NCBI GenBank assembly: GCA_947503525.1 | Contig: CANNEA010000002.1 | Span: forward strand, 1-64,000 | Origin: an uncultured Carboxylicivirga sp. | GTDB lineage: Bacteria; Bacteroidota; Bacteroidia; Bacteroidales; Marinilabiliaceae | Length of the DNA: 64,000 bases | Direction of reading: 5' to 3' | Part shown: in pieces, positions 1 to 64,000 of the stretch | Layout: every line of letters begins with the position of its first letter | Numbering within the stretch: the stretch's first letter is position 1 | Made by a program: the position numbers and the translations under genes | The notes under the pieces: model-generated | Told to the model about the DNA's origin: nothing | Database searches by the model: none | What the model saw: only the letters and a program-made list of their open reading frames with translations

Positions 1-1
1 T

Positions 2-75
2 TCCCCAGTAGCTCAGTTGGTTAGAGCGGCGGACTGTTAATCCGTAGGTCGTAGGTTCAAGTCCTACCTGGGGAG
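2..75 (+). tRNA. tRNA-Asn (GTT), copy 1
   Basis: Cloverleaf read by eye. The 7-bp acceptor stem is tccccag/ctgggga, the anticodon stem 29-33/41-45 encloses loop ctgttaa with anticodon GTT at 36-38, the T-loop is ttcaagt and the discriminator is G. CCA is not encoded. It is identical to the copy at 120-193. Confidence 0.97.
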
Positions 76-119
76 CTTTAAAAAGGCTTAACGAAGTCTT
101 TAATAAATAAAAAATTGAT

Positions 120-193
120 TCCCCAGTAGCTCAGTTGGTTAGAGCGGCGGACTGTTAATCCGTAGGTCGTAGGTTCAAGTCCTACCTGGGGAG
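120..193 (+). tRNA. tRNA-Asn (GTT), copy 2
   Basis: Exact duplicate of the tRNA at 2-75, 44 bp downstream of it and probably in the same transcript. A hairpin with a T-run follows at once, so this is the last gene of the tRNA unit. Confidence 0.97.
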
Positions 194-195
194 CT

Positions 196-226
196 AAGCC
201 ATCCAAATTTTGGGTGGCTTTTTTTG
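196..226 (+). terminator. Terminator of the tRNA-Asn unit
   Basis: The arms agccatcc and gggtggct pair with one G-U, and a run of seven T follows. It lies 3 bp after the second tRNA-Asn, as expected for a Rho-independent terminator. Confidence 0.8.
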
Positions 227-263
227 TATCTTACTTTCCAGAACAACATCAAACAATAATAGC

Positions 264-788
264 ATGGCAACTTCAATCCAAAAATATCTCGATCTCCGCA
301 AAGAAATTGATTCCACAACTCAAAAACTTTGGGAAAGCCATGGTTCAAATATGGCTTGTAAAAAAGGATGTGATCTATGCTGTTTAAACTTTGATGTCTT
401 CCCCATTGAGTTTGATGCCATAAAAAAACAGATCAAAGAAGAATATCCTGAGGTTTTAAATAAAACTGAAAGGGCCGTTGAAAAAGGAGCTTGCATTTAC
501 CTCAAAGATCACCAATGCAGCATCTACAACGCACGTCCAATTATTTGTCGCACGCATGGTTTTCCGCTATTAAATATGAATGAAGAAGGTGATCAATGGG
601 AACTGTCGCATTGCGAACTTAACTTCAACGATGTGGATGAGGATTATTTTGACGAAGAAAATACCTTTAAACAAGATACATTCAATAGCAAACTATATAT
701 GTTGAATAAAGCTTATTTGAAGGAAAATAACAACACTAAATACAGAGAGACGGACCTTATTCCCTTAAGACAGATTCTAGATAAATAA
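264..788 (+). CDS. YkgJ-type cysteine-cluster protein
   Basis: The 174-residue product has the Cys pattern of the YkgJ/UPF0153 zinc- or iron-chelating family (PF03692). An N-terminal C-x3-C-x2-CC cluster (CKKGCDLCC) is followed by a second half with CIY, QCSIYNARPIICR and a late Cys. The family is thought to bind a metal through these cysteines; its biochemical role is unsettled. The ATG at 264 is preferred over the ATG at 210, because 210 lies inside the tRNA terminator and its extra 18 residues do not look like the family. No signal peptide is seen, so it is probably cytoplasmic. Its 3' end overlaps the convergent XRE gene by about 30 bp. Confidence 0.88.
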   Translation: MATSIQKYLDLRKEIDSTTQKLWESHGSNMACKKGCDLCCLNFDVFPIEFDAIKKQIKEEYPEVLNKTERAVEKGACIYLKDHQCSIYNARPIICRTHGFPLLNMNEEGDQWELSHCELNFNDVDEDYFDEENTFKQDTFNSKLYMLNKAYLKENNNTKYRETDLIPLRQILDK

Positions 789-942
789 GACCTATTGATT
801 CAAATCGCTTTAAACTGCCAAGCGACACGCCTGCTCTTTCAGCTAATTCAGTCTGAGTTAGCTTAAGTTGTTTACGTAAAGTCTTGTGCAGCTGAGCCAG
901 CTCTTTAATCACACTATCCGGAGTGGATGATATAGTATACAT
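757..942 (-). CDS. Truncated XRE/HipB-like regulator
   Basis: A 61-residue frame with a Cro/C1-type helix-turn-helix (LTQTELAERAGVSLGSLKRFE, about residues 28-48). Bacteroidota relatives of this type usually continue for another 30-50 residues, often as partner of a HipA-like toxin. Here the frame stops soon after the recognition helix, at LESVLRE, so it is probably a remnant, though a minimal repressor cannot be excluded. No hipA lies beside it. It converges on and overlaps the end of the YkgJ-type gene. A short palindrome upstream (963-976) could be its operator. Confidence 0.6.
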   Translation of the reverse strand: MYTISSTPDSVIKELAQLHKTLRKQLKLTQTELAERAGVSLGSLKRFESIGLIYLESVLRE

Positions 943-962
943 ACAGCTAAAATATTAGTCGT

Positions 963-976
963 GTATAATGATATAC
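963..976. promoter_or_regulatory. Possible XRE operator palindrome
   Basis: GTATA-ATGA-TATAC is a perfect 5-bp inverted repeat 21 bp upstream of the truncated XRE gene. XRE repressors commonly bind such sites for autoregulation. The assignment rests only on position and symmetry. Confidence 0.3.
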
Positions 977-1082
977 TTCGGAAATATAATTAAGTAATTT
1001 ATCTCAAGACATAAATTTTTAATACAAAGAATGCTTGAGTAAGTATTTGGAAGAAAGATTGGCCCCTAATATGCCCCTGTAA

Positions 1083-1120
1083 AAAAGAAAACTCCTTAAT
1101 CATTAAATGATTAAGGAGTT
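1083..1120 (-). terminator. Terminator of tRNA-Leu
   Basis: A perfect 13-bp stem (1091-1103 with 1107-1119, loop of 3) sits just downstream of tRNA-Leu on the minus strand. The strand continues into a T-rich tract (the run of A at 1081-1090 on the plus strand). Confidence 0.8.
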
Positions 1121-1126
1121 TATCTG

Positions 1127-1210
1127 TACCCAGAGCCGGGATCGAACCGGCACGATATTGCTATCACTGGTGTTTGAGACCAGCGCGTCTACCAATTCCG
1201 CCATCTGGGC
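1127..1210 (-). tRNA. tRNA-Leu (CAA)
   Basis: An 84-nt class II tRNA on the minus strand. The acceptor stem gcccaga/tctgggt has one G-U, the anticodon stem is ctggt/accag with loop ctcaaac (anticodon CAA), there is a long variable arm and the T-loop is ttcgatc. The terminator hairpin lies 7 bp downstream. Confidence 0.95.
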
Positions 1211-1299
1211 AACTTCCTAAAGAACTTTTTTCTTTAGCGAATGCAAAGATAATTCAAAGTTCCATATCTGCAAACCTATTCTTTAAAATGTTTAAACAT

Positions 1300-2694
1300 T
1301 TAAACACCGGCTTTAGCTTTCGAATCAATCCGTTTTACGACCTGACCATAAATAATCAAAGCAATGGCTGAAACTGAGGCTATCGCTACAAAGTAAAACC
1401 ATATGTAATGCGCGTTATCGTATGCTGTAAGCTTTTCTGTTTCACTTAACAATAAAGGATCCGGACAATATTTTTCCAATAAGAATCCGGACAAACCGAA
1501 ACCTAATATTGATGATAAGAAGGAATGTAAATGACTAAATCCTAAATATAAGCCCTCCTCTCCCCTGGGTGCTTGTAAGGAAAAATACTCCAAAAAGCGC
1601 GGAGATATAAATGACTCGGCCAGACCTTGAAAGGCGATTCCAACAATCATCATAAAGGCGACCGGATGCATTTCCATAAAGCCAAGATTAATGCCTTCAC
1701 TACCAATCATATTACCCGCAGCCATAGCAAATGCAGAGATTGGCATAATCCACATACCAATAGTCATGGAGAATAATGCCGTCCGCTTCCTAAACCAGGC
1801 CGTAATAAGCCCCACTGTTGTAAATACAACCAAAGGGTTAACATTGGCATACCATGATGGAGAAGCTCCCTCACCTGCCATACGTAAAACATACTTAGGC
1901 ATAGTGGCATATAACTGATGCTGTACCATCCAAAAACCTGTGATAATTAAAATAAGTAATAACAGACGGGCATTGGTAAGTACCTTTATAAGCGCATTAA
2001 ATATTTCTTTTATTGATTTTCCTTCGCCACTTCTAACACTTGGACGGAAAAAGAATACGATAGCAATCAAAGCCACCAAAGTCATCCCAGCCGAGAAATA
2101 ACTAATATTAATCAAGCCTACATTACCCATTGCTTCACGCAATGGCTTCACGATTGTTTTACCTGAGAAAGATCCGATATTAACAATGGTATAGAAAATG
2201 GAAAATCCTGTTGCCCTATTCTTTTCTGAAGTTTCCTTTGCAACGGTTCCTGTTATCACCGATTTAATAAAACTACCCCCTATAATAATCAAGGCCATTA
2301 TTGGGATGATGATATATTTTTGGTTGGATTCACGTAAGCCGGTAAATTCTGTAGTAAAGCCATATTCGGCCAGTCCGGCTGATTCCAGCACTGTAGGAAA
2401 AACGCCTAAGCCTGCATAACCTACGGTTAGAAATCCGAAAGCCATAACCAATGACTTCTTAAACCCAATTTTATCGGCATAAGCACCGGTAAAGGTTGGC
2501 AAAAAGTATAATAACGCACTGAAAGTACCAGCAATAGTAGCAGCTTCAACATCAGAAAAGGCCAATATTCTGGATAAATACAGTGTTATTACTATAAACA
2601 CGCCATAATAAGCGGCTCTTTCCAATAACTCTGCGACATTGGCCGTCCAGAAAGCCCTGCTAAATCTTCTAAAGAAATTAATTATTCCATCCAT
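1300..2694 (-). CDS. MFS transporter, POT/PTR-like
   Basis: A polytopic membrane protein of about 464 residues with roughly 12 hydrophobic segments. The first helix carries ELLERAAYYG, resembling the ExxERFxYYG signature of proton-coupled oligopeptide transporters, and the loop between helices 2 and 3 has the MFS-like GAYADKIGFKKS. It probably imports a small solute, perhaps di- or tripeptides, by proton symport, but the substrate cannot be read from sequence. The ATG at 2694 (MDGIINFFRR) is chosen because the 31 residues upstream in the open frame are basic, unlike the family, and lack a helix. It appears to be a single gene, divergent from recO. Confidence 0.85.
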   Translation of the reverse strand: MDGIINFFRRFSRAFWTANVAELLERAAYYGVFIVITLYLSRILAFSDVEAATIAGTFSALLYFLPTFTGAYADKIGFKKSLVMAFGFLTVGYAGLGVFPTVLESAGLAEYGFTTEFTGLRESNQKYIIIPIMALIIIGGSFIKSVITGTVAKETSEKNRATGFSIFYTIVNIGSFSGKTIVKPLREAMGNVGLINISYFSAGMTLVALIAIVFFFRPSVRSGEGKSIKEIFNALIKVLTNARLLLLILIITGFWMVQHQLYATMPKYVLRMAGEGASPSWYANVNPLVVFTTVGLITAWFRKRTALFSMTIGMWIMPISAFAMAAGNMIGSEGINLGFMEMHPVAFMMIVGIAFQGLAESFISPRFLEYFSLQAPRGEEGLYLGFSHLHSFLSSILGFGLSGFLLEKYCPDPLLLSETEKLTAYDNAHYIWFYFVAIASVSAIALIIYGQVVKRIDSKAKAGV

Positions 2695-2853
2695 ATTCAA
2701 TCTTTGTTTCAGTGGTTTCTTAGTTTTAATCCTGCTTTGGCTAGAAAGCACAAAAATAGAGACTTTCACATAACTGCCAAGAAACAATTGCTTTTAGCCG
2801 CAATTTATTAAACCAAACGCAAGATTGAAGCTATGGTTTTTGTATTGATCTCC

Positions 2854-2885
2854 TTGATATTCCCCAAAAGATTAATGTATTTTTG
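2854..2885 (+). promoter_or_regulatory. Promoter of recO
   Basis: TTG at 2854-2856, 21 bp, then TATTTTTG at 2878-2885. This matches the Bacteroidota housekeeping consensus (TTG at -33, TAnnTTTG at -7), and the ATG of recO is 18 bp downstream. Confidence 0.55.
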
Positions 2886-2903
2886 AGGACAGAAAAAAAG
2901 CGA

Positions 2904-3626
2904 ATGATTCAAAACACCAAAGGCATAGTACTTAATCACATCAAGTATAAAGAGAGTAGTATTATTGTAAACATCTACACTCAGCTCTTTGGTCGTCAAA
3001 GTTATGTGGTTAACCGGGTGCGTTCCAGCAAAAACAAAGGCAACTCGGTATTGCTTCAACCTTTAACGCTGCTGGACCTGCAGGTGTATCATCGACCAAA
3101 GGCCGAATTGCATCGCATTAAAGACTTCAAACTCTTACACCCTTTAACATCCATTCCTTTTGAACAGAATAAACGTGCCGTGGCCTTCTTCCTTACCGAA
3201 ATCATGAGCAAGGTACTGCGAGAAGAAGAAAAGAATACTGACCTCTTTGATTTTATCTACCATAGTATCGAGGTGTTTGATGCCGGTGTTGAAGGCGATC
3301 ATAATTTCCACCTCTTCTTTCTCTTTCAATTGAGTCGTTTTTTGGGCTTCGGTCCGGAAACAGGCGTTGAAGACAAAGGCTACTTCGACTTGTTAAATGG
3401 CCGTTATAGCACTTTTGAACCCAGCCATGGCTACTTTATCCGAGGCGAAGTAATGGCGAAGTGGCAGCAACTGGCTCATCTGGATATTGAAGGTTTAAAT
3501 CAGCTTCAATTAAGCACCACAACACGAAGCGATTTGTTGCAGGCTTTAATCCGCTATTATGAACTGCATTTAGATGGCCTGGGGCAAATCAAATCCCTTG
3601 AAGTATTGCAAATGCTTTATCATTAA
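2904..3626 (+). CDS. recO: DNA repair protein RecO
   Basis: A 240-residue protein with the N-terminal OB-fold pattern of RecO (GIVLNHIKYKESSIIVNIYT then GRQSYVVNRVRS) and the helical C-terminal domain (LFQLSRFLGFGPE). RecO works with RecR and RecF to load RecA on SSB-coated single-stranded DNA at gaps. The usual RecO zinc-finger cysteines are absent, which is common in this phylum. The ATG at 2904 is preferred over the TTG at 2883 because the product then starts at MIQNTKGIVL, the normal RecO start, and 2883 falls inside the -7 promoter element. Confidence 0.92.
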   Translation: MIQNTKGIVLNHIKYKESSIIVNIYTQLFGRQSYVVNRVRSSKNKGNSVLLQPLTLLDLQVYHRPKAELHRIKDFKLLHPLTSIPFEQNKRAVAFFLTEIMSKVLREEEKNTDLFDFIYHSIEVFDAGVEGDHNFHLFFLFQLSRFLGFGPETGVEDKGYFDLLNGRYSTFEPSHGYFIRGEVMAKWQQLAHLDIEGLNQLQLSTTTRSDLLQALIRYYELHLDGLGQIKSLEVLQMLYH

Positions 3627-3786
3627 TTGAGGCTTTCATACCTATCGCAAAAGTATTGGTCAAATTATTTGGCATCTTAACTTAAAAAAAGGAGACAAAT
3701 AGCACAATAGCATCGACTTTTAACATTAGAATGCCTAAATTTATTAGATCTCGATTGGAGATAAACGTTTTCCTAGCACCCGAAAT

Positions 3787-4929
3787 ATGCACATAAGCAC
3801 AAAATACCAAAACTTATCATTAAGTTTTAGTTCTTCAATAAGCCCTCTCATTGACGAATTCGATGCCATTAATCTGGCAGAAGGATTCACCGGTTTTCAT
3901 TGCAATCCTGAGCTGATACAATTGGTTGAAAAACACCTGCGCGAAGGACTCAATCAGCTGGCTCCTTATGAGGGCGAAATGGCTCTGCGTGAAAAACTGG
4001 CCACCAAAACTGAAGCTCTTTATGGGCGTGTTTATGATGCTGAACATGAAGTTACCGTAACCGCGGGAGCTGCACAAGCCATGTTTACTGCTATTTCGGC
4101 TCTGGTTAAAGAAGGCGATGAAGTGATTGTGTTTGAACCGGCTAACGAATATTGTGTACCGGCCATTGAGATGAATGGTGGACAGGCGGTGTTTGTACCC
4201 ATGAAGGAACCGGATTACCACATCGATTGGGAAGAAGTACAAATGATGATTACCACCCAAACGCGCATGATCATCATTAATACACCTCATCATCCAACAG
4301 GTTGGGTAATGAAGGAAATTGATATGTTGCGCTTACAGCGCATTATCAATGGCACTAAAATTATTATTCTGAGTGAAGAAACCTTTGAGCACATTGTGTT
4401 TGATGGCGAATCGCACCAGAGTGTTTCTTTATATCCGAAGCTGGCAGAGCGCAGCATCGTTATTTCGTCCTTTGGCGAAACCTATCATGTTACCGGATGG
4501 CAAATTGGTTATTGTCTGGCCCCGGCAGAAATTATGAAGGAATTTCGTCAGGTGCATCAGGTGATGCTCCAAAGTGTGAATTCCCCTTTTCAGCTGGCTT
4601 TGGCCGACTATCTGGATCGAAAGGAAGAGTATCAGAAGCTGAGGGAATTTTATCAGAAGCGACGCGACTACTTTTTGGAGCTGATGGAAGGCAGCAAACT
4701 AATACCTTTGAAAACGCAGGGAACCTTCTTTCAACTGTTTTCATTCTCTGAGGTATCGGAAGAAAAGGATAAGGATTTTGTGATCCGCCTTATCAAGGAG
4801 TTTGGTGTGGCCGTTATGCCCATTAGTGCCTTTTGCCACGAGAAATCGAAGAAGCGCATTATCAGAATAAATTTTGCCAAGCCCGATGAAGTATTAAAGG
4901 AGGCCGCTCACAGGCTAAGTCATCTCTGA
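3787..4929 (+). CDS. Aminotransferase-fold protein lacking the PLP lysine
   Basis: A 380-residue fold-type I class I/II aminotransferase, closest by motif to YbdL-like methionine aminotransferases (YHVTGW, GYCLAP, INLAEGF). The active enzymes read SSFGKTYHVTGWK, where the K forms the Schiff base with PLP; here the codon at 4477-4479 is GAA (E231). Other cofactor contacts are also changed: the Asn of NTPHNPTG is H169, the Asp of SDEVY is E197 and its Tyr is F200. The Arg of RINFAK that grips the substrate carboxylate is kept (about residue 363). The frame is intact and the fold motifs are conserved, so a non-catalytic or repurposed protein is more likely than a decaying gene. No neighbour points to its role. 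Confidence 0.85.
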   Translation: MHISTKYQNLSLSFSSSISPLIDEFDAINLAEGFTGFHCNPELIQLVEKHLREGLNQLAPYEGEMALREKLATKTEALYGRVYDAEHEVTVTAGAAQAMFTAISALVKEGDEVIVFEPANEYCVPAIEMNGGQAVFVPMKEPDYHIDWEEVQMMITTQTRMIIINTPHHPTGWVMKEIDMLRLQRIINGTKIIILSEETFEHIVFDGESHQSVSLYPKLAERSIVISSFGETYHVTGWQIGYCLAPAEIMKEFRQVHQVMLQSVNSPFQLALADYLDRKEEYQKLREFYQKRRDYFLELMEGSKLIPLKTQGTFFQLFSFSEVSEEKDKDFVIRLIKEFGVAVMPISAFCHEKSKKRIIRINFAKPDEVLKEAAHRLSHL

Positions 4930-5001
4930 TACTCTAATTAAACCATAGAATTATAGCCATTTACAATAGCTCATCGGCTAATGCCGATGAGCCGCTTTAT
5001 A

Positions 5002-5784
5002 TTATTCCTCGGGAATATAGGATAGTTTGTCGCGATACCAGCCCAATACATTATCAACCTTACGGGTAATTTTAATGGTTTCAGCCCATAATTCCTTCAT
5101 GCCTTCCACCTCTTCCAATTGCTTATTGGCCGCATCCGTCATGGCACCATATTCGGTCCTGTCTTTAAATCGTGATACAACCCACATCATTGGTCGATCA
5201 GAGCCAAAACCAGCTACATATGTTGAAAAGCCCACATCAATATTATTATCCTGGTACAGCTTAACCCATTTCTTCATAAGCTCTTTAGCTTCCTTCATTT
5301 TGCCGGGTAGCACATACCAGGTCATCACATCATTTAATGGATAATCCATAGCTCCCCTTGAGCCTGAAGCAGGAGTATATGATAAGGACTCCACCCATGT
5401 CATGATGCTCTCGGTGGATCCATGGTAAGTCCCATTAAAAGCATCAAAGGTACGATCCCAGCCGGCTTTATCTTTTTGATAGTGTTTATCCCAATCGCTG
5501 AATAAGCTATCCAAAGAAGCAAAACTCTTTCCTACAGGATAATTATAATAGAAATTAAACTCATCATCGCTAAAGATATACACAGGGTAGGGATAGCCTT
5601 TTTCTTCAAGAAATGCTTTAAAGCCTTCTGCCGCAGCCTTATATTCAAAATACTTTGAGGGCATGACTTCATCTACCACCACAAAAAATTTACGTGTTTC
5701 CTTTTTTTCCTGAGCATTCAACAAAGTTGGCATACATAAAAGCGCTGCCATACACCATAACAAAAAAGATGTTTTCATAATCAT
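5002..5784 (-). CDS. Secreted protein of unknown function
   Basis: 260 residues with a signal peptide (about 1-24, ending LLNAQ), so periplasmic or exported. The mature part is rich in aromatic and charged residues and seems to contain two related halves with beta-strand starts (KFFVVVDEVMP and DVMTWYVLPGKMKEAKELMKKW), the second ending RPMMWVVSRFKDRTEYG. That recalls dimeric alpha/beta-barrel proteins of the NIPSNAP/ABM type, but I cannot assign it firmly. ATGs at 5784 and 5778 are both possible. It is monocistronic, with an inverted repeat upstream (5860-5922). Confidence 0.8.
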   Translation of the reverse strand: MIMKTSFLLWCMAALLCMPTLLNAQEKKETRKFFVVVDEVMPSKYFEYKAAAEGFKAFLEEKGYPYPVYIFSDDEFNFYYNYPVGKSFASLDSLFSDWDKHYQKDKAGWDRTFDAFNGTYHGSTESIMTWVESLSYTPASGSRGAMDYPLNDVMTWYVLPGKMKEAKELMKKWVKLYQDNNIDVGFSTYVAGFGSDRPMMWVVSRFKDRTEYGAMTDAANKQLEEVEGMKELWAETIKITRKVDNVLGWYRDKLSYIPEE

Positions 5785-6015
5785 TGTGTTTTAGATTAAA
5801 AAATAATGAATAGAATTTAAAAGGCTTGATTAAAAACAATCTGCTCTTCTGTCTGGGATTTACCAAGGTATAAGCAAAATGATTGATGCATCATTATGTT
5901 ATTCAATTGGATAACCTTGGTAAGTTAAAGCTAAAAAAATGACAAAGTCAATATTTTAAATCACAAATATTACTAAAACAGGAGATTAACGCTTTACTAC
6001 AATGGCTGGAAAACC

Positions 6016-6115
6016 AGAACCTTAGTTCCCCGATGCTATCGGGTGGATGCCTGCAGCAGGCAAAGAAAAGCGGCTTCCTAAACTCTGGATAAGGCTTCGA
6101 TTCCCGTAGGGACTA
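6016..6115 (+). pseudogene. tRNA-Arg(CCU) pseudogene with two palindromes
   Basis: This aligns end to end with the intact tRNA-Arg(CCU) at 9828-9899. The 3' part ttcgattcccgtagggact is identical and the anticodon loop ttcctaa is kept, but the acceptor, anticodon and T stems each have mismatches. The D-loop is split by two palindromes: cccgat-gct-atcggg (6029-6043) and gcctg-cag-caggc (6049-6061). The encoded CCA seen in the intact gene is cat here. It cannot fold as a working tRNA. Confidence 0.82.
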
Positions 6116-6169
6116 CATAATAGCATTAGACAGCTCTTAGATAAATAAGATAGGGCTCTACACTTTAAC

Positions 6170-6200
6170 TTGACATTACCAATTGAATGCTCTAAATTAG
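6170..6200 (+). promoter_or_regulatory. Candidate promoter
   Basis: TTG at 6170-6172, 20 bp, then TAAATTAG at 6193-6200, one mismatch from TAnnTTTG. It is placed 18 bp before the first ATG of the following gene. Confidence 0.4.
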
Positions 6201-6218
6201 CTTGTTAAACGAAAAGCT

Positions 6219-8693
6219 ATGTGTTTCTTATCTGTAAAAATGTGTCATCTGCAAAAATGCAGAATGCTCCTCAAAGCGTGTTTTTTATTTAGTCTTTTAC
6301 TTATTCCTCTAAGTGCCGTCACGGCGCAAAAAGTTGTGAACGTCTATTTCTGTGGAACCGGAGTAAGTGAAGATTGGGCCAGCTCCAAAGAATCAGGCTT
6401 TAATTCGCCTGAACTGATATCTTTTCTCTATCATAACGACCTTTCGGAGGCTCTTAATCCTGAAGATAAGGAGTTATCCGTCAGCTCACATTATTATAAA
6501 CTTATAATTGATGGCATTGCCACTCCTGCCCTCACTCCTCCGGCCTTGCATCATAACTTTTTTAATCCCGATCAATGGATCGAAGGAGAAAACAACCGTC
6601 GGTGGGATGAATGTCTGGATGAGGCCAAGGCAGCGATACAAAATCTACTGGATAAAGAGGACGGGACTATCGACTTAAACCTGCTTGGACATGGCCGCGG
6701 GGGCGTCTTATGTATGATGCTGGCGAATCATCTGGCTAATGTACAAAGCGAACGAATCAACAAAATCAATATTCTGGCCTTTGATCCTGTTGCAGCTTAC
6801 GCCGAAGGTGATCCGCTTAAAAAATTAATGGATGACTACAATTTGTCAAGCCTACCTGCCGCTGTCCACCAATACATTGGTATATATGCCCAGGATGAAA
6901 GATCATTCAGGTATGAACCCCTGATCCCTGCCTTTGAATCTCCCGAAATGAGTTCTTCATGGTTAATTTCATTGCCCGGAAGCCATGAAACCCTTGTTGG
7001 CAACCTGATGACAGATGGCCATTCTGTAGTGAATGGTCAGCCCAATGAAGAAACGGCCATCAATGAGGAACTGGAAAAAGTGAATGACTTAGCATTAGTC
7101 ATGGCCTATCAACTCCTATGTTCACCCGAATGGGGAAAGGTGATGATGAGTAAAGAATTGGTGAATAAATACGATGATATTGACGAAAGTGCCTTTAAAC
7201 AGCTGGTCAATGCCATCAATCAGAATATTGACTTCTGGCCCATGCATATGCAATCCTTCGGGGAATTTTTCAGTGCTTACGACAATGATCATTATCACGA
7301 TCCGGCACATGTTGGTCACGAACTTCTTAGCTCTGCCGAAACGGGTACACTACATTACAGACTGTGCTATCACCTACCTGAACGGGAAACGGACAACAGC
7401 AGCAATCCTGACCGGGTATTCTTTATGAGTAAAAAGGTGAATGCCCTTGTTGATGCCTCAATGGCCTGGGCGAAATTACAAAGCTTAAGAGGCGATATCA
7501 GCGGGCCAATTCCTATATACCCCGAGCTGCCCGATATAGTAGAACAATGTGAAGTTGATACGATATTGCCGCCTGTAGCCTATGATGCAGTAGATGGTAT
7601 TATCACCGGTACTACTGAAGACACCTTGCGTTATACTGCACAAGGCAGTTATACTCTAACCTGGCATTTCACAGATGCCAGCGGCAATACCACTACCCAG
7701 AAACAGATGGTAATCGTTAAAGATACCATTGCCCCGCTACCTGAAACGGATCCACTACCACTTATTAATGGCCAGTGTGAAGTGATGGATATACCTATAC
7801 CGATGGCCTATGATAATTGCATTGGTGAAATGATGGCCACAACAGATGATCCCCTGCATTATCCCGAAAGTGGTGAGTACACCATACTCTGGGTATTTGA
7901 TGACGGGCATGGCAATATCACAGAGCAAACACAGAAAATTGTGGTCAGCGATACCATTGCTCCAATAATCACTCTGAAAAGTACAGATCCTATCGAAATA
8001 TGGTCGCCGAACCATAAATACAAGACCTTTAAACTCGATAAACTTATTGAAACCGTTAGCGATAACTGTACCGACCTGTCGATTGATGATGTGATTATTA
8101 CATCGGTAAGTAGCGATGAAGCCGAAAACGGGAACGGAGATGGTAATACCAGCAATGATATTGTTATTGCCTACGACTGCCGCTCGGTTAATCTGCGCCA
8201 GGAACGATCGGGAAATGGCAACGGAAGGGTGTACACCATTTTTATAGCCGTGGCCGACAGCAGTGGTAACGAAGCTGTGGAAGCCATCCATGTGCTTGTG
8301 CCACATAACCAAGGTAAGGATGCCAAAACGATTGATGACGGTCCGGCATATACGATAGAAAGTAACTGCAACGATATAGGCACTTATTTTAATGCCGCAG
8401 AATCCAACAATGCCAATCAAATTCTAAGGCAGAATTACCCGAATCCATTTACCAACAGCACGCTTATTCCCTTAAACATTGGCGAACAGGACAATCTGAA
8501 GTTAAGCATCTACGATGTTAACAGTAGATTGATAAAGGTACTGCATTCCGGTGAATTGGAAGCCGGTGCGCATATTATGGAATGGGATGGTACCGATGCC
8601 GCCAATAAAAAGGTAGGTAACGGCATCTATTTCTGCACGCTCCAAAGCGATGAAACTGTTCTGGAATCCTGTAAACTGATTCTAAATCGCTAA
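6219..8693 (+). CDS. T9SS-exported protein with degenerate lipase domain
   Basis: 824 residues from the first ATG. The ATG at 6264 (MLLKACFLFSLL) would give a more typical signal peptide ending SAVTAQ, so the start is uncertain. Residues about 35-290 look like an alpha/beta-hydrolase of the DUF2235/Tle1 phospholipase type, but the nucleophile elbow GHSRGG reads GHGRGG (G159, codon GGC at 6693), so the serine is lost; a later GSH could be the former catalytic His. Residues about 435-690 hold HYR/PKD-like Ig repeats marked by DTIAP, and the last about 85 residues form a type A T9SS sorting domain (NYPNPFTNST, then GNGIYFCTL). It is probably surface-attached or secreted. Confidence 0.85.
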   Translation: MCFLSVKMCHLQKCRMLLKACFLFSLLLIPLSAVTAQKVVNVYFCGTGVSEDWASSKESGFNSPELISFLYHNDLSEALNPEDKELSVSSHYYKLIIDGIATPALTPPALHHNFFNPDQWIEGENNRRWDECLDEAKAAIQNLLDKEDGTIDLNLLGHGRGGVLCMMLANHLANVQSERINKINILAFDPVAAYAEGDPLKKLMDDYNLSSLPAAVHQYIGIYAQDERSFRYEPLIPAFESPEMSSSWLISLPGSHETLVGNLMTDGHSVVNGQPNEETAINEELEKVNDLALVMAYQLLCSPEWGKVMMSKELVNKYDDIDESAFKQLVNAINQNIDFWPMHMQSFGEFFSAYDNDHYHDPAHVGHELLSSAETGTLHYRLCYHLPERETDNSSNPDRVFFMSKKVNALVDASMAWAKLQSLRGDISGPIPIYPELPDIVEQCEVDTILPPVAYDAVDGIITGTTEDTLRYTAQGSYTLTWHFTDASGNTTTQKQMVIVKDTIAPLPETDPLPLINGQCEVMDIPIPMAYDNCIGEMMATTDDPLHYPESGEYTILWVFDDGHGNITEQTQKIVVSDTIAPIITLKSTDPIEIWSPNHKYKTFKLDKLIETVSDNCTDLSIDDVIITSVSSDEAENGNGDGNTSNDIVIAYDCRSVNLRQERSGNGNGRVYTIFIAVADSSGNEAVEAIHVLVPHNQGKDAKTIDDGPAYTIESNCNDIGTYFNAAESNNANQILRQNYPNPFTNSTLIPLNIGEQDNLKLSIYDVNSRLIKVLHSGELEAGAHIMEWDGTDAANKKVGNGIYFCTLQSDETVLESCKLILNR

Positions 8694-8734
8694 GGAAGGA
8701 ATGCCATAATAAAATATAGTTGAATCGCCTTATA

Positions 8735-8766
8735 AGAAGCCTGAAATTATGGATTGCAGGCTTCTT
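8735..8766 (+). terminator. Hairpin after the T9SS-exported gene
   Basis: The 9-bp perfect stem agaagcctg/caggcttct lies about 40 bp after the stop codon. The T-run is short, so termination may be weak. Confidence 0.45.
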
Positions 8767-8794
8767 AAAAAGGCCACATCCCTACTCATTAACC

Positions 8795-8824
8795 TAGTAT
8801 ATTTTCCTTTTTTAATTACTTTTG
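8795..8824 (+). promoter_or_regulatory. Promoter-like element, unit 1
   Basis: TACTTTTG at 8817-8824 matches TAnnTTTG exactly. The -33 triplet is TAG here, where units 2 and 3 have TTG. Confidence 0.45.
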
Positions 8825-8837
8825 CAGCAACAAAACT

Positions 8838-8951
8838 AGTCCCTTAGTTCCCCCGATGACTATCGGGGGGATATAATAGGAAAAAAGATATAGTCCCTTA
8901 GTTCAACGGATACCTGCCTGCAGCAGGCAGGGAATAGCAGTTTCCTAAACT
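8838..8951 (+). pseudogene. tRNA-Arg 5' fragments with palindromes, unit 1
   Basis: Two successive fragments both begin with agtcccttagttc, the 5' end of the intact tRNA-Arg. The first (8838-8882) is broken in the D-loop by palindrome I, ccccgat-gact-atcgggg (8851-8868). The second (8892-8951) is broken by palindrome II, cctgcctgcagcaggcagg (8913-8931), and resumes through the anticodon loop to cctaaact. No 3' half follows; the GIY-YIG start codon is 19 bp further on. Confidence 0.8.
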
Positions 8952-8969
8952 CAATTACATCCTAATAAT

Positions 8970-9218
8970 ATGAGTTGGTCAGTTTACGCCATTTATTCCA
9001 AAGAATTCAATCGTATTTATATTGGCATGTCTGAAAATCCTGCGATTAGACTCAAACAACATAATGCCGGAAAAACAAGCTCTACAAAACCATATAGACC
9101 TTGGATCCTAGTTTACACTGAAGAAATTGGAGGTAGGGCTGAAGCAAGGAAGCGGGAAAAAGAACTAAAATCAACCAACGGCAGGCGTTTTATTAAAGGC
9201 CGTATCCACACTAATTAG
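8970..9218 (+). CDS. GIY-YIG nuclease, copy 1
   Basis: An 82-residue stand-alone GIY-YIG domain of the YhbQ/UPF0213 type. The family residues are in place: VYAIYS and IYIGMS (the two GIY-YIG strands), R27 and H31 in RLKQHNAGK, and the metal-binding Glu in EARKREKELK. Such enzymes nick or cut DNA with one divalent metal; stand-alone bacterial members have poorly known roles. The gene lies directly after a tRNA-Arg 5' fragment cut off just past the anticodon, and probably shares its promoter. Copy 2 differs by one residue (I in RPWILVY is T). The placement invites comparison with homing endonucleases, which is inference. Confidence 0.9.
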   Translation: MSWSVYAIYSKEFNRIYIGMSENPAIRLKQHNAGKTSSTKPYRPWILVYTEEIGGRAEARKREKELKSTNGRRFIKGRIHTN

Positions 9219-9220
9219 CC

Positions 9221-9250
9221 TTGTATATTTTCCTTTTTTAATTACTTTTG
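9221..9250 (+). promoter_or_regulatory. Promoter-like element, unit 2
   Basis: TTG at 9221-9223, 19 bp, then TACTTTTG at 9243-9250: a full Bacteroidota promoter match. Confidence 0.6.
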
Positions 9251-9263
9251 CAGCAACAAAACT

Positions 9264-9377
9264 AGTCCCTTAGTTCCCCCGTTGACTATCGGGGGGATAT
9301 AATAGGAAAAAAGATATAGTCCCTTAATTCAACGGATACCTGCCTGCAGCAGGCAGGGAATAGCAGTTTCCTAAACT
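9264..9377 (+). pseudogene. tRNA-Arg 5' fragments with palindromes, unit 2
   Basis: Same layout as unit 1, 426 bp downstream. Palindrome I reads ccccgttgactatcgggg (9277-9294), one base from unit 1. Palindrome II (9339-9357) is unchanged. The second fragment has cttaattc instead of cttagttc. Confidence 0.8.
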
Positions 9378-9395
9378 CAATTACATCCTAATAAT

Positions 9396-9644
9396 ATGAG
9401 TTGGTCAGTTTACGCCATTTATTCCAAAGAATTCAATCGTATTTATATTGGCATGTCTGAAAATCCTGCGATTAGACTCAAACAACATAATGCCGGAAAA
9501 ACAAGCTCTACAAAACCATATAGACCTTGGACCCTAGTTTACACTGAAGAAATTGGAGGCAGAGCTGAAGCAAGGAAGCGGGAAAAAGAACTAAAATCAA
9601 CCAACGGCAGGCGTTTTATTAAAGGCCGTATCCACACTAATTAG
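9396..9644 (+). CDS. GIY-YIG nuclease, copy 2
   Basis: 82 residues, 81 of them identical to copy 1 and with the same catalytic residues. Base changes between copies are few (I to T at ATC/ACC, and silent changes in the GGR codons), so both copies are intact and recently duplicated. It is followed at once by the promoter-like element of unit 3. Confidence 0.9.
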   Translation: MSWSVYAIYSKEFNRIYIGMSENPAIRLKQHNAGKTSSTKPYRPWTLVYTEEIGGRAEARKREKELKSTNGRRFIKGRIHTN

Positions 9645-9646
9645 CC

Positions 9647-9676
9647 TTGTATATTTTCCTTTTTTAATTACTTTTG
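9647..9676 (+). promoter_or_regulatory. Promoter-like element, unit 3 (likely tRNA-Arg promoter)
   Basis: TTG at 9647-9649, 19 bp, then TACTTTTG at 9669-9676. It is the nearest promoter-like element to the intact tRNA-Arg, with about 150 bp of palindrome-bearing tRNA fragments in between. Confidence 0.55.
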
Positions 9677-9689
9677 CAGCAACAAAACT

Positions 9690-9791
9690 AGTCCCTTAGT
9701 TCCCCCGATGACTATCGGGGGGATATAATAGGAAAAAAGATATAGTCCCTTAGTTCAACGGATACCTGCCTGCTGCAGGCAGGGAATAGCA
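9690..9791 (+). pseudogene. tRNA-Arg 5' fragments with palindromes, unit 3
   Basis: Palindrome I is at 9703-9720. Palindrome II is cctgcctgctgcaggcagg (9765-9783), with tgctgca where the other units have tgcagca; this version is a perfect palindrome core. The second fragment stops after gaatagca, before the anticodon, and no GIY-YIG gene follows. Confidence 0.78.
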
Positions 9792-9827
9792 TGACTAAAG
9801 AGCTGTGTTGGGTGAGAAAATAAAAAT

Positions 9828-9899
9828 AGTCCCTTAGTTCAACGGATAGAATAGCAGTTTCCTAAACTGTAGATATGGGTTCGATTCCCGTAGGGACTA
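9828..9899 (+). tRNA. tRNA-Arg (CCU), intact
   Basis: Perfect 7-bp acceptor stem agtccct/agggact, D-stem gttc/gaat, anticodon stem gcagt/actgt with loop ttcctaa (anticodon CCT), T-loop ttcgatt, discriminator A. CCA is encoded at 9900-9902, unlike the tRNA-Asn genes here. It is the parent sequence of the fragments upstream and of the pseudogene at 6016-6115. Confidence 0.93.
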
Positions 9900-9905
9900 C
9901 CAGAA

Positions 9906-9935
9906 AGCCTGCAAACAGATTGTTTGCAGGCTTTT
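9906..9935 (+). terminator. Terminator of tRNA-Arg
   Basis: The 11-bp stem agcctgcaaac/gtttgcaggct is followed by a T-rich tract, 4 bp after the encoded CCA. Confidence 0.85.
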
Positions 9936-10039
9936 GTATTTTTCAGATGTCAAATGCGGTGTCATTTATTCACTTCTGCTTCCATAAAAATACTTGATTA
10001 GATAACAGCAACTCTCCTCAATCATCATTAATAAACTAC

Positions 10040-10047
10040 TAACTTTG
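10040..10047 (+). promoter_or_regulatory. -7 element before the M20 gene
   Basis: TAACTTTG matches TAnnTTTG exactly, 25 bp before the ATG. No clear TTG is found at the -33 distance. Confidence 0.4.
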
Positions 10048-10072
10048 TTTCAATTCTTTTCAATTGTACATC

Positions 10073-11365
10073 ATGAGTAGCATAACTAAGTATTTTCAGA
10101 ATTTACAGGACGAAATGGTACAATGGCGACGCTTGCTTCACAGCTACCCGGAGCCAGCCTGGTGCGAATTCGGTTCAGCTACCTTTGTTGCTCAATCGTT
10201 GAATAGTTGGGGTTATACGATCCATATGGGTAAAGATTTAATTGGCGATGAACGCATGAATTTACCCACGAATGAGAGTCTGGAAAGCTTCTATGCACAA
10301 GCCATGGAACGACAGGACCTGAACAAGGCTTTGCTGGAAAAAACAAAGGGCGGTTATACAGCTGTTGCCGGTGTGCTTGACAATGGTGAGGGACCTGTAA
10401 GGCTTTTTCGTGTGGATATGGATGCCCTGCCCATCAAAGAAAGTGAATCGGATGAACACCTGCCCTATATTAAAAAATTTGTTTCCCAACATAAGGGTTA
10501 TATGCATGCTTGTGGACATGATGCCCATACAGCCATAGGTTTGGGACTGGCTAAATACCTCTCGGAACACAAAGCTGATATAAGGGGACGCATTATCATC
10601 TTGTTTCAACCAGCTGAAGAAGGCCTGGGTGGTATGGCGGCTGTTGTGAACCATCCACTTTTTGCAAATATTGATGAGGCCTATGGCTTTCATGTGTGGG
10701 CCAACAGGGCGCCGGAGGATTTTATTAGCGGTACTTATGGCCAGCTGGCCAGTAGGAAGTTTGATGTAGTGATAAAAGGCAGGGCTTCCCACGCAGCTTT
10801 AGCGCCTGAGAAAGGCATTAATGCCATGCTGCCGGCCGCCGAAATTATTTTACACCTCGAAAAACTAAAAGCGGATTTCCCTTCGCATATTCGTTTAAAC
10901 ATTGGCCAGATGCAGGCTGGCACCGCGCGTAATATTATTTGTCCCGAAGCCCTGTTGAAAATCGAAACCAGAGCAGGCGACACGGTTACACGCGATAAAC
11001 TGTTTGAGGCCTGTATCAAAAGCATTGAAGACCTTATCCAAAAACATGGCTGTACAGTCAAAATCACTGTGGTAGGAGAAGCCGAAAGTGCATCCTGTTC
11101 ATCAGATCTGGCCAGAAAGGTTCATCAGAATGTAACAGGCACAGGCTTATTTAAGCATTGCATCGAAAGCGAAGAACACAACACCTATAGCGAAGATTTC
11201 TGCACCTTGATCAATCATGTTCAGCAGACAGGTGGTCAAGCTTTGTTTATGGGCATAGGCGCATCAAATCAGGCAGGCACTCACCATCAAAATAACTTCG
11301 ATATTGATGAAGAGGTGATGTGGAAGATGGCGAATGTATTGGCTGGAGTCTGTGGCTTAAAATAA
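10073..11365 (+). CDS. M20 peptidase / amidohydrolase, AbgA-like
   Basis: 430 residues of the M20D metallohydrolase type that includes aminobenzoyl-glutamate and N-acyl amino acid hydrolases. Seen: RVDMDALP (metal Asp), HACGHDAHTA (metal His), QPAEEG (catalytic and metal Glu pair), a dimerization domain from about 235 to 345, and NTYSEDF and GTHHQNNFDID near the end. The insert after residue 55 (GDERMNLPTNES) and the HPYIKKFVSQHKG-like stretch before the HACGH motif resemble AbgA. The likely reaction is hydrolysis of an N-acyl or amide bond by a dinuclear zinc or manganese site in the cytoplasm. The ATG at 10073 is preferred over the TTG at 10064. A single gene. Confidence 0.9.
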   Translation: MSSITKYFQNLQDEMVQWRRLLHSYPEPAWCEFGSATFVAQSLNSWGYTIHMGKDLIGDERMNLPTNESLESFYAQAMERQDLNKALLEKTKGGYTAVAGVLDNGEGPVRLFRVDMDALPIKESESDEHLPYIKKFVSQHKGYMHACGHDAHTAIGLGLAKYLSEHKADIRGRIIILFQPAEEGLGGMAAVVNHPLFANIDEAYGFHVWANRAPEDFISGTYGQLASRKFDVVIKGRASHAALAPEKGINAMLPAAEIILHLEKLKADFPSHIRLNIGQMQAGTARNIICPEALLKIETRAGDTVTRDKLFEACIKSIEDLIQKHGCTVKITVVGEAESASCSSDLARKVHQNVTGTGLFKHCIESEEHNTYSEDFCTLINHVQQTGGQALFMGIGASNQAGTHHQNNFDIDEEVMWKMANVLAGVCGLK

Positions 11366-11398
11366 AATCTGAAGGAACAGGAAAATAATTCTTGTATT

Positions 11399-11488
11399 AT
11401 GGCCGACGTACATGATAAAGCGACCAGTTCATATAATATGAGCAGGATTAAAGGGAGGATACAAAGGTTGCTAATAAATATTGAATAG
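11399..11488 (+). pseudogene. vsr mismatch endonuclease, 5' remnant
   Basis: The 29-codon frame starts MADVHDKATSSYNMSRIKGR, matching the conserved N-terminus of Vsr very-short-patch repair endonucleases, then runs into unrelated residues and a stop. The catalytic part (about 100 further residues) is missing. vsr genes usually accompany cytosine methyltransferases, and an HNH nuclease gene follows here, so this looks like the residue of a restriction-modification locus whose methylase is gone. Confidence 0.72.
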
Positions 11489-11517
11489 CAAGAAGTAGTA
11501 AAGCAATACATAAATAC

Positions 11518-11525
11518 TATCTTTG
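11518..11525 (+). promoter_or_regulatory. -7 element before the HNH gene
   Basis: TATCTTTG matches TAnnTTTG exactly, 23 bp before the ATG. The -33 TTG is not evident. Confidence 0.4.
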
Positions 11526-11548
11526 GTTAAACACTTCTGACTATAGAA

Positions 11549-12325
11549 ATGACCAGAAAGAATTGGACACGCCACGAACTTGTTGCTGCTTTTAACTTAT
11601 ATCTTCAAATTCCATTTGGGCAAATTCATCAGAGAAATCCGAAGATTATTGAATTAGCTGAATTAATAGGTCGCTCCCCGAGTGCAATAGGACTTAAACT
11701 CTCAAATTTTGCAAGCTTCGATCCTATCTTAAAAGCAAGGGGAATAAAAGGTATGAGCAACGCGGCAAAAGCCGATCGCGAAATATTTGAGGAGTTTTAC
11801 AACAACCAAGAAGAACTGGTTTTTGAAAGTGAAACGGTTATAGCCAAATTGGAGAACAAGCCGATGGCAGATAAATTCAAAAATGAACTTCCAGATATTA
11901 AATCAATGCAGGGTAAAGAGCGATCAAGCTATATTAAATCCCGAGTTAATCAGCATTTTTTCAGGAAGGTTGTACTAACCAATTACAATGATAGCTGCGC
12001 TATCACTGGCATTTCAATCCCAACATTATTAATAGCAAGTCATATAAAACCATGGGCTAAAGACAAGGATAATAGATTGAATCCATCTAATGGCATTTGT
12101 TTATCGGTCTTATATGACAAAGCATTTGACAGAGGGCTAATAACCTTAGACGATAATTATAAAATAGTTTTATCTTCCATGCTGCTGGAGTACTCCAGTA
12201 AAGAATTCTTTCATTCTAACTTTGGTAAAATCGAAAATAAAAAGATATTTCTACCAGAAAAATATCTTCCAAATACTGATTTTTTAAAGTGGCATCAAGA
12301 GAATATTTTTGACAAAGTGAAATAA
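11549..12325 (+). CDS. HNH endonuclease, restriction-type
   Basis: 258 residues. The N-terminal 70 form a helical SANT/HTH-like DNA-binding region (WTRHELVAAFNLYLQIPFG, then SPSAIGLKLSNFASFDP). The C-terminal part is an HNH_2-type (PF13391) nuclease: CAITG, then ASHIKPW, then NGICLSVLYDKAFDRGLITL. The His of ASHI and the N and H-equivalent positions fit the beta-beta-alpha-metal fold, although the common LxxLHDKAFD reads LSVLYDKAFD. Relatives occur as restriction enzymes beside cytosine methylases and vsr. Here a vsr fragment precedes it and no methylase is seen, so it is either an orphan or methylase-independent. Confidence 0.85.
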   Translation: MTRKNWTRHELVAAFNLYLQIPFGQIHQRNPKIIELAELIGRSPSAIGLKLSNFASFDPILKARGIKGMSNAAKADREIFEEFYNNQEELVFESETVIAKLENKPMADKFKNELPDIKSMQGKERSSYIKSRVNQHFFRKVVLTNYNDSCAITGISIPTLLIASHIKPWAKDKDNRLNPSNGICLSVLYDKAFDRGLITLDDNYKIVLSSMLLEYSSKEFFHSNFGKIENKKIFLPEKYLPNTDFLKWHQENIFDKVK

Positions 12326-12391
12326 CCTCATCTAATGTGACTCATAGTCCGTTGACAAAGCTTAGGTTTCTGATTAGTATTGCCCATAAAA

Positions 12392-12697
12392 ATGGCTAGC
12401 ATTATCTTCGAATACCTTTATCGTGATGAAGACAACTATAAATCTTACGGCGAGATCATTTTCTCCAATCCGAATCATTTACCAATTGAATATGTCACCC
12501 AAAGCATTCTAACCAACCTTATTGAAGGCTCATGGTTTGATCCAGATAAGTGGGGTATTCCCCGCTTTAGCTTTCATCAACATAACCCTTTTGGTATACA
12601 CGATCACCTTTGGTATGAATTTGCAAATATTTCTCTATCAAATGAAAAGTGCAATTCACAAACAATTGATGAATTTATCAAGCGAATTGAATTGTAA
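12392..12697 (+). CDS. Small conserved-looking protein, unknown
   Basis: 101 residues from the ATG at 12392 (the TTG at 12380 is also possible). It has no signal peptide or membrane segment and is rich in aromatic residues, with a HDHLWYEF stretch near residue 75. It reads as a compact globular protein, but I do not recognise a family. It follows the HNH gene by 66 bp on the same strand and could be cotranscribed. Confidence 0.6.
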   Translation: MASIIFEYLYRDEDNYKSYGEIIFSNPNHLPIEYVTQSILTNLIEGSWFDPDKWGIPRFSFHQHNPFGIHDHLWYEFANISLSNEKCNSQTIDEFIKRIEL

Positions 12698-13161
12698 GAT
12701 TCGAAATAAATTACGCCATTCTTTCACCACCAAAACTCCTCCCTTTATCACCAAATTCCACCCATTTATCAATACGATGTTAAAAAAGGTGTTACGATTT
12801 GGCCTTTTTGCAATTAACCTATAGACGCACATTTATTCTAAACTAAACTTCCGCCTTATGGTGCCATTCCATAGTATAAGCAGAGGGCCATCATTGTATA
12901 ATGGTGCTGTTATCGGCCGCCCTGGCCGGCAAAGAGCCCATGGAAGTTTATGCATGACTTGTTTTTCCGGGCGGAAGCCCATTATAATATTTCCATGGCC
13001 CGTTTTTCACGGCGGACAGGCCATGGAGGTTTGTGAATAGCTCCACTTTTATAAAAGAGAGTCATTAACAAACCTCCACAAGCAGTCTGGCACAGCGGTG
13101 GAGCCATGGAGCTTTTATATCGACTTCGACTTTCCGTATCACCATTAATAAACTAAATTTT
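12698..13161. other. Intergenic region with repeated ccatgga motif
   Basis: 464 bp without a convincing gene. The heptamer ccatgga starts at 12938, 13021 and 13104, exactly 83 bp apart, each followed by a short (a/g)(g/c)ttt-like stretch; similarity beyond about 16 bp is weak. An inverted repeat ccatggcc/ggccatgg spans 12993-13026, and ggaggtttgt (13025) pairs with acaaacctcc (13069). The open frame 12858-13040 is not protein-like. Confidence 0.5.
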
Positions 13162-13872
13162 ATGCAAACAATTCCTAAAGTGACTCCGCAAGCGCGCGCT
13201 GCAGAAACCAGCGATTTAGGTGCAAAGCTGGTTTATGCGGGTAAGCAGGCGGATGTAAATGAAGGTGATCCCTTCCGGTCTATGTTAGCAGAACTGGAAG
13301 GCATCAACAACAAGGCGGTCATCGCCTTGAAGAAGGATAAGGCAGAATCGGATCTGGATGATTTTGATTCCAGTCGTGATGCCACCTACCGTTCCCTCCT
13401 TTATTTATGTAAAGGATTCACTCACCATCCTGACCAGGTGGTACAGACAGCTGCTCTGGCCCTGGAAGAAGTGATGGATAAATATGGTTTTGACCTGCCG
13501 GAAACGAGCTATTCAAGCGAATCGGCCCTGATGGAATCTTTATTAACTGATCTGGATCAGGCTGAGTTAACTCAGAAGGCTGAATTACTTCCGGGATTTA
13601 CAGCTTTAAAAGAAAAGCTGAGAGAAGAACAGAGTGGTTTTAAGGCGGCTGAATACAGCTACCTGCAAGCCCGTAAGCAGGATCAAAGTGGCCCAACTGT
13701 CAGTGAACTTAAAAAGGACATACTGGCCCTTATTAACGGCAAACTGGTGGTTTACCTTAATGGTATGCTGGCGGCCAACTCTGCTCAACACATTGATCTG
13801 GCTTCACAGCTACGGATGCTCATTACCGAGCTAAACAGCATTGTTAAGCAACGTAAATCTAAAAACAAATAG
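13162..13872 (+). CDS. DUF6261-like protein
   Basis: 236 residues, predicted all-helical and acidic, without signal peptide or membrane segment. Length, helical character and the DSSRDATYRSLLYLCKGFTHH region fit the Bacteroidota-restricted DUF6261 family, which often occurs as several copies per genome and has no known function. The family call is from memory of the pattern and is tentative; that it is a real gene is well supported by codon use and a clear terminator. The AT-rich segment TAAATTTT just before the ATG is one base from a -7 element. Confidence 0.75.
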   Translation: MQTIPKVTPQARAAETSDLGAKLVYAGKQADVNEGDPFRSMLAELEGINNKAVIALKKDKAESDLDDFDSSRDATYRSLLYLCKGFTHHPDQVVQTAALALEEVMDKYGFDLPETSYSSESALMESLLTDLDQAELTQKAELLPGFTALKEKLREEQSGFKAAEYSYLQARKQDQSGPTVSELKKDILALINGKLVVYLNGMLAANSAQHIDLASQLRMLITELNSIVKQRKSKNK

Positions 13873-13900
13873 ACAAATTGAAGGTGATAGGAAAGCAATG

Positions 13901-13930
13901 GGGCCGCAAAATATTTTTGCGGCCTCTTAA
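13901..13930 (+). terminator. Terminator of the DUF6261-like gene
   Basis: A 10-bp stem (ggccgcaaaa/ttttgcggcc, loop of 3) starts about 30 bp after the stop codon. The trailing T-run is weak (ctcttaattgt). Confidence 0.65.
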
Positions 13931-14143
13931 TTGTAGGCCTTCTTATTTCAGTTGGATCAGCCGGTAAGAAACATTTTTTTCATAATAAGATGTTTGCAGT
14001 AGTTAGGTCTTCGTAAAATGGGTTATTGTATAAGAAGAATAGTAAAACAGATATATGATTGTTCTCTTTTATACCACTAAAAAGAAACTTTACACTTCTT
14101 CGCTCAAGCCGCGAGGCTTTTGGCTTCGCCGATTTTCAATTCA

Positions 14144-14165
14144 TTTCTTGCCTTGACGCAAGAAA
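14144..14165. repeat. Hairpin tttcttgc/gcaagaaa
   Basis: Perfect 8-bp inverted repeat with loop cttgac. It shares its design (pyrimidine arm, 6-7 nt loop, purine arm) with the hairpins at 14783, 15428 and 15894. Confidence 0.7.
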
Positions 14166-14250
14166 CGGCCTGTCCCGAACTATTCGGGAAAACAAAGAAA
14201 GTCAAGGCTACAGCTGAAATTTTCTTTAATATTTGAAAAAACTAAGTGCG

Positions 14251-14303
14251 GCCGGGGGATCTTCAAGCAAACCCGATAGCTATCGGGTTGAAGCCTCCCG
14301 GTC
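14251..14303. repeat. Nested palindrome with aacccgatagctatcgggtt core
   Basis: A perfect 20-bp palindrome (14270-14289) inside a larger imperfect inverted repeat (ccgggggatcttcaa with ttgaagcctcccgg). The core is the same cccgat/atcggg motif that interrupts the tRNA-Arg D-loops. Confidence 0.75.
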
Positions 14304-14782
14304 TTACTAAATTTTCTCTTCATATCAACTTCAATTCCACCTGAGGCCAAAAGTCAAAGCTCTGAAGACTGTTACAATAATGACCATGCATAAATAGATA
14401 AAACCAGTTTCTATAAATATATCAATCAAGAGACATTCGTGAGTGTAGCATCAAAGTCGCAATACCTCTGGCTATAAAACAAAGCATGCGAGTCGACTTT
14501 TTTGTTTTTAATAATCTATACCCAGAGTGGCGTTTTACTTACCCTGCGCTATTAATATTTAAGCCCTGCAGGCTTAGTTTGCAATTAGAGCTGTAGATAT
14601 TCCTGAATGATGTTTCTAGTATTGAATAATATTTACTTGTAAGTGCGGTAGATGTCCCTGCCTACATCAGGTAGGCACGGATTGTGCGGATTTGTCTGAA
14701 ATGATACCGACTCCAAACCTGCCGGATTAAGCAAGCTTAAACATTTCAGAAAATCGTAATTCGTGGTGAATTTTCTTTGCGT

Positions 14783-14811
14783 ACTTTCTTTGTTTGGCAG
14801 ACAAAGAAAGT
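14783..14811. repeat. Hairpin actttctttgt/acaaagaaagt
   Basis: Perfect 11-bp inverted repeat with the 7-nt loop ttggcag. The T-rich arm is not followed by a T-run on either side, so a terminator is not clear. Confidence 0.7.
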
Positions 14812-15170
14812 TGAAGTGAGGATCGTGCAGTTAAAGTCGAAAAGATTGATTAGAAGCTCCTGCAAATACATTAATAACCCTCCTACTATTATCATTAAAC
14901 CTTTTTTACCCAAATCGAAACGCAGTTTCGAATCATCGACAGTCAGGGATAGGTGTGAACTTGGCGGAATGGCGTTCCTCATACCCCCATCGCCTGCGGC
15001 ACTTCCCCAAGGGGAAGATAATGCGAACAAAGCTCGTAAGTTCATCACTAGTGTGCAGCAATCCCCTCTGTCGATAAAGTTTTTGATTCCTTTTTTAAAA
15101 AAGAAATGATAAAAGAGAAACATTCAGACGTGGAGGCACAGAGTTTCATAAAATTCTAAACTGAATGCTT

Positions 15171-16105
15171 TAGAAGCAAGGTATCAAATCTTGTAAGTGC
15201 GCTAGCTGTCCCTGCCTACAACAGGCCTATCTAACCTTAGACAGGTTGCAGGTAGGTTCGAGCGTTGGCCCGCCGAGAAGAAGATGGCCAATGTGGGGTG
15301 AATTTCTAATTGTCTTAATAATTCAAAGAAGGGACTTGTCTTTATGTTCGAAGAACATTCTACTTCTTTAGAATTATTGACAATTGGAAAGAGAGCGCAG
15401 GACATCTTCTCGGCTAGACTTTTTTCATCCTTTTTGTGGCAATGACAAAAAGGATAAAACCACTTTCTTTAAATTATACCAATCAAGATCCTATCCTGAG
15501 TATAGTATCAAAGTCGCAATACAAGCTGATATAAAAACAATGCCGGCGAGTGCGACTTTTTCATGCATTATTGATACCCTAGGCGGCACTTCGTTTGCCC
15601 AGGGCTATAATAACTTAAGCCTTTCAGGCTTGGATATAGAAGCAAATTATCAAATCTTGCAAGTGCGCTAGCTGTCCCTGCCTACAACAGGCCTATCTAA
15701 CCTTAGACAGACAGCAAGTAGGTTCGAGCGTTGGCCCGCCGAGAAGAAGATGGCCAATGTAGGGTGAATTTCTAATTGTCTTAATAATTCAAAGAAGGGA
15801 CTTGTCTTTATGTTCGAAGAACATTCTACTTCTTTAGAATTATTGACAATTGGAAAGAGAGCGCAGGACATCTTCTCGGCTAGACTTTTTTCATCCTTTT
15901 TGTGGCAATGACAAAAAGGATAAAACCACTTTCTTTAAATTATACCAATCAAGATCCTATCCTGAGTATAGCATCAAAGTCGCAATACAAGCTGATATAT
16001 AAAACAAGGCTGGCGAGTGCGACTTTTTCATGCATTATTGATACCCTAGGCGGCACTACGTTTGTCCAGGGCTATTATGGCTTAAGCTCTTCAGGCTTTA
16101 AAACA
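15171..16105. repeat. 466-bp direct repeat, two copies
   Basis: Copies start at 15171 and 15637 and are near identical. Each includes a palindrome-II-like cluster (tccctgcctacaacaggcc and its near complement), an imperfect hairpin of about 80 bp around ttcgaagaa, the tcctttttgt/acaaaaagga hairpin, an agtcgca/tgcgact inverted pair, and a REP-like tail (cagggctat, taagc, ttcaggctt). The 67-codon frame in each copy (15202-15405 and 15668-15871, minus strand) runs through the big hairpin and is probably not a gene. A degenerate copy lies at about 14424-14680. Confidence 0.85.
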
Positions 16106-16175
16106 ACCCAAATCGAAACAAGCTTTCAATTCTTAAGCTCATAACAAAGCAAACATGGGTGTAGATATACATATA

Positions 16176-16213
16176 GAGCGGCTCTTCTTTCAATTAAAAA
16201 GAATGAGCCGCTC
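16176..16213 (-). terminator. Hairpin downstream of the PUL
   Basis: Perfect 9-bp stem gagcggctc/gagccgctc with an extended A/T-rich inner pairing. It is the first strong hairpin after the last PUL gene on the minus strand, but lies about 280 bp beyond the stop and lacks a long T-run. Confidence 0.4.
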
Positions 16214-16490
16214 CTCGGTTGTAATACTTATAAAGGTAGTATCTCCCTAAGAAATAATTCGTGCCACTCGCAAGATCCACATGAGCTTTACTCAGTTGAA
16301 AATGCAACATGATTGGAAGAACTATTCAATAACAGCTTTTCCCTTACACTTATTAATTCTTCTACCTTAAAAAGAATCTAAATCTCCATTAAAAATGCTT
16401 TAATGCGCTTACAGAAATACCAAACTTACGTGCAGCCGCCCATCCAATTGCGGGATTAGCCTGCTCATTAGATCTCTCTGGTCAATTTGC

Positions 16491-18728
16491 TTATTTTATC
16501 CACTCTACCTGCACCTCCTGGCACTCTTCAGAATTAGTACCAATAAAAACATTAAAGTCACCCTCTTCCCAATCCAAAACTAAATCGCTGTTATAGAATT
16601 TGAGTTGATCAATGGAAATACTAAAACTTACTGTTTTAGTCTGACCCGGCTCCAGCTCTATTTTACGAAAGTCCTTTAACTCTTTTACCGGACGTGAAAT
16701 AGAAGCCTCAGGATCCTGAATATATAATTGTACAATTTCCTGGCCCGACAGATTTCCGGTATTAGTGACCTCAACAGACGCCCTTAAAAGCTCATCTTTA
16801 TCAAGCGCTACTTTATTTGTTGTGATTTCACCATAGGAGAATGTTGTATAACTAAGGCCATAGCCAAACGGGAAAAGCGGACTATTGGGTATATCCAGGT
16901 ATTTGCTTGTGAACTTGTAATCTTCAATCAATGGCCTCCCCGTTTTATTATGATTATAGTATATCGGAATTTGTCCCACATTTCTTGGGAAAGTCATTGT
17001 CAGCTTAGCGGAAGGATTTACATCCCCAAATAATACATCCGCAATTCCGTTACCTGCCTGAACACCGGCGTGCCATGTTTCAAGTATGGCAGGTACATTT
17101 TCGTTTTCCCAGCTTAAATTTAAAGGGCGTCCATTACTCAGCACCAGTACCACCGGTTTACCTGTTTGCAGTAAAGCCTTTAACAAACGTGTTTGACAGG
17201 CCGGTATACTAATATCCGATCGACTTGCTGCTTCGCCTGACCATTTGCTTGGTTCTCCCAAGCTAGCAATAATCACATCAGAGTTATTTGCCAACTCAAT
17301 GGCATCACTTAGCATTTTGTCCGATTTGATTTTGTCAATGGCTAATTCTTCCCCTTTTTTACGGTTTCTATTTAAGAGGTATTCATTTTCAGTGAGGTAA
17401 GAACCCTGCTTATACTTAACTATTGCTTTAGAGTCTGAGATGTTTTTTATTCCCTGATAGATCGTGACTATTGGAGTGGTATCACTAGTAGCCGACCATG
17501 CACCCAACATGTCCTTCTTCACATTTCCCATTGGCCCTATTACGGCAATCTTAGCATTCTTATTTAGAGGCAACACATTGTTCTCGTTCTTTAACAAGAC
17601 ACATGAGGCAGCTGCTACTTTTCGCGCATACTCCTGATGTTCCTTGCAGAGTATTAACTCTTTCGCCCTTTTCTTATTATGATATTGAAAGGGCTTATCA
17701 AACAAGCCTAATTTATATTTAGCCTCCAGCACTCTGCGGCAGGCCTGGTCTATTTCTGCTTCTGTAATTTTACCTTCTTCCAGAGATTTACCCAATGTAC
17801 CTATAAAGGACTCACCAACCATGTCCATGTCTATCCCGGCCTTGAGCGCTTTTATGGCAACCGTTTCCAGATTACCTAAGCCATGGTGCACCATTTCATT
17901 AATGGCCGTATAATCCGTTACAACAAAACCATTAAATCCCCATTGATTTCTTAATAATTCAGTCATCAACCATTGATTACCTGTGGCAGGAACCATATCC
18001 ACCACATTAAACGCACTCATAGCACTTCCTGCTCCCTCATCAAAAGCCGCCTTGTATGTGGGTAAATAATAATTATGCATTGACACCTTACTCATGTCAA
18101 CCGTATTATAATCACGACCGGCCTCTGACGCCCCATAAAGCGCAAAATGTTTAACACAGGCCATAATGGTATTCTCTTTACTAAGATCATCGCCCTGATA
18201 ACCTCTCACATAGGCCCGGGCAATTTTGCTCCCCAAATAAACATCTTCACCAGCTCCTTCGGCTACACGTCCCCATCTGGGATCGCGACTAATATCAACC
18301 ATGGGTGAATAGGTCCAGTTTATACCCTCGCTGCTGGCCTCAATGGCCGAAATTCGTGCCATTTTTTCAATCATCAGCGTGTCCCAGGCACAAGACATAG
18401 CCAAGGGGATGGGGAAAGTCGTTTTATAGCCATGTATGATATCGCGGCCGGTGATTAGCGGTATACCTAATCTTGATTCATTAACTGCGGCAAGCTGGCT
18501 ATTGTAGCCTCCGGATGCGCCAATCAATCCTTTCTTAATAAATTCAATTTTACCCTCTCCTTCCGTTATAACAGGTAAGTTCCCCACACCTGAAGACAAG
18601 TTCATTTGACCCAGCTTTTCTTCTAAAGTCATTTTTGCCATGACTTGGTCAATAAATTGATTCATTGCATCTTGTCCATTAACCAAGGACACAACGGACA
18701 GAAGTATTACTAAAATATTTAATCTCAT
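16491..18728 (-). CDS. GH3 beta-glucosidase-like enzyme (periplasmic)
   Basis: 745 residues with a cleavable signal peptide (about 1-18, ending VNGQ). Order: GH3 N-terminal barrel (about 25-345), GH3 C-terminal alpha/beta sandwich (about 385-605), Fn3-like domain (about 655-730). Seen: DPRWGR, KHF, GRD and VTDYTAI, where D272 is the expected nucleophile. It should remove terminal beta-glucosyl residues from oligosaccharides in the periplasm. It is the last gene of the PUL, 32 bp after a sulfatase, and is a paralogue of the GH3 at 22682-24997, sharing the VTDYTAI and EAASR-DI motifs but lacking its lipobox. GH3 enzymes acting on beta-1,2-gluco-oligosaccharides are known, but linkage cannot be read here. 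Confidence 0.93.
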   Translation of the reverse strand: MRLNILVILLSVVSLVNGQDAMNQFIDQVMAKMTLEEKLGQMNLSSGVGNLPVITEGEGKIEFIKKGLIGASGGYNSQLAAVNESRLGIPLITGRDIIHGYKTTFPIPLAMSCAWDTLMIEKMARISAIEASSEGINWTYSPMVDISRDPRWGRVAEGAGEDVYLGSKIARAYVRGYQGDDLSKENTIMACVKHFALYGASEAGRDYNTVDMSKVSMHNYYLPTYKAAFDEGAGSAMSAFNVVDMVPATGNQWLMTELLRNQWGFNGFVVTDYTAINEMVHHGLGNLETVAIKALKAGIDMDMVGESFIGTLGKSLEEGKITEAEIDQACRRVLEAKYKLGLFDKPFQYHNKKRAKELILCKEHQEYARKVAAASCVLLKNENNVLPLNKNAKIAVIGPMGNVKKDMLGAWSATSDTTPIVTIYQGIKNISDSKAIVKYKQGSYLTENEYLLNRNRKKGEELAIDKIKSDKMLSDAIELANNSDVIIASLGEPSKWSGEAASRSDISIPACQTRLLKALLQTGKPVVLVLSNGRPLNLSWENENVPAILETWHAGVQAGNGIADVLFGDVNPSAKLTMTFPRNVGQIPIYYNHNKTGRPLIEDYKFTSKYLDIPNSPLFPFGYGLSYTTFSYGEITTNKVALDKDELLRASVEVTNTGNLSGQEIVQLYIQDPEASISRPVKELKDFRKIELEPGQTKTVSFSISIDQLKFYNSDLVLDWEEGDFNVFIGTNSEECQEVQVEWIK

Positions 18729-18760
18729 TTTTTCCTCTTTAAATCAGGTTGTTAATACTA

Positions 18761-20353
18761 TCAATTGATGTGGTGTAATCTTTGAAGTGTTTTATCCAGA
18801 TATTCCTGTGTTAACTCCTCTGAGTCTTTATATTTATACCGTATCTGCTTTAGCTTTTGGCGCAAATCGATTTTAACAAGCTCATAGCTCTCATCATTGT
18901 AGACATTATTCAATTCATTGGGATCCTTTAATAAATCGTACATTTCCCACTCATCGATGTCATAATAAAAATGCATCAACTTATAGCGGTCTGTTACAAT
19001 TCCATAATGACGTTTCACCAGATGCCAACTCGGGTATTCATAGTAGTGGTAATAAAACTCTTTTCTCCAGTCATCAATTTGCTCCCCCTTCAACAATGGC
19101 AATAAGCTTTCGCCCTGCATATCGTCCGGCACTTTCAGTCCTGCGATATCGATAAACGTTTCTGCAAAATCTAAATTGGACACGATAGCGTCATTTTGCG
19201 TTCCCGGCTCAATGACTTCCGGCCATTTTACAAGTAAGGGCGTACGCAATGACTCTTCATAGATAAATCGTTTATCAAACCATCCATGTTCGCCCAGATA
19301 AAATCCCTGATCCGATGAATAGATAACAATCGTGTTGTCTTCTAGGCCTGAGGCCTTCAGATAATCGAGTACTTCACCAACACCCTTATCAACACCCGCA
19401 ATACAGGCCAGGTAATCCTGCATGTAACGTTGGTACTTAAATTTTATGAGCGCCTCTCCTGATAAATCAGCACCATTGTAATACTCAATTATAGGATCAT
19501 ATACCGCATCCCATTCTTTTTCCTGCTCTGCATTAAGCCGTGCCGTGGTGCCCTTTTTAGCGCCATCAAACATCTTTAAATCCAGATCCATTCGCATGGT
19601 TTTGGCAATGGACATATCCTGCTCCTTAGCTGCACGTCCCCTGTTTTTATAGTCATCAAAAAGCGTTTCAGGTTCGGGAAATTCAACATCCTTATAAAGC
19701 GATAGTTCTTCAGGCCCGGGTTCCCATTCGCGATGGGGTGCCTTATGCTGAATCATCAACATAAAGGGCTGATCATCATTGGCCGCTTCTTCAAGATAGC
19801 TTATGGCTTTATCTGTGATAAGATCCGTCACATAACCTGTCTCTTCATGTTGTCCTTCCTTGGTTTTGAACCGGGGATTATAATAGAAGCCTTGTCCGGG
19901 AAGAACTTCCCAGTAGTCGAAACCGGTCGGTTCACTTCCCAAATGCCATTTGCCTATGATTCCGGTATTATAACCTGCTTTTTGCATTATCTTAGGAAAG
20001 GTTTGTTGCGATCCATCAAAATTTGACCCGCCTTCATTTGAAATGAAACCATTTAAATGCCCATATTTTCCGGTCAGTACAGTGGCTCTTGAAGGACCGC
20101 AAATTGAATTGGTAACCAAACAACGATTAAACAACATCCCATCTTCAGCTAGTCTATCGATATTTGGAGTTGGCGCATGATCTTTCAAGCTCCCGCCATA
20201 AGCACTAATCGCCTGATAAGCATGATCATCACTAAAAATAAAAATGATATTAGGCTTCTGTTTTTCCTTTTGTGGTTTAGTTGATACGGTACAACTTATT
20301 GTGGAAATCAGAATCACAAGGATCAACAGTGTCTTTCTAAATGTATTCTTCAT
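18761..20353 (-). CDS. Sulfatase (Cys-type), lipoprotein
   Basis: 530 residues. Lipobox at C21 (STISC). Alkaline-phosphatase-fold sulfatase: metal site SDDH (41-44), maturation motif C85-G-P-S-R whose Cys becomes formylglycine, GKWHLG, and SSDQGFYLGEHG with its metal Asp and the YEESLRTPLLVKWP segment. The overall pattern resembles the GlcNAc-6-sulfatase-like branch of family S1, more distant from the other five sulfatases here; substrate unknown. It should cut a sulfate ester from a glycan at the outer membrane or in the periplasm. A 285-bp gap separates it from the gene upstream, so it may start its own transcript with the GH3 gene. Confidence 0.92.
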   Translation of the reverse strand: MKNTFRKTLLILVILISTISCTVSTKPQKEKQKPNIIFIFSDDHAYQAISAYGGSLKDHAPTPNIDRLAEDGMLFNRCLVTNSICGPSRATVLTGKYGHLNGFISNEGGSNFDGSQQTFPKIMQKAGYNTGIIGKWHLGSEPTGFDYWEVLPGQGFYYNPRFKTKEGQHEETGYVTDLITDKAISYLEEAANDDQPFMLMIQHKAPHREWEPGPEELSLYKDVEFPEPETLFDDYKNRGRAAKEQDMSIAKTMRMDLDLKMFDGAKKGTTARLNAEQEKEWDAVYDPIIEYYNGADLSGEALIKFKYQRYMQDYLACIAGVDKGVGEVLDYLKASGLEDNTIVIYSSDQGFYLGEHGWFDKRFIYEESLRTPLLVKWPEVIEPGTQNDAIVSNLDFAETFIDIAGLKVPDDMQGESLLPLLKGEQIDDWRKEFYYHYYEYPSWHLVKRHYGIVTDRYKLMHFYYDIDEWEMYDLLKDPNELNNVYNDESYELVKIDLRQKLKQIRYKYKDSEELTQEYLDKTLQRLHHIN

Positions 20354-20638
20354 TATTGGGATATTAAAGAATTAATCTAAAGCTGAGGCCACAGAAAATT
20401 TCGTTCAGACCAGGTTTTTCTGCAGCTACACCTTTTGCTAATAGTTAAATAAAACTTTTCTTGCTTGATTTTTTCTTATCTGAAGCATTGATAGTACATC
20501 CTCGATAAGTAGGTATTAAAGGCAATTCTTTTGTACTGAAAATTAAAAAACAGTATTAAGCTAACTAACTCCTGCTCAAAAGAACTATTGCCAAAAAATG
20601 AGGCTTGTTGAATAATTAAAATGAATCCTATACCATTC

Positions 20639-21508
20639 TTAATCGATATAATCCCATTCTATATGTTCATTTTTTACCTCTATTAATAAAAACCCTTCTT
20701 GCATGCCCACGCCTGTGGCGCCATTCCACCAAGCTGCAGAAACAGAACCGCCACTTATAAATCTGTATTTATTATTTACATATAAATCTTCAAGAAAATG
20801 TGTGTGACCTTGCAAAATGAGCTTCAGATTGTGTTTCTCAAACAAACTGAGCACCTGCTTGCTATTTCTTATGGCTCCATTTTTACCAGAACTCGCTTGT
20901 CCTCCATTATGAAATTGAGCATTTACAGTAATAAAAGGTACGTGGGTAATTATAACTATAGGTAGCTCTGGAGCAATACCTGTAAGCTCTTCCTTAATCC
21001 ACTCAATTTGCAATGAATCAATATTAGCATCATAGCCATGCGATTTGTTTTTGTCTCGATTGATTGAGTTCAGTACGATAAAATGCCAATTGTTTTTTTT
21101 GAAACTATAATAACTAGGCCCAAAATATTTCTCAAACATTCCTCTGCCAAATTCAGGATGAGTACTTTTAATGGATGAATTTCTTAGTCCAAAATTATCG
21201 TGATTACCAATGCAATTATAAAGCGGAGCTTCTATATCACCTTGCAATTCATCATATAACATAAATAAGGAATCGGCTTTGGCACAACTGACTTTACTGG
21301 CATCCATGACTAAATCACCACCCGTAATGACAAAATCCGGTTTTAAGTGATTTAAAGTATCAATGGTTTTCTTAAATCCTTTTATTGCTTTTTCGGTGTT
21401 ATTCAAATGGATATCTGCCAAAAAAGCAAAAGTAAATCCATCACCTTTATCCTGTGCATGTATGGTCAAGGATAATAATAGAAGAACTAAGGCAAACAGC
21501 TTTCTCAT
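20639..21508 (-). CDS. Secreted metallophosphoesterase
   Basis: 289 residues with a signal peptide (about 1-19, LTIHAQ). Calcineurin-like dinuclear metal motifs in order: ADIHL (D32, H34), GGDLV (D65), GNHD (about 110), HVPF and GHTH (about 238). It hydrolyses phosphomono- or diesters in the periplasm. Its ATG overlaps the stop of the alkaline phosphatase gene (ATGA), so the two are translationally coupled, which suggests a diesterase-then-monoesterase pair acting on a phosphorylated substituent. The substrate is inference. Confidence 0.9.
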   Translation of the reverse strand: MRKLFALVLLLLSLTIHAQDKGDGFTFAFLADIHLNNTEKAIKGFKKTIDTLNHLKPDFVITGGDLVMDASKVSCAKADSLFMLYDELQGDIEAPLYNCIGNHDNFGLRNSSIKSTHPEFGRGMFEKYFGPSYYSFKKNNWHFIVLNSINRDKNKSHGYDANIDSLQIEWIKEELTGIAPELPIVIITHVPFITVNAQFHNGGQASSGKNGAIRNSKQVLSLFEKHNLKLILQGHTHFLEDLYVNNKYRFISGGSVSAAWWNGATGVGMQEGFLLIEVKNEHIEWDYID

Positions 21509-22677
21509 TTGGTTTCATCATTTAATTGTGTGCCGAATAATTCTGCAATCAAATTGGGAATGTCAGTATTATCCAGAATCCCATTAAATTCTTCCGCACC
21601 GGGCCCATAAGCAAATAGAGGAACAAAAATGCCAGTGTGTCCTTTGGTTGGAAACATGCCTTCGACTTTCCCTTCTGAATAAGACCCATCCTTAATCCCA
21701 AATCCACCTGTTTCATGATCAGCAGTTATGATCACAAGGGTCTCTCTGTCTTGCGCTGCAAAGGCCAAAACCTCACCTATTGCCTTGTCAAAATCCAGCA
21801 TTTCGGTCACCAGGTAGGAGGTATTGTTTTGATGTCCGGCCCAATCGATCTGAGAGCCTTCTATCATCAGAAAAAACCCATCCTTGTCTCCATCAAGAAT
21901 TGTCATCGCTGTTTTACTTGCTTTACTAAGCTTTTCCCCTCGCCCATCCAGCACTGATTTATTATGTTCCCACGATGTCAGGCCAACAAGTTTTCCTTCT
22001 GTTACTTCTGCAATTTCATTAATATCCTCAAGAACCTGATAGCCTTTAGCTTCCAGCTTATTTAATAAGTTAACACTGTCTTTTCTATCAACAAAATGCT
22101 TTTTCCCTCCACCAATGAATACATCGATATTGGACTCTGCGAAGTCATTGGCAATGGCTTCGTACATATTGCGTTTATTTTGGTGGGCAACAAATGAAGC
22201 CGGTGTTGCATGAGTTATTGATGATGTGGAAACCACTCCTGTTGCTTTACCCATCAGTTCTAATTCCTCCCGAATATTCACCAACTTATTGCTGTCGGCA
22301 TCAACACCAACAGCACCATTACTGGTTTTCTTACCACAGGCCAATGCGGTGCCAGCAGCGGCTGAATCAGTTGTGAACTTTTTTGCAGGCTTCGTTTTAA
22401 CCAAGCCCATATGCGTACAATTTTGCAGATTTAATTTTCCACCATTTGCGGTATAGGCCGCAAAAACCTGATTATGTCCCATTCCGTCACCTATCATCAG
22501 GATCACATTCTTTGGCTTTCGCTTTAGTTTAATGTCCTTTAAGTCGGGAACATCGTACTGATGGTCTGCAGTATATTGTTTATTCTCGTTTACGATCTCT
22601 TTATAATCTTCCTGACCATGGCTTAATGTGGTCATAAAAATAAAAGAGAGGGCTATAAAAATTATCTTGTCCATCAT
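21505..22677 (-). CDS. Alkaline phosphatase (PhoA-type)
   Basis: 390 residues with a signal peptide (about 1-21, LSHGQ). Motifs: MIGDGMG (metal Asp), TTDSAAAGTALACG with nucleophile S105, THATPASFVAH, and ADHETGGFG (metal Asp and His). It releases phosphate from monoesters using zinc and magnesium in the periplasm. It is the second gene of a tight cluster: 4 bp after the GH3 lipoprotein gene and overlapping the metallophosphoesterase. Being inside a glycan locus rather than with pho genes points to a role in removing phosphate from the glycan or its substituents. Confidence 0.93.
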   Translation of the reverse strand: MMDKIIFIALSFIFMTTLSHGQEDYKEIVNENKQYTADHQYDVPDLKDIKLKRKPKNVILMIGDGMGHNQVFAAYTANGGKLNLQNCTHMGLVKTKPAKKFTTDSAAAGTALACGKKTSNGAVGVDADSNKLVNIREELELMGKATGVVSTSSITHATPASFVAHQNKRNMYEAIANDFAESNIDVFIGGGKKHFVDRKDSVNLLNKLEAKGYQVLEDINEIAEVTEGKLVGLTSWEHNKSVLDGRGEKLSKASKTAMTILDGDKDGFFLMIEGSQIDWAGHQNNTSYLVTEMLDFDKAIGEVLAFAAQDRETLVIITADHETGGFGIKDGSYSEGKVEGMFPTKGHTGIFVPLFAYGPGAEEFNGILDNTDIPNLIAELFGTQLNDETK

Positions 22678-22681
22678 ATCA

Positions 22682-24997
22682 CTATTTAATTAAACTAAAT
22701 TCCACTTGTTGACAATCTGATGAGTTTCGACCCACAAAAGCTACGAATTCACCGGCTTCTGCGGTCCATTCCAATTGCTGATTAAAGAAGCATAATGACT
22801 CCTCATCAATGTCAAAGGTTATTTTTTTACTTTCCCCGGCTTCCAGGTATATCTTTTCAAAACCTTTTAACTCTTTAACTGGTCGGGTAACTGAAGCGAC
22901 CTTGTCCCGGATGTATAACTGTACAATCTCTTCACCGGCTCTGCTTCCTGTGTTTTTAACCGTAAGGCTTACTTCTAAAGTTTCACCTTTCTGAAGTTTA
23001 CTTTGACTGACAGCTAAATCTGAATAGCTGAAATTCGTATAACTCAAGCCATAACCAAATGGAAATAAAGGTGAATTCTCGACATCCACATAGGATGATT
23101 TATAATCTGCCGGATTTTGAGGGTCAAATGGACGTCCGGTATTTTTCGTATTGTAATAAATCGGAATTTGACCAACGTTTCGTGGAAAGGTCATGACCAG
23201 TTTGGCCGATGGATTATAATCCCCTGTTAATACATCGGCTACAGCATGACCACTCATTAAACCGGGATACCAGGCTTCAACAATGGCATCCACATTTTCG
23301 GCTTCCCATGATAAATCCAATGGACGTCCATTAAATAATACCAACACAATTGGCTTACCCGTTTTTTTCAATTCTTTAAGTAATTCGCGTTGATTACCCG
23401 GCAGTGTAATATCTGTTCGACTTGCTGCTTCACCCGACCAGTGATAATTCTCACCCATGGCCACCACCAAGACATCACTTTTTTTAGCAAGCACAATGGC
23501 CTCAGCAAAACCTGTTTTATCAGGAACATTCACCTTTGATACTTTAGCTGTTGATCGATCAATCAAGGGCAAGTCAGTTCCTTTCGCATAGGACAAACTT
23601 ACTTTTGAAGCTTTAAATTTAGCTTCCATTCCTTCTCTTAAGGTCACGGATTGGTCTCTATTTCCTTTTATAGCCCACTCGCCATTCAAGCTTTCACGCT
23701 CATCAACAAATGGACCTATCAGTGCTATTTTAGTACTACCCTCAGTTGACAATGGCAGAACCGCCTTGTCATTTTTAAGTAAAACAATGGAGCGTTGAGC
23801 GGCTTCTCTTGCTATTTTTAAATATTCAGGCTTTTGAAGTATTTCTTTTTGTCGATCTGCATCAAAATATAGAAATGGATCATCAAACAAACCCAATAAA
23901 AATTTCATTTCCAGGATACGAGAAACAGCAACATCAATCTGTTGCTCACTTACTTTACCTTCTTCCACTAATGCTTTCAGATGGGTAACAAAGGCCTCGC
24001 TGATCATATCCATATCAATCCCGGCATCTAAACTAAGCTGTGCCCCATGTTTAAGATCCTTGGCATAACCATGATGAACAAGTTCCATAATGGCTGTATA
24101 ATCCGTTACAACTACACCGCCAAAATTCCATTGTTGACGCAGGATATCATCAAAGATGTATTTGTTAGCCGTACATGGCACACCATTCAAATCATTAAAG
24201 GCAGTCATAAAGGAGGCCACACCTTCTTCAACAGCTGCCTTAAACGGAGGCAGATACGTTTCGTTTAAAGCTTGATTTGACATGTCAACAGAATGGTAAT
24301 CGCGTCCTGCCTGAGCAGCGCCATAGCCCACAAAATGCTTGGCACAAGCCATCATTGTATTTGGCTTTTTAAAATCCTGATAGTCTTCAATACCTTGAAA
24401 TCCTTTTACTCGTGCGCGAGCCACCAAGGTAGAAAAGAACACATCTTCACCAGCTCCTTCCATTACCCGTCCCCAACGCGGATCACGTGCGATATCAATC
24501 ATAGGTGCAAAGTTCCATGCTACACCAGAGGCCGTTGCTTCTTCGGCCGCAATGCGCGCAGTTTGTTCCATTAGTTCTAAATCCCAGGAACAAGCTTCAG
24601 CCAATGGAATTGGAAATGTGGTTTCTAATCCATGAATGACATCTGCTGCAAAAAGCATAGGGATTTTCAGTCGCGAATGCATTAGATTCTGTTCCTGAAG
24701 CATCCTTAAATGATCAGCTCCAAAGACGTTAAATGTGCTTCCGATCATTCCTTTTTTAAGATATTCACCAGATTGATTATCACTTAACTCACCCGTTGAA
24801 GCAAAATTACCGGAGTACTGGTTCATTTGACCTATCTTCTCATCCAAGGTCATAAGGCTTAAAACCGAATCAACTTTAGCCTCAATTATTTTATCGCCAC
24901 TATAGCTTTTCCACTTGCCTGCTTCCTGGTCGTTTTGGCAAGCCATCGTTAGCAAAACCAATGCTAATGCTAGGGTATATTTTATAAAGTTCATCAT
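22682..24997 (-). CDS. GH3 beta-glucosidase-like lipoprotein
   Basis: 771 residues. Lipobox TMAC, with Cys at 20. Barrel domain about 45-370, sandwich about 410-640, Fn3-like about 680-760. D299 in VVTDYTAI is the expected nucleophile; DPRWGR, KHF and GRD are present. It is closely related to the GH3 at 16491-18728 but lipid-anchored, so the pair may act at different sites (membrane-bound and soluble). It lies 27 bp after a sulfatase gene and 4 bp before the phosphatase gene. Confidence 0.93.
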   Translation of the reverse strand: MMNFIKYTLALALVLLTMACQNDQEAGKWKSYSGDKIIEAKVDSVLSLMTLDEKIGQMNQYSGNFASTGELSDNQSGEYLKKGMIGSTFNVFGADHLRMLQEQNLMHSRLKIPMLFAADVIHGLETTFPIPLAEACSWDLELMEQTARIAAEEATASGVAWNFAPMIDIARDPRWGRVMEGAGEDVFFSTLVARARVKGFQGIEDYQDFKKPNTMMACAKHFVGYGAAQAGRDYHSVDMSNQALNETYLPPFKAAVEEGVASFMTAFNDLNGVPCTANKYIFDDILRQQWNFGGVVVTDYTAIMELVHHGYAKDLKHGAQLSLDAGIDMDMISEAFVTHLKALVEEGKVSEQQIDVAVSRILEMKFLLGLFDDPFLYFDADRQKEILQKPEYLKIAREAAQRSIVLLKNDKAVLPLSTEGSTKIALIGPFVDERESLNGEWAIKGNRDQSVTLREGMEAKFKASKVSLSYAKGTDLPLIDRSTAKVSKVNVPDKTGFAEAIVLAKKSDVLVVAMGENYHWSGEAASRTDITLPGNQRELLKELKKTGKPIVLVLFNGRPLDLSWEAENVDAIVEAWYPGLMSGHAVADVLTGDYNPSAKLVMTFPRNVGQIPIYYNTKNTGRPFDPQNPADYKSSYVDVENSPLFPFGYGLSYTNFSYSDLAVSQSKLQKGETLEVSLTVKNTGSRAGEEIVQLYIRDKVASVTRPVKELKGFEKIYLEAGESKKITFDIDEESLCFFNQQLEWTAEAGEFVAFVGRNSSDCQQVEFSLIK

Positions 24998-25024
24998 TAT
25001 CTTGTCTTAATATATTATGGTTGA

Positions 25025-26650
25025 TTATGAATTCATTTTGAAGGGTAAAGTTGTACGTGGTTCAAGGGTATCATCCTTATGATCGTTGTGTTGAAGAAAG
25101 GTTGATAAAAGTTGTTTGATTAATTCCTGATGCTCCGTTTTATCTATCAGGTTAGTCTCTTGCGCCAGGTCATTCTTTAAATTATAGAGCTCAGTGGCCT
25201 GGTTACTTCGATCAACCAGCAAAACCCAATCATCCTGACGAATGGCCCCATCATATGCAAATCCTGCCTGATAGATAATAAAAGGATGCAGAGGAGTTGT
25301 GCTGTTATAATCACCTTTTAACAATGGCAACAGGGAGCTGCAGTCCATTGCCTGATCATCCTCCATACTCTGATTGGTTAATTCGTACATGGTGGCTACC
25401 CAGTCATGAGCCAGCACAGCTTCGTGTGACACGCTTCCGGGATTAATCACCCCTGGCCAACTAACAATAAATGGCACGCGATGACCTCCCTCGTACACTG
25501 AAGCTTTATAGTCACGCAAGGGTCCATTGTTGTCGTGTGACTCATTTCCAAAATCACATATTCTGGGCCATAGGGCGCCATTATCGCTTGTAAAGAATAC
25601 AATAGTATTGTCTGTCAAGCCTTCACTGTCTAATTTCTCAAGTAACTTCCCCACTTGAGTGTCCAGTTCATAGATAAAATCGCCGGTCGCACCACCGCTT
25701 ACTCCATTAATTGGCTCATTCATTTCACTGTCGTCTCCATCAAAATCATTGGGAGGGGTATGCGGAACATGTATGGCTTGTGAGGCAAAATAAATCAGGA
25801 AGGGTTTATTCTCTTTCTTATCCTTATTCGCCTTAAGGTGCTTGTCGATAAATTGCATTGCCTTATCTATCATCATTATACCTGTTTGGCTTGAATTATA
25901 AGCAACATCACCTATTCCGGGATTATTCCGGTGCTCTACGATTTCCGAGATACCGTTATCCATTTCGTACCTGCCATTAAACCACATCTTAGTGCTACTG
26001 TTATCCGCTGGCATATTCTCATCAAAAGGTGCAAACTCACCATTTTCAAAAAATGCGAAGGGTTCATGTTGAATACCACTCGGTAAGGCGTATGAATAAT
26101 CAAATCCATATTCGTTTATGGAATTATGCACGCCATAAGTAAAATCCATTTCGGAAAGCTTATTTTGCTTACGGATAAGCTGTCCTTCTTTATTTCTTAC
26201 ATCGCCACCCAAATGTGATTTCCCAAAAAATGCCGTTCGGTAACCGGCTTTCTGCATCACTTCGGCCACTGTTACTTTATGTCCGGCTTTGTTGTGTTTA
26301 TAAGGATCGGTAAATATAGATGGACTATTAGTATTCCAGGCTCCTCCAGCACTGTATGAACGGTATGGGTAACTCCCCGTAAGCATACTAAAACGAGAAG
26401 GGGCACATAAGGCCGCCGACGAATGTGCATCGGTAAAACGCATGCCTCCGGCTGCCAAAGCATCCAGCTTAGGTGTTGGAATTTTGCCCCCATAAGATCC
26501 AAGATCTCCATAACCAATGTCGTCAGCTAATACAAATACGACATTAGGCAATGGGCTTTGCTCCTTCTTCACTTCCTGACAAGCCATTACCAATACAACC
26601 AAAGTTAAGAGGCAGCTTATTTTAATGGCATATTTCTTAATGCATCCCAT
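25025..26650 (-). CDS. Arylsulfatase-type sulfatase, lipoprotein
   Basis: 541 residues. Lipobox VMAC (C24). Metal site ADD (42-44), maturation motif C82-A-P-S-R, GKSHLG in place of the usual GKWHLG, and SDNG near residue 350 followed by YEGGHRVPFIVSWPG. This is the arylsulfatase-like branch of S1 (HSSAALCAPSRFSMLTGSYPYR). It differs from the tandem sulfatases at 30162-35832 by a longer middle region. It lies 3 bp after a GH144-like gene, so is transcribed with it. Confidence 0.92.
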   Translation of the reverse strand: MGCIKKYAIKISCLLTLVVLVMACQEVKKEQSPLPNVVFVLADDIGYGDLGSYGGKIPTPKLDALAAGGMRFTDAHSSAALCAPSRFSMLTGSYPYRSYSAGGAWNTNSPSIFTDPYKHNKAGHKVTVAEVMQKAGYRTAFFGKSHLGGDVRNKEGQLIRKQNKLSEMDFTYGVHNSINEYGFDYSYALPSGIQHEPFAFFENGEFAPFDENMPADNSSTKMWFNGRYEMDNGISEIVEHRNNPGIGDVAYNSSQTGIMMIDKAMQFIDKHLKANKDKKENKPFLIYFASQAIHVPHTPPNDFDGDDSEMNEPINGVSGGATGDFIYELDTQVGKLLEKLDSEGLTDNTIVFFTSDNGALWPRICDFGNESHDNNGPLRDYKASVYEGGHRVPFIVSWPGVINPGSVSHEAVLAHDWVATMYELTNQSMEDDQAMDCSSLLPLLKGDYNSTTPLHPFIIYQAGFAYDGAIRQDDWVLLVDRSNQATELYNLKNDLAQETNLIDKTEHQELIKQLLSTFLQHNDHKDDTLEPRTTLPFKMNS

Positions 26651-26653
26651 ATC

Positions 26654-28831
26654 TTAATGTTTTAAATCTTTCAGTTTAGTCAGTGCTTCTGATATCTCTT
26701 TGTTTTGCATAAAAAGCTTCCAGATAAGACCAGTACGGTAGTTTTCAATCATGATGGTCACCGGTGCTTGATTAAGTCCCATATAGATTTTGGCCATCCA
26801 GTTTTCCTGCAGGTTTACCGCGTCTTTAAAGCCATATTCTCCCCATAGATATTGTCCGTGATTGCGATACATGTTTTTGAGTGCTGCCATCGATTGCTCA
26901 GGTGTGTAGGGGAAAGAAGCCAGGGCACCTGTTGGCGCCAAAGTTCCGTTATCTCTTTCACGAGTAGGCTCAATGGCATTATAGCCCCATGGTCCATCAC
27001 TGGCTGTTAAGCCCCAAAAAGAATGGCTCATTCCTTTATGGTTCATTGGATTTTCAGAACAATACCTCCAATTTATAAGCGCAATATTTCGGTTGTTTTC
27101 GAAATAGTTAGTGTACTTATCCGTAACACCATTGGGATCAAGACCTAAATATGAATAATGAATAAAAAATAAGGGTCCGCCATTCGATACTCCCACCGGA
27201 AGTTTGATGCCGTGGTAATAGTTATCATTGCTGTAAAAGGATCCATCATCTGTTTTACCCCAGTCTTTACGATATTTCACCGCTAACTCCTCTTGACTTG
27301 CCCAACCATTGTAATACATGCTGGATGAAATCGGATGGGTAGGTGAGGCCATGGCCAGCAGATAAGTAATCATGGTTTCATTCCAACCAATGAGTTTGTG
27401 GTTGATAAGCCACTCTTTGTCCGGCGACCAATGCCAGGTTAAATACTTATTCTCCTTTTCACGATCATACCAATCCCACTCTACGGCTTCCCATAAGCTG
27501 CTAATGGTCTCTCTTATTTGTCTTTCTTCAGAATCTTTCTTATCAAAATACTGCCTTGCCGCTAATAATCCCTGAAACAAGAATGAAGTCTCGACTAAAT
27601 CGCCCCCGTTATCCTTGTCTCCAAAGAATGGTTCAACTTTTCCGTTTGTTCCATCCATAAAGTGGGATACCGCCCCATGGAACTTATCACATTGTTCTAA
27701 AAAGGATGTGATTGTTAACATCCTTTCCACGGCCTGTTCCCTTGAAATAAAACCTCGCTCTACTCCAACAATTATGGCCATAATACCAAAGCCGGAGGCC
27801 CCGGTTGCAATCATATTTTTACGACCCGGAATATTTTCCAGAGCCAAGCCGCTGTTGGTTTCTGCGCCTTCCCAATAATAGCGAAATGAAGCCTCTTGTA
27901 CCATGTCAAGCAATTGCTCATCACTCATATGGTAGCTTGTGGCTTTATGAGAAGCAGAAACGCTAGTTTCAGAATAATCCATCGCCACATGGCTGATTTT
28001 ATAGTAATAAGTTTTATCGGGCTGACCAGTAAAATCGGTGTAGCGATGAAAGTAAGGCCGTTGAATTCCAATTGGAACAAAGGTCTTATTATCTTCAGAC
28101 CTGTATATTTTTATATACTTCACAAAGGCATTGTCAACTGGCTTCCACATAAGATCCACATGTCTTTCGTAGGCCTTAACACTAATGTTCTGAGGAGCAT
28201 CTAACTTACCATCGACATCTTCAGGCAATAATTCGATTTGATCAATAAAAACCCTCTTTTCGCCTTTGATGGCCGAATTTGAAAAAACAAGCTGGTTAGG
28301 ATACACCTCAAACGCTCCAAAGGCCTTTAGCGGTATTATAATTTGTCTCCATCCCTTTATATCAGTGCTGGTGATGTATTTTGAAATTTCGACTTTCCCT
28401 GACTGTTTATGACTTACAATTTTCTTTGTTTTTCGTTCCTTTTCAACAAGTCCTATTTGTAGCATTGGAAGTAATTCATCCTTCCCATTTTCGGTCATCA
28501 TCCAAAAGGATAAAGAATTACTTTTTTTAAAATAATCGTTCCCTCTAATCCTTTCAAAGTCAATGGTGGATGTCCAGGTTCCGGATCCATTGGTATAATC
28601 TAATTCCAGAGAATTGGGAGGGGTAAAAAATGTTTTATCATTAACAGGAAGTTTGTTAGCGATGTTTTTCACATAAGCTCCTTCATTATACTTTACACTT
28701 GAGAAAAAGTAGTTTCCTGATAAGGCACTGTTTTCAAAGAACATATAATCATACTCGCGTTCCTGCGCCTGCATGCCTGAACTAAAGGTCAAAATAAGCG
28801 CAATGGCCTTTAAAATGATTTTGTGTTTCAT
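26654..28831 (-). CDS. GH144-like (PF10091) enzyme with Fn3 domain
   Basis: 725 residues: signal peptide (1-22, ending MQAQ), a beta-rich ligand-binding-like domain (about 25-205), an Fn3 domain (about 212-298), then a glucoamylase-like (alpha/alpha)6 barrel (about 305-720). The barrel has the family landmarks GASGFGIMAIIVGVERGFI, KFHGAVSHF, GGDLVETSF (E414), WHWSP, WNETMI, SPTHPI and GGPLFF. Characterised GH144 members of this Pfam family are endo-beta-1,2-glucanases. No lipobox, so it is periplasmic or released. It is 2 bp upstream of the arylsulfatase gene. The accessory domains are not found in the other three paralogues here. Confidence 0.9.
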   Translation of the reverse strand: MKHKIILKAIALILTFSSGMQAQEREYDYMFFENSALSGNYFFSSVKYNEGAYVKNIANKLPVNDKTFFTPPNSLELDYTNGSGTWTSTIDFERIRGNDYFKKSNSLSFWMMTENGKDELLPMLQIGLVEKERKTKKIVSHKQSGKVEISKYITSTDIKGWRQIIIPLKAFGAFEVYPNQLVFSNSAIKGEKRVFIDQIELLPEDVDGKLDAPQNISVKAYERHVDLMWKPVDNAFVKYIKIYRSEDNKTFVPIGIQRPYFHRYTDFTGQPDKTYYYKISHVAMDYSETSVSASHKATSYHMSDEQLLDMVQEASFRYYWEGAETNSGLALENIPGRKNMIATGASGFGIMAIIVGVERGFISREQAVERMLTITSFLEQCDKFHGAVSHFMDGTNGKVEPFFGDKDNGGDLVETSFLFQGLLAARQYFDKKDSEERQIRETISSLWEAVEWDWYDREKENKYLTWHWSPDKEWLINHKLIGWNETMITYLLAMASPTHPISSSMYYNGWASQEELAVKYRKDWGKTDDGSFYSNDNYYHGIKLPVGVSNGGPLFFIHYSYLGLDPNGVTDKYTNYFENNRNIALINWRYCSENPMNHKGMSHSFWGLTASDGPWGYNAIEPTRERDNGTLAPTGALASFPYTPEQSMAALKNMYRNHGQYLWGEYGFKDAVNLQENWMAKIYMGLNQAPVTIMIENYRTGLIWKLFMQNKEISEALTKLKDLKH

Positions 28832-28833
28832 AA

Positions 28834-30150
28834 TTAAAGATTTAGTTTTTTGAATCCTGCCTTAATCATGCTTTCTTTCACATAAGGATTTTCCATGAAT
28901 ACTTTCCATACACCTTCGTTCCTGAAATTTTCAATCATCAGCACTTCATTTCCTTTATCAATGCCAATAAAGCCATTGTCATACCAGTCCTGATGCGGAT
29001 TAAATGAATCGACAAATCCATATTTGCCCCAGATTCTATCAGCATAATTTTCGTACATGTATTTTATGCTGCGTAGGGATTCTTCTGGTATAAATGGCAA
29101 TGAAGCAATCACAGCTGAAGGTGCCAGGGTGCCATTATAGGGGTGATCAAAACCTATGTATCCGTCTCTTCCTGCACAGGCTGTCCATCCCCAAAGCTCC
29201 TCATTGTAGTCAACTATTTTACCCCAATTCCGGGTGTAACGTCGATTGGCCTTAATGGCATTTACGGCAATATCCCAATGGTTAGCATACTTGTCTTTTT
29301 TATTTCTGAAATCGTACCAGCATATCGGGAATTGATACAGATAAGCATGGGCTTGCATTATTCCATGTGGCGTTTTAAAGGGGCCAATATCATCGTATAC
29401 CTTTAACCAGGCCGCTCCATTTCCACTATTGTATGCATCCCAGCTTTCAGCAGGGATAGGGTGTGTTGGAGAACCTAAAGCCACTAAATACACCAGGCTG
29501 TATTCATTATAACCTTTGTACTCAGGATTGGTCCATTTCTCTTCAGCAGGTTTCCAACCTCCGGTAATAGCCAAATTATCATTGAGGTAGTTATCCCATT
29601 GTGCCCGCTTATAAACTTTTATGGCCAATTCCTCAATTTCCGTTCCTTTAAAGTAGGTCATTGCGTGCAGTACACCGGCCATTAAAATAGCACTATCAAT
29701 GCTTGAAACTTCGCAGCGCCCATGCCTTTTTCCAGTATCAACATTTACGAAATGATAGAATAAACCATCTTTTCCTTCAACACAGAAATCATTTACATCA
29801 TCCGGATTTTTATAGTAAGTATTTAGGATGAGTAATATCCTCTTGTATACCTCATCTTTCGAAACCCATCCCCTTTCAACACCGATGCAAAAGGCAGAAA
29901 GTGCAAAACCTGAACTGGCAATGCTGGTTCGGCGACCTTTGTGTTCATCGGCTATTAATCCTGTTTTGGGATCAAAACCATCCCAAAAATAATTAAAGGC
30001 ATTGCGTTGAGTTTTATCCAAAAACTGTTGGTCTTTTTCAGAAAGATCATCCCAGGTTTTGATAATTTCCTCGTTCTTATTGTTGTGTTTGGCCAGTCCG
30101 CATTTAAGAGAAAAAGCCATTATAATCAGTAAAATCAGTTTTTTGAACAT
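28834..30150 (-). CDS. Divergent PF10091 glucoamylase-like protein
   Basis: 438 residues from the ATG at 30150; a TTG at 30165 would overlap the upstream sulfatase. The N-terminus (FKKLILLIIMAFSLKCG) is a signal peptide, possibly lipoprotein-like but without a clean lipobox. It shares the family frame (SSGFALSAFCIGVERGWVS, SPTHPI, LWGWTA, GTLAPSA, MIENFRNEGVWK) but the GGDLVETAF segment of its three paralogues is replaced by CEVSSIDSAIL and the WHWSP motif is missing. It therefore belongs to another subgroup of PF10091 and may have different specificity. Between a sulfatase (11 bp upstream) and the GH144-like gene (2 bp downstream). Confidence 0.85.
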   Translation of the reverse strand: MFKKLILLIIMAFSLKCGLAKHNNKNEEIIKTWDDLSEKDQQFLDKTQRNAFNYFWDGFDPKTGLIADEHKGRRTSIASSGFALSAFCIGVERGWVSKDEVYKRILLILNTYYKNPDDVNDFCVEGKDGLFYHFVNVDTGKRHGRCEVSSIDSAILMAGVLHAMTYFKGTEIEELAIKVYKRAQWDNYLNDNLAITGGWKPAEEKWTNPEYKGYNEYSLVYLVALGSPTHPIPAESWDAYNSGNGAAWLKVYDDIGPFKTPHGIMQAHAYLYQFPICWYDFRNKKDKYANHWDIAVNAIKANRRYTRNWGKIVDYNEELWGWTACAGRDGYIGFDHPYNGTLAPSAVIASLPFIPEESLRSIKYMYENYADRIWGKYGFVDSFNPHQDWYDNGFIGIDKGNEVLMIENFRNEGVWKVFMENPYVKESMIKAGFKKLNL

Positions 30151-30161
30151 CGCAGCTGGAT

Positions 30162-31607
30162 TCAATTATGTTTTCTATTAGTTGGCTCACCCCACCAAAG
30201 GCTTTTGGGCAGTTGGCTGTCCCAGGCATCAAATGTCGATTGCAAATCTTTTAAAATTTCGGGATGTTTTTCTGCCAGATCTGTGGTTTCATATTTATCG
30301 GCATCCATATCGAATAACAAAGGCTTATTGGCATCTTCAGGTCTTGCCAGATCACTGTCGTTCCAGGTTAGCTTCCATTTGCCTTTTCGAATTGCATAAT
30401 CATTATCACGTCGGAAATACAGAAGCTCATGCGGGCTTTCCTCTCCCATTTGACCCGTGATATATGGCAGCAGGTTTACCCCATCGAAGTCATTCTTCAC
30501 ACCATTGGATGTAACTCCCAAAAGCGCCATAATTGTGGGGACAACATCCAGGTTACTCACCGGTTTATCATACATTTTTCCCTGAGGCAATACATCGGGC
30601 CAGGTCATTAAATATGGTACGCGTATCCCTCCTTCGTAAGTATCGCCTTTCCAACCCCGGAAACCACCTGTACTCGACATTTTACCTTGTCCGGCAGGTC
30701 CTTTTTGCCCTCTCGGAGAACCATTATCACTAATAAATAAAATGATGGTATTATTGTAAACCTCTTTTTCTTTTAGTGCCTCTACCACACGTCCAATCCC
30801 ATCATCCATTGCCAGTAACATTCCACCGAAAAATCGTCTGTCAGGATGCTCAATATGAGCCATACGTTCAACATATTTATCGGGTACCTGCCAGGGGTGA
30901 TGCACCGCATTATAGGCCAGATATACAAACAAAGGTTCTTCTTTTCCAGCGTTTTCATTAATAAAATCAACGGCTTCGTCGGAGAATACCTCGGTGGCAT
31001 AGCCTTCATATTTCACAATGTTATTATTGCGAAACATTGGCCATGTTCCAGCTTTATTAGTGAAAACCGTGTCGGCCTTATAATAATCGTGAGAACCATT
31101 AATAAAACCATAAAACTCATCAAATCCACGCTGGCATGGTCTCAGGTCTTCATCTAGCCCTAAGTGCCATTTCCCAACCATTTTTGACTTGTAACCAAAT
31201 GGTTCCAGGAGTTCTGATAACATTGGCTGATTAGATGGAATTCCCACATTTTGTGTTTCTCCGGCATACCATCTTCCTTCCGGCCCATTCTCGCCACATC
31301 CAAAACGTTGCTGGTAAACTCCTGTCATTAGTCCTGCACGTGATGGGCCACAAACGGAAGCCGAAACATAAGCCTGTGTAAAATACACCCCTTCGCCGGC
31401 CAACTTATCAATGGCCGGAGTGCGGATATCTTCAGATCCAAGGTAACCCACATCGCCATATCCCATATCATCAGCATAGATAAGCACTATATTAGGGTAA
31501 GCACTTTGTTGCTTTGACGATTCGCTTCGATCTTGCTTTGTACTCTGGCATCCGATTAATCCGAATGACAAAATGGATACAATTGTTAGCAGCTCTATTA
31601 ATTTCAT
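30162..31607 (-). CDS. Sulfatase (Cys-type), lipoprotein
   Basis: 481 residues. Lipobox LIGC (C20). ADD metal site (45-47), C86-G-P-S-R, GKWHLG, SDNGSPRGQKG near the second metal loop, and GDTYEGGIRVPYLMTWP. It is a clear paralogue of the sulfatase at 33141-34472 (shared RP-QRG-DEFYGF-NGSH, EVF--EA-DFI, LAYNAVH-PW-VPDKY and LAMDDGIG), indicating local gene duplication. It probably removes sulfate from the same polymer at a different position. Confidence 0.93.
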   Translation of the reverse strand: MKLIELLTIVSILSFGLIGCQSTKQDRSESSKQQSAYPNIVLIYADDMGYGDVGYLGSEDIRTPAIDKLAGEGVYFTQAYVSASVCGPSRAGLMTGVYQQRFGCGENGPEGRWYAGETQNVGIPSNQPMLSELLEPFGYKSKMVGKWHLGLDEDLRPCQRGFDEFYGFINGSHDYYKADTVFTNKAGTWPMFRNNNIVKYEGYATEVFSDEAVDFINENAGKEEPLFVYLAYNAVHHPWQVPDKYVERMAHIEHPDRRFFGGMLLAMDDGIGRVVEALKEKEVYNNTIILFISDNGSPRGQKGPAGQGKMSSTGGFRGWKGDTYEGGIRVPYLMTWPDVLPQGKMYDKPVSNLDVVPTIMALLGVTSNGVKNDFDGVNLLPYITGQMGEESPHELLYFRRDNDYAIRKGKWKLTWNDSDLARPEDANKPLLFDMDADKYETTDLAEKHPEILKDLQSTFDAWDSQLPKSLWWGEPTNRKHN

Positions 31608-31654
31608 CTCTATCTTAGTATTTTATACTTTTTAGTACTTTATCTTACTCTCAG

Positions 31655-33127
31655 CTAATTTTTATGATGGCTTGTTGTTATACTGCCAATAGCACGTGTT
31701 CCTTGACCTTGATCAATTCCAACATTTAGATCTCCCAATTCGGAACGGGCAGCTTCAACCACTTGCATCAATTCGATTACTTTCCCGGGATATGATTCAA
31801 CAACATTGTACTGCTCACCCGGATCGCGCATCATATTGTATAACTCCATTGCTTCCACATCTTTCTTGATCCGCTTGCCGCCGTAACCATTATTTCCAGG
31901 TGCTGTATCGTATGACATCCAGCTGTGTGGAAGAACCAATTTCCAGTTGCCTTTCCTCACGGCATTAAGGTTATTCTTGCCAAAGTAAAACCACATATCC
32001 TTTCGTGGTTCCGTCTCAAAACTGCCGTTCCATAGAGAAGTAATACTCACCCCATCTATCTTGTTTTTAGGTAAAGGTGTGTCAGCAATTTCAGCAAAGC
32101 TTGGTAAGATATCGATGGCTGAGCCCAGCTTATTACATACTTTGCCAGCCGGTATCCCATTGGGCCATTTTATTATGAAAGGCACTCTTTGACCACCTTC
32201 CCAGCTGGTGGTTTTGCCTTCGCGAAGGCCACCGGACGATCCACCATGATTACCATAATTCAACCAAGGACCATTATCGCTTGTAAATATCACAACTGTA
32301 TTATCCTCAATATCATTTGCCTTTAATGCCTTCATGATTTCACCGAGCGACCAATCTAATTCCATCATCACATCGCCGTAAAGTCCCTGCTCACTTTTAC
32401 CTCTGAACTTATCAGAAACACCCAGCGGAACATGTCCCATGGGGTGTGCCAGGTAGGCAAAAAAGGCTTGATCAGCATGACGTTTGATAAAATCCACCGT
32501 TTTTTCGGTCAGCAAGGTGCTTAATCGATCTTGTCCCTGAAGTGTAGTGACAAATTCCGTAGGGCTGTTACCTACAATAAGTGGAAGATCAGGAAAATCA
32601 CCGCGCCCTTCACCAGGTTCGGCTCGTGTTCCATCTACTTTTATTGGCCACATATCATTGGAATAGGGTATGCCAACATATTCATCAAATCCATGCTGAA
32701 GAGGCATAAATTTGTTGTGATGACCCAAATGCCATTTACCAAAGGCGCCGCTAACATATCCCTTCTCTTTAAGCATTTCGGCAATAGTTGTCTCATCAGG
32801 ATTTAAACCAATGGAATGATGAGGAAACAATGCACCTGAAAAGCCAATACGATTAGGGTAACACCCTGTAAGTATACCAGCACGGGATGCACTACACACG
32901 GGTTGTGCTGCATAAAAATTGGTGAAACGCATTCCTTCTGCAGCCATTTGATCAAGGTTAGGACTTGTAAAGCCTGTTGCTCCATAGCAGCCAACATCGC
33001 CATAACCCATATCATCAATCAGGATAATGATAAAATTGGTATGATCAATTTCCTTATTCTCTGCTTCACAGGAGTTAAGAAAAAATACAGCAATCAGCAA
33101 TGTGAAAATTTGAATAGTTCTTTTCAT
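31655..33127 (-). CDS. Sulfatase with CSASR motif, lipoprotein
   Basis: 490 residues. Lipobox LNSC (C20). IDD metal site, C78-S-A-S-R (the Cx[PA]xR form with Ala, still a formylglycine substrate), GKWHLG, SDNGPWLNYG, EGGQRVPFIIKWPNG. It is the only one of the six with Ala at the third position, and has a longer C-terminus with a GNNGYGGKRIKKD insert. Its branch of S1 includes arylsulfatase A-like enzymes. Lies 13 bp downstream of its neighbour sulfatase and 47 bp before the next. Confidence 0.92.
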   Translation of the reverse strand: MKRTIQIFTLLIAVFFLNSCEAENKEIDHTNFIIILIDDMGYGDVGCYGATGFTSPNLDQMAAEGMRFTNFYAAQPVCSASRAGILTGCYPNRIGFSGALFPHHSIGLNPDETTIAEMLKEKGYVSGAFGKWHLGHHNKFMPLQHGFDEYVGIPYSNDMWPIKVDGTRAEPGEGRGDFPDLPLIVGNSPTEFVTTLQGQDRLSTLLTEKTVDFIKRHADQAFFAYLAHPMGHVPLGVSDKFRGKSEQGLYGDVMMELDWSLGEIMKALKANDIEDNTVVIFTSDNGPWLNYGNHGGSSGGLREGKTTSWEGGQRVPFIIKWPNGIPAGKVCNKLGSAIDILPSFAEIADTPLPKNKIDGVSITSLWNGSFETEPRKDMWFYFGKNNLNAVRKGNWKLVLPHSWMSYDTAPGNNGYGGKRIKKDVEAMELYNMMRDPGEQYNVVESYPGKVIELMQVVEAARSELGDLNVGIDQGQGTRAIGSITTSHHKN

Positions 33128-33140
33128 CAGGTCATCTTAT

Positions 33141-34472
33141 TTACTGTTGTTCTGCAAGTTCTTGTTCCCACTTCTTATACAAAGCCCTTAATTCATTTAC
33201 CTTCTGAGGCATGGCTTCATACAGGTTATTTCGTTCTCCTTTGTCATTAGCCAGGTTAAACAGCATGCTGTCTTTTTCAGCATTATGATCTTCCAAAACC
33301 AGTTTCCAGTCGCCATGACGTATGGCCATGTCCTTGCCTCGTTTCCAGTATAAACTTTCATGCGGACCTTCATCTTCGGCTTTTTCACCTTTGAGGTATG
33401 GTAATAAGTCCACACCATCAAAGGCATATTTCCTTTGCTTTTTTAGTCCGATATAGGACGCAATGGTAGGCAGCACATCCAGGTTAGTAACAGGTTGCTC
33501 GTACTTGCTTCCAGGCTTTATCACACCCGGCCATTTAATTATATATGGAATACGAATACCACCTTCCAGACAATCGCCTTTCCATCCTCTGAATGGACCT
33601 GTTGACGACATATCGCCCAATTGCCCTTGCGGAGATCCATTATCACTAATGAAAAAGACAATGGTATTATCCGTTAAACCTTGCTTATCCAACTCTTCGA
33701 TAAGCTGACCAATGCCATCGTCCATGGCCAGCACCATTCCGGCAAACAATCGTCGCTGACGACTCTCGATGTGCGCCACTCTCTGGATGTATTTATCGGG
33801 TACCTCCCATGGAAAATGAACTGCATTATAAGCGAGATATAAGCAAAATGGATTGCCTGATTTTTTAGGGTGATTACCTTGAATAAAATCGATGGCTTCA
33901 TTGGTAAACACCTCAGTGGTATAACCATCATAATCAACCATCTCATTATTACGAAAAATAGGCCAGTACTCGCGAATGCGTGTAAATTTCTTCTCTGCCT
34001 TATAAAATGAGTGAGAGCCATTTAAAAAACCATAAAACTCATCCCATCCACGTTGATTGGGACGAAGCGACTCATCAGCTCCCAAATGCCATTTGCCTAT
34101 AATTCCAGAATAGTAGCCTGCCGTTTTTAGTATTTCAGGAAGCATCTTCTGTTTCTTGAATAAGTCTATATTCGGATCATTATCCCGCGAATTCTGTCCA
34201 TCAGTGAAGCGTTGCTGGTACACGCCGGTAAGCAAACCACAGCGCGAAGGCGAGCAAATGGATGAAGAAACATAGGCCTGTGTAAAGTAAACACCGCTAC
34301 TGGCCAGGGCATCTATATTTGGCGTTAGTATATCATCAACACCGTGATAAGCAACATCGCCCCAACCCATATCATCAGCATATATTATGACTATATTGGG
34401 TTTTTCCTGACTGTATATGAAAGATGTCAGACACGTTAGGAACAAGAATGATATAATTATACTTTTTCTCAT
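33141..34472 (-). CDS. Sulfatase (Cys-type), signal peptide
   Basis: 443 residues with a cleavable signal peptide (about 1-21, FIYSQ), so soluble where its paralogue at 30162-31607 is lipid-anchored. ADD metal site, C73-S-P-S-R, GKWHLG, SDNGSPQGQLG, EGGIRIPYIIKWPG. Shortest of the six. The pair differs mainly at the N-terminus, pointing to duplication followed by a change of location. Lies 10 bp downstream of the sulfatase at 34483. Confidence 0.92.
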   Translation of the reverse strand: MRKSIIISFLFLTCLTSFIYSQEKPNIVIIYADDMGWGDVAYHGVDDILTPNIDALASSGVYFTQAYVSSSICSPSRCGLLTGVYQQRFTDGQNSRDNDPNIDLFKKQKMLPEILKTAGYYSGIIGKWHLGADESLRPNQRGWDEFYGFLNGSHSFYKAEKKFTRIREYWPIFRNNEMVDYDGYTTEVFTNEAIDFIQGNHPKKSGNPFCLYLAYNAVHFPWEVPDKYIQRVAHIESRQRRLFAGMVLAMDDGIGQLIEELDKQGLTDNTIVFFISDNGSPQGQLGDMSSTGPFRGWKGDCLEGGIRIPYIIKWPGVIKPGSKYEQPVTNLDVLPTIASYIGLKKQRKYAFDGVDLLPYLKGEKAEDEGPHESLYWKRGKDMAIRHGDWKLVLEDHNAEKDSMLFNLANDKGERNNLYEAMPQKVNELRALYKKWEQELAEQQ

Positions 34473-34482
34473 GCCTTATTTT

Positions 34483-35832
34483 TTAGTCTTTTTTATAATT
34501 TCCGCAATAATCGGGTTGCCAACCCCATTGAGGTTTTAGCATTTGATCTGACATATCGGTGTAAATATCCATAAGCTCCTTAAGCTTATCAGGGTGTTTT
34601 TTAGCCAGGTCGTTTTGCTCACCAATATCGGTCGCCAGATTGTAGAGTTCCCATTCGGCATGATCGCGATGTTTTAGCAATTTCCAATCGTCTTTGCGAA
34701 GGGCATGGTGCCATAGGAAGCGCCAATACAAAAACTGGTGCGGCTGTCCTTGTTTATTCCCTTGAATGTAGGGTAGCAGGTTAACACCATCAAGAAACCA
34801 TTGATTGTTAACCTGATTACCTGTAGCAGCAATGGCAGTAGGTAAAATATCCAAAGCTATTACCGGCTCATCTATTGTTTTATTTTCCGGAAGAACACCC
34901 TTCCACATCATACAGAACGGCACACGAATACCGCCTTCATAAATACTTCCTTTACATTCGCGCAAGGGCGAATTATCGGCTCTTTCACATTCTCCCCCAT
35001 TATCGCTGATGAATATGATCAAGGTATTATCCTCCAGATTCCGGGCTTTAAGCGTCGCCATTATTTTACCAATGTTTTCATCCATACAGTTGATCATGCC
35101 CAAAAAAGTTTTGCGCTTATCATCCTTTACCTGTGAAAATTTTTCGACGTATTTTTGAGGGACTTCAAACGGGCCATGCGGTGCATTAAAAGGCAGGTAT
35201 AATAAAAATGGCTTGTTTTGATCGGCATTACGCTCAATAAACAGGCAAGCTTCACGACCAAAGGCATCGGTCAGATATTCTTGTTCGGAATTAACCGGCT
35301 TAAGGTTCCTCATTAATTTCCCATGCTTATTATCATCGATATAATAAGCTGATGCTCCGTTAATAAAACCAAAGAACTTGTCGAATCCGCGGTTTGACGG
35401 ATTACGTATGGGCACCTTTTCTTCGTGCCACTTACCTATTATGGCCGTATTATATCCTAAGTCTTTAAAGTACTCTCCAAGGGTTGTTTCCCTAAGCGGA
35501 ATACCAGGTATTGTTTCTGCAGTCTGTCTATAAGGTCCGGGGTTATCCTCAAAACCAAAACGATTCTGATATCTTCCGGTAAGTAATCCTGCCCTGCTTG
35601 GTCCACACACCGGACAAGTTGTGTAGCCATTGGTAAATTTAACCCCATTGAAGGCAATCTGATCAATGTTAGGTGTTGGGTTTTCTTTACACCCCATATA
35701 TCCAACATCCTTATATCCCAGGTCATCCGCCAATATCACAACAATATTGGGCTGTGGCTCAAGCGTCTGTCCGTATATCGAAGGAATACCCAGAAGGCAT
35801 CCGCAAATAAGTTGAAATATATACTTCTTCAT
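34483..35832 (-). CDS. Sulfatase (Cys-type), signal peptide
   Basis: 449 residues, signal peptide about 1-22 (SIYGQ). ADD metal site, C76-G-P-S-R, GKWHEEK in place of GKWHLG, SDNGGECERADNSPLRECKG around the second metal loop, EGGIRVPFCMMWKG. Related to the 30162/33141 pair (GF-KFFGFINGASAYY, LPFNAPHGPFEVPQKY) but a separate branch. A 183-bp gap upstream holds an imperfect hairpin (cgggctgaa with ttcaacccg, 35964-35992), which may separate it from the GH144-like gene. Confidence 0.92.
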   Translation of the reverse strand: MKKYIFQLICGCLLGIPSIYGQTLEPQPNIVVILADDLGYKDVGYMGCKENPTPNIDQIAFNGVKFTNGYTTCPVCGPSRAGLLTGRYQNRFGFEDNPGPYRQTAETIPGIPLRETTLGEYFKDLGYNTAIIGKWHEEKVPIRNPSNRGFDKFFGFINGASAYYIDDNKHGKLMRNLKPVNSEQEYLTDAFGREACLFIERNADQNKPFLLYLPFNAPHGPFEVPQKYVEKFSQVKDDKRKTFLGMINCMDENIGKIMATLKARNLEDNTLIIFISDNGGECERADNSPLRECKGSIYEGGIRVPFCMMWKGVLPENKTIDEPVIALDILPTAIAATGNQVNNQWFLDGVNLLPYIQGNKQGQPHQFLYWRFLWHHALRKDDWKLLKHRDHAEWELYNLATDIGEQNDLAKKHPDKLKELMDIYTDMSDQMLKPQWGWQPDYCGNYKKD

Positions 35833-36015
35833 GTGATTTCCGTTTCAATGGCCACAAACCTGCTTTGCCGACCCTCTGTTATGATTCGAATGACTGAATA
35901 AGCTAATAGAGAGACCCAATCCATTTTTCAAATCGATGGAGCCTCTTGAGTGGATAAGCGGGCTGAACTTATAATTCAACCCGGTTAATTCAGACTTAAT
36001 TCTATTCTATGACGA

Positions 36016-37353
36016 TTAGTTATTCTTGGTAAGGAAACCTAATCTGTCAAGCCCTGCTTTAACATCAGTATTGGCCATAAAAAGATTCCATAACAAGCCA
36101 GTTCTGTGATTTTCTATCATAACAGGAATTGGTCCCTGGTCGATGGCCAGGTATCGTGGCAAATACCACTCAACACTATGACTGTAGGCATCATAAGGAC
36201 CATATTGGCCAACTAATGAATCTGCTTCGGTATACAAATACTTTAAAAACTGCATTGATTCGTCAGGGGTATACGGAAATGAACTAAGTGCGGCAGTAGG
36301 TGATATAACACCTAAATCACCATCCCCGGGACGATGCCCTGCATATCCTTTCATTGAATAGCTTGAGGTTAATCCCCACTGCTTAGAACCATAACCTTTA
36401 AATGACTTTGGATTATCAACACAATACTTGTAATGGATTTTTGCATGATTGCTTGTTAACTGCCAATAGTCGGCATATTCATCTTTTAAACCTTTAGGAT
36501 TAAGCCCTAAGTAGGAATAATGTGCCCAAAATAATGGTCCGATAGGAGCATCGTCGTGTTCAAAATAATTCAATACCGTAGGCAAACCATAATAAGTCGT
36601 GTCCTTAGTAATGTTGCCATTAACTGTCCATCCCTTATGATATACCGATGGTTTAATTGGATGGGTAGGTGACGAAGCTGCTAAAACATACATGATCAGA
36701 CATTCATTATAACCTCCAACGGCAAAATTCATGTCCCATCCATGCTTAGGAGACCAATGCCAATACAACACATCTTCGCCACCTTTGGTATACCAATCCC
36801 ACTCAACTTCGTGCCATAATTGATTAATATCTTTGACCAATTGCTGTTCCTCAGCATTGCCATCTTTAAAGTACTCGGCCACCGTTAGCAATCCTTGAAC
36901 CATAAAAGCGGTTTCAACCAAATCGCCACCATCATCTTTTTTACTGAAAGGAGCGACTTTTCCTGTTCTGCCATCAAGCCAATGCGGCCATGCGCCATGA
37001 AAACGGTCGGCACTTGCCAGGAAACTTACTATGCGCTGAAAGCGTTCCAGAGCTGCTTCGCGAGTTATAAAATTACGTTCTACACCCACAAGAATTGCCA
37101 TTACACCGAAGCCTGATCCACCAAGGGTAATAACATGTGAGTCGTCTTTTGGATACACATTGTCAGTATGAATACGCTCGCATGCCATTCCACTGTTTGG
37201 TTCTGCTCCTTCCCAGAAATACTGAAAAGTTTGGTATTGAACCGTATCCAATAATTGAGATTCTGTCCAGCTGATAGTGGCATTCGATTGGGTTTTTTTA
37301 GACCCACAGCTCACCAAGCCAATAATAACTATTAATAGAAGTATATATTTCAT
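36016..37353 (-). CDS. GH144-like (PF10091) lipoprotein
   Basis: 445 residues from the ATG at 37353; the 24 residues upstream in the open frame would bury the lipobox, so the later start is chosen. Lipobox LVSC (C16). A single glucoamylase-like barrel with the full set of family motifs: GGSGFGVMAILVGVERNFIT, RFHGAWPHWLDGRTGKVAPFS, GGDLVETAF, WHWSPKHGW, SPTHPI, GPLFWAHYSFLGL-like YSYLGLNP and ISPTAALSSFPYTPDESM. It is probably an endo-acting beta-glucanase anchored to the membrane, and the simplest of the four paralogues. Confidence 0.9.
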   Translation of the reverse strand: MKYILLLIVIIGLVSCGSKKTQSNATISWTESQLLDTVQYQTFQYFWEGAEPNSGMACERIHTDNVYPKDDSHVITLGGSGFGVMAILVGVERNFITREAALERFQRIVSFLASADRFHGAWPHWLDGRTGKVAPFSKKDDGGDLVETAFMVQGLLTVAEYFKDGNAEEQQLVKDINQLWHEVEWDWYTKGGEDVLYWHWSPKHGWDMNFAVGGYNECLIMYVLAASSPTHPIKPSVYHKGWTVNGNITKDTTYYGLPTVLNYFEHDDAPIGPLFWAHYSYLGLNPKGLKDEYADYWQLTSNHAKIHYKYCVDNPKSFKGYGSKQWGLTSSYSMKGYAGHRPGDGDLGVISPTAALSSFPYTPDESMQFLKYLYTEADSLVGQYGPYDAYSHSVEWYLPRYLAIDQGPIPVMIENHRTGLLWNLFMANTDVKAGLDRLGFLTKNN

Positions 37354-37457
37354 TTGTTTTTTCTTTCTATTGATACCTGCAACGAACACCTGCTTATAGC
37401 TGGGTATATTGGATATAGACGCCATCCAACTGTTCCTTCAAATTGTTCTGGTATCGA

Positions 37458-39425
37458 TTAATTGGTAAATTCTAAGGTGTTTAGTGCTTGCTCCACCTCC
37501 GGTGCCGACATAAAAAGGTTCCACAGTAATTGCGTCCGGTAGTTTTCAATCATCAGTATTATCGGACCTTGATCAATGCCAATGTTTGAGGTGGTATACC
37601 ACTCATCCTGAATACTAAATGCATCATAAAAACCGTATTGTCCCCATAAGCGATCACCAAGTCGGTAATAAAAATGCTTTAGAGCTTCCATTGACTCATC
37701 AGGCGTAAAAGGAAACGATGATAGTGCAGCCGTTGGAGTAATTACACCCCTGTCGTTTGTAGGCGAATGAGCCGAATAACCTGAATATCCATCGCTGGCA
37801 GTTAATCCCCAGCAATCCTTGCTGTAACCAACATAAGCTTTTGGATTTTGGATGCAATGTTCGCGATTTATTAAGGTATGATTAACAACCTGCTCCCAAT
37901 AACTTTCTCCTTCATCACCAACTAAATTACGCGGATCTAAACCCAGAAAAGTGTATTGTTCAAAAAATAACGGTCCTCCATAATCAGGGCCAAGTGGTAG
38001 CTTAATACCATAAAAATTCTGACCATTCAAAAACTTACCCGCTTTCCATCCACCATCGTATACTTCCTTTGTAATGCCATGTGTAGATGAAGTAGCAGCC
38101 ATAAAATAGGTGATTAAGGCTTCGTTCCAACCTTTTATCTTGTGGTTCTTTTCCCAGGCATAATTTGGTGACCAATGCCAGTACAAACCATTTTGGCCAT
38201 CCTGGCGATACCAATCCCACTCTATTTTATCCAGCATCGAATCTATTTTATCAACTAAGGTTTTCTCCTTGGCATCAGCCCCGTTTAAATACTGTCTGAC
38301 AGTCATCAATCCCATGGCCACAAAGGATGTTTCCACCAAATCACCACCATCATCTTTCTGACTAAATGGTATAACAACACCTGTTTCGCCATCCAACCAA
38401 TGCGACCAGGCGCCATGGAAACGTTCAGCTTTGTCGCCCAAAAAGTTAATCATGGTTGATAAACGTTCAACACCTTGTTCCCTTGTTATAAATCCTCTTT
38501 CGATACCAACAGGAATGGTCATTAAACCAAAGCCACTTGCCCCGGAGGCCACTGCTCTGCCGGATGTATTGCGCTCGCGGCTTAATCCACTTACCGGATG
38601 GGCAAAATCCCAGAAATATTTAAAAGTTTTCTCCTGCACTAATGTTAGCAAGTCTTCTTCACTTATTTCAGGAAACTTGTAGGTAGAATCAAGTAGGGTA
38701 AATAAATCACTTGAATAACCTTCAAAAGAAGCCCCATCGGTGCTGATCAAATTTTTTGAAATCTTAAAGGCATATTTGCTTAAATAGGTTAGTTGATCCT
38801 CACTCGACAGATGAATTGATTGATCATTATTGGAGTATTCATAGTTAATGTCAGCTACATTTAAACCGCTTAAACTAACTGCGCTTTCTAATGAGCTCCT
38901 ATCAACGGCAACGCTAAAATTCAAGGTCATATCAAGGTTAAGAGGAACATTTGGAACTATATCCATTCCTTTTGCATCCTCTTCATTAATCATTATGCTT
39001 TCAAGTTCCAGAGCACCTGCTTCTGTTTTAAAACGAATATTTAAGCCCTCGAATAATTCACCATTTGTACCAACTAATTGATTGCTAACACTAAGCTGAT
39101 ATATGGCAAAATCATTAAGTTTATTGACAGGAGTAATACTTAGTATCTTGTTATCTGAAGAGTAAGTATAATTGACCTCAACTATGGCCTGCTCCTCTAA
39201 TAATTGAACCCCAGAGGGAACTGATTCCTGATTGACTGCATTATTGAATATCAGACGTATAATAGGTAAGGTACTGACATCTTCAAGGTAAGCTTCATCA
39301 AGATCAATATTATCAGCGTTGATATATACTTCATTTAGTAATAATGGAGATATTGGATCATCTTTTTTGCATGCCAAAAGCAATACAATCACTAACGAAA
39401 CTATGCTTAGTAATCTGATATTCAT
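37458..39425 (-). CDS. GH144-like lipoprotein with Ig-like N-terminal domains
   Basis: 655 residues. Lipobox LLAC (C19). Residues about 30-245 hold two Big_5/Ig-like repeats (each starting with an I-x-L/F-N-A-V core and ending with a T or F near the loop), then the glucoamylase-like barrel (about 265-650) with GASGFGLMTIPVGIERGFIT, RFHGAWSHWLDGETG, GGDLVETSF, WHWSP and GGPLFFEQYTFLGLDP. First enzyme gene after the SusCD-lipoprotein cluster. Long N-terminal spacers are typical of surface-exposed endo-enzymes in Bacteroidota PULs, so it may make the first cut outside the cell. That is inference from layout. Confidence 0.92.
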   Translation of the reverse strand: MNIRLLSIVSLVIVLLLACKKDDPISPLLLNEVYINADNIDLDEAYLEDVSTLPIIRLIFNNAVNQESVPSGVQLLEEQAIVEVNYTYSSDNKILSITPVNKLNDFAIYQLSVSNQLVGTNGELFEGLNIRFKTEAGALELESIMINEEDAKGMDIVPNVPLNLDMTLNFSVAVDRSSLESAVSLSGLNVADINYEYSNNDQSIHLSSEDQLTYLSKYAFKISKNLISTDGASFEGYSSDLFTLLDSTYKFPEISEEDLLTLVQEKTFKYFWDFAHPVSGLSRERNTSGRAVASGASGFGLMTIPVGIERGFITREQGVERLSTMINFLGDKAERFHGAWSHWLDGETGVVIPFSQKDDGGDLVETSFVAMGLMTVRQYLNGADAKEKTLVDKIDSMLDKIEWDWYRQDGQNGLYWHWSPNYAWEKNHKIKGWNEALITYFMAATSSTHGITKEVYDGGWKAGKFLNGQNFYGIKLPLGPDYGGPLFFEQYTFLGLDPRNLVGDEGESYWEQVVNHTLINREHCIQNPKAYVGYSKDCWGLTASDGYSGYSAHSPTNDRGVITPTAALSSFPFTPDESMEALKHFYYRLGDRLWGQYGFYDAFSIQDEWYTTSNIGIDQGPIILMIENYRTQLLWNLFMSAPEVEQALNTLEFTN

Positions 39426-39441
39426 ATCGTTTTTCTTTAAT

Positions 39442-39465
39442 GGACTGCCCGAGAACGGGCAGTCC
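39442..39465 (-). terminator. Hairpin between the surface lipoprotein and enzyme genes
   Basis: A perfect 10-bp stem, ggactgcccg/cgggcagtcc, with a 4-nt loop lies in the 69-bp gap. It lacks a T-run, so it is more likely an mRNA processing or 3'-end-stabilising element that raises susCD message over enzyme message than a full terminator. Confidence 0.55.
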
Positions 39466-39494
39466 TAAAATCAAAATTAAAAACAGAGTCGAAA

Positions 39495-40574
39495 CTATTC
39501 CTCGTCTGCAATTATGGCTTTAATGTTATCCTGACTAAGCGCCGTCTGATAAAGTCTTAATTCATCATATTGACTCATGTCATTACCATGACCCCATCCA
39601 CTAAAATGCGGGCCTCCTGATGCGATGTACAGGTCTTCACAATTATCAAAACTCATTGGTTCATCAAGTGGACCTTGGGCTGCCACTTCACCATCAATAT
39701 ATACTGTTGCCTCAGAACTTGAAATGGTAATGGCTATATGAATCCATTCTGTTGTTTGTGGATTGACTGTTGCAGCGGCACCTCCATCAAACCACTGATC
39801 GGATGATCCGTTTCCAACATTAAGCTTGATCGTTTGGGCATCATCTCCTCCTTCACGGAAAAGACGGAAGCCTGCCACACGGTTATTGTTACTTCCGCCC
39901 GGACTTGCTGAAAGCATACCCGAACGACCTTGTTGAGCAATATTATACCAGAACGTTGCACTCATTTCTGAACCGGCAAACACCTCGCTTACCGGGAATG
40001 ATAAGTTGGCGGCATCATTACCCTGATAAGCTACACCTACTTTACCTTCTGATTCAAAAGTTGGTGTTCCTTCCATAGCAGCGCTATTAACTGTCGCATG
40101 ATCCAGGAAGTGATTCTGGAAACTCATGTAGAATGACTCTCCGTAAAGAGGTTCAAAATCACCCATCTGAACTACCGTAAAACTTATTAATTCGGAAGTA
40201 ACATCCTTACTGGTTTTATCCGTGGCCGTTACCTGCATCGTATACACTCCATCTTCCAAATCCAGCATATGACCATTTATAGGAGCATAACGTCGGTAAT
40301 CTTTAAAGTTTGTTACTTTATCAACTTCCTGATCATTAACCACTATTGATACGGATTCCAGTTCAATATCATCAATCGCCTCCATAACAATCGGTACACC
40401 TACTCCACTCGCTACAATTAATTGATCACCATCCTTAGGTGAACTAATATCAATAGTAGGAGCCAATTCATCGGGGCCGGGCTCAACCGACGAAATAGGA
40501 TCAATGCCTTCGTTACATGCATTCAGGGCTAATAGGATTGATAAGCTGTATATTATATATTTAAATCGTTTCAT
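39495..40574 (-). CDS. Surface glycan-binding-type lipoprotein (LamG)
   Basis: 359 residues. Lipobox LNAC (C20). An Ig-like domain (about 38-132: PTIDISSPKDGD, then EAIDDIELESVSIVVND and MQVTATD) is followed by a LamG/concanavalin-A-like domain (about 150-355: ATFWYN, then TEWIHIAITIS, ATVYIDGEVA and YDELRLYQTALS). It occupies the SusE/SusF position directly after susD, so it is probably a surface glycan-binding protein that holds substrate near the SusCD transporter. The domain call is from pattern only. Confidence 0.87.
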   Translation of the reverse strand: MKRFKYIIYSLSILLALNACNEGIDPISSVEPGPDELAPTIDISSPKDGDQLIVASGVGVPIVMEAIDDIELESVSIVVNDQEVDKVTNFKDYRRYAPINGHMLDLEDGVYTMQVTATDKTSKDVTSELISFTVVQMGDFEPLYGESFYMSFQNHFLDHATVNSAAMEGTPTFESEGKVGVAYQGNDAANLSFPVSEVFAGSEMSATFWYNIAQQGRSGMLSASPGGSNNNRVAGFRLFREGGDDAQTIKLNVGNGSSDQWFDGGAAATVNPQTTEWIHIAITISSSEATVYIDGEVAAQGPLDEPMSFDNCEDLYIASGGPHFSGWGHGNDMSQYDELRLYQTALSQDNIKAIIADEE

Positions 40575-40613
40575 TTCTTTACAATTTATTGTCGTTATTA
40601 AATGCCGTTGAAA

Positions 40614-42185
40614 TTAATTACCATCAGCATGTGCCCTTAAATTTGGCAACTGATCTAATTGTGCTAATGGATAAGGCAAGAATACTTTATCAGCTGTGAA
40701 TTGACGTATACCATCTGAATCGTCATAACGATCACTATAGTTTAATTCATCATATTTTTCGTAACGCACCATATCGTAAAAACGTGATCCAAACTCCATG
40801 GCCAACTCAGCAAATTTTTCGTCAAGAACCTCTTGTAAGCCAACACTACTGATTGGATTTAAACCAGCGCGTTCGCGTACTTCATTTACTGCTTCGTCAG
40901 CCGTCATAGTTGAACTTGTTCCCCCTTGAACCAAAGCTTCCGCATGAATTAAAAGTATCTCTGCATATCGGATTAAGGTATAGTTCTTACCATTGCCATA
41001 GTCTGTTCTTCCCGGAGTTAATTGATCCGACGGTAAATAATGCTTCCCACTGGCAAAGTTTGCACGGGCATAATCATTAACAATATCACCGGATGGTGTC
41101 GTATTACTTATCCAGGCAGGTAAATCAGCGTAATTTGGATCTTCCTTAAGTGCGTCAATCCCTTTATTGGTAAATAAAACAGATGTCTGTAAACGTGTGG
41201 TTTCGCCTCTGTCGAGCATAAACTTTATCCATTTCTGACTTGGTTCCCAAAAGCCCCATCCGCTTTTGGCTCCTTCAACTTTTGGTGTCCAGTTCTGCGA
41301 ACCAAAAAAGGCATAGAGATAGGTCTCCTGCGGTCCGGTGCTTTGACCATAATCAGAAAATTGCAGTTCCAATAAGTTCTCTCTACTCAGTTCACCATCT
41401 TTCTTAAATAATTCGTAGAAATCATCGTATAAAGAAAATTTGTTTGAAGCTATTATTTGGGAAGTTGCTTCTGCAACTGCCTGATAATTTTTCAATTCCA
41501 AATTAACCATTGCCTTTAGTGCCAATGCAGTGTATTTTGTTACACCACCCGCTACATCACTTCGTTCGCCTGGGCGCATATCCGGTAAATTTGGGATTGC
41601 TTCATCCATTAAATCTGAGACATATTGCATAACTTCATCAAAAGAAGAGACATCTGCAACCAACATGTCTGAAGGATCCGAAGATCTTGGAATCAATATA
41701 TCTCCCCAGGTACGGGCTAAATTTCTAAGCAACCAACCTTTAAGTACCATTGTTTCGGCGATGTATTGATCTGCATTTGGATTCCCCGAAAACTCTCTGT
41801 ATAACTCAATCTGTTCAACGGTATCAAACATGCGAAAGATGGTCGTATATTCCAGTCCCCACAATGAATTATACATCCAATACCCTTGGTCATAAACATA
41901 TCTATCAGTCATAAAGAATGGTTGAGCATCTCCATAACCACCGGCATTTACATCATCCCCTCTTACAGATAATAATGGAATACCTTCCCATCCACGTCTT
42001 TGATAAAATTGCGAGTAGGCACCATATAAGGGCAATATCATATCTTGAGACACGGTATAATCAACATCTTCTGTTGGCACCCTGTTCTCGAAGGGTTCAT
42101 CTAACACATCATGGCAACCAGTATTTGAAAATACAACTACGACCACGATTATCAGTGTTGCAATATATTTGTTATTGAATTTCAT
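40614..42185 (-). CDS. SusD-like glycan-binding lipoprotein
   Basis: 523 residues. Lipobox NTGC (C24). Typical RagB/SusD features: an N-terminal TPR-like helical region, RYAEILLIHAEAL, EVRERAGL, EFGSRFYDMVRY and the KVFLPYPLAQLDQLPNLRAH end. It caps the SusC barrel at the outer membrane and delivers oligosaccharides into it. It is 19 bp after susC, as in nearly all PULs. Confidence 0.96.
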   Translation of the reverse strand: MKFNNKYIATLIIVVVVVFSNTGCHDVLDEPFENRVPTEDVDYTVSQDMILPLYGAYSQFYQRRGWEGIPLLSVRGDDVNAGGYGDAQPFFMTDRYVYDQGYWMYNSLWGLEYTTIFRMFDTVEQIELYREFSGNPNADQYIAETMVLKGWLLRNLARTWGDILIPRSSDPSDMLVADVSSFDEVMQYVSDLMDEAIPNLPDMRPGERSDVAGGVTKYTALALKAMVNLELKNYQAVAEATSQIIASNKFSLYDDFYELFKKDGELSRENLLELQFSDYGQSTGPQETYLYAFFGSQNWTPKVEGAKSGWGFWEPSQKWIKFMLDRGETTRLQTSVLFTNKGIDALKEDPNYADLPAWISNTTPSGDIVNDYARANFASGKHYLPSDQLTPGRTDYGNGKNYTLIRYAEILLIHAEALVQGGTSSTMTADEAVNEVRERAGLNPISSVGLQEVLDEKFAELAMEFGSRFYDMVRYEKYDELNYSDRYDDSDGIRQFTADKVFLPYPLAQLDQLPNLRAHADGN

Positions 42186-42204
42186 ATTAATCTTATTTTA
42201 GCAA

Positions 42205-45200
42205 TTAAAATTTAACATTTAACCCAACAGTGTAAACGGCAGGTATCGGATGTACATTATTGTCCACTCCATTGCTTACTTCAGGACTGAATCCATTATA
42301 GCTGAATACTGTTAAAGGACGTTCTGCGGTGAAAGAGATTCGAGCTGCCGGTAGATCTACACCCATTAATACTTTATCTTTTAAAGTATAGGCCAATTGA
42401 ATATTTTGAATCCTAAAAAAGGCACCATCTTCAACCAGGTAGTCACTCATTTTCTGATTCCAACCTTTTCGTAATCCTTTTGATGATGGATATTTATTTG
42501 AAGTTCCTTCTCCATGCCAACGGTTAGTTGCTAAGTCAGCATCCCAATTGGTATCATTGGTCCATATAACCTCACCGCGCTTACGATTCAAAATTTTATT
42601 CCCACTCTGACCCATTATTTGAGTCGAAAATTGAAGATTCTTGTATTGTAATCCCAAATTAGCGCCATACATAAGAGTTGGGAAATAGGATCCTAAAATT
42701 TTACGATCCTTATCGTCAATCACACCATATCCTTCTTCTCCTTCGCTTTGTAGATCTCTATATTTAAAGTCGCCAGGTTCAAGCCCGTTGGCAAGTGCGA
42801 TTGGGTCAGCATCAATCTCGGCTTGATTTTGATAAACACCAGCAACTTCCCAGCCATAGAAGGCCATTAAAGGCTCTCCTACCATTGTGCGCTGACGAAA
42901 TTCAGCCGATCCGCCATCAATATAATCTTGTCCATATAATTCACGGACTTCATTCTTATTTGTCGACAAAGTTGCACCAATGGTATAACTTAAGTCGTTG
43001 GTAATATTATCGTTCCAGCTTGTTGCAAATTCAAAGCCTGAATTACGAATAACACCTGCACTTTTTAGTCCACCACCCATAATAACCGGTGTATTCACAT
43101 AAATAGCAGCATCTTTGGTGTCTCTTATATAATAATCGGCTTCAATGTTTAAGCGATTTCGTAACAGATTAGCACTTAATCCAACATTGGTTTCTTCTGT
43201 TACTTCCCAGCGAAGTATATTAATATTATTAGTAGTAACAGTACCTGCAACACGCACATCATCAAGTGCTACATAGTTAATATACGTAGCTGCTGAACCA
43301 TCCGAACGAGGTATTTTGTCATTACCTAATTGCCCCCAACCTAACCTGATTTTCAGAAAGTCGATGAAGTTACTATCTTCTAAGAATCCTTCTTCTGATA
43401 AAACCCATCCGGCTCCAACTGCAGGAAAGTAAGCCCATTTATTTTCAAATTTATTACTCCCATCAGCTCTGTACGTAGCATAAAGCATGTATTTACCACT
43501 GAAATTATACGATAATCTACTAAAATAGGATTGCCCGTAATATTTCGATCCACCGTCACCTGTTAAGTGTGAATCAATATTTTGACCAGCATCAATGTAC
43601 CAATACTGTTCTTTCTCCGAAGGAACATCTTCAGCTGATCCCCATAGGTTATGGCTGAATTCCTGACGGTAGGATGATCCGACCATTAAACTGAAATTGT
43701 GATCATTAAAGCTATCCGTGTATGTTAGAACGTTATCCCATATCTTATTAGAGAAGGTGCTGTTCTGTTTTCTCACTTTCACAAAATCAGCACGGTAGGC
43801 CACTGATTCATCTTCTCCTTCAGTGTAAAACTCTCTAAACCAATTATCATTCATATAAAACGGGAAGTCAACATTACGTTGATTCAAATCGGTATAGGCA
43901 TGATTGTAACTTGTTTTAAATGACAACTTAGATGGAATGAAATCTATTTTTGCATAGAAGTTTGCATTCACCTTCATAATATCCATTTTCTTGTCATTGT
44001 ATAACATACTTGGAAATGGATTTTGATGACCGCGATAACCAAGTAATTTTGCATCTGCAAAATTATGAGGTGTTGATATGCCTTTATAATCTTCATCATA
44101 AACCGGAAGAATAGGCACAGCTAAATAAGCTTGTTTCCATGCGTCGTTGTTTGGATCTTGTTTTGTAGCATTACTAAAAATAACGTTTCCTCCATATGAT
44201 AACCATTTGTTGGCTACAACATCAATCTTAGAAGTCAAGTTGAAACGCTCATAGTAGTTATCTACATCCATGATACCATCTTGTTTAAAGTAACTCGTTC
44301 CTAAGGCATACTTGATTTTATCTGTTCCTCCCCGGGCACTTAAACTATGATTTTGGATGGGTGCAGGACGCAAAATTTCGTTGTACCAGTCTGTATTTAC
44401 ATTTGGCACATTTGGGTTAACACGGCTACGACCATATTTTTGCATCGCATTCAATACAAATTCATAATCGACATCAGAACCTGATTCCATAGCCATATTA
44501 GTAAATTGCTCGGCATTCGCCATTTTTAACACGTTCTGTGCTATCTGATGACCATAATAGCCATCGTATTCAATTTCTGTTTTTCCTTTTTTACCTCCCT
44601 TGGTTTCAATTAAGATGACACCATTAGCAGCTCGAACACCATAAATTGCTGCAGCAGATGCATCTTTTAAAACCGAAATGGATTCAATTTCTGATATATT
44701 CAGAAAATCAATATTTTCGAAAAACATTCCATCTACCACATAGAGTGGGTTTTGTCCTGCCGCCTGGAAAGATCCAATTCCTCTTACCCTTACAGTTGGT
44801 TGGTTACCTGGCTGGCCTGAACTTACTACCTGAAGGCCTCCAACTTTACCCTGCATGGCTTGCATAGCTGTTGCTGCAGGTGTTTTAACAAGCTCCTCGC
44901 TTGCGACTGTTGTTATGGCTGAAGTAAGGTCTTTTACCTTTTGAGTACCATACCCAACAACTACCACTTCATCTACTAATTCATTTGACAATTGCATCAC
45001 AATATCAAGCTGAGATTGTCCATTAACTAAAACTTCTTGATTAGTGAAGCCTATAAAACTAAATACGACAACAGCATCATCTGTAACACCAATTGAATAT
45101 AAACCATCAATATCGGTTATCGTACCAGTAGATGTTCCTTTAATTACAACAGAAACACCAGGAATTCCAATATTATCAGCATCAGTTACTCTTCCGGACA

Positions 45201-45270
45201 AGGTTTTAGATTGTGCCATACTAAGCATTGATACGAACAATAGAAGAATGGAATAGAAGATTTTTTTCAT
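42205..45270 (-). CDS. SusC-like TonB-dependent transporter
   Basis: 1021 residues with a signal peptide (1-19). CarboxypepD_reg-like domain (about 22-105), the DEVVVVGYG junction before the plug (about 108-225, KDASAAAIYGVRAANGVILIETK), then a 22-strand-type barrel ending in the aromatic KF. Outer-membrane importer powered by TonB/ExbBD. First gene of the minus-strand PUL; divergent from the regulator. The candidate promoter is at 45300-45307. Confidence 0.97.
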   Translation of the reverse strand: MKKIFYSILLLFVSMLSMAQSKTLSGRVTDADNIGIPGVSVVIKGTSTGTITDIDGLYSIGVTDDAVVVFSFIGFTNQEVLVNGQSQLDIVMQLSNELVDEVVVVGYGTQKVKDLTSAITTVASEELVKTPAATAMQAMQGKVGGLQVVSSGQPGNQPTVRVRGIGSFQAAGQNPLYVVDGMFFENIDFLNISEIESISVLKDASAAAIYGVRAANGVILIETKGGKKGKTEIEYDGYYGHQIAQNVLKMANAEQFTNMAMESGSDVDYEFVLNAMQKYGRSRVNPNVPNVNTDWYNEILRPAPIQNHSLSARGGTDKIKYALGTSYFKQDGIMDVDNYYERFNLTSKIDVVANKWLSYGGNVIFSNATKQDPNNDAWKQAYLAVPILPVYDEDYKGISTPHNFADAKLLGYRGHQNPFPSMLYNDKKMDIMKVNANFYAKIDFIPSKLSFKTSYNHAYTDLNQRNVDFPFYMNDNWFREFYTEGEDESVAYRADFVKVRKQNSTFSNKIWDNVLTYTDSFNDHNFSLMVGSSYRQEFSHNLWGSAEDVPSEKEQYWYIDAGQNIDSHLTGDGGSKYYGQSYFSRLSYNFSGKYMLYATYRADGSNKFENKWAYFPAVGAGWVLSEEGFLEDSNFIDFLKIRLGWGQLGNDKIPRSDGSAATYINYVALDDVRVAGTVTTNNINILRWEVTEETNVGLSANLLRNRLNIEADYYIRDTKDAAIYVNTPVIMGGGLKSAGVIRNSGFEFATSWNDNITNDLSYTIGATLSTNKNEVRELYGQDYIDGGSAEFRQRTMVGEPLMAFYGWEVAGVYQNQAEIDADPIALANGLEPGDFKYRDLQSEGEEGYGVIDDKDRKILGSYFPTLMYGANLGLQYKNLQFSTQIMGQSGNKILNRKRGEVIWTNDTNWDADLATNRWHGEGTSNKYPSSKGLRKGWNQKMSDYLVEDGAFFRIQNIQLAYTLKDKVLMGVDLPAARISFTAERPLTVFSYNGFSPEVSNGVDNNVHPIPAVYTVGLNVKF

Positions 45271-45650
45271 GATCTTAAGTTTTTAAAAGTTCGCTAGATC
45301 AAAAGTATGTGGTAAGTTAGTTCTAAAAGAAAAAAGCGCCACACCTTGAACTCTCAATGTTAAAAAAGGCTAAGAGCGAATTTCACAATCACCTCACATT
45401 AGCAAATATTTGCATTGTATATATCTACATATGTGACTCTTATATTTTATCATTTTTCACATTTGTTTTTTGTTACACAATTTTTAGTTTGAATGAATGA
45501 GGTGAAAAAGCTACTCTTTAAAACAAATAATTAAAAAAACATTGAACATTACACCACTTTCTAAAAAAAACTTAATATTATGCACTAGTGTGTTAATTTG
45601 AATTATCAAACTTCATTGTTATTACCGTTTTCAAAAATATTGACTATAAG
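45271..45650. other. Divergent regulatory region of the PUL
   Basis: 380 bp, very A/T-rich, between susC and the regulator. It contains the susC -7 element and a 12-bp palindrome gcaaatatttgc (around 45401-45412) that could be a regulator site. No gene or RNA recognised. Confidence 0.5.
45300..45307 (-). promoter_or_regulatory. -7 element of the susC operon
   Basis: On the minus strand TACTTTTG matches TAnnTTTG, 29 bp before the susC ATG. No good TTG at the -33 distance, which fits a promoter needing an activator such as the divergent LuxR-type regulator. Confidence 0.45.
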
Positions 45651-48482
45651 ATGTCGAAAAAATATAAACCCACGTATCTGCTTACCCTCATCTTTTGTTT
45701 TATAATTCATTGTAGCTTCTTGAATATTGCTGCTCAATCTTTAATAGGCTATTCAAAACAGGATTATGGAGCGGCTAGTCAAAACTGGTCTGTAAAGTGC
45801 GGTGATTCGGATTATGTGTATTTTGGTAATAGTAGTGGTCTTTTACAGTTTGATGGTGTTACATGGAAATTACATCCATCTCCAAATGCATCCATTATCA
45901 GAGCTGTTGCTATAGCTTCGGATAAAAAGGTGTACACAGGGGGTTATCGCGAATTAGGCTATTGGGAACGCAATTCAATTGGTGAATTGTATTATAAATC
46001 ATTAACACAGCTAGTTGAATCTAATTTCAATAAAAACGAAGAAATCTGGAATATTTTTACCATTGATAATCGAACTGTATTCCATTCGTTTAATTGTATT
46101 TATATATATGAGAACAACGAGTTTTCAGTGATTAAACCAGGTGGCTTTATCAATTTTGCAACAGAAATAGAAGGACAGGTGTACGTTACCATCCTGAATA
46201 AAGGGGTATTTAAATTAGAAGACAATCAACTTGTCCCGTATATTAATATAGACCTATTAAAAGACAAATACATTCGATTTATCGCTCCATCAACAGAAGC
46301 GAATAATTATATCATTGGTACTGAATCCAACGGGCTCTACAGCTATAATTCCATAACACAAAAAATTAAATCAATATTCCCAGAACTAAATACCTTTTTC
46401 ACAAGCAATCAAATTAACCATGGCATTGTTAATCAGCATGGTGAAATTATTATAGGAACTATATTAAATGGTGTTATTGCTATTGATACTCAAGGAAAAA
46501 TTAAATATCACTATAACAGAGAGAATGGATTACAAGGCAATACAGTATTGGGCATTAGTCAGGACTCCTATAACAATACCTGGCTTGCATTAGATGGGGG
46601 AATCGAATTTATTCCCAAAGAAACCGATGGCCCACTTAAATTTTATTTTGAAGAAGAACTCGGAGCAGTTTATAGCGCTGCGCTTTTAGGTGATGAGCTG
46701 TATATTGGTACGAATCAAGGTTTATATAAATCAAAATGGAATAGTTTATCTGAATATGAGTTTATCGAGGGCACTCAAGGACAGGTTTGGGATTGTGCTC
46801 AAATAGAAGACAATTTGATTATTGGTCACAACTCAGGAACTTTTTTAATAGATAAGTCCAACAGTACAAAGTTAACATCAATTTCAGGTGCTTACAGTAT
46901 AACTCAACATCCTCAGCAAAAGGATGTATTAGTCCAAGGAACTTATAATGACTTAACTGTATTTAAAAAGCAAGATAAACAATGGAAATTCTCTAATGTG
47001 ATTAATGGATTTAATAATCTAATTCGTTTTGTTGAGTTTGACCACTTGGGTAATTTATGGGCAAGCCATGTTTATCACGGTTTGTATAAAATACGCTTAA
47101 ATGAGAATCTAACAGATGTAGAATCAATTAAAAACTACGGAAATAATGAACTCAATAATACCAAGAATGGTCATAAAAGGGCCTTTAAAGTAGAGAATAG
47201 AATAGTAATTACAACCGGCAATCAACTTCTTACATATGACGATTTAAAAGATTCAATTGTAACATATGACCATTTGAACTCATTACTGGGAAATTACAAA
47301 ACTGCTAAACGTATTGTATCAGCTGGTAACCATCGTTATTGGTTTATTGGAGATGAAGGCATTGCCTTATTCGAAATCCTTGGTAGTAATATTAAAAAAA
47401 TTAATATTTATCCAAGAAATATATTTCAAGGTCATTTTATGCCTAACAACGAAAATGTAATTCAACTAAATGATTCAATTGCAATCGTGTGTCTGGAAAA
47501 TGGATTTGCACTACTTAACACTTCCGCTCCAATAACTGGCAACAACATAAATTCCAACACATTAAAACTAAGAGAAGCCCTTGCGTTGGACAATAAAATG
47601 AACAAACTGAAAATTGATATTGGGGAAAATGAAATTAACTTGCCATTCAGGTACAATAATCTTAATGTCCGATATTCTTTCCCACTTATCAATGGAGATC
47701 CCATTCATTTCCAATACAAAATAAATGGTTTATACAAAGAGTGGTCGCCTTTACTTGAAAAACCTGAGTTTGAACTATCAAGAATCCCAGCTGGCGAATA
47801 TCTGATTTCAGTAAGGGCCTGCAATAATTGGTTGCAATATTCAGAGACTAATACAATATCTTTAAGGATAAATCCACCTTGGTATCGGACCTACCCTGCA
47901 ATAATTTTATATTTACTTGTAATCGTTTCACTCTTTCTTTTATCAAAGCACATCACAAGTCGAAAGATAAAACTTAAAGAAAAAAGGAATCGAGAAGAGA
48001 AGGAGAAAGAGCTAATCCAGCTAAAAAACGATAAACTGAGTTCTGAATTATCTCTTAAAAGTCAAAAACTCGCTAGTTCTGCAATGGGAATCATTCGAAA
48101 AAATGAATTCTTATTATCGCTAAAAGACAAGCTTAAAAAACAAAAAGATGCATTAGGAATAAGATATCCAGATAAGTATTACAATGATATCATAACAAAA
48201 ATTGATGATAACATTTCTGGACAAGATGATTGGCAAATGTTTGAATCTAATTTTGAACAGGCCCACGAAACGTTTTTAATAAACATAAAAAGCAGTTATC
48301 CTGATCTAACACCAAGTGACCTGCGCCTTTGTGCATATTTAAGAATTAACTTAAGCTCCAAAGAAATTGCTCCATTACTTGGTATAACAGTTCGGGCAGT
48401 GGAAAATCATCGTTACCGGGTGCGTAAAAAACTTGGTTTATCGGCTAATGATAATCTAATCGATTTCATTATAAATCATTAA
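45651..48482 (+). CDS. Transmembrane LuxR-type PUL regulator
   Basis: 943 residues: signal peptide (about 1-28, NIAAQ), a periplasmic beta-propeller of Reg_prop-like repeats (about 35-640), a Y_Y_Y domain (about 665-740, YKINGLYKEW then RACNNW), one membrane helix (about 750-772), a basic coiled coil (about 775-835) and a LuxR-type helix-turn-helix (about 885-943: SDLRLCAYLRINLSSKEIAPLLGIT, then VENHRYRVRKKLGLS). No histidine-kinase domain is present, so it senses a glycan fragment in the periplasm and acts directly on DNA at the membrane, unlike the hybrid two-component systems of many PULs. Divergent from susC, so the likely target is the shared region. Confidence 0.93.
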   Translation: MSKKYKPTYLLTLIFCFIIHCSFLNIAAQSLIGYSKQDYGAASQNWSVKCGDSDYVYFGNSSGLLQFDGVTWKLHPSPNASIIRAVAIASDKKVYTGGYRELGYWERNSIGELYYKSLTQLVESNFNKNEEIWNIFTIDNRTVFHSFNCIYIYENNEFSVIKPGGFINFATEIEGQVYVTILNKGVFKLEDNQLVPYINIDLLKDKYIRFIAPSTEANNYIIGTESNGLYSYNSITQKIKSIFPELNTFFTSNQINHGIVNQHGEIIIGTILNGVIAIDTQGKIKYHYNRENGLQGNTVLGISQDSYNNTWLALDGGIEFIPKETDGPLKFYFEEELGAVYSAALLGDELYIGTNQGLYKSKWNSLSEYEFIEGTQGQVWDCAQIEDNLIIGHNSGTFLIDKSNSTKLTSISGAYSITQHPQQKDVLVQGTYNDLTVFKKQDKQWKFSNVINGFNNLIRFVEFDHLGNLWASHVYHGLYKIRLNENLTDVESIKNYGNNELNNTKNGHKRAFKVENRIVITTGNQLLTYDDLKDSIVTYDHLNSLLGNYKTAKRIVSAGNHRYWFIGDEGIALFEILGSNIKKINIYPRNIFQGHFMPNNENVIQLNDSIAIVCLENGFALLNTSAPITGNNINSNTLKLREALALDNKMNKLKIDIGENEINLPFRYNNLNVRYSFPLINGDPIHFQYKINGLYKEWSPLLEKPEFELSRIPAGEYLISVRACNNWLQYSETNTISLRINPPWYRTYPAIILYLLVIVSLFLLSKHITSRKIKLKEKRNREEKEKELIQLKNDKLSSELSLKSQKLASSAMGIIRKNEFLLSLKDKLKKQKDALGIRYPDKYYNDIITKIDDNISGQDDWQMFESNFEQAHETFLINIKSSYPDLTPSDLRLCAYLRINLSSKEIAPLLGITVRAVENHRYRVRKKLGLSANDNLIDFIINH

Positions 48483-48610
48483 TGTGTCTATTCCAATTAA
48501 CACTACATATAGTCGTGGAATTGAATTATCCGACCTGATATTAATTGGCATTAAATTAAGGCCTATTGCTGAATCACCTTAGGCCTCCTAAGCGACTATC
48601 AACAATGTAT

Positions 48611-50392
48611 CTATTTCTTCTTTCCATTAACAGGTGATCTTCCAAACACATAATGAAGCCCAACACCTCCCTGAAAGCCTTTGGAATCGGTTATCTGGAA
48701 GGAGATGTTTGGATCAAGTGAAAAATTATCACTTATTAAAAAGCGACTATTTAAATATAAACTATTTTGACCATTGGCTTCAGCAAATCCCAAATGTAAA
48801 GAATTCGTTTCGTTGCCAAGATTAAAACCTAAGCCTACACGAAATGCACTTATTGGCGTATATAACATGGAATGGTCATAAATATACAATTCAGCATATA
48901 CCTTATCCTTAGGCCACGCCCTAAAATAAAACATGGGTAAAAAATTAGTTTCTCTACTATAATTTTCATCCCTATAGGGAAGTCTACCGTAATGAAATCC
49001 TACTCCAAGACCAATCTTTCTAAAATCATACATAAAGTAAGGATTGACTCCATAAATGGTTTGCTCTGAATCAAAAAACTCCAGGTTTCTGCTATTCAAA
49101 TCACGCCCATAATACCCCCTTAGTCCAAAGGTCCCCACTTCGTTTTCTTCTAAACTGAAATGTCTGTTATATTCCGCCCTGCCAATATTGTAAGTGTGTT
49201 TTGTTCGATTGAGTACTTCTCCCTCACAGCCATAGTCAATATTTTCATAGCTACCCACTCCATAACCTAATGCAATACTATTCCAGGCCATAGGCACAAA
49301 CTGATCGGTAGAATCATTCTCACTAAACTCCACTGTCTGAGCCATAAAAACAAAAGAAAGAAGCACTAAGGCCGTGGCAGTTAGTTTATATTCCATTTTT
49401 TGAACCTGATGATTCAATTGCCACAACAGCACTATGACTACCGGAAGTATTATCAATAAAAGGCTGATTTTTTCAATGGGTATGAACCAATCTCTTCCAC
49501 GATATAAAATAAGTGACAGGAAACAGATGAAAGAGATGGTGGCTGAATAGTTGACCAATATTTTTATTTTAGCTCTGAGCACATCCTTATGCCTCACCTC
49601 CTTGACTAACATTATTAGAATGAGCATCACGACCAATGCTAACAGGCTCCATTGAATTAACTTTAATCCCATGAACTGGTTAGCTAAAGTGCCATTTGTG
49701 GATGGATGTCTTAAAAACTCTACGAAAAAACCCGCTGTAAAAAGCAAAGAAACAGTAAAGAGTATAAGGTTACCCGATGATTTAAACCTGTTTTTATTCT
49801 TCCATACGATAAAGGCAATAAGAAGACAATATAAGATAACGTACAAAGGAATAGGATGAACTCCCAAAGAATGACTTGCCGATGGATCGATTAATCCGGA
49901 ATGCACCTGATGATGATAGGCAGGTGAAAAATTACCGTAATGAACTCCCCATGGAAGCATGGTGGTATTTCCATAACAACAGCCCACCAAAAGACATCCT
50001 ACTCTCTGGATTGCCATTCCAATGGGTATGACAATTGCAAATGCATCAAACACCTTGAATCGATAGCGAAGCCATATTTTGGCAATACCAAAACCAATGA
50101 GTGCCAGAAGTAAACCGCCAAATACAGATTTAGACTCAGTTGCTGGAAATTGCAAAGTGTTGAAAAAGTAAATCCAGTCTTGCCCCGAAAATGTAACGAG
50201 CTTAGTGCCAATAATAAAAAACATACGTACAGAGGCAATAATCAATAGCCATTGCAGCCATTGAAATTTCTGTAGCTTCATTTTATAAGCTTGGTAAATA
50301 AGTAATAGGAAGGTCACCAGGAAGGCCAGTCCATAAAAGAAATCGTAATGAATTTGAAAGTGTTGATTGGGTAACAAAAATAGTGATTCCAT
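48611..50392 (-). CDS. Lgt-like membrane protein fused to a beta-barrel-like domain
   Basis: 593 residues from the ATG at 50392; an upstream TTG (50437) is less likely. Residues about 1-300 form a polytopic Lgt-type region with FGGLL, RVGCLLVGCCYG and HPIPLYVILY, the Lgt-like variant with a GCCYG motif rather than the strict Lgt signature, so diacylglyceryl transfer is not assured. From codon 49396 the protein has a signal-peptide-like stretch (MEYKLTATALVLLSFVFMAQ) and then beta-strand-rich, aromatic sequence ending YVFGRSP, typical of a small outer-membrane barrel. The frame is continuous. Either a real fusion of inner- and outer-membrane parts, or two proteins with internal initiation. Confidence 0.85.
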   Translation of the reverse strand: MESLFLLPNQHFQIHYDFFYGLAFLVTFLLLIYQAYKMKLQKFQWLQWLLIIASVRMFFIIGTKLVTFSGQDWIYFFNTLQFPATESKSVFGGLLLALIGFGIAKIWLRYRFKVFDAFAIVIPIGMAIQRVGCLLVGCCYGNTTMLPWGVHYGNFSPAYHHQVHSGLIDPSASHSLGVHPIPLYVILYCLLIAFIVWKNKNRFKSSGNLILFTVSLLFTAGFFVEFLRHPSTNGTLANQFMGLKLIQWSLLALVVMLILIMLVKEVRHKDVLRAKIKILVNYSATISFICFLSLILYRGRDWFIPIEKISLLLIILPVVIVLLWQLNHQVQKMEYKLTATALVLLSFVFMAQTVEFSENDSTDQFVPMAWNSIALGYGVGSYENIDYGCEGEVLNRTKHTYNIGRAEYNRHFSLEENEVGTFGLRGYYGRDLNSRNLEFFDSEQTIYGVNPYFMYDFRKIGLGVGFHYGRLPYRDENYSRETNFLPMFYFRAWPKDKVYAELYIYDHSMLYTPISAFRVGLGFNLGNETNSLHLGFAEANGQNSLYLNSRFLISDNFSLDPNISFQITDSKGFQGGVGLHYVFGRSPVNGKKK

Positions 50393-50582
50393 GGCGAATA
50401 TATTTTGATCATTCAACTCAAACAAAAGAATAAACAACAGGAATTCATTAGCTTACATACAAGTTACGACAATTAAAGAGGATGTCAATCCATATGATTA
50501 GCTTTTCTTGCCAGAGCATGAAAAATCACACTTACTCCAGCTATTAAAATGGCTAATATCAAAACTAAGGTCCGATGATTGC

Positions 50583-50613
50583 AAAAAAAGGCGAAGGATT
50601 TCTCCTTCGCCTT
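50583..50613 (-). terminator. Terminator of the PH-like gene
   Basis: A perfect 11-bp stem (50588-50598 with 50603-50613, loop tttc) followed on the minus strand by seven T. It lies 22 bp after the stop codon. Confidence 0.88.
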
Positions 50614-50635
50614 ATATTATCTTTAAAATTTAAAG

Positions 50636-51136
50636 TTAACAATTCAATGTTGCTTCTATCTGTTCTTTCCAATCAGAAGCGTAATCGATTTTAATATTCT
50701 TCACTGTGTCCCTACTCCGTATTAACAATCCGCTATCAACAATTCGACAAAACTTTTTTAACTGAATATGATCAATACTATCCAACATAAGCACTTCATT
50801 AGTCCGATGATCAAACTGAAAAATCAATCGTTTACTTGTAAGTGTCATCTTAGCATTTAATTTCTTACAACTGTCAATGTCCTGGCACATACCATCAAGC
50901 AAAATAAACTCATCCATTGGCAATTCTAAATTTGAAAAATAACGTTTAATATATTTCTGCCTAAGCATTCTATAATAGACGAAATACACTACATAATACA
51001 GCAAGGATGATGAAATCATAGTAAAGGATATCATCTCCCATAACAATCCCACATTAAGGTAATACATAGTCATCAGCATCATTAATGATGCTATAGTAAC
51101 AAACACAAACCCCAAAGCTATTTCCTTGTTAACCAT
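50636..51136 (-). CDS. Small membrane protein with PH-like domain
   Basis: 166 residues. Two membrane helices near the N-terminus (about 10-30 and 35-55), then a soluble part resembling a bacterial PH/GRAM domain (AKMTLTSKRLIFQF then EVLMLDSIDHIQLKK). Function unknown. Followed by a strong terminator; it lies 112 bp after the subtilisin gene on the same strand and could be cotranscribed with it or independent. Confidence 0.8.
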   Translation of the reverse strand: MVNKEIALGFVFVTIASLMMLMTMYYLNVGLLWEMISFTMISSSLLYYVVYFVYYRMLRQKYIKRYFSNLELPMDEFILLDGMCQDIDSCKKLNAKMTLTSKRLIFQFDHRTNEVLMLDSIDHIQLKKFCRIVDSGLLIRSRDTVKNIKIDYASDWKEQIEATLNC

Positions 51137-51248
51137 TTATTATAAGTCTTTAAAATTGTGATAAATGATAGATCGAATGTTAATGAACAGGCGGAAGTAA
51201 GCAACTTCCACCCATCCAATAACGGTCCACACTAAACTTAACCTTAGT

Positions 51249-54200
51249 CTATTTCACAATTAATTTCTTAGTATCCAGTAATTCTCCGTTTTGCATAACA
51301 CGACAGAGGTAAATACCCGATGATAAGTTTTCAATATTTATTTGCTCTGAATAAACACCTTCCTTTAAGCCATTTTTGAGCGAACTATATACTTTTTGTC
51401 CATGAATATCATAAACTGAAAGTTCCACATCGCTTTCATCCTCTGCCTTAAACACCACATTTGTAGTTCCATCACTTGTTGGATTTGGAAAGATGGTCAT
51501 TAACTGACCTTCAGCGAGCGTTGCGCCATTATTGAATCCTATTCCATCAGCTTTCGCTTTGGCTGCTTCGGGGTCGTTAATGATAACAACAAATACTTCA
51601 ACAATTACGAATCCATTTTCTTTTCCATCATCAGCACCAAACACCAGGTAACCCGTGCCTTCCTGTAATGGATGGATATCGATGAAACTATTACCAAATG
51701 CCAGATCTACAATTTCTGGAGTGTAATTACCCGCTAATAACTGGAAGCTATCTTCATCAGGATCGTTAAACATTTGGTTCGGATTGATCACAAACACCGG
51801 ATTTTCTTCAGCCATATTTAAGGTGATGACCTGATAATCGGTGTTAAAAACAGGTGTGCGATTAAGATCATTGATGTTAACCCGAATTGTATCAACAAGT
51901 CTGTTACCATATGAATCGGAAATAGAAACCGGAATGGCATATTTACCTGAACTATTAATATCGGTACGTATATCCACTTCTGCTCCCAATGCTGATGTTT
52001 GCTTAAAGTCAATAACAAAGGGGAAGTCATCATCCAACAGTTCCATCACCACATCTTCATCTTCAGGTTCTTTAACCAGATACTGCCAACTCACATGTTC
52101 CATCTCTCTTACTTGAATCGTGTCATGATAACTATTAGGAGAGAACACCAATTCAGGCGCGCCATTCACGGTCATATTAATATCAAAGGAGCTATTGCTA
52201 TTATTTATGTCATTGCTTTTGGCAATTACTTTGGCAGCATAACTACCTCCCTCAAGTCCCTTTGACTGAATAGTAGCCACTAATGTTGTATCTGCTCCAC
52301 CAGCAATAGTCCCGTTATTTGTATCTAAAGTCACCCATTGGCCCTTGCCTGCTGCGGTTAATGGTCGTATTTTCCATATCATATAGGCTCCTTGTCCCGC
52401 ACTTTCATACCATACGAATGATTTAGAAGAATTGTAAACCCCGGCCCAGGAATGTGATAAAATTTCAGGATCCTTGGTTGAGTCAAAACCAACATTTTTT
52501 GTACTAGCCACAGATACGGGATTAGTTACAATCACATAGAACTTTTGTCCAGCCTCAATGGTAATTGGCTTCTCCAAAGGGTAGTATAGCCACTCTTGAT
52601 CAACCGCTTCTGTAACCACAAATTTCTGATCAAACAATTTGGTTCCCGACTGTGGAGTATCACCTTCAAGATAGATCATAATCTGACTATACTCATCAAT
52701 CACGGTACTATGATAATAATTCCATACCTGAACATGGGTAATAAAGAATCCGCCTTCGGGCGCTACAAATTCGTTACTAAAAGCTAATCTGATACCACCA
52801 ACCTGTGGTGTAAATACACCATCAGCCTCATCTTTAAAGTCATGAGCCAAGGAGTCAACAATCAATGGTCGATCAAACTGATAATTTCCAATTACATCGG
52901 TCACGGTATCCGTCTCTCCTTCTGTATTTGGGAATACAGCTGATACCACCGAATACTTAAGTGGCGTATCACCGGTATTACCAATGGTAAATGAATAGTT
53001 TTGCTCTTCATCATTCGACATGTTAAAGTTCTGATCGCTACCAGTCCATTCAAAAGTTGGTGTAGTCACAAAGTTGGCTCCAAGCTCAATGGTAGTAGAT
53101 TCCATATTACCATTTAATACCAACTGACCCTTAAAAGCATCAGGATCAGATGCACCTGCCTCTATTTCTATTTCATAACTTCCCCATGGCTCAATTTCAA
53201 TAGGGTTGCGCATAGTACCATTACTTAAGCGAACAAATGCCTTACCTTCCTGATCGTAAACTTCAAAATCAGGTATATCAGAATCTACCATTTGGGTAAT
53301 TTCCAAAAGATCGTGCCCATGATTCTGTAGCACTATACTTTTGCTAATGGTTTTACCGGTTTCATAAATAACATCCTCCCATCTGATAGAATTTTCTGTT
53401 ACCAACATTGGCTCTCCAATCACATTAATGCTTAGAGGGATCTCTATTTCCTCAGCATCCCAAGAGTTAGTTTTCAATACTATGGTATCTTGATAGCTAC
53501 CTGGCTTATAGATATTATCTGCATTAACTTTTAAGCAATAAGCTTTGGTTTCTCCTGAGTTAACTTGATTTATCATCGGGGGTGTGATGGCAATACTAAC
53601 AGAGTCTCTTAAATCAGTCCATGGTAAGATCCATGTTTTTAAATGATTCAATTGTTCCGTTTCATCAGGACTCTCCAAGCCATATTGCATTAAACCTCCC
53701 CACAGGCTAATATCGCGGTAATGAAAGAAGATGCGACCATCTTTTACAATCTCAAGTTGGAAAGAAATAGCACCGCCTGATAAATTTACATTGGCACCGG
53801 TAAATTCATCCCATTGGAAATAAACACGATCATCTTCCACCTTCATTTTAACACCCGCTTTTTCTGATGGTGCCTTTAGAATACTCCAAAGCGGAGCAAT
53901 CATACCTGCGATACCGTTATCTTTTGAAAACTCCAGTTCAAACACATCGGAAGTAGGTTTAACCACAGTAACATACCCATTTAATGAAACCCAAAGCGTA
54001 TCGTAATGTTGACCGTAAAAAGGAAACTCGAATGGTAGTTGAACCATCTTCTGCAGATTATTGTACACTAAAAGTGTATCACAATCCTTCGTAATATCTT
54101 TCCACTTATGATATACACGTGTTGAATCGCCTACTTGCCAACTATAGCCATATAGCTTATTTAACTCTTCACTGTTATTACCAATGGCATTATCAGTATC

Positions 54201-57200
54201 GTTTGCTTGCATTTGCGTATGAAGGCCATTAATGCTAAGCAATTCTAATAAGGATCCATTATTACTGTTGCTTATTTCAAATGGTATTTCAAACGACTCT
54301 CCTCCCACTACATCAACATTAATGTTGTCTGGTATAGTGTGTGTAAACTTAGGATTATCTAATGCCATTGTCATCAAGAGTACATCCTCGGTTTTTCCTG
54401 TGCTATAATAAAGCGTTGCTACCGATTCTTTAACTCCTGCTTCAGTTGGCGTAAACACTATTGGTAGATATTGGTTTGAAAGGGCCACAAAATCAATTGG
54501 CCAGGACTGTACTGTGCTAAACTCTGCATTTTCGAAAACAATATTGTTGACTTGCCCTTTATCAGATCCAATATTTTCGATCTGTAAAACATTTGTTACA
54601 TCGTATCCAATTTTAGCCAAGTCGAACACAAGTGTATCCCGGGCATCAAACTTAGGACTTCCATTAACGGTAAGCGTAAACGGAATTGTATCGCCACCTG
54701 CACTATTGTTAGATGCAATAAGCAGCTCTTGGTTATAGACTCCGGCAACAGGATTTTGCCCATTTCCGTTAACTTCTATTGTCACATTCTTGCTTTCGCC
54801 AGCCGTAATTATTCCCTGAACACTAGAAGTACTGGAAATAAAACTATGTGAACTTGTTGGCTCAAATCGAATGACCATGCCATTTTTAACATGCTTATCG
54901 CTATCGTTAAGATTACGATAAGCCTCAAAAACTTCAGGACTAAAGCCTTGTAAAGCGACTATGTAATCACCCCAGGTACTCACAATTTTATCTACGTTTT
55001 TATAGCGGTATTCAATTGTTCCGTCTCTGAATAAAACCGTTTGAAACTGAAACTTACTGTCCATTTCTACATCAAGCGTATCGCCAAAAGTTATGCCTTG
55101 AATACCTAATTCAATCTCAAAAACAGCTCTATCTCCAAATGAATGGAATAGAACAGACTCTAAAGATAAGTTGACCTTCTCTGGCAGTAGAGGTGCCAAT
55201 ACCCCACTACCCAAAGGGAATGGCTCATAATCGGGTAAGTTACGTCCATAGAATCCTGATTTATAGAAGTAAATATTCCCGTTATAGAAGACCTTAACCT
55301 CGCTTAATTTTTCATTATAAATTGGAAAGTTAAAACCTAAATCATAGGCATAGGTCTGCAGGCCATAGTAATTTACAAGCGTATCGTAATCTACTGTTAA
55401 ATCATTATAAGCCAACACATGAGCAAAGTCAGATATTTCATCCCACTGATTGGCTGCAGGACCTCCCAACTCGTCGGAGGTAATAATTTCGTAGCCAAGC
55501 GTGTTTGGCACTATGCCTTTTCCTAAAGTGATGGCATCGTAGTGCTTCATATCATATACCAGAGGGCTTGATGTACCCGTATTCTGTATGTTTAAATCCA
55601 ATTCTCCTACTTCACCATATTCAAGTTCCAGATTGGCATTTGCCAAAGATAATTGTGATGTGGCTGCTTCTAAAACCGTATAACGTAAGTGTACAGGTAT
55701 AGTACCTTCATTGGTAATTAAATCCAGCTGTACATATTCAACACCTGTTCCTTGTGCTTTATAATTGAATTCCAGGTATTTTTTGTCATCCTTATAAACT
55801 ACAATGGTATCAGTCGATGACCTTGTAATACCCGCATCAGTCGATTCGACATCATAAATTTCAAGCTCACCATTACCCTTATTTACCAGTTCTAACTCAC
55901 ATAGTGTATTAGCACCTGTATAAGCCTTAAATTCATATGGGTTTTCGAGAATCAAATTCGATTTTTGCCCTTTTATATTTAGCTTAACTTCGAGGTTAAC
56001 AAATGCTTTGTTCTCATCGTTAGTTACCAATGTAACAGAGGCCAGATGATCGCCATTGGACAAATTCGCTGCATCCATCACCACATTAACATCGGTGTGC
56101 TCTCCTTCTTTAATTTCACCGCTTTCCGGATCAAGAAATACATATGATCCATCATCACCTGAACTAATCAAATCCATCATAGGTACATATGGGCGAGCAA
56201 GAACAAATTGTAAATCTTCATACGATCGACCGTTATCACGCGATATCATAAAAATATCATTCATATAATCTTGCATCTGCACGACTACCGGATAATTGTT
56301 CTCTTTTGGAAAATGTAACATCACCCAAAAGATCTCGCCATCTTCAAAACGTTGCGGTTTATATAATGGCATGGTGAAATACTGCATAACTTCAGTGGTA
56401 TCCACATAATACTCTTGTAAATAAACACGCTCCGCTTTTTCAAGATCCTTGGACCCTTTTCGAACTTCAAGAATAATTGGTTTATCCTTAAGCTCAGGAT
56501 AAAGCGCCATTTTGATATGCGTCATGTTAAAGGTTAGATCATAATCTACAGAATAACGAGTGGCCAGTATCATACCGGCATTGCTATTGCCTGATCCAAC
56601 TATATTTGCCGCAGGATTATCATTGGCATAACTCATGCCGGCATATCCTTCGGTATTATCGAGGTAAAAATGGTCAGGCAGTTCAACCGGCACGTCTGCA
56701 CTACCCGCTTTTAAACCATTTATTACCGCAATATTTTGAGTTGAAGGCTTGTCTTGTACAAATAACTCGGGATGAGCTACTGCCAATGCCTCAGCTTCTT
56801 CAATATCTTCTTCTATTTCTTCTTCAACCTTAAAATAATAACGCTCATTAAGTACATAGTTTTCCCACGCTACTATGCCTTCTCCAACATTAGATAGTTC
56901 TATCGGTACTTTAAGAATCGTTCCATGAGTAACATCAATGGTATCAACAATTGATGTGGTCGACATCATAAAATGAGGTTCGTCAGTAGTGGTAGCTTTT
57001 ATAATATTAGATATAAGCGAAACATTACCGAACATATCGGCTGTTTTAACCGCAAACCAATAATCCGTTTTCTTTGTCAGGTATGGTATTGTTACATTCA
57101 CTGTGGTACCTGCATCAAAAGGGTTTGCAAAAGCAGATATTGGTGATTGATCGAAGTTTTGTTTTGTAATTTCACGATCGGATATGGCCAAATAAATAAC

Positions 57201-58880
57201 ACTTGGCTGAAAGTTGTCCGAATCTCTTGGAATAGACCATTCAAGTTCAATGGAAGTGTGGTATATATTTTTAGTTGTTAAATCATCAACCGCATCAGGA
57301 GCAATACGCTCATTCTCGGCTAAAGCCGTTACAGCATTTAAGTTTCCTGATCCAAATTTTCCGGCATCGTCAAACGCAAATGGTGTGGCCGAACCTAATA
57401 TAATATTTCGCAAAGTTTCCGGTGTAAAACTCTCACCTCCAAAATGCTCTACCACCAAGGCTGCAACACCCGACACATGCGGGCAAGCCATTGATGTACC
57501 TTGAAACCATCCGTACTGGTTACCTGGTAGGGTACTTAAAACACCACCTTCAAGATCATACAAATTTTGATCTCCCCCTGGTGCACTTATGTCAACCCAA
57601 GTGCCATAATTGGAGTAAGTTGCAGGTATTCCCCCCGGACCAGTTGCTGCTACGGCTACAACCTCATCGAAAGTACCCGGATAATGGGTCATTTCTGAAC
57701 CGCTATTACCTGCAGCAAAAAACAAAATACCTCCTTGCATTGGGCTTCCGTCGTATTGCCCGGCTTCAGCAATAAAATACTTAACTGCATCGTAAACCTC
57801 TGGCTCATAATAATCGGGCATTGAATACCCCCATGAATTTTGCGAAATGATAGCGCCGTTATCAGCTCCATATACAATAGCTGCTGCAAAATTCCCACTG
57901 GTGCTAGATCTGTCGTCAAACACTTGGCATGACATTAACTTTACACCTGGTGTTTCGCCGTTTCCGCCAGCAACACCGGCAACACCTTTGCTATTATTAC
58001 TTACTGCGCCAACTGTTCCGGCTACGTGTGTACCGTGGCTATGAGGGGTTATATTACCTCCAAATACGAAATTGCTGCCATGTATATCATCTACAAATCC
58101 ATTATTGTCATCATCAACACCATCTTCACCATTATATTCGGCTTGATTAATCCAAAGTGCATCCTTTAAATCCTCATGACTCACATCAATTCCGCCATCA
58201 ACAATAGCCACCACAACAGATGAATCACCATCCACTTTCGACCAGGCCTTAAATAAATCAATGTCCTGACCTAAATTTCCAATGGTACCATCGTTTTCGT
58301 AATGCCATTGTTGTGCCAACATAGGATCATCAAACTCAGGAGCTTCAAGACTACTACTCTTTAATAAAGAAGTGCCATGTTGTTCTGCCTTATTTAGTGA
58401 TAAAGTGTCGGCTGTTAAAGAACCAGGCGTAAATACTACTGGTTTTTGATTGCCATCTAAGCGTACTTTTTTATACACTGGTTTTGCAAAATCCACTTCA
58501 GCCAAAGCACTGTATTGTTCCACCATATAATCAGGGTTGACGCTTTGGTCAAATGCTAATTCAAACCATAGGTGTAAGCCGTATTTACGATGCTTCGACT
58601 CATTTTTTACTGAGAATGGAAACACCCGTTCTACCTTAATAATATCCACTCCTTGACTAAGATCATCGATACTGGCAATTCCCAGTACATTTGACGCTGA
58701 ATTAGTACTCACAGACTTTAGTTGTCCACTTTCAAGCAGGTATTTTTCTTTTACTTTTATGCGAATTCTACCTTTTTCGTAATGCTCTAAATCAGCCGTA
58801 TGTGTATTGGTTTGAGCAGCTACATTTTGCACTTGAATGATGCAAAATAAGAGGTAAATAATTATATATAATTTTTTCAT
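51249..58880 (-). CDS. Giant T9SS-secreted subtilisin (S8)
   Basis: 2543 residues. Signal peptide (1-22), N-terminal prodomain (about 30-180), S8 catalytic domain (about 205-520) with D228 (AIVDGGID), H282 (HSHGTHVAG) and S463 (GTSMACPH). Then an Fn3-like domain (about 535-635), long beta-rich regions with ASH/choice-of-anchor-type repeats (EIENIGSDKG), two related sensor-like modules (around FNFPIYNEKLSEVKVFYNGN and FPFYGQHYDTLWVSLNGY), a cadherin-like stretch near 2330-2440, and a C-terminal type A T9SS sorting domain (IFPNPTSDGT then SSGIYLCRV). The enzyme should be secreted and cell-surface attached, degrading proteins. 15 bp downstream of the Fib_succ lipoprotein gene and in one operon with susCD. 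Confidence 0.95.
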   Translation of the reverse strand: MKKLYIIIYLLFCIIQVQNVAAQTNTHTADLEHYEKGRIRIKVKEKYLLESGQLKSVSTNSASNVLGIASIDDLSQGVDIIKVERVFPFSVKNESKHRKYGLHLWFELAFDQSVNPDYMVEQYSALAEVDFAKPVYKKVRLDGNQKPVVFTPGSLTADTLSLNKAEQHGTSLLKSSSLEAPEFDDPMLAQQWHYENDGTIGNLGQDIDLFKAWSKVDGDSSVVVAIVDGGIDVSHEDLKDALWINQAEYNGEDGVDDDNNGFVDDIHGSNFVFGGNITPHSHGTHVAGTVGAVSNNSKGVAGVAGGNGETPGVKLMSCQVFDDRSSTSGNFAAAIVYGADNGAIISQNSWGYSMPDYYEPEVYDAVKYFIAEAGQYDGSPMQGGILFFAAGNSGSEMTHYPGTFDEVVAVAATGPGGIPATYSNYGTWVDISAPGGDQNLYDLEGGVLSTLPGNQYGWFQGTSMACPHVSGVAALVVEHFGGESFTPETLRNIILGSATPFAFDDAGKFGSGNLNAVTALAENERIAPDAVDDLTTKNIYHTSIELEWSIPRDSDNFQPSVIYLAISDREITKQNFDQSPISAFANPFDAGTTVNVTIPYLTKKTDYWFAVKTADMFGNVSLISNIIKATTTDEPHFMMSTTSIVDTIDVTHGTILKVPIELSNVGEGIVAWENYVLNERYYFKVEEEIEEDIEEAEALAVAHPELFVQDKPSTQNIAVINGLKAGSADVPVELPDHFYLDNTEGYAGMSYANDNPAANIVGSGNSNAGMILATRYSVDYDLTFNMTHIKMALYPELKDKPIILEVRKGSKDLEKAERVYLQEYYVDTTEVMQYFTMPLYKPQRFEDGEIFWVMLHFPKENNYPVVVQMQDYMNDIFMISRDNGRSYEDLQFVLARPYVPMMDLISSGDDGSYVFLDPESGEIKEGEHTDVNVVMDAANLSNGDHLASVTLVTNDENKAFVNLEVKLNIKGQKSNLILENPYEFKAYTGANTLCELELVNKGNGELEIYDVESTDAGITRSSTDTIVVYKDDKKYLEFNYKAQGTGVEYVQLDLITNEGTIPVHLRYTVLEAATSQLSLANANLELEYGEVGELDLNIQNTGTSSPLVYDMKHYDAITLGKGIVPNTLGYEIITSDELGGPAANQWDEISDFAHVLAYNDLTVDYDTLVNYYGLQTYAYDLGFNFPIYNEKLSEVKVFYNGNIYFYKSGFYGRNLPDYEPFPLGSGVLAPLLPEKVNLSLESVLFHSFGDRAVFEIELGIQGITFGDTLDVEMDSKFQFQTVLFRDGTIEYRYKNVDKIVSTWGDYIVALQGFSPEVFEAYRNLNDSDKHVKNGMVIRFEPTSSHSFISSTSSVQGIITAGESKNVTIEVNGNGQNPVAGVYNQELLIASNNSAGGDTIPFTLTVNGSPKFDARDTLVFDLAKIGYDVTNVLQIENIGSDKGQVNNIVFENAEFSTVQSWPIDFVALSNQYLPIVFTPTEAGVKESVATLYYSTGKTEDVLLMTMALDNPKFTHTIPDNINVDVVGGESFEIPFEISNSNNGSLLELLSINGLHTQMQANDTDNAIGNNSEELNKLYGYSWQVGDSTRVYHKWKDITKDCDTLLVYNNLQKMVQLPFEFPFYGQHYDTLWVSLNGYVTVVKPTSDVFELEFSKDNGIAGMIAPLWSILKAPSEKAGVKMKVEDDRVYFQWDEFTGANVNLSGGAISFQLEIVKDGRIFFHYRDISLWGGLMQYGLESPDETEQLNHLKTWILPWTDLRDSVSIAITPPMINQVNSGETKAYCLKVNADNIYKPGSYQDTIVLKTNSWDAEEIEIPLSINVIGEPMLVTENSIRWEDVIYETGKTISKSIVLQNHGHDLLEITQMVDSDIPDFEVYDQEGKAFVRLSNGTMRNPIEIEPWGSYEIEIEAGASDPDAFKGQLVLNGNMESTTIELGANFVTTPTFEWTGSDQNFNMSNDEEQNYSFTIGNTGDTPLKYSVVSAVFPNTEGETDTVTDVIGNYQFDRPLIVDSLAHDFKDEADGVFTPQVGGIRLAFSNEFVAPEGGFFITHVQVWNYYHSTVIDEYSQIMIYLEGDTPQSGTKLFDQKFVVTEAVDQEWLYYPLEKPITIEAGQKFYVIVTNPVSVASTKNVGFDSTKDPEILSHSWAGVYNSSKSFVWYESAGQGAYMIWKIRPLTAAGKGQWVTLDTNNGTIAGGADTTLVATIQSKGLEGGSYAAKVIAKSNDINNSNSSFDINMTVNGAPELVFSPNSYHDTIQVREMEHVSWQYLVKEPEDEDVVMELLDDDFPFVIDFKQTSALGAEVDIRTDINSSGKYAIPVSISDSYGNRLVDTIRVNINDLNRTPVFNTDYQVITLNMAEENPVFVINPNQMFNDPDEDSFQLLAGNYTPEIVDLAFGNSFIDIHPLQEGTGYLVFGADDGKENGFVIVEVFVVIINDPEAAKAKADGIGFNNGATLAEGQLMTIFPNPTSDGTTNVVFKAEDESDVELSVYDIHGQKVYSSLKNGLKEGVYSEQINIENLSSGIYLCRVMQNGELLDTKKLIVK

Positions 58881-58895
58881 TGTGTTTTCTCTAAG

Positions 58896-60326
58896 TTATT
58901 GTACTTCTCTAACATACCTAACCGACAGACCATATTGTTCTGCACCTACCGAGATTAAACCAAATCCCGTGGCATCTTTGAAAATACTCTTACCAACAGC
59001 TTTACCTGTCACTTCATTATACTGATCTGTCCAATAGGTTCCTACAGACCCCATGTCTTCAAATGCAGCACGTAAAGCAGGATCGGCAATACTGTATTTT
59101 ATAAAATAACCTGAGTGAATGAAATCAATGCCTGTATCACCACCTTCAATTAGCTTATCATGACCATAAATCGGCCCACCCAATTGAGTCATCAAATCGT
59201 TATACTCATCTGGTGTTGGTAATCGCCAACCCTCGGGCGTTGCATAATAAGCACCAGGCCAAGTATAAAGTCGTCCATGTCGTTTACGCTCTTCGTCCGT
59301 TTCTAATCCATGTCCTTCAGAAATAATAGCACGTTCGGCAAAACCATAATACCACGAGTGATATCCCGGACTGATTGCTCCATTATAATTTTCGGCCATC
59401 CATTCCAATCCATTAAAGGCAGCCACACGATAGCTTTGACCATCTAACGGATCTGTCCACATGCTCCACTTACCACGAAAACGAACTTGAACCGTGTCGA
59501 CGGATGTTTCACCATCTAACTCAACATTCCAGGCTAAGGTGTAAACCGTATCGGCTACCCCTTCAAATAAAGAGTTTGGTGCATTATTCTTAAGTACTTT
59601 ACCTTCTTGTCCGGAAAGCAATTCCCAGGCTCCTGTTGCACCAGGTGGTAAATAAGCTTCCAAACTATAATATTTAGTCTCGTCTTTATTGCTTATGATG
59701 TCCAACTGATCAGGACCTGCCATGGCTCTGAATTCATCTGTCACAAAGTCAAACTCCACAGATACTTTTTTAGAACCATAGATAAGGCTCCACTTCACTT
59801 TATAGTAGGTGTTTTTCTGACCCATAAAATAGGCATGAGCCAATTCGGATTCATCAATTCTTGCCCCATCACCTTCTACAATTTCCCACTTTCCCTGTGC
59901 ACCAAATTTTGGTTCAGCCGCCTCTAAATGGTAAGTGTGATTATTAAATAGTGTATCTCCTGATGTATGATAAACCTGAGGTACTAGTGGCTTAAAACCT
60001 ACCGAGATGGTAGCTGCTTCATACTGATCACCTTCACTCAGCTCCCAACCAATTAAATAGTTTTCGCCAGGTTCACCTCTAAAAATAGTTTTAGGATTAT
60101 TAGCATCATCAAACTCGCCGTTGGTGCCAACATAAACGCGCCAAATTCCTGATTGTCCGCCTAGAGCTGGCTGAGCAGCCAACTGCACCTGATAACCATC
60201 GTTTTCGATATCCACGAAATCGGTTCCGGCATTGGGTTTTAATAATATTGGATCTTCTGTTTTCTGACAAGAGAACAAGCTTATCAGAGAGAACAAGATC
60301 ACACTAGCAAATAGTATATTTCGCAT
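58896..60326 (-). CDS. Lipoprotein with Fib_succ_major domain
   Basis: 476 residues. Lipobox LFSC (C20). Residues about 30-295 hold three Ig-like repeats, each starting near a YxLEA or YxVQLAAQP pattern and ending GKW or GIW. Residues about 300-476 match the Fibrobacter-type major paralogous domain (YRVAAFNGLEWMAENYN, then LYTWPGAYYATPEGWRLPTPDEYNDL, then GLSVRYVREV). The domain is common on Bacteroidota surface lipoproteins and is thought to bind ligands; role unproven. It takes the SusE/F position between susD and the protease gene, so it may help capture peptides. Confidence 0.87.
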   Translation of the reverse strand: MRNILFASVILFSLISLFSCQKTEDPILLKPNAGTDFVDIENDGYQVQLAAQPALGGQSGIWRVYVGTNGEFDDANNPKTIFRGEPGENYLIGWELSEGDQYEAATISVGFKPLVPQVYHTSGDTLFNNHTYHLEAAEPKFGAQGKWEIVEGDGARIDESELAHAYFMGQKNTYYKVKWSLIYGSKKVSVEFDFVTDEFRAMAGPDQLDIISNKDETKYYSLEAYLPPGATGAWELLSGQEGKVLKNNAPNSLFEGVADTVYTLAWNVELDGETSVDTVQVRFRGKWSMWTDPLDGQSYRVAAFNGLEWMAENYNGAISPGYHSWYYGFAERAIISEGHGLETDEERKRHGRLYTWPGAYYATPEGWRLPTPDEYNDLMTQLGGPIYGHDKLIEGGDTGIDFIHSGYFIKYSIADPALRAAFEDMGSVGTYWTDQYNEVTGKAVGKSIFKDATGFGLISVGAEQYGLSVRYVREVQ

Positions 60327-60355
60327 AAGAAATTTCTTTAATTAATCTTGTTCAC

Positions 60356-61774
60356 CTAGTAACCTGGGTTTTGATTCTCATCATTGATCAGCGGATTAGC
60401 ATCCATTTCTGATTGTGGAATCGGAAAAGTCAAACGGTAATAATCATCGTCAGAAGCTGTAAAGTCAAACTTACTCCAATGATCGCCTAAACGTTTAATC
60501 GGAAGATTGCGACGCTTAATATCATTCCATCTGAATCCTTCACCAAATAACTCTTTGCGTCTTTCAAGAAGAATTTCATCAATTAATTCGGCACCAGTTT
60601 TTGTGCTTTTACTGGCACTTGGCATGGCTCTTTGTTGTATTCTGAATAAAGCATCTTGCGCCTCGTCATCATTCCCTAATTCGGCCTCACATTCAGCTTC
60701 AATCAGAATCATTTCAGATGCACGGATGGCAATACGCTCGGCATTACCAACTTGTCCATTGTGTGCAAATTTCAATACAATGTTTCGATCGGCATCAATG
60801 GGTTCGTATACCTGAAAAAAGTTCTTTCGAGCATCTGTACTCTCAAATAAATTCACAAACTCATCATTGGCACGAATAGAGCTATAACCATACTCTGGCC
60901 AATAAAAAGAAGGAATACTCATATAAATGTTATTATCCTCTCGTGTATAAGCTATGGTGAAAATGGTTTCGCTATTGCGGTAATAAAAGCCGCTTAACAT
61001 TTCGTTTAATGACATCAACTCCATGTCTTCATGAGCCTCTTTGGACATATCACGGGCTTTTTCCCACTCATTCATATCTAAATAAGCACGAGCCAAAACT
61101 GCCTTTGCCCCTCGCACATCAAAAAAGCCTTTATCCGTGTTTTCTTCCAACAAGTCAATGGCGGATAATAAGTCGACTACAATCTGCTCGTAGGTAGCTC
61201 GAACACTTGAACGATCAAAATCAGGAGAGTTGGCATCAACCGGACTGGTCACAATCATAATACCTTCTGAATCGGCATCTCTGTTATACGCCTGTCCGTA
61301 CATCTCAATTAACTTAAGCATTGAATAAGCTCTTAGTACCTTTCCCTGTCCTTGTAGATTCTTAATTTGATCAGGTGTAGCGTCCGGAACATCTTCGGCA
61401 AATGCGATAATGCGATTCGCATTGTAAATAACCGAATAAGCCACCCACCAAGGGTTGGTATTATAGGAATAGTTGGCCATCACATTTAATTGATAAACTG
61501 TAACAAACCATCCGTAGTTTTCAACAGAATTGATCATGATGTCTTCGCCCATCACATCCGACATTAAAGGTCCCCACATCCCTTCGCCGGAATAGGTACT
61601 AAAAATATCGTAGGTGCCGATCAAAGCCGCTTCGGCAGTGGCAATTGAATTAAAAACTTCACTCTCGTCAATGGCTGAAGTAGGCTCCAAATGCAGAAGA
61701 TCTTGGGAGCATGATGAAAGTGCAACTCCCAAAAAGGAAGCAGCAATTAATATATATATATGAAATAATCTCAT
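60356..61774 (-). CDS. SusD/RagB-like lipoprotein
   Basis: 472 residues. Lipobox ALSSC (C22). SusD/RagB features: TSAIDESEVFNSIATAEAALIGTYD, NANRIIAFAED, GKVLRAYSMLKLIEMYG, RASEMILIEAEC, RRKELFGEGFRWNDIKRR and the RLTFPIPQSEMDANP end. Shorter than the PUL SusD at 40614 and only distantly related. Adjacent genes are a SusC and a secreted protease, so cargo may be peptides, as for RagB. Confidence 0.95.
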   Translation of the reverse strand: MRLFHIYILIAASFLGVALSSCSQDLLHLEPTSAIDESEVFNSIATAEAALIGTYDIFSTYSGEGMWGPLMSDVMGEDIMINSVENYGWFVTVYQLNVMANYSYNTNPWWVAYSVIYNANRIIAFAEDVPDATPDQIKNLQGQGKVLRAYSMLKLIEMYGQAYNRDADSEGIMIVTSPVDANSPDFDRSSVRATYEQIVVDLLSAIDLLEENTDKGFFDVRGAKAVLARAYLDMNEWEKARDMSKEAHEDMELMSLNEMLSGFYYRNSETIFTIAYTREDNNIYMSIPSFYWPEYGYSSIRANDEFVNLFESTDARKNFFQVYEPIDADRNIVLKFAHNGQVGNAERIAIRASEMILIEAECEAELGNDDEAQDALFRIQQRAMPSASKSTKTGAELIDEILLERRKELFGEGFRWNDIKRRNLPIKRLGDHWSKFDFTASDDDYYRLTFPIPQSEMDANPLINDENQNPGY

Positions 61775-61812
61775 GTTACTAATATTTAGTGTGATAATGG
61801 ATAATAATCAGC

Positions 61813-64000
61813 TTATAAGTCCAGTTTAATTCCGAACGAAATGACTTTAACCCCAGGAATAACATTATTGGTTGTTCCATTGATGGCACCTTCAGGATCA
61901 AAGCCTTTATATTTGCTTAAAGTCCAGATGTTTTCCGCCGACACAAACACTTTAGCATTATTAACTTTAACTCGAGTGCTTAGTGTTTTGGGTAAAGTAT
62001 AGCTCAATGAAATATTCTTTAGGCGCAGATAACTGGCATCTTCCAAAAAGCGACTCGACATTTGGTTACCTTGATCCTGATTGTTTACAATGTATCGAGG
62101 CACATCGGTATATCTATTATTGGGTGTCCAGGCATTAGCAGCATCGGCGGCTAAATTGGAACTTGGTTGAACACCATCGTGCATACCCCCTGCATAATCG
62201 TAGTTATATACTTTATTACCTACACTGAAATAGAAATAAAAGCTAAAATCAAAACCTTTATAAGCAAAGTTATTATTGATACCTCCAAAGAAATCGGGTA
62301 GTGCCGATCCCTGACGAATACGTTCAGCATCACCATAATCACTTGTTACCTGACGTCCCGTTCCCAATGGATCAAGATAAGCAGATGTTAGCTCTTCATT
62401 ATTCGTAACGTCATCTGAGGCCGTATTTGTAAACCACATTGGCATACCATTTTCAGGATTTACACCGGCCCACTCACGCATATAAAATTGATATAGATCT
62501 GCACCCGGCTCAATTAATTTAGTACCTGAAATGATCTGATCAGATTCAATATTAAGTATCTCATTGGTATTAGTTGAAATATTGAAACCAAGGGTGTTTG
62601 AGTAAGGCTTATCTTTTATAAGATCCACAGATAATGTGGCTTCAAAACCGGTATTAACCATGGCTCCAAGATTGGTGGTAATTGAGCCAAAACCTTTTGA
62701 TGCTGATAAGGGCTTAGCAAATAGAAGTCCATCTGAATCGCGCTGGTAATATTCAAAGGATGCATCTACACGATTAAAGAATCTGGATTCTAAACCAATA
62801 TTGAAAGCTGTAATTTTCTCCCAATGCAGTTCAGTATTAGCCAACTGTGCAGCCGCAAGGCCTGAATAACCACCATAATTAGCACCCCCGGCATACAAAC
62901 CTAAAGAAGCATAATTACCAATACTACTGTTACCCGAAGTACCATAACTGGCTCTCAACTTTAAGTTATTTAACCAAGATAATTCCGGCATCCAGTCTTC
63001 TTCAGAAATACGCCATCCTCCACCAAATGAATAGAACACCCCGTACTTATAATTTTCACCAAAACGAGAGTTACCATCCGAACGTAAACTGGCACTTAGA
63101 TAATACTTACCGGCCAAACTGTACTTTACCTGACTTAAGTAGGAAATCATGTTCCACTCGGTAGATGAACTCGAAGGCATTTCTGGTGAGCTACCCCACA
63201 TTAATTCGTGACGGTTAGGTACTGAGAAACCAGTAACTCCCGCACTTAATCCTTCGTATTTTTCGCCATGTGCCTCGTAACCCAGTAAGGCTTCAAAGTT
63301 TGAGCGTTCATTTGATTTGTTATATCGTAATATATTCGAAATATTCCAGGCTGTATTATCTGCTACTGATTGAGTGCTACGCCCTTTTACACCAGCACCG
63401 TTACCATGATTCGGGTTATAATGATTTAAACCCTTATTCTGACTATAGTCAATCGAACCAGTTGTTCTGAAGCTTAAACTTGGCAGAATTTGAAAATCTA
63501 AAAATGCATTGATTAAACCTCGATTGGTTTTATACTCATACTTATCCATGTGGGATAAGGCAACGGGGTTAAAGTCGAAAACAGCAAGGTTATCCCAGTT
63601 GTAAGTGCCATCGGCATTTTTTACTGGCGAGGCCGCGTTGATCGCTTCAGCCGAACGTACCGGATTCGCATTTTCGGAACCTGAAGGCGGTGCATTTACT
63701 TTGGAGTGAGATAAGTGCGTACTCATACCGGCCGTTAAAAAGCTGGTGACCTTTTGAGATACATTAATTTTGTTGGTAAAGCGCTCGAAGTTGGCACCAA
63801 TTGTTGTACCACTATCACTAAAATAACCAAAGGAGAAAAATAACTGTGTATCCTGGTTTCCGCTCGATATGCTTAGATTGTAATTCTGTGTAATACCTGT
63901 TTTATATACCTGATCTCTCCAATCTGTATTGGTTAATACATTGGTTCCTGATATTAATTGGCCGGAGTCGTCTAATGGATTATCGCTTGAAAAAGGATTA
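61813..64000 (-). CDS. SusC/RagA-like TonB-dependent transporter, 5' end missing
   Basis: At least 729 codons are open and the frame runs off the window end; the first in-window ATG (63726) is internal, since the upstream frame continues without a stop and encodes barrel sequence. The C-terminal beta-barrel is visible (NLGAMVNTGFEATLS, LPDFFGGINNNFAYKGFDFSFYFYFS, KVFVSAENIWTLSKYKGFDPE). Plug, TonB box and signal peptide lie beyond the window. Partner of the SusD gene 38 bp downstream; outer-membrane importer. Confidence 0.95.
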   Translation of the reverse strand, partial: NPFSSDNPLDDSGQLISGTNVLTNTDWRDQVYKTGITQNYNLSISSGNQDTQLFFSFGYFSDSGTTIGANFERFTNKINVSQKVTSFLTAGMSTHLSHSKVNAPPSGSENANPVRSAEAINAASPVKNADGTYNWDNLAVFDFNPVALSHMDKYEYKTNRGLINAFLDFQILPSLSFRTTGSIDYSQNKGLNHYNPNHGNGAGVKGRSTQSVADNTAWNISNILRYNKSNERSNFEALLGYEAHGEKYEGLSAGVTGFSVPNRHELMWGSSPEMPSSSSTEWNMISYLSQVKYSLAGKYYLSASLRSDGNSRFGENYKYGVFYSFGGGWRISEEDWMPELSWLNNLKLRASYGTSGNSSIGNYASLGLYAGGANYGGYSGLAAAQLANTELHWEKITAFNIGLESRFFNRVDASFEYYQRDSDGLLFAKPLSASKGFGSITTNLGAMVNTGFEATLSVDLIKDKPYSNTLGFNISTNTNEILNIESDQIISGTKLIEPGADLYQFYMREWAGVNPENGMPMWFTNTASDDVTNNEELTSAYLDPLGTGRQVTSDYGDAERIRQGSALPDFFGGINNNFAYKGFDFSFYFYFSVGNKVYNYDYAGGMHDGVQPSSNLAADAANAWTPNNRYTDVPRYIVNNQDQGNQMSSRFLEDASYLRLKNISLSYTLPKTLSTRVKVNNAKVFVSAENIWTLSKYKGFDPEGAINGTTNNVIPGVKVISFGIKLDL

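What the first reader, a model, noticed from the sequence alone, without database searches (positions are those of the whole stretch)
8797..9902. Tandem units of promoter, palindrome-split tRNA-Arg fragments and GIY-YIG gene before an intact tRNA-Arg
Three 426-bp-spaced units sit directly upstream of the intact tRNA-Arg(CCU). Each carries 5' tRNA-Arg fragments broken inside the D-loop by one of two unlike palindromes. Two units then go straight from a fragment ending just past the anticodon into an 82-codon GIY-YIG gene. The layout suggests a small mobile unit that uses a tRNA gene as its home, with the nuclease acting on tRNA-Arg or the palindromes. The mobile-unit reading is inference; the repeats, fragments and genes are read directly.
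Basis: partly seen in the sequence, partly recalled or inferred. Interest (0 to 1): 0.82.

Follow-up and report, generated by a model that had tools for sequence, protein, structure and literature searches.

The report
Nuclease elements nesting in tRNA genes
A tiny nuclease gene sits beside a tRNA gene together with a hairpin-scarred leftover piece of the same tRNA, and comparisons with related bacteria suggest that it spreads by invading tRNA genes and rebuilding them as it goes.

Summary
In detail: two 426-bp units, plus a third without the nuclease gene, precede the intact tRNA-Arg(CCU), the only intact copy found in the assembly. The mobile-unit reading is supported and broader than tRNA-Arg. 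In 118 of 135 fetched high-scoring relatives a tRNA or tmRNA lies within 250 nt, always on the same strand. Neighbouring partial copies of that tRNA carry hairpins. Layouts are 5' piece-nuclease-tRNA and tRNA-nuclease-3' piece. One tRNA-Pro site is empty in 24 and occupied in 3 genomes of a flank-based sample, with 1 to 5 copies. At a tRNA-Ala site an element-type terminator follows the intact tRNA in 9 of 9 occupied and 2 of 20 empty loci; four leftover 3' pieces keep a native-type terminator. Nuclease clades keep their isotype (34 changes against 91 shuffled); hairpin type follows the clade. Best reading: a homing-endonuclease element that enters tRNA genes, rebuilds the tRNA with a donor half and leaves the old half scarred by a hairpin. 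Cleavage and the hairpin's role are inferred. Closest known: phage SegB. A new variant of homing elements.

The parts
8769..9194 (+). unit 1 (leader, two 5' tRNA-Arg pieces with hairpins, GIY-YIG gene)
9195..9620 (+). unit 2, 414 of 426 bases identical to unit 1
9621..9827 (+). unit 3, truncated: leader and both 5' tRNA pieces with hairpins, no GIY-YIG gene
8838..8868 (+). unit 1, first tRNA-Arg piece t1-12 followed by hairpin 1 (8850-8868)
8892..8951 (+). unit 1, second tRNA-Arg piece t1-21, hairpin 2 (8913-8931), t22-41
8970..9218 (+). GIY-YIG nuclease gene, 82 aa, conserved motif residues kept
9264..9294 (+). unit 2, first tRNA-Arg piece and hairpin 1 (9276-9294)
9318..9377 (+). unit 2, second tRNA-Arg piece, hairpin 2 (9339-9357), t22-41
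9396..9644 (+). GIY-YIG nuclease gene, 82 aa, second copy
9690..9720 (+). unit 3, first tRNA-Arg piece and hairpin 1 (9702-9720)
9744..9790 (+). unit 3, second tRNA-Arg piece, hairpin 2 (9765-9783), then only GAATAGC
9828..9902 (+). intact tRNA-Arg(CCU), the only intact copy found in the assembly
9904..9934 (+). terminator-like inverted repeat after the tRNA
   Evidence: pair I9
6020..6116 (+). decayed full-length tRNA-Arg(CCU)-like copy carrying versions of both hairpins (6028-6043 and 6049-6061), without nuclease gene

Best explanation
It is a minimal homing element that lives in tRNA genes. One gene encodes a single-domain GIY-YIG nuclease specialised for one tRNA isotype. The inferred cycle is as follows. 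The nuclease cuts an uninvaded tRNA gene at an isotype- and clade-specific place. The break is repaired from a donor that carries the nuclease gene next to a whole tRNA. The recipient then receives the nuclease gene, a hairpin at the invasion point and a donor half tRNA (with the donor's terminator in one layout), so that one intact tRNA is rebuilt. The recipient's own old half stays on the far side of the nuclease gene as a dead, hairpin-scarred piece. Depending on which half is rebuilt, the result is 5' piece-nuclease-tRNA (as in this window) or tRNA-nuclease-3' piece. Further cutting and repair would multiply the unit in tandem, as in the 426-bp repeats here. Shown by comparison: tRNA residence, isotype fidelity, presence/absence and copy-number variation, empty/occupied junctions, in a handful of genomes a foreign terminator on the intact tRNA with a native one on the old half, and hairpin type that travels with the nuclease. 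Inferred: DNA cleavage, its exact site, repair as the route, and the hairpin as protection of the scarred half or as the element's end.
For: A tRNA or tmRNA lies within 250 nt, same strand, in 118 of 135 fetched loci (two loci are counted twice and one is the window itself). All 6 small GIY-YIG genes of this genome stand beside tRNA-Arg, tRNA-Ala or tRNA-Phe or in a tandem array that does; its two other GIY-YIG proteins have no tRNA in their 3.2-kb loci. Partial copies of the adjacent tRNA with hairpins. tRNA-Pro site, flank-based sample, same arrangement: 24 empty, 3 occupied; tRNA inverted: 16 empty, 2 occupied; six more occupied genomes at the site came from the protein search; 1, 2 or 5 copies and both layouts. 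L186 against empty L191: left homology runs through tRNA and terminator, right homology restarts at t46, a 74-bp duplication around about 280 new bases. tRNA-Ala site (29 loci, one arrangement): element-type terminator after the intact tRNA in 9 of 9 occupied and 2 of 20 empty loci, Fisher p=5.5e-6; native-type terminator after the old 3' half in L223, L224, L242, L250. L129 at the Pro site: native terminator matches the old half at 0.90-0.92, the intact tRNA at 0.48-0.53. Tree: isotype 34 changes against 90.8 shuffled; hairpin class 12 against 26.0, and 17.2 within isotype, 2 of 500 shuffles as low. Eight columns, among them the motif residues Y6, Y17, R27, H31 and E63, are invariant in 17 aligned proteins (their catalytic role is recalled).
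Against: No cleavage was measured. The intact tRNA beside the element keeps the presumed site, so self-cutting must be tolerated, repaired or prevented in an unknown way. The terminator test is mixed at the Pro site: L129 clear; L130 weak (0.63-0.67 against 0.48-0.50); L186 uninformative; L189 (= L146), L138 and L139 mixed; L152 and L202 lean the other way, all five of these with references at 86% flank identity or less; L162 and L135 had no reference. At the Ala site L230 has element-type terminators on both copies, L247 a variant, and L226, L234 and L246 gave no old-half end. The terminator and hairpin classes were defined after seeing the sequences, and related genomes are not independent. 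In 26 of 55 layout-B rows the flank after the intact tRNA and after the old half is at least 80% identical, which fits local duplication as well. The hairpin's function is unexplained: sense and antisense strands fold equally well (44 against 32, p=0.21). Some relatives sit, by reading, inside protein genes (L081, L102, L103, L134).
Confidence: 0.75

Rival explanations
1. Passive neighbourhood: the GIY-YIG gene is an ordinary gene that happened to lie beside a tRNA, and tRNA pieces and tandem units come from slippage and local duplication without any nuclease action.
For: 26 of 55 layout-B rows have near-identical flanks after the intact and the partial tRNA; tandem units in the window are 97% identical.
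Against: Association with 14 isotypes plus tmRNA and in several phyla; isotype-faithful tree; empty and occupied alleles at one site; element-type terminator on the intact tRNA in 9 of 9 occupied against 2 of 20 empty Ala loci.
Confidence: 0.08
2. RNA-level system: the nuclease acts on tRNA or on its own transcript, and the hairpin-bearing partial tRNAs are decoys, processing signals or regulators.
For: Gene and nearest tRNA share one strand in 118 of 118; hairpins keep pairing while sequence varies; 55 of 83 inserts fold better than mononucleotide shuffles (z below -2).
Against: No strand preference in folding (44 against 32, p=0.21; 68 G-U pairs on either strand); pieces are often only one half; replacement of a tRNA half and terminator needs a DNA event.
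Confidence: 0.06
3. The palindromes are dispersed REP-like elements, and the GIY-YIG protein mobilises them as a transposase would.
For: Hairpins in the tRNA pieces of the units; hairpin class follows the nuclease tree; four loci have inverted repeats around the gene inside protein genes.
Against: The window's palindrome occurs only in the three units in 6.56 Mb with 1 mismatch allowed; one exact solo palindrome pattern taken from the protein-gene loci occurs in 0 of 61 genomes of genus g10. Other patterns were not searched genome-wide.
Confidence: 0.05
4. Integrative element using a tRNA attachment site through a recombinase, of which these are relics.
For: tRNA gene as site and rebuilt tRNA are typical of such elements (recalled knowledge).
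Against: The only ORF of at least 40 aa in the window's units is the GIY-YIG gene; both 5' and 3' halves can be rebuilt.
Confidence: 0.03

Closest known systems
SegB of T-even phages (free-standing GIY-YIG homing endonuclease near tRNA genes; PMC13096335 and PMC2988022, passages read)
   Same: GIY-YIG nuclease encoded beside tRNA genes, free of introns, implicated in cutting tRNA-containing DNA and needed for segmental (tandem) amplification of tRNA plus nuclease, which the authors attribute to homologous recombination.
   Different: SegB is a phage protein; the passages read describe no rebuilding of a cut tRNA half and no hairpin scars. Here the protein is only 82 aa, chromosomal, isotype-specialised and found in several phyla. 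No phage record matched the window protein at E 1e-5.
Group I introns with homing endonucleases in bacterial tRNA genes (review PMC3984707, passages read)
   Same: Invasion of a conserved tRNA gene with tRNA function kept; some carry homing endonucleases.
   Different: No group I intron found by Rfam in the window or the loci scanned; here function is kept by a rebuilt tRNA copy, not by splicing.
Integrative elements that rebuild a tRNA gene at their attachment site (recalled, not from a call)
   Same: Conserved tRNA as landing site, part of the tRNA carried by the element.
   Different: No recombinase in the unit; either the 5' or the 3' half is rebuilt; the displaced half carries a hairpin.
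Tsy transposons with a GIY-YIG nuclease and gene fragments at comM (PMC10293859, passages read)
   Same: A GIY-YIG gene in a unit flanked by fragments of the invaded gene.
   Different: Tsy uses tyrosine recombinases; its GIY-YIG nuclease is not essential for transposition according to that paper.
Mobile double-hairpin elements and nuclease genes that replace a gene end in fungal mitochondria (recalled, not from a call)
   Same: Hairpins at structural-RNA loops; a nuclease cassette that brings a replacement gene end.
   Different: Organellar; no such tRNA-half system is recalled.
UPF0213 proteins (1zg2, 1ywl) and SLX1
   Same: Same GIY-YIG family by sequence (E 1.8e-17 to UPF0213 BH0048).
   Different: Not known to me as tRNA-gene dwellers; a lower-scoring subfamily at one conserved position without tRNA also exists in genus g10 (L205, L214, L216).

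Membership tests
Free-standing homing endonuclease genes | Catalytic nuclease domain with intact motif residues | tested here: met
   PF01541 E=7.6e-17; Y6, Y17, R27, H31, E63 invariant in 17 sequences (catalytic role recalled)
Free-standing homing endonuclease genes | Present in some and absent from other alleles of one conserved site | tested here: met
   tRNA-Pro site, flank-based sample in one arrangement: 24 empty, 3 occupied; tRNA-Ala site: 20 empty, 9 occupied
Free-standing homing endonuclease genes | Neighbouring sequence is co-transferred with the gene | tested here: met
   Element-type terminator on the intact tRNA in 9 of 9 occupied Ala loci against 2 of 20 empty; L129 at the Pro site. 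Other Pro loci weak, mixed or leaning against.
Free-standing homing endonuclease genes | Nuclease cuts the empty allele and not the occupied one | not testable with these tools
   needs purified protein; the intact tRNA next to the gene keeps the presumed site
SegB-type phage nucleases | Close protein similarity to phage GIY-YIG enzymes | tested here: not met
   No match at E 1e-5 in 50,697 phage records; no relative confirmed in viral contigs (finds close relatives only)
Group I intron | Group I intron RNA around the nuclease gene | tested here: not met
   No Rfam intron match in the window nor in the further loci scanned
Recombinase-based integrative element | Recombinase gene in the unit | tested here: not met
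   Window units: the only ORF of at least 40 aa is the GIY-YIG gene
REP/RAYT palindromic repeats | Palindrome dispersed through the genome | tested here: not met
   Second palindrome only in the three units of the 6.56-Mb genome at 1 mismatch; first palindrome not searched genome-wide
UPF0213 / GIY-YIG single-domain proteins | Sequence similarity over the whole domain | tested here: met
   Profile A1 against 1zg2 E=1.8e-17, positions 2-74 of 84

The most novel reading that the evidence does not exclude
A separate class of mobile element in which an 82-aa nuclease without an added DNA-binding domain finds its isotype-specific tRNA gene through structure. On this reading the target is the tRNA gene's own stem-loops, extruded or single-stranded, or is found with help from the hairpin-bearing tRNA piece acting as RNA guide. 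The hairpin placed in or instead of a tRNA arm would then be the element's functional end.
Probability: 0.12. Interest if true: 0.93.

Novelty: new variant of a known kind. Interest (0 to 1): 0.8.

Why it matters
tRNA genes are among the most conserved sequences in bacteria, so an element that can enter one without destroying it has a home in almost any genome. That would explain Arg units with the same hairpin in genomes labelled as different phyla (L007, a short Omnitrophota MAG contig; L009, Pedobacter; the window). At E 1e-6 the protein profile rings in 253 of 395 Bacteroidota genomes (an upper bound, since lower-scoring relatives without tRNA also count). It would explain many small 'GIY-YIG nuclease' genes and truncated tRNA copies. 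It would also give a natural set of tiny, isotype-specific nucleases in which the question of how a minimal GIY-YIG domain reads its target can be tested directly.

Tried and rejected
RNA selection on the hairpins: sense and antisense folding do not differ (44 against 32 among 83 representative inserts, the rest ties; p=0.21). Loop-only insertion: 40 of 72 distinct pure insertions lie strictly inside loops against 28 expected (p=0.005); the T-loop is a hot spot (23 of 72), but 32 are at stem edges or in stems, so 'always in loops' is wrong. Inserts that replace tRNA bases were kept apart from that count. Dispersed palindromes: not supported for the two patterns tried. Phage or plasmid carriage: no match of the window protein. 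Group I intron: no Rfam match. An anchor for other phyla by genome search failed, so evidence outside Bacteroidota rests on the loci. Structure prediction was not run.

Literature: nine answered searches (one search listed nothing) showed no title or abstract start that describes GIY-YIG genes with partial tRNA copies and hairpins in bacterial chromosomes. The library holds open-licence papers only. I saw listings, and passages of four papers.

Selection and dropped rows: S2 to S4 are high-scoring hits from capped listings; the 60 places were taken from the top of the list down, tandem neighbours merged. Among the 135 loci L042/L062 and L046/L067 are the same places and L031 is the window's own. 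For the tree, proteins with a stop inside, matches under about 190 nt and identical proteins were dropped (170 kept, 151 labelled). The 55 Pro rows (40 empty, 15 occupied) mix the flank search with loci from the protein search; L145 = L178 and L146 = L189, and L131 and L135 are not at that flank, so I use the recount instead. Of the 67 genomes with a flank match, 50 places were examined; 5 of these had no tRNA-Pro call, one of them (L196) with a nuclease array. The 55 rows contain some loci twice.

Full report
OBSERVATION. The three repeats upstream of tRNA-Arg(CCU) are real. They start at 8769, 9195 and 9621. Units 1 and 2 differ in 12 of 426 bases. Each unit has a leader, a short piece of the tRNA (t1-12) running into one palindrome, and a second piece (t1-21) running into another palindrome. 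In units 1 and 2 the second piece resumes (t22-41), and 18 nt later an 82-codon GIY-YIG gene starts. Unit 3 has both pieces but no gene. The intact tRNA at 9828-9902 is the only full copy that a DNA search of the assembly returned; the other three hits were partial. One of them belongs to a decayed tRNA-Arg copy at 6020-6116 that carries versions of both palindromes.

THE SAME THING ELSEWHERE. The genome has six genes of this small GIY-YIG kind: two here, one after a tRNA-Ala, and three in tandem after two tRNA-Phe genes. Its two other GIY-YIG proteins (604- and 458-aa frames) have no tRNA in their 3.2-kb loci. A protein search of genome contigs, made with no reference to tRNA, gave 15 loci in several phyla; 13 of 15 have a tRNA within 250 nt, and a fourteenth (L019) holds tRNA-Phe pieces. 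Of 395 Bacteroidota genomes, 253 have a match at E 1e-6, many with several copies. Over four sets, 118 of 135 loci have a tRNA or tmRNA within 250 nt, 118 of 118 on the gene's own strand. Of the 17 others, two have the tRNA at 367 and 643 nt (L113, L096); five lie at contig ends (L021, L052, L089, L124, L127); four hold tRNA pieces by BLAST or by eye (L019, L110, L133, L142); four lie in protein genes by reading (L081, L102, L103, L134); L090 and L095 are unexplained. In a sample of 20 low-scoring hits only 10 were within 250 nt of a tRNA. At least three of the rest (L205, L214, L216) belong to another subfamily that keeps one chromosomal position across species. The tRNA habit therefore belongs to one large part of the family, and 253 of 395 is an upper bound.

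ANATOMY. Scripts comparing each intact tRNA with the DNA around the gene found two layouts: 5' piece, gene, intact tRNA (A, as here), and intact tRNA, gene, 3' piece (B). Among 151 labelled proteins the layouts are 59 A and 92 B. The pieces match the neighbouring intact tRNA closely but carry inserts, most of them hairpins: 55 of 83 representative inserts fold better than mononucleotide shuffles at z below -2. Examples are the D-loop in tRNA-Arg, the T-loop in several Asn, Leu and Phe units, several loops at once in some Ser units, and a hairpin instead of the anticodon arm in Pro(UGG), Val, Gln and some Ala units. Of 72 distinct pure insertions 40 lie strictly inside loops, with 28 expected. 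The Arg hairpin CCTGCCTGC..GCAGGCAGG or close forms recur in Arg units of different genomes (L007, L009, L030, L054, window), but in this genome it occurs, at 1 mismatch, only in the three units.

MOBILITY. One site, beside a thioredoxin-reductase-like gene (name recalled from its reading) and tRNA-Pro(UGG), was compared across genus g10. In the flank-based sample 45 of 50 places examined have a tRNA-Pro: 27 in one arrangement (24 empty, 3 occupied) and 18 with the tRNA inverted (16 empty, 2 occupied). Six more occupied genomes at the site came from the protein search. Occupied sites hold 1, 2 or 5 copies, in either layout. In the cleanest pair (L186 occupied, L191 empty, both in the inverted arrangement) left homology runs through tRNA and terminator, and right homology restarts at tRNA position 46. 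So 74 bp are duplicated around about 280 new bases: the gene, a few tRNA bases and the hairpin. L189/L190 and L162/L180 restart at the same position.

ORIGIN OF THE TWO HALVES. If a donor rebuilt the tRNA, the intact tRNA should carry the donor's terminator and the old half the native one. At a tRNA-Ala site (the 30 best flank matches to G467 among 249 genomes, 29 with the tRNA, all in one arrangement) an element-type terminator follows the intact tRNA in 9 of 9 occupied and 2 of 20 empty loci (Fisher p=5.5e-6). The old 3' half is followed by a native-type terminator in four genomes (L223, L224, L242, L250), by the element type in L230 and by a variant in L247; three loci gave no old-half end. 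The classes were drawn up after seeing the sequences. At the Pro site L129 is clear (0.90-0.92 against 0.48-0.53) and L130 weakly in favour; L186 is uninformative; L189 (= L146), L138 and L139 are mixed; L152 and L202 lean the other way, these last five against references of 86% flank identity or less. In layout A, L131, L145 and L148 share the joint between gene and tRNA while each old 5' half has its own leader, and L131 lies at another tRNA-Pro locus. Against this, 26 of 55 layout-B rows have nearly identical flanks after both copies, so local duplication also happens.

SPECIFICITY. On a tree of 170 proteins (151 labelled) the tRNA isotype changes 34 times, against 90.8 with shuffled labels (lowest of 300: 85). 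Shuffling ignores close kin from one genus, so this overstates significance; but groups in the leaf order that cross genera and, by MAG labels, phyla (Arg, Asn, Ser) keep their isotype. The hairpin class, also defined after the fact, changes 12 times on 117 labelled proteins against 26.0, and against 17.2 when shuffled within isotype (2 of 500 as low). Hairpin and nuclease thus tend to travel together. Y6, Y17, R27, H31 and E63 are invariant in the 17 aligned proteins.

MECHANISM. These facts fit homing. The nuclease opens an uninvaded tRNA gene at the place later marked by the hairpin. Repair copies in the gene, the hairpin and a replacement half, and the old half is left behind. Repeated cutting near the unit would multiply it. 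[quoted passage not shown] Here cutting, its site and the role of the hairpin are inference. An 82-aa protein is little more than the catalytic domain (residues 3-72 match PF01541), so how it recognises one isotype is open.

COMPARISON AND NOVELTY. It works like a free-standing homing endonuclease gene. The three defining features that could be tested are met, the co-transfer test with mixed results at one site; cleavage could not be tested. No group I intron was found, the unit has no recombinase, and the window protein has no match in phage or plasmid records. Rebuilding of either tRNA half, hairpin-marked remains, isotype-faithful spread and a single-domain nuclease make it a new variant of that kind. 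The pre-submission recheck changed the Pro-site counts and left the odds as they were.

Noticed in passing
window 6020-6116: Decayed full-length tRNA-Arg(CCU)-like copy that carries versions of both palindromes in its D-arm region, 2.7 kb upstream of the units and without a nuclease gene; perhaps the product of a repair that copied the hairpins.
   Followed up: partly
L081, L102, L103, L134 (around 1500-1740): The same GIY-YIG family inside protein-coding genes (four-helix-bundle-like, recombinase- and transposase-like by reading only), with the gene between inverted repeats such as CCCCGTTAGAAAT / ATTTCTAACGGGG; L081, L102 and L103 stand next to each other in the tree's leaf order.
   Followed up: partly
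L072 1513-1740: A family member 15 nt after a tmRNA gene, so the habit is not limited to tRNA.
   Followed up: no
L227 and L248, tRNA-Ala site: Empty sites whose tRNA is followed by an element-type terminator, possibly former carriers that lost the nuclease gene.
   Followed up: no
L205, L214, L216: A lower-scoring GIY-YIG subfamily at one conserved chromosomal position without tRNA, apparently inherited vertically.
   Followed up: partly
L010, L011, L019, L140: The nuclease reading frame runs back through the tRNA gene, so automatic annotation may add tRNA-derived residues to these proteins.
   Followed up: no
L196 (G401): A nuclease array of about six genes at the flank of the tRNA-Pro site where no tRNA-Pro was called in the 4-kb stretch.
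   Followed up: no
window 11549-12325: An HNH_2 nuclease gene (PF13391) lies 1.6 kb downstream of the tRNA; relation unknown.
   Followed up: no
window 14272-14287 and 14657-14675: Two further palindromes resembling the unit palindromes (CCCGATAGCTATCGGG; CCTGCCTACATCAGGTAGG with 3 mismatches), outside any called tRNA.
   Followed up: no
L143, upstream of tRNA-Ala at 1361: Two tandem tRNA-Ala-like copies with a hairpin in place of the anticodon arm and no nuclease gene between them.
   Followed up: no
L124 904-976: Rfam match to Flavo-1 RNA in a locus of genus g10.
   Followed up: no
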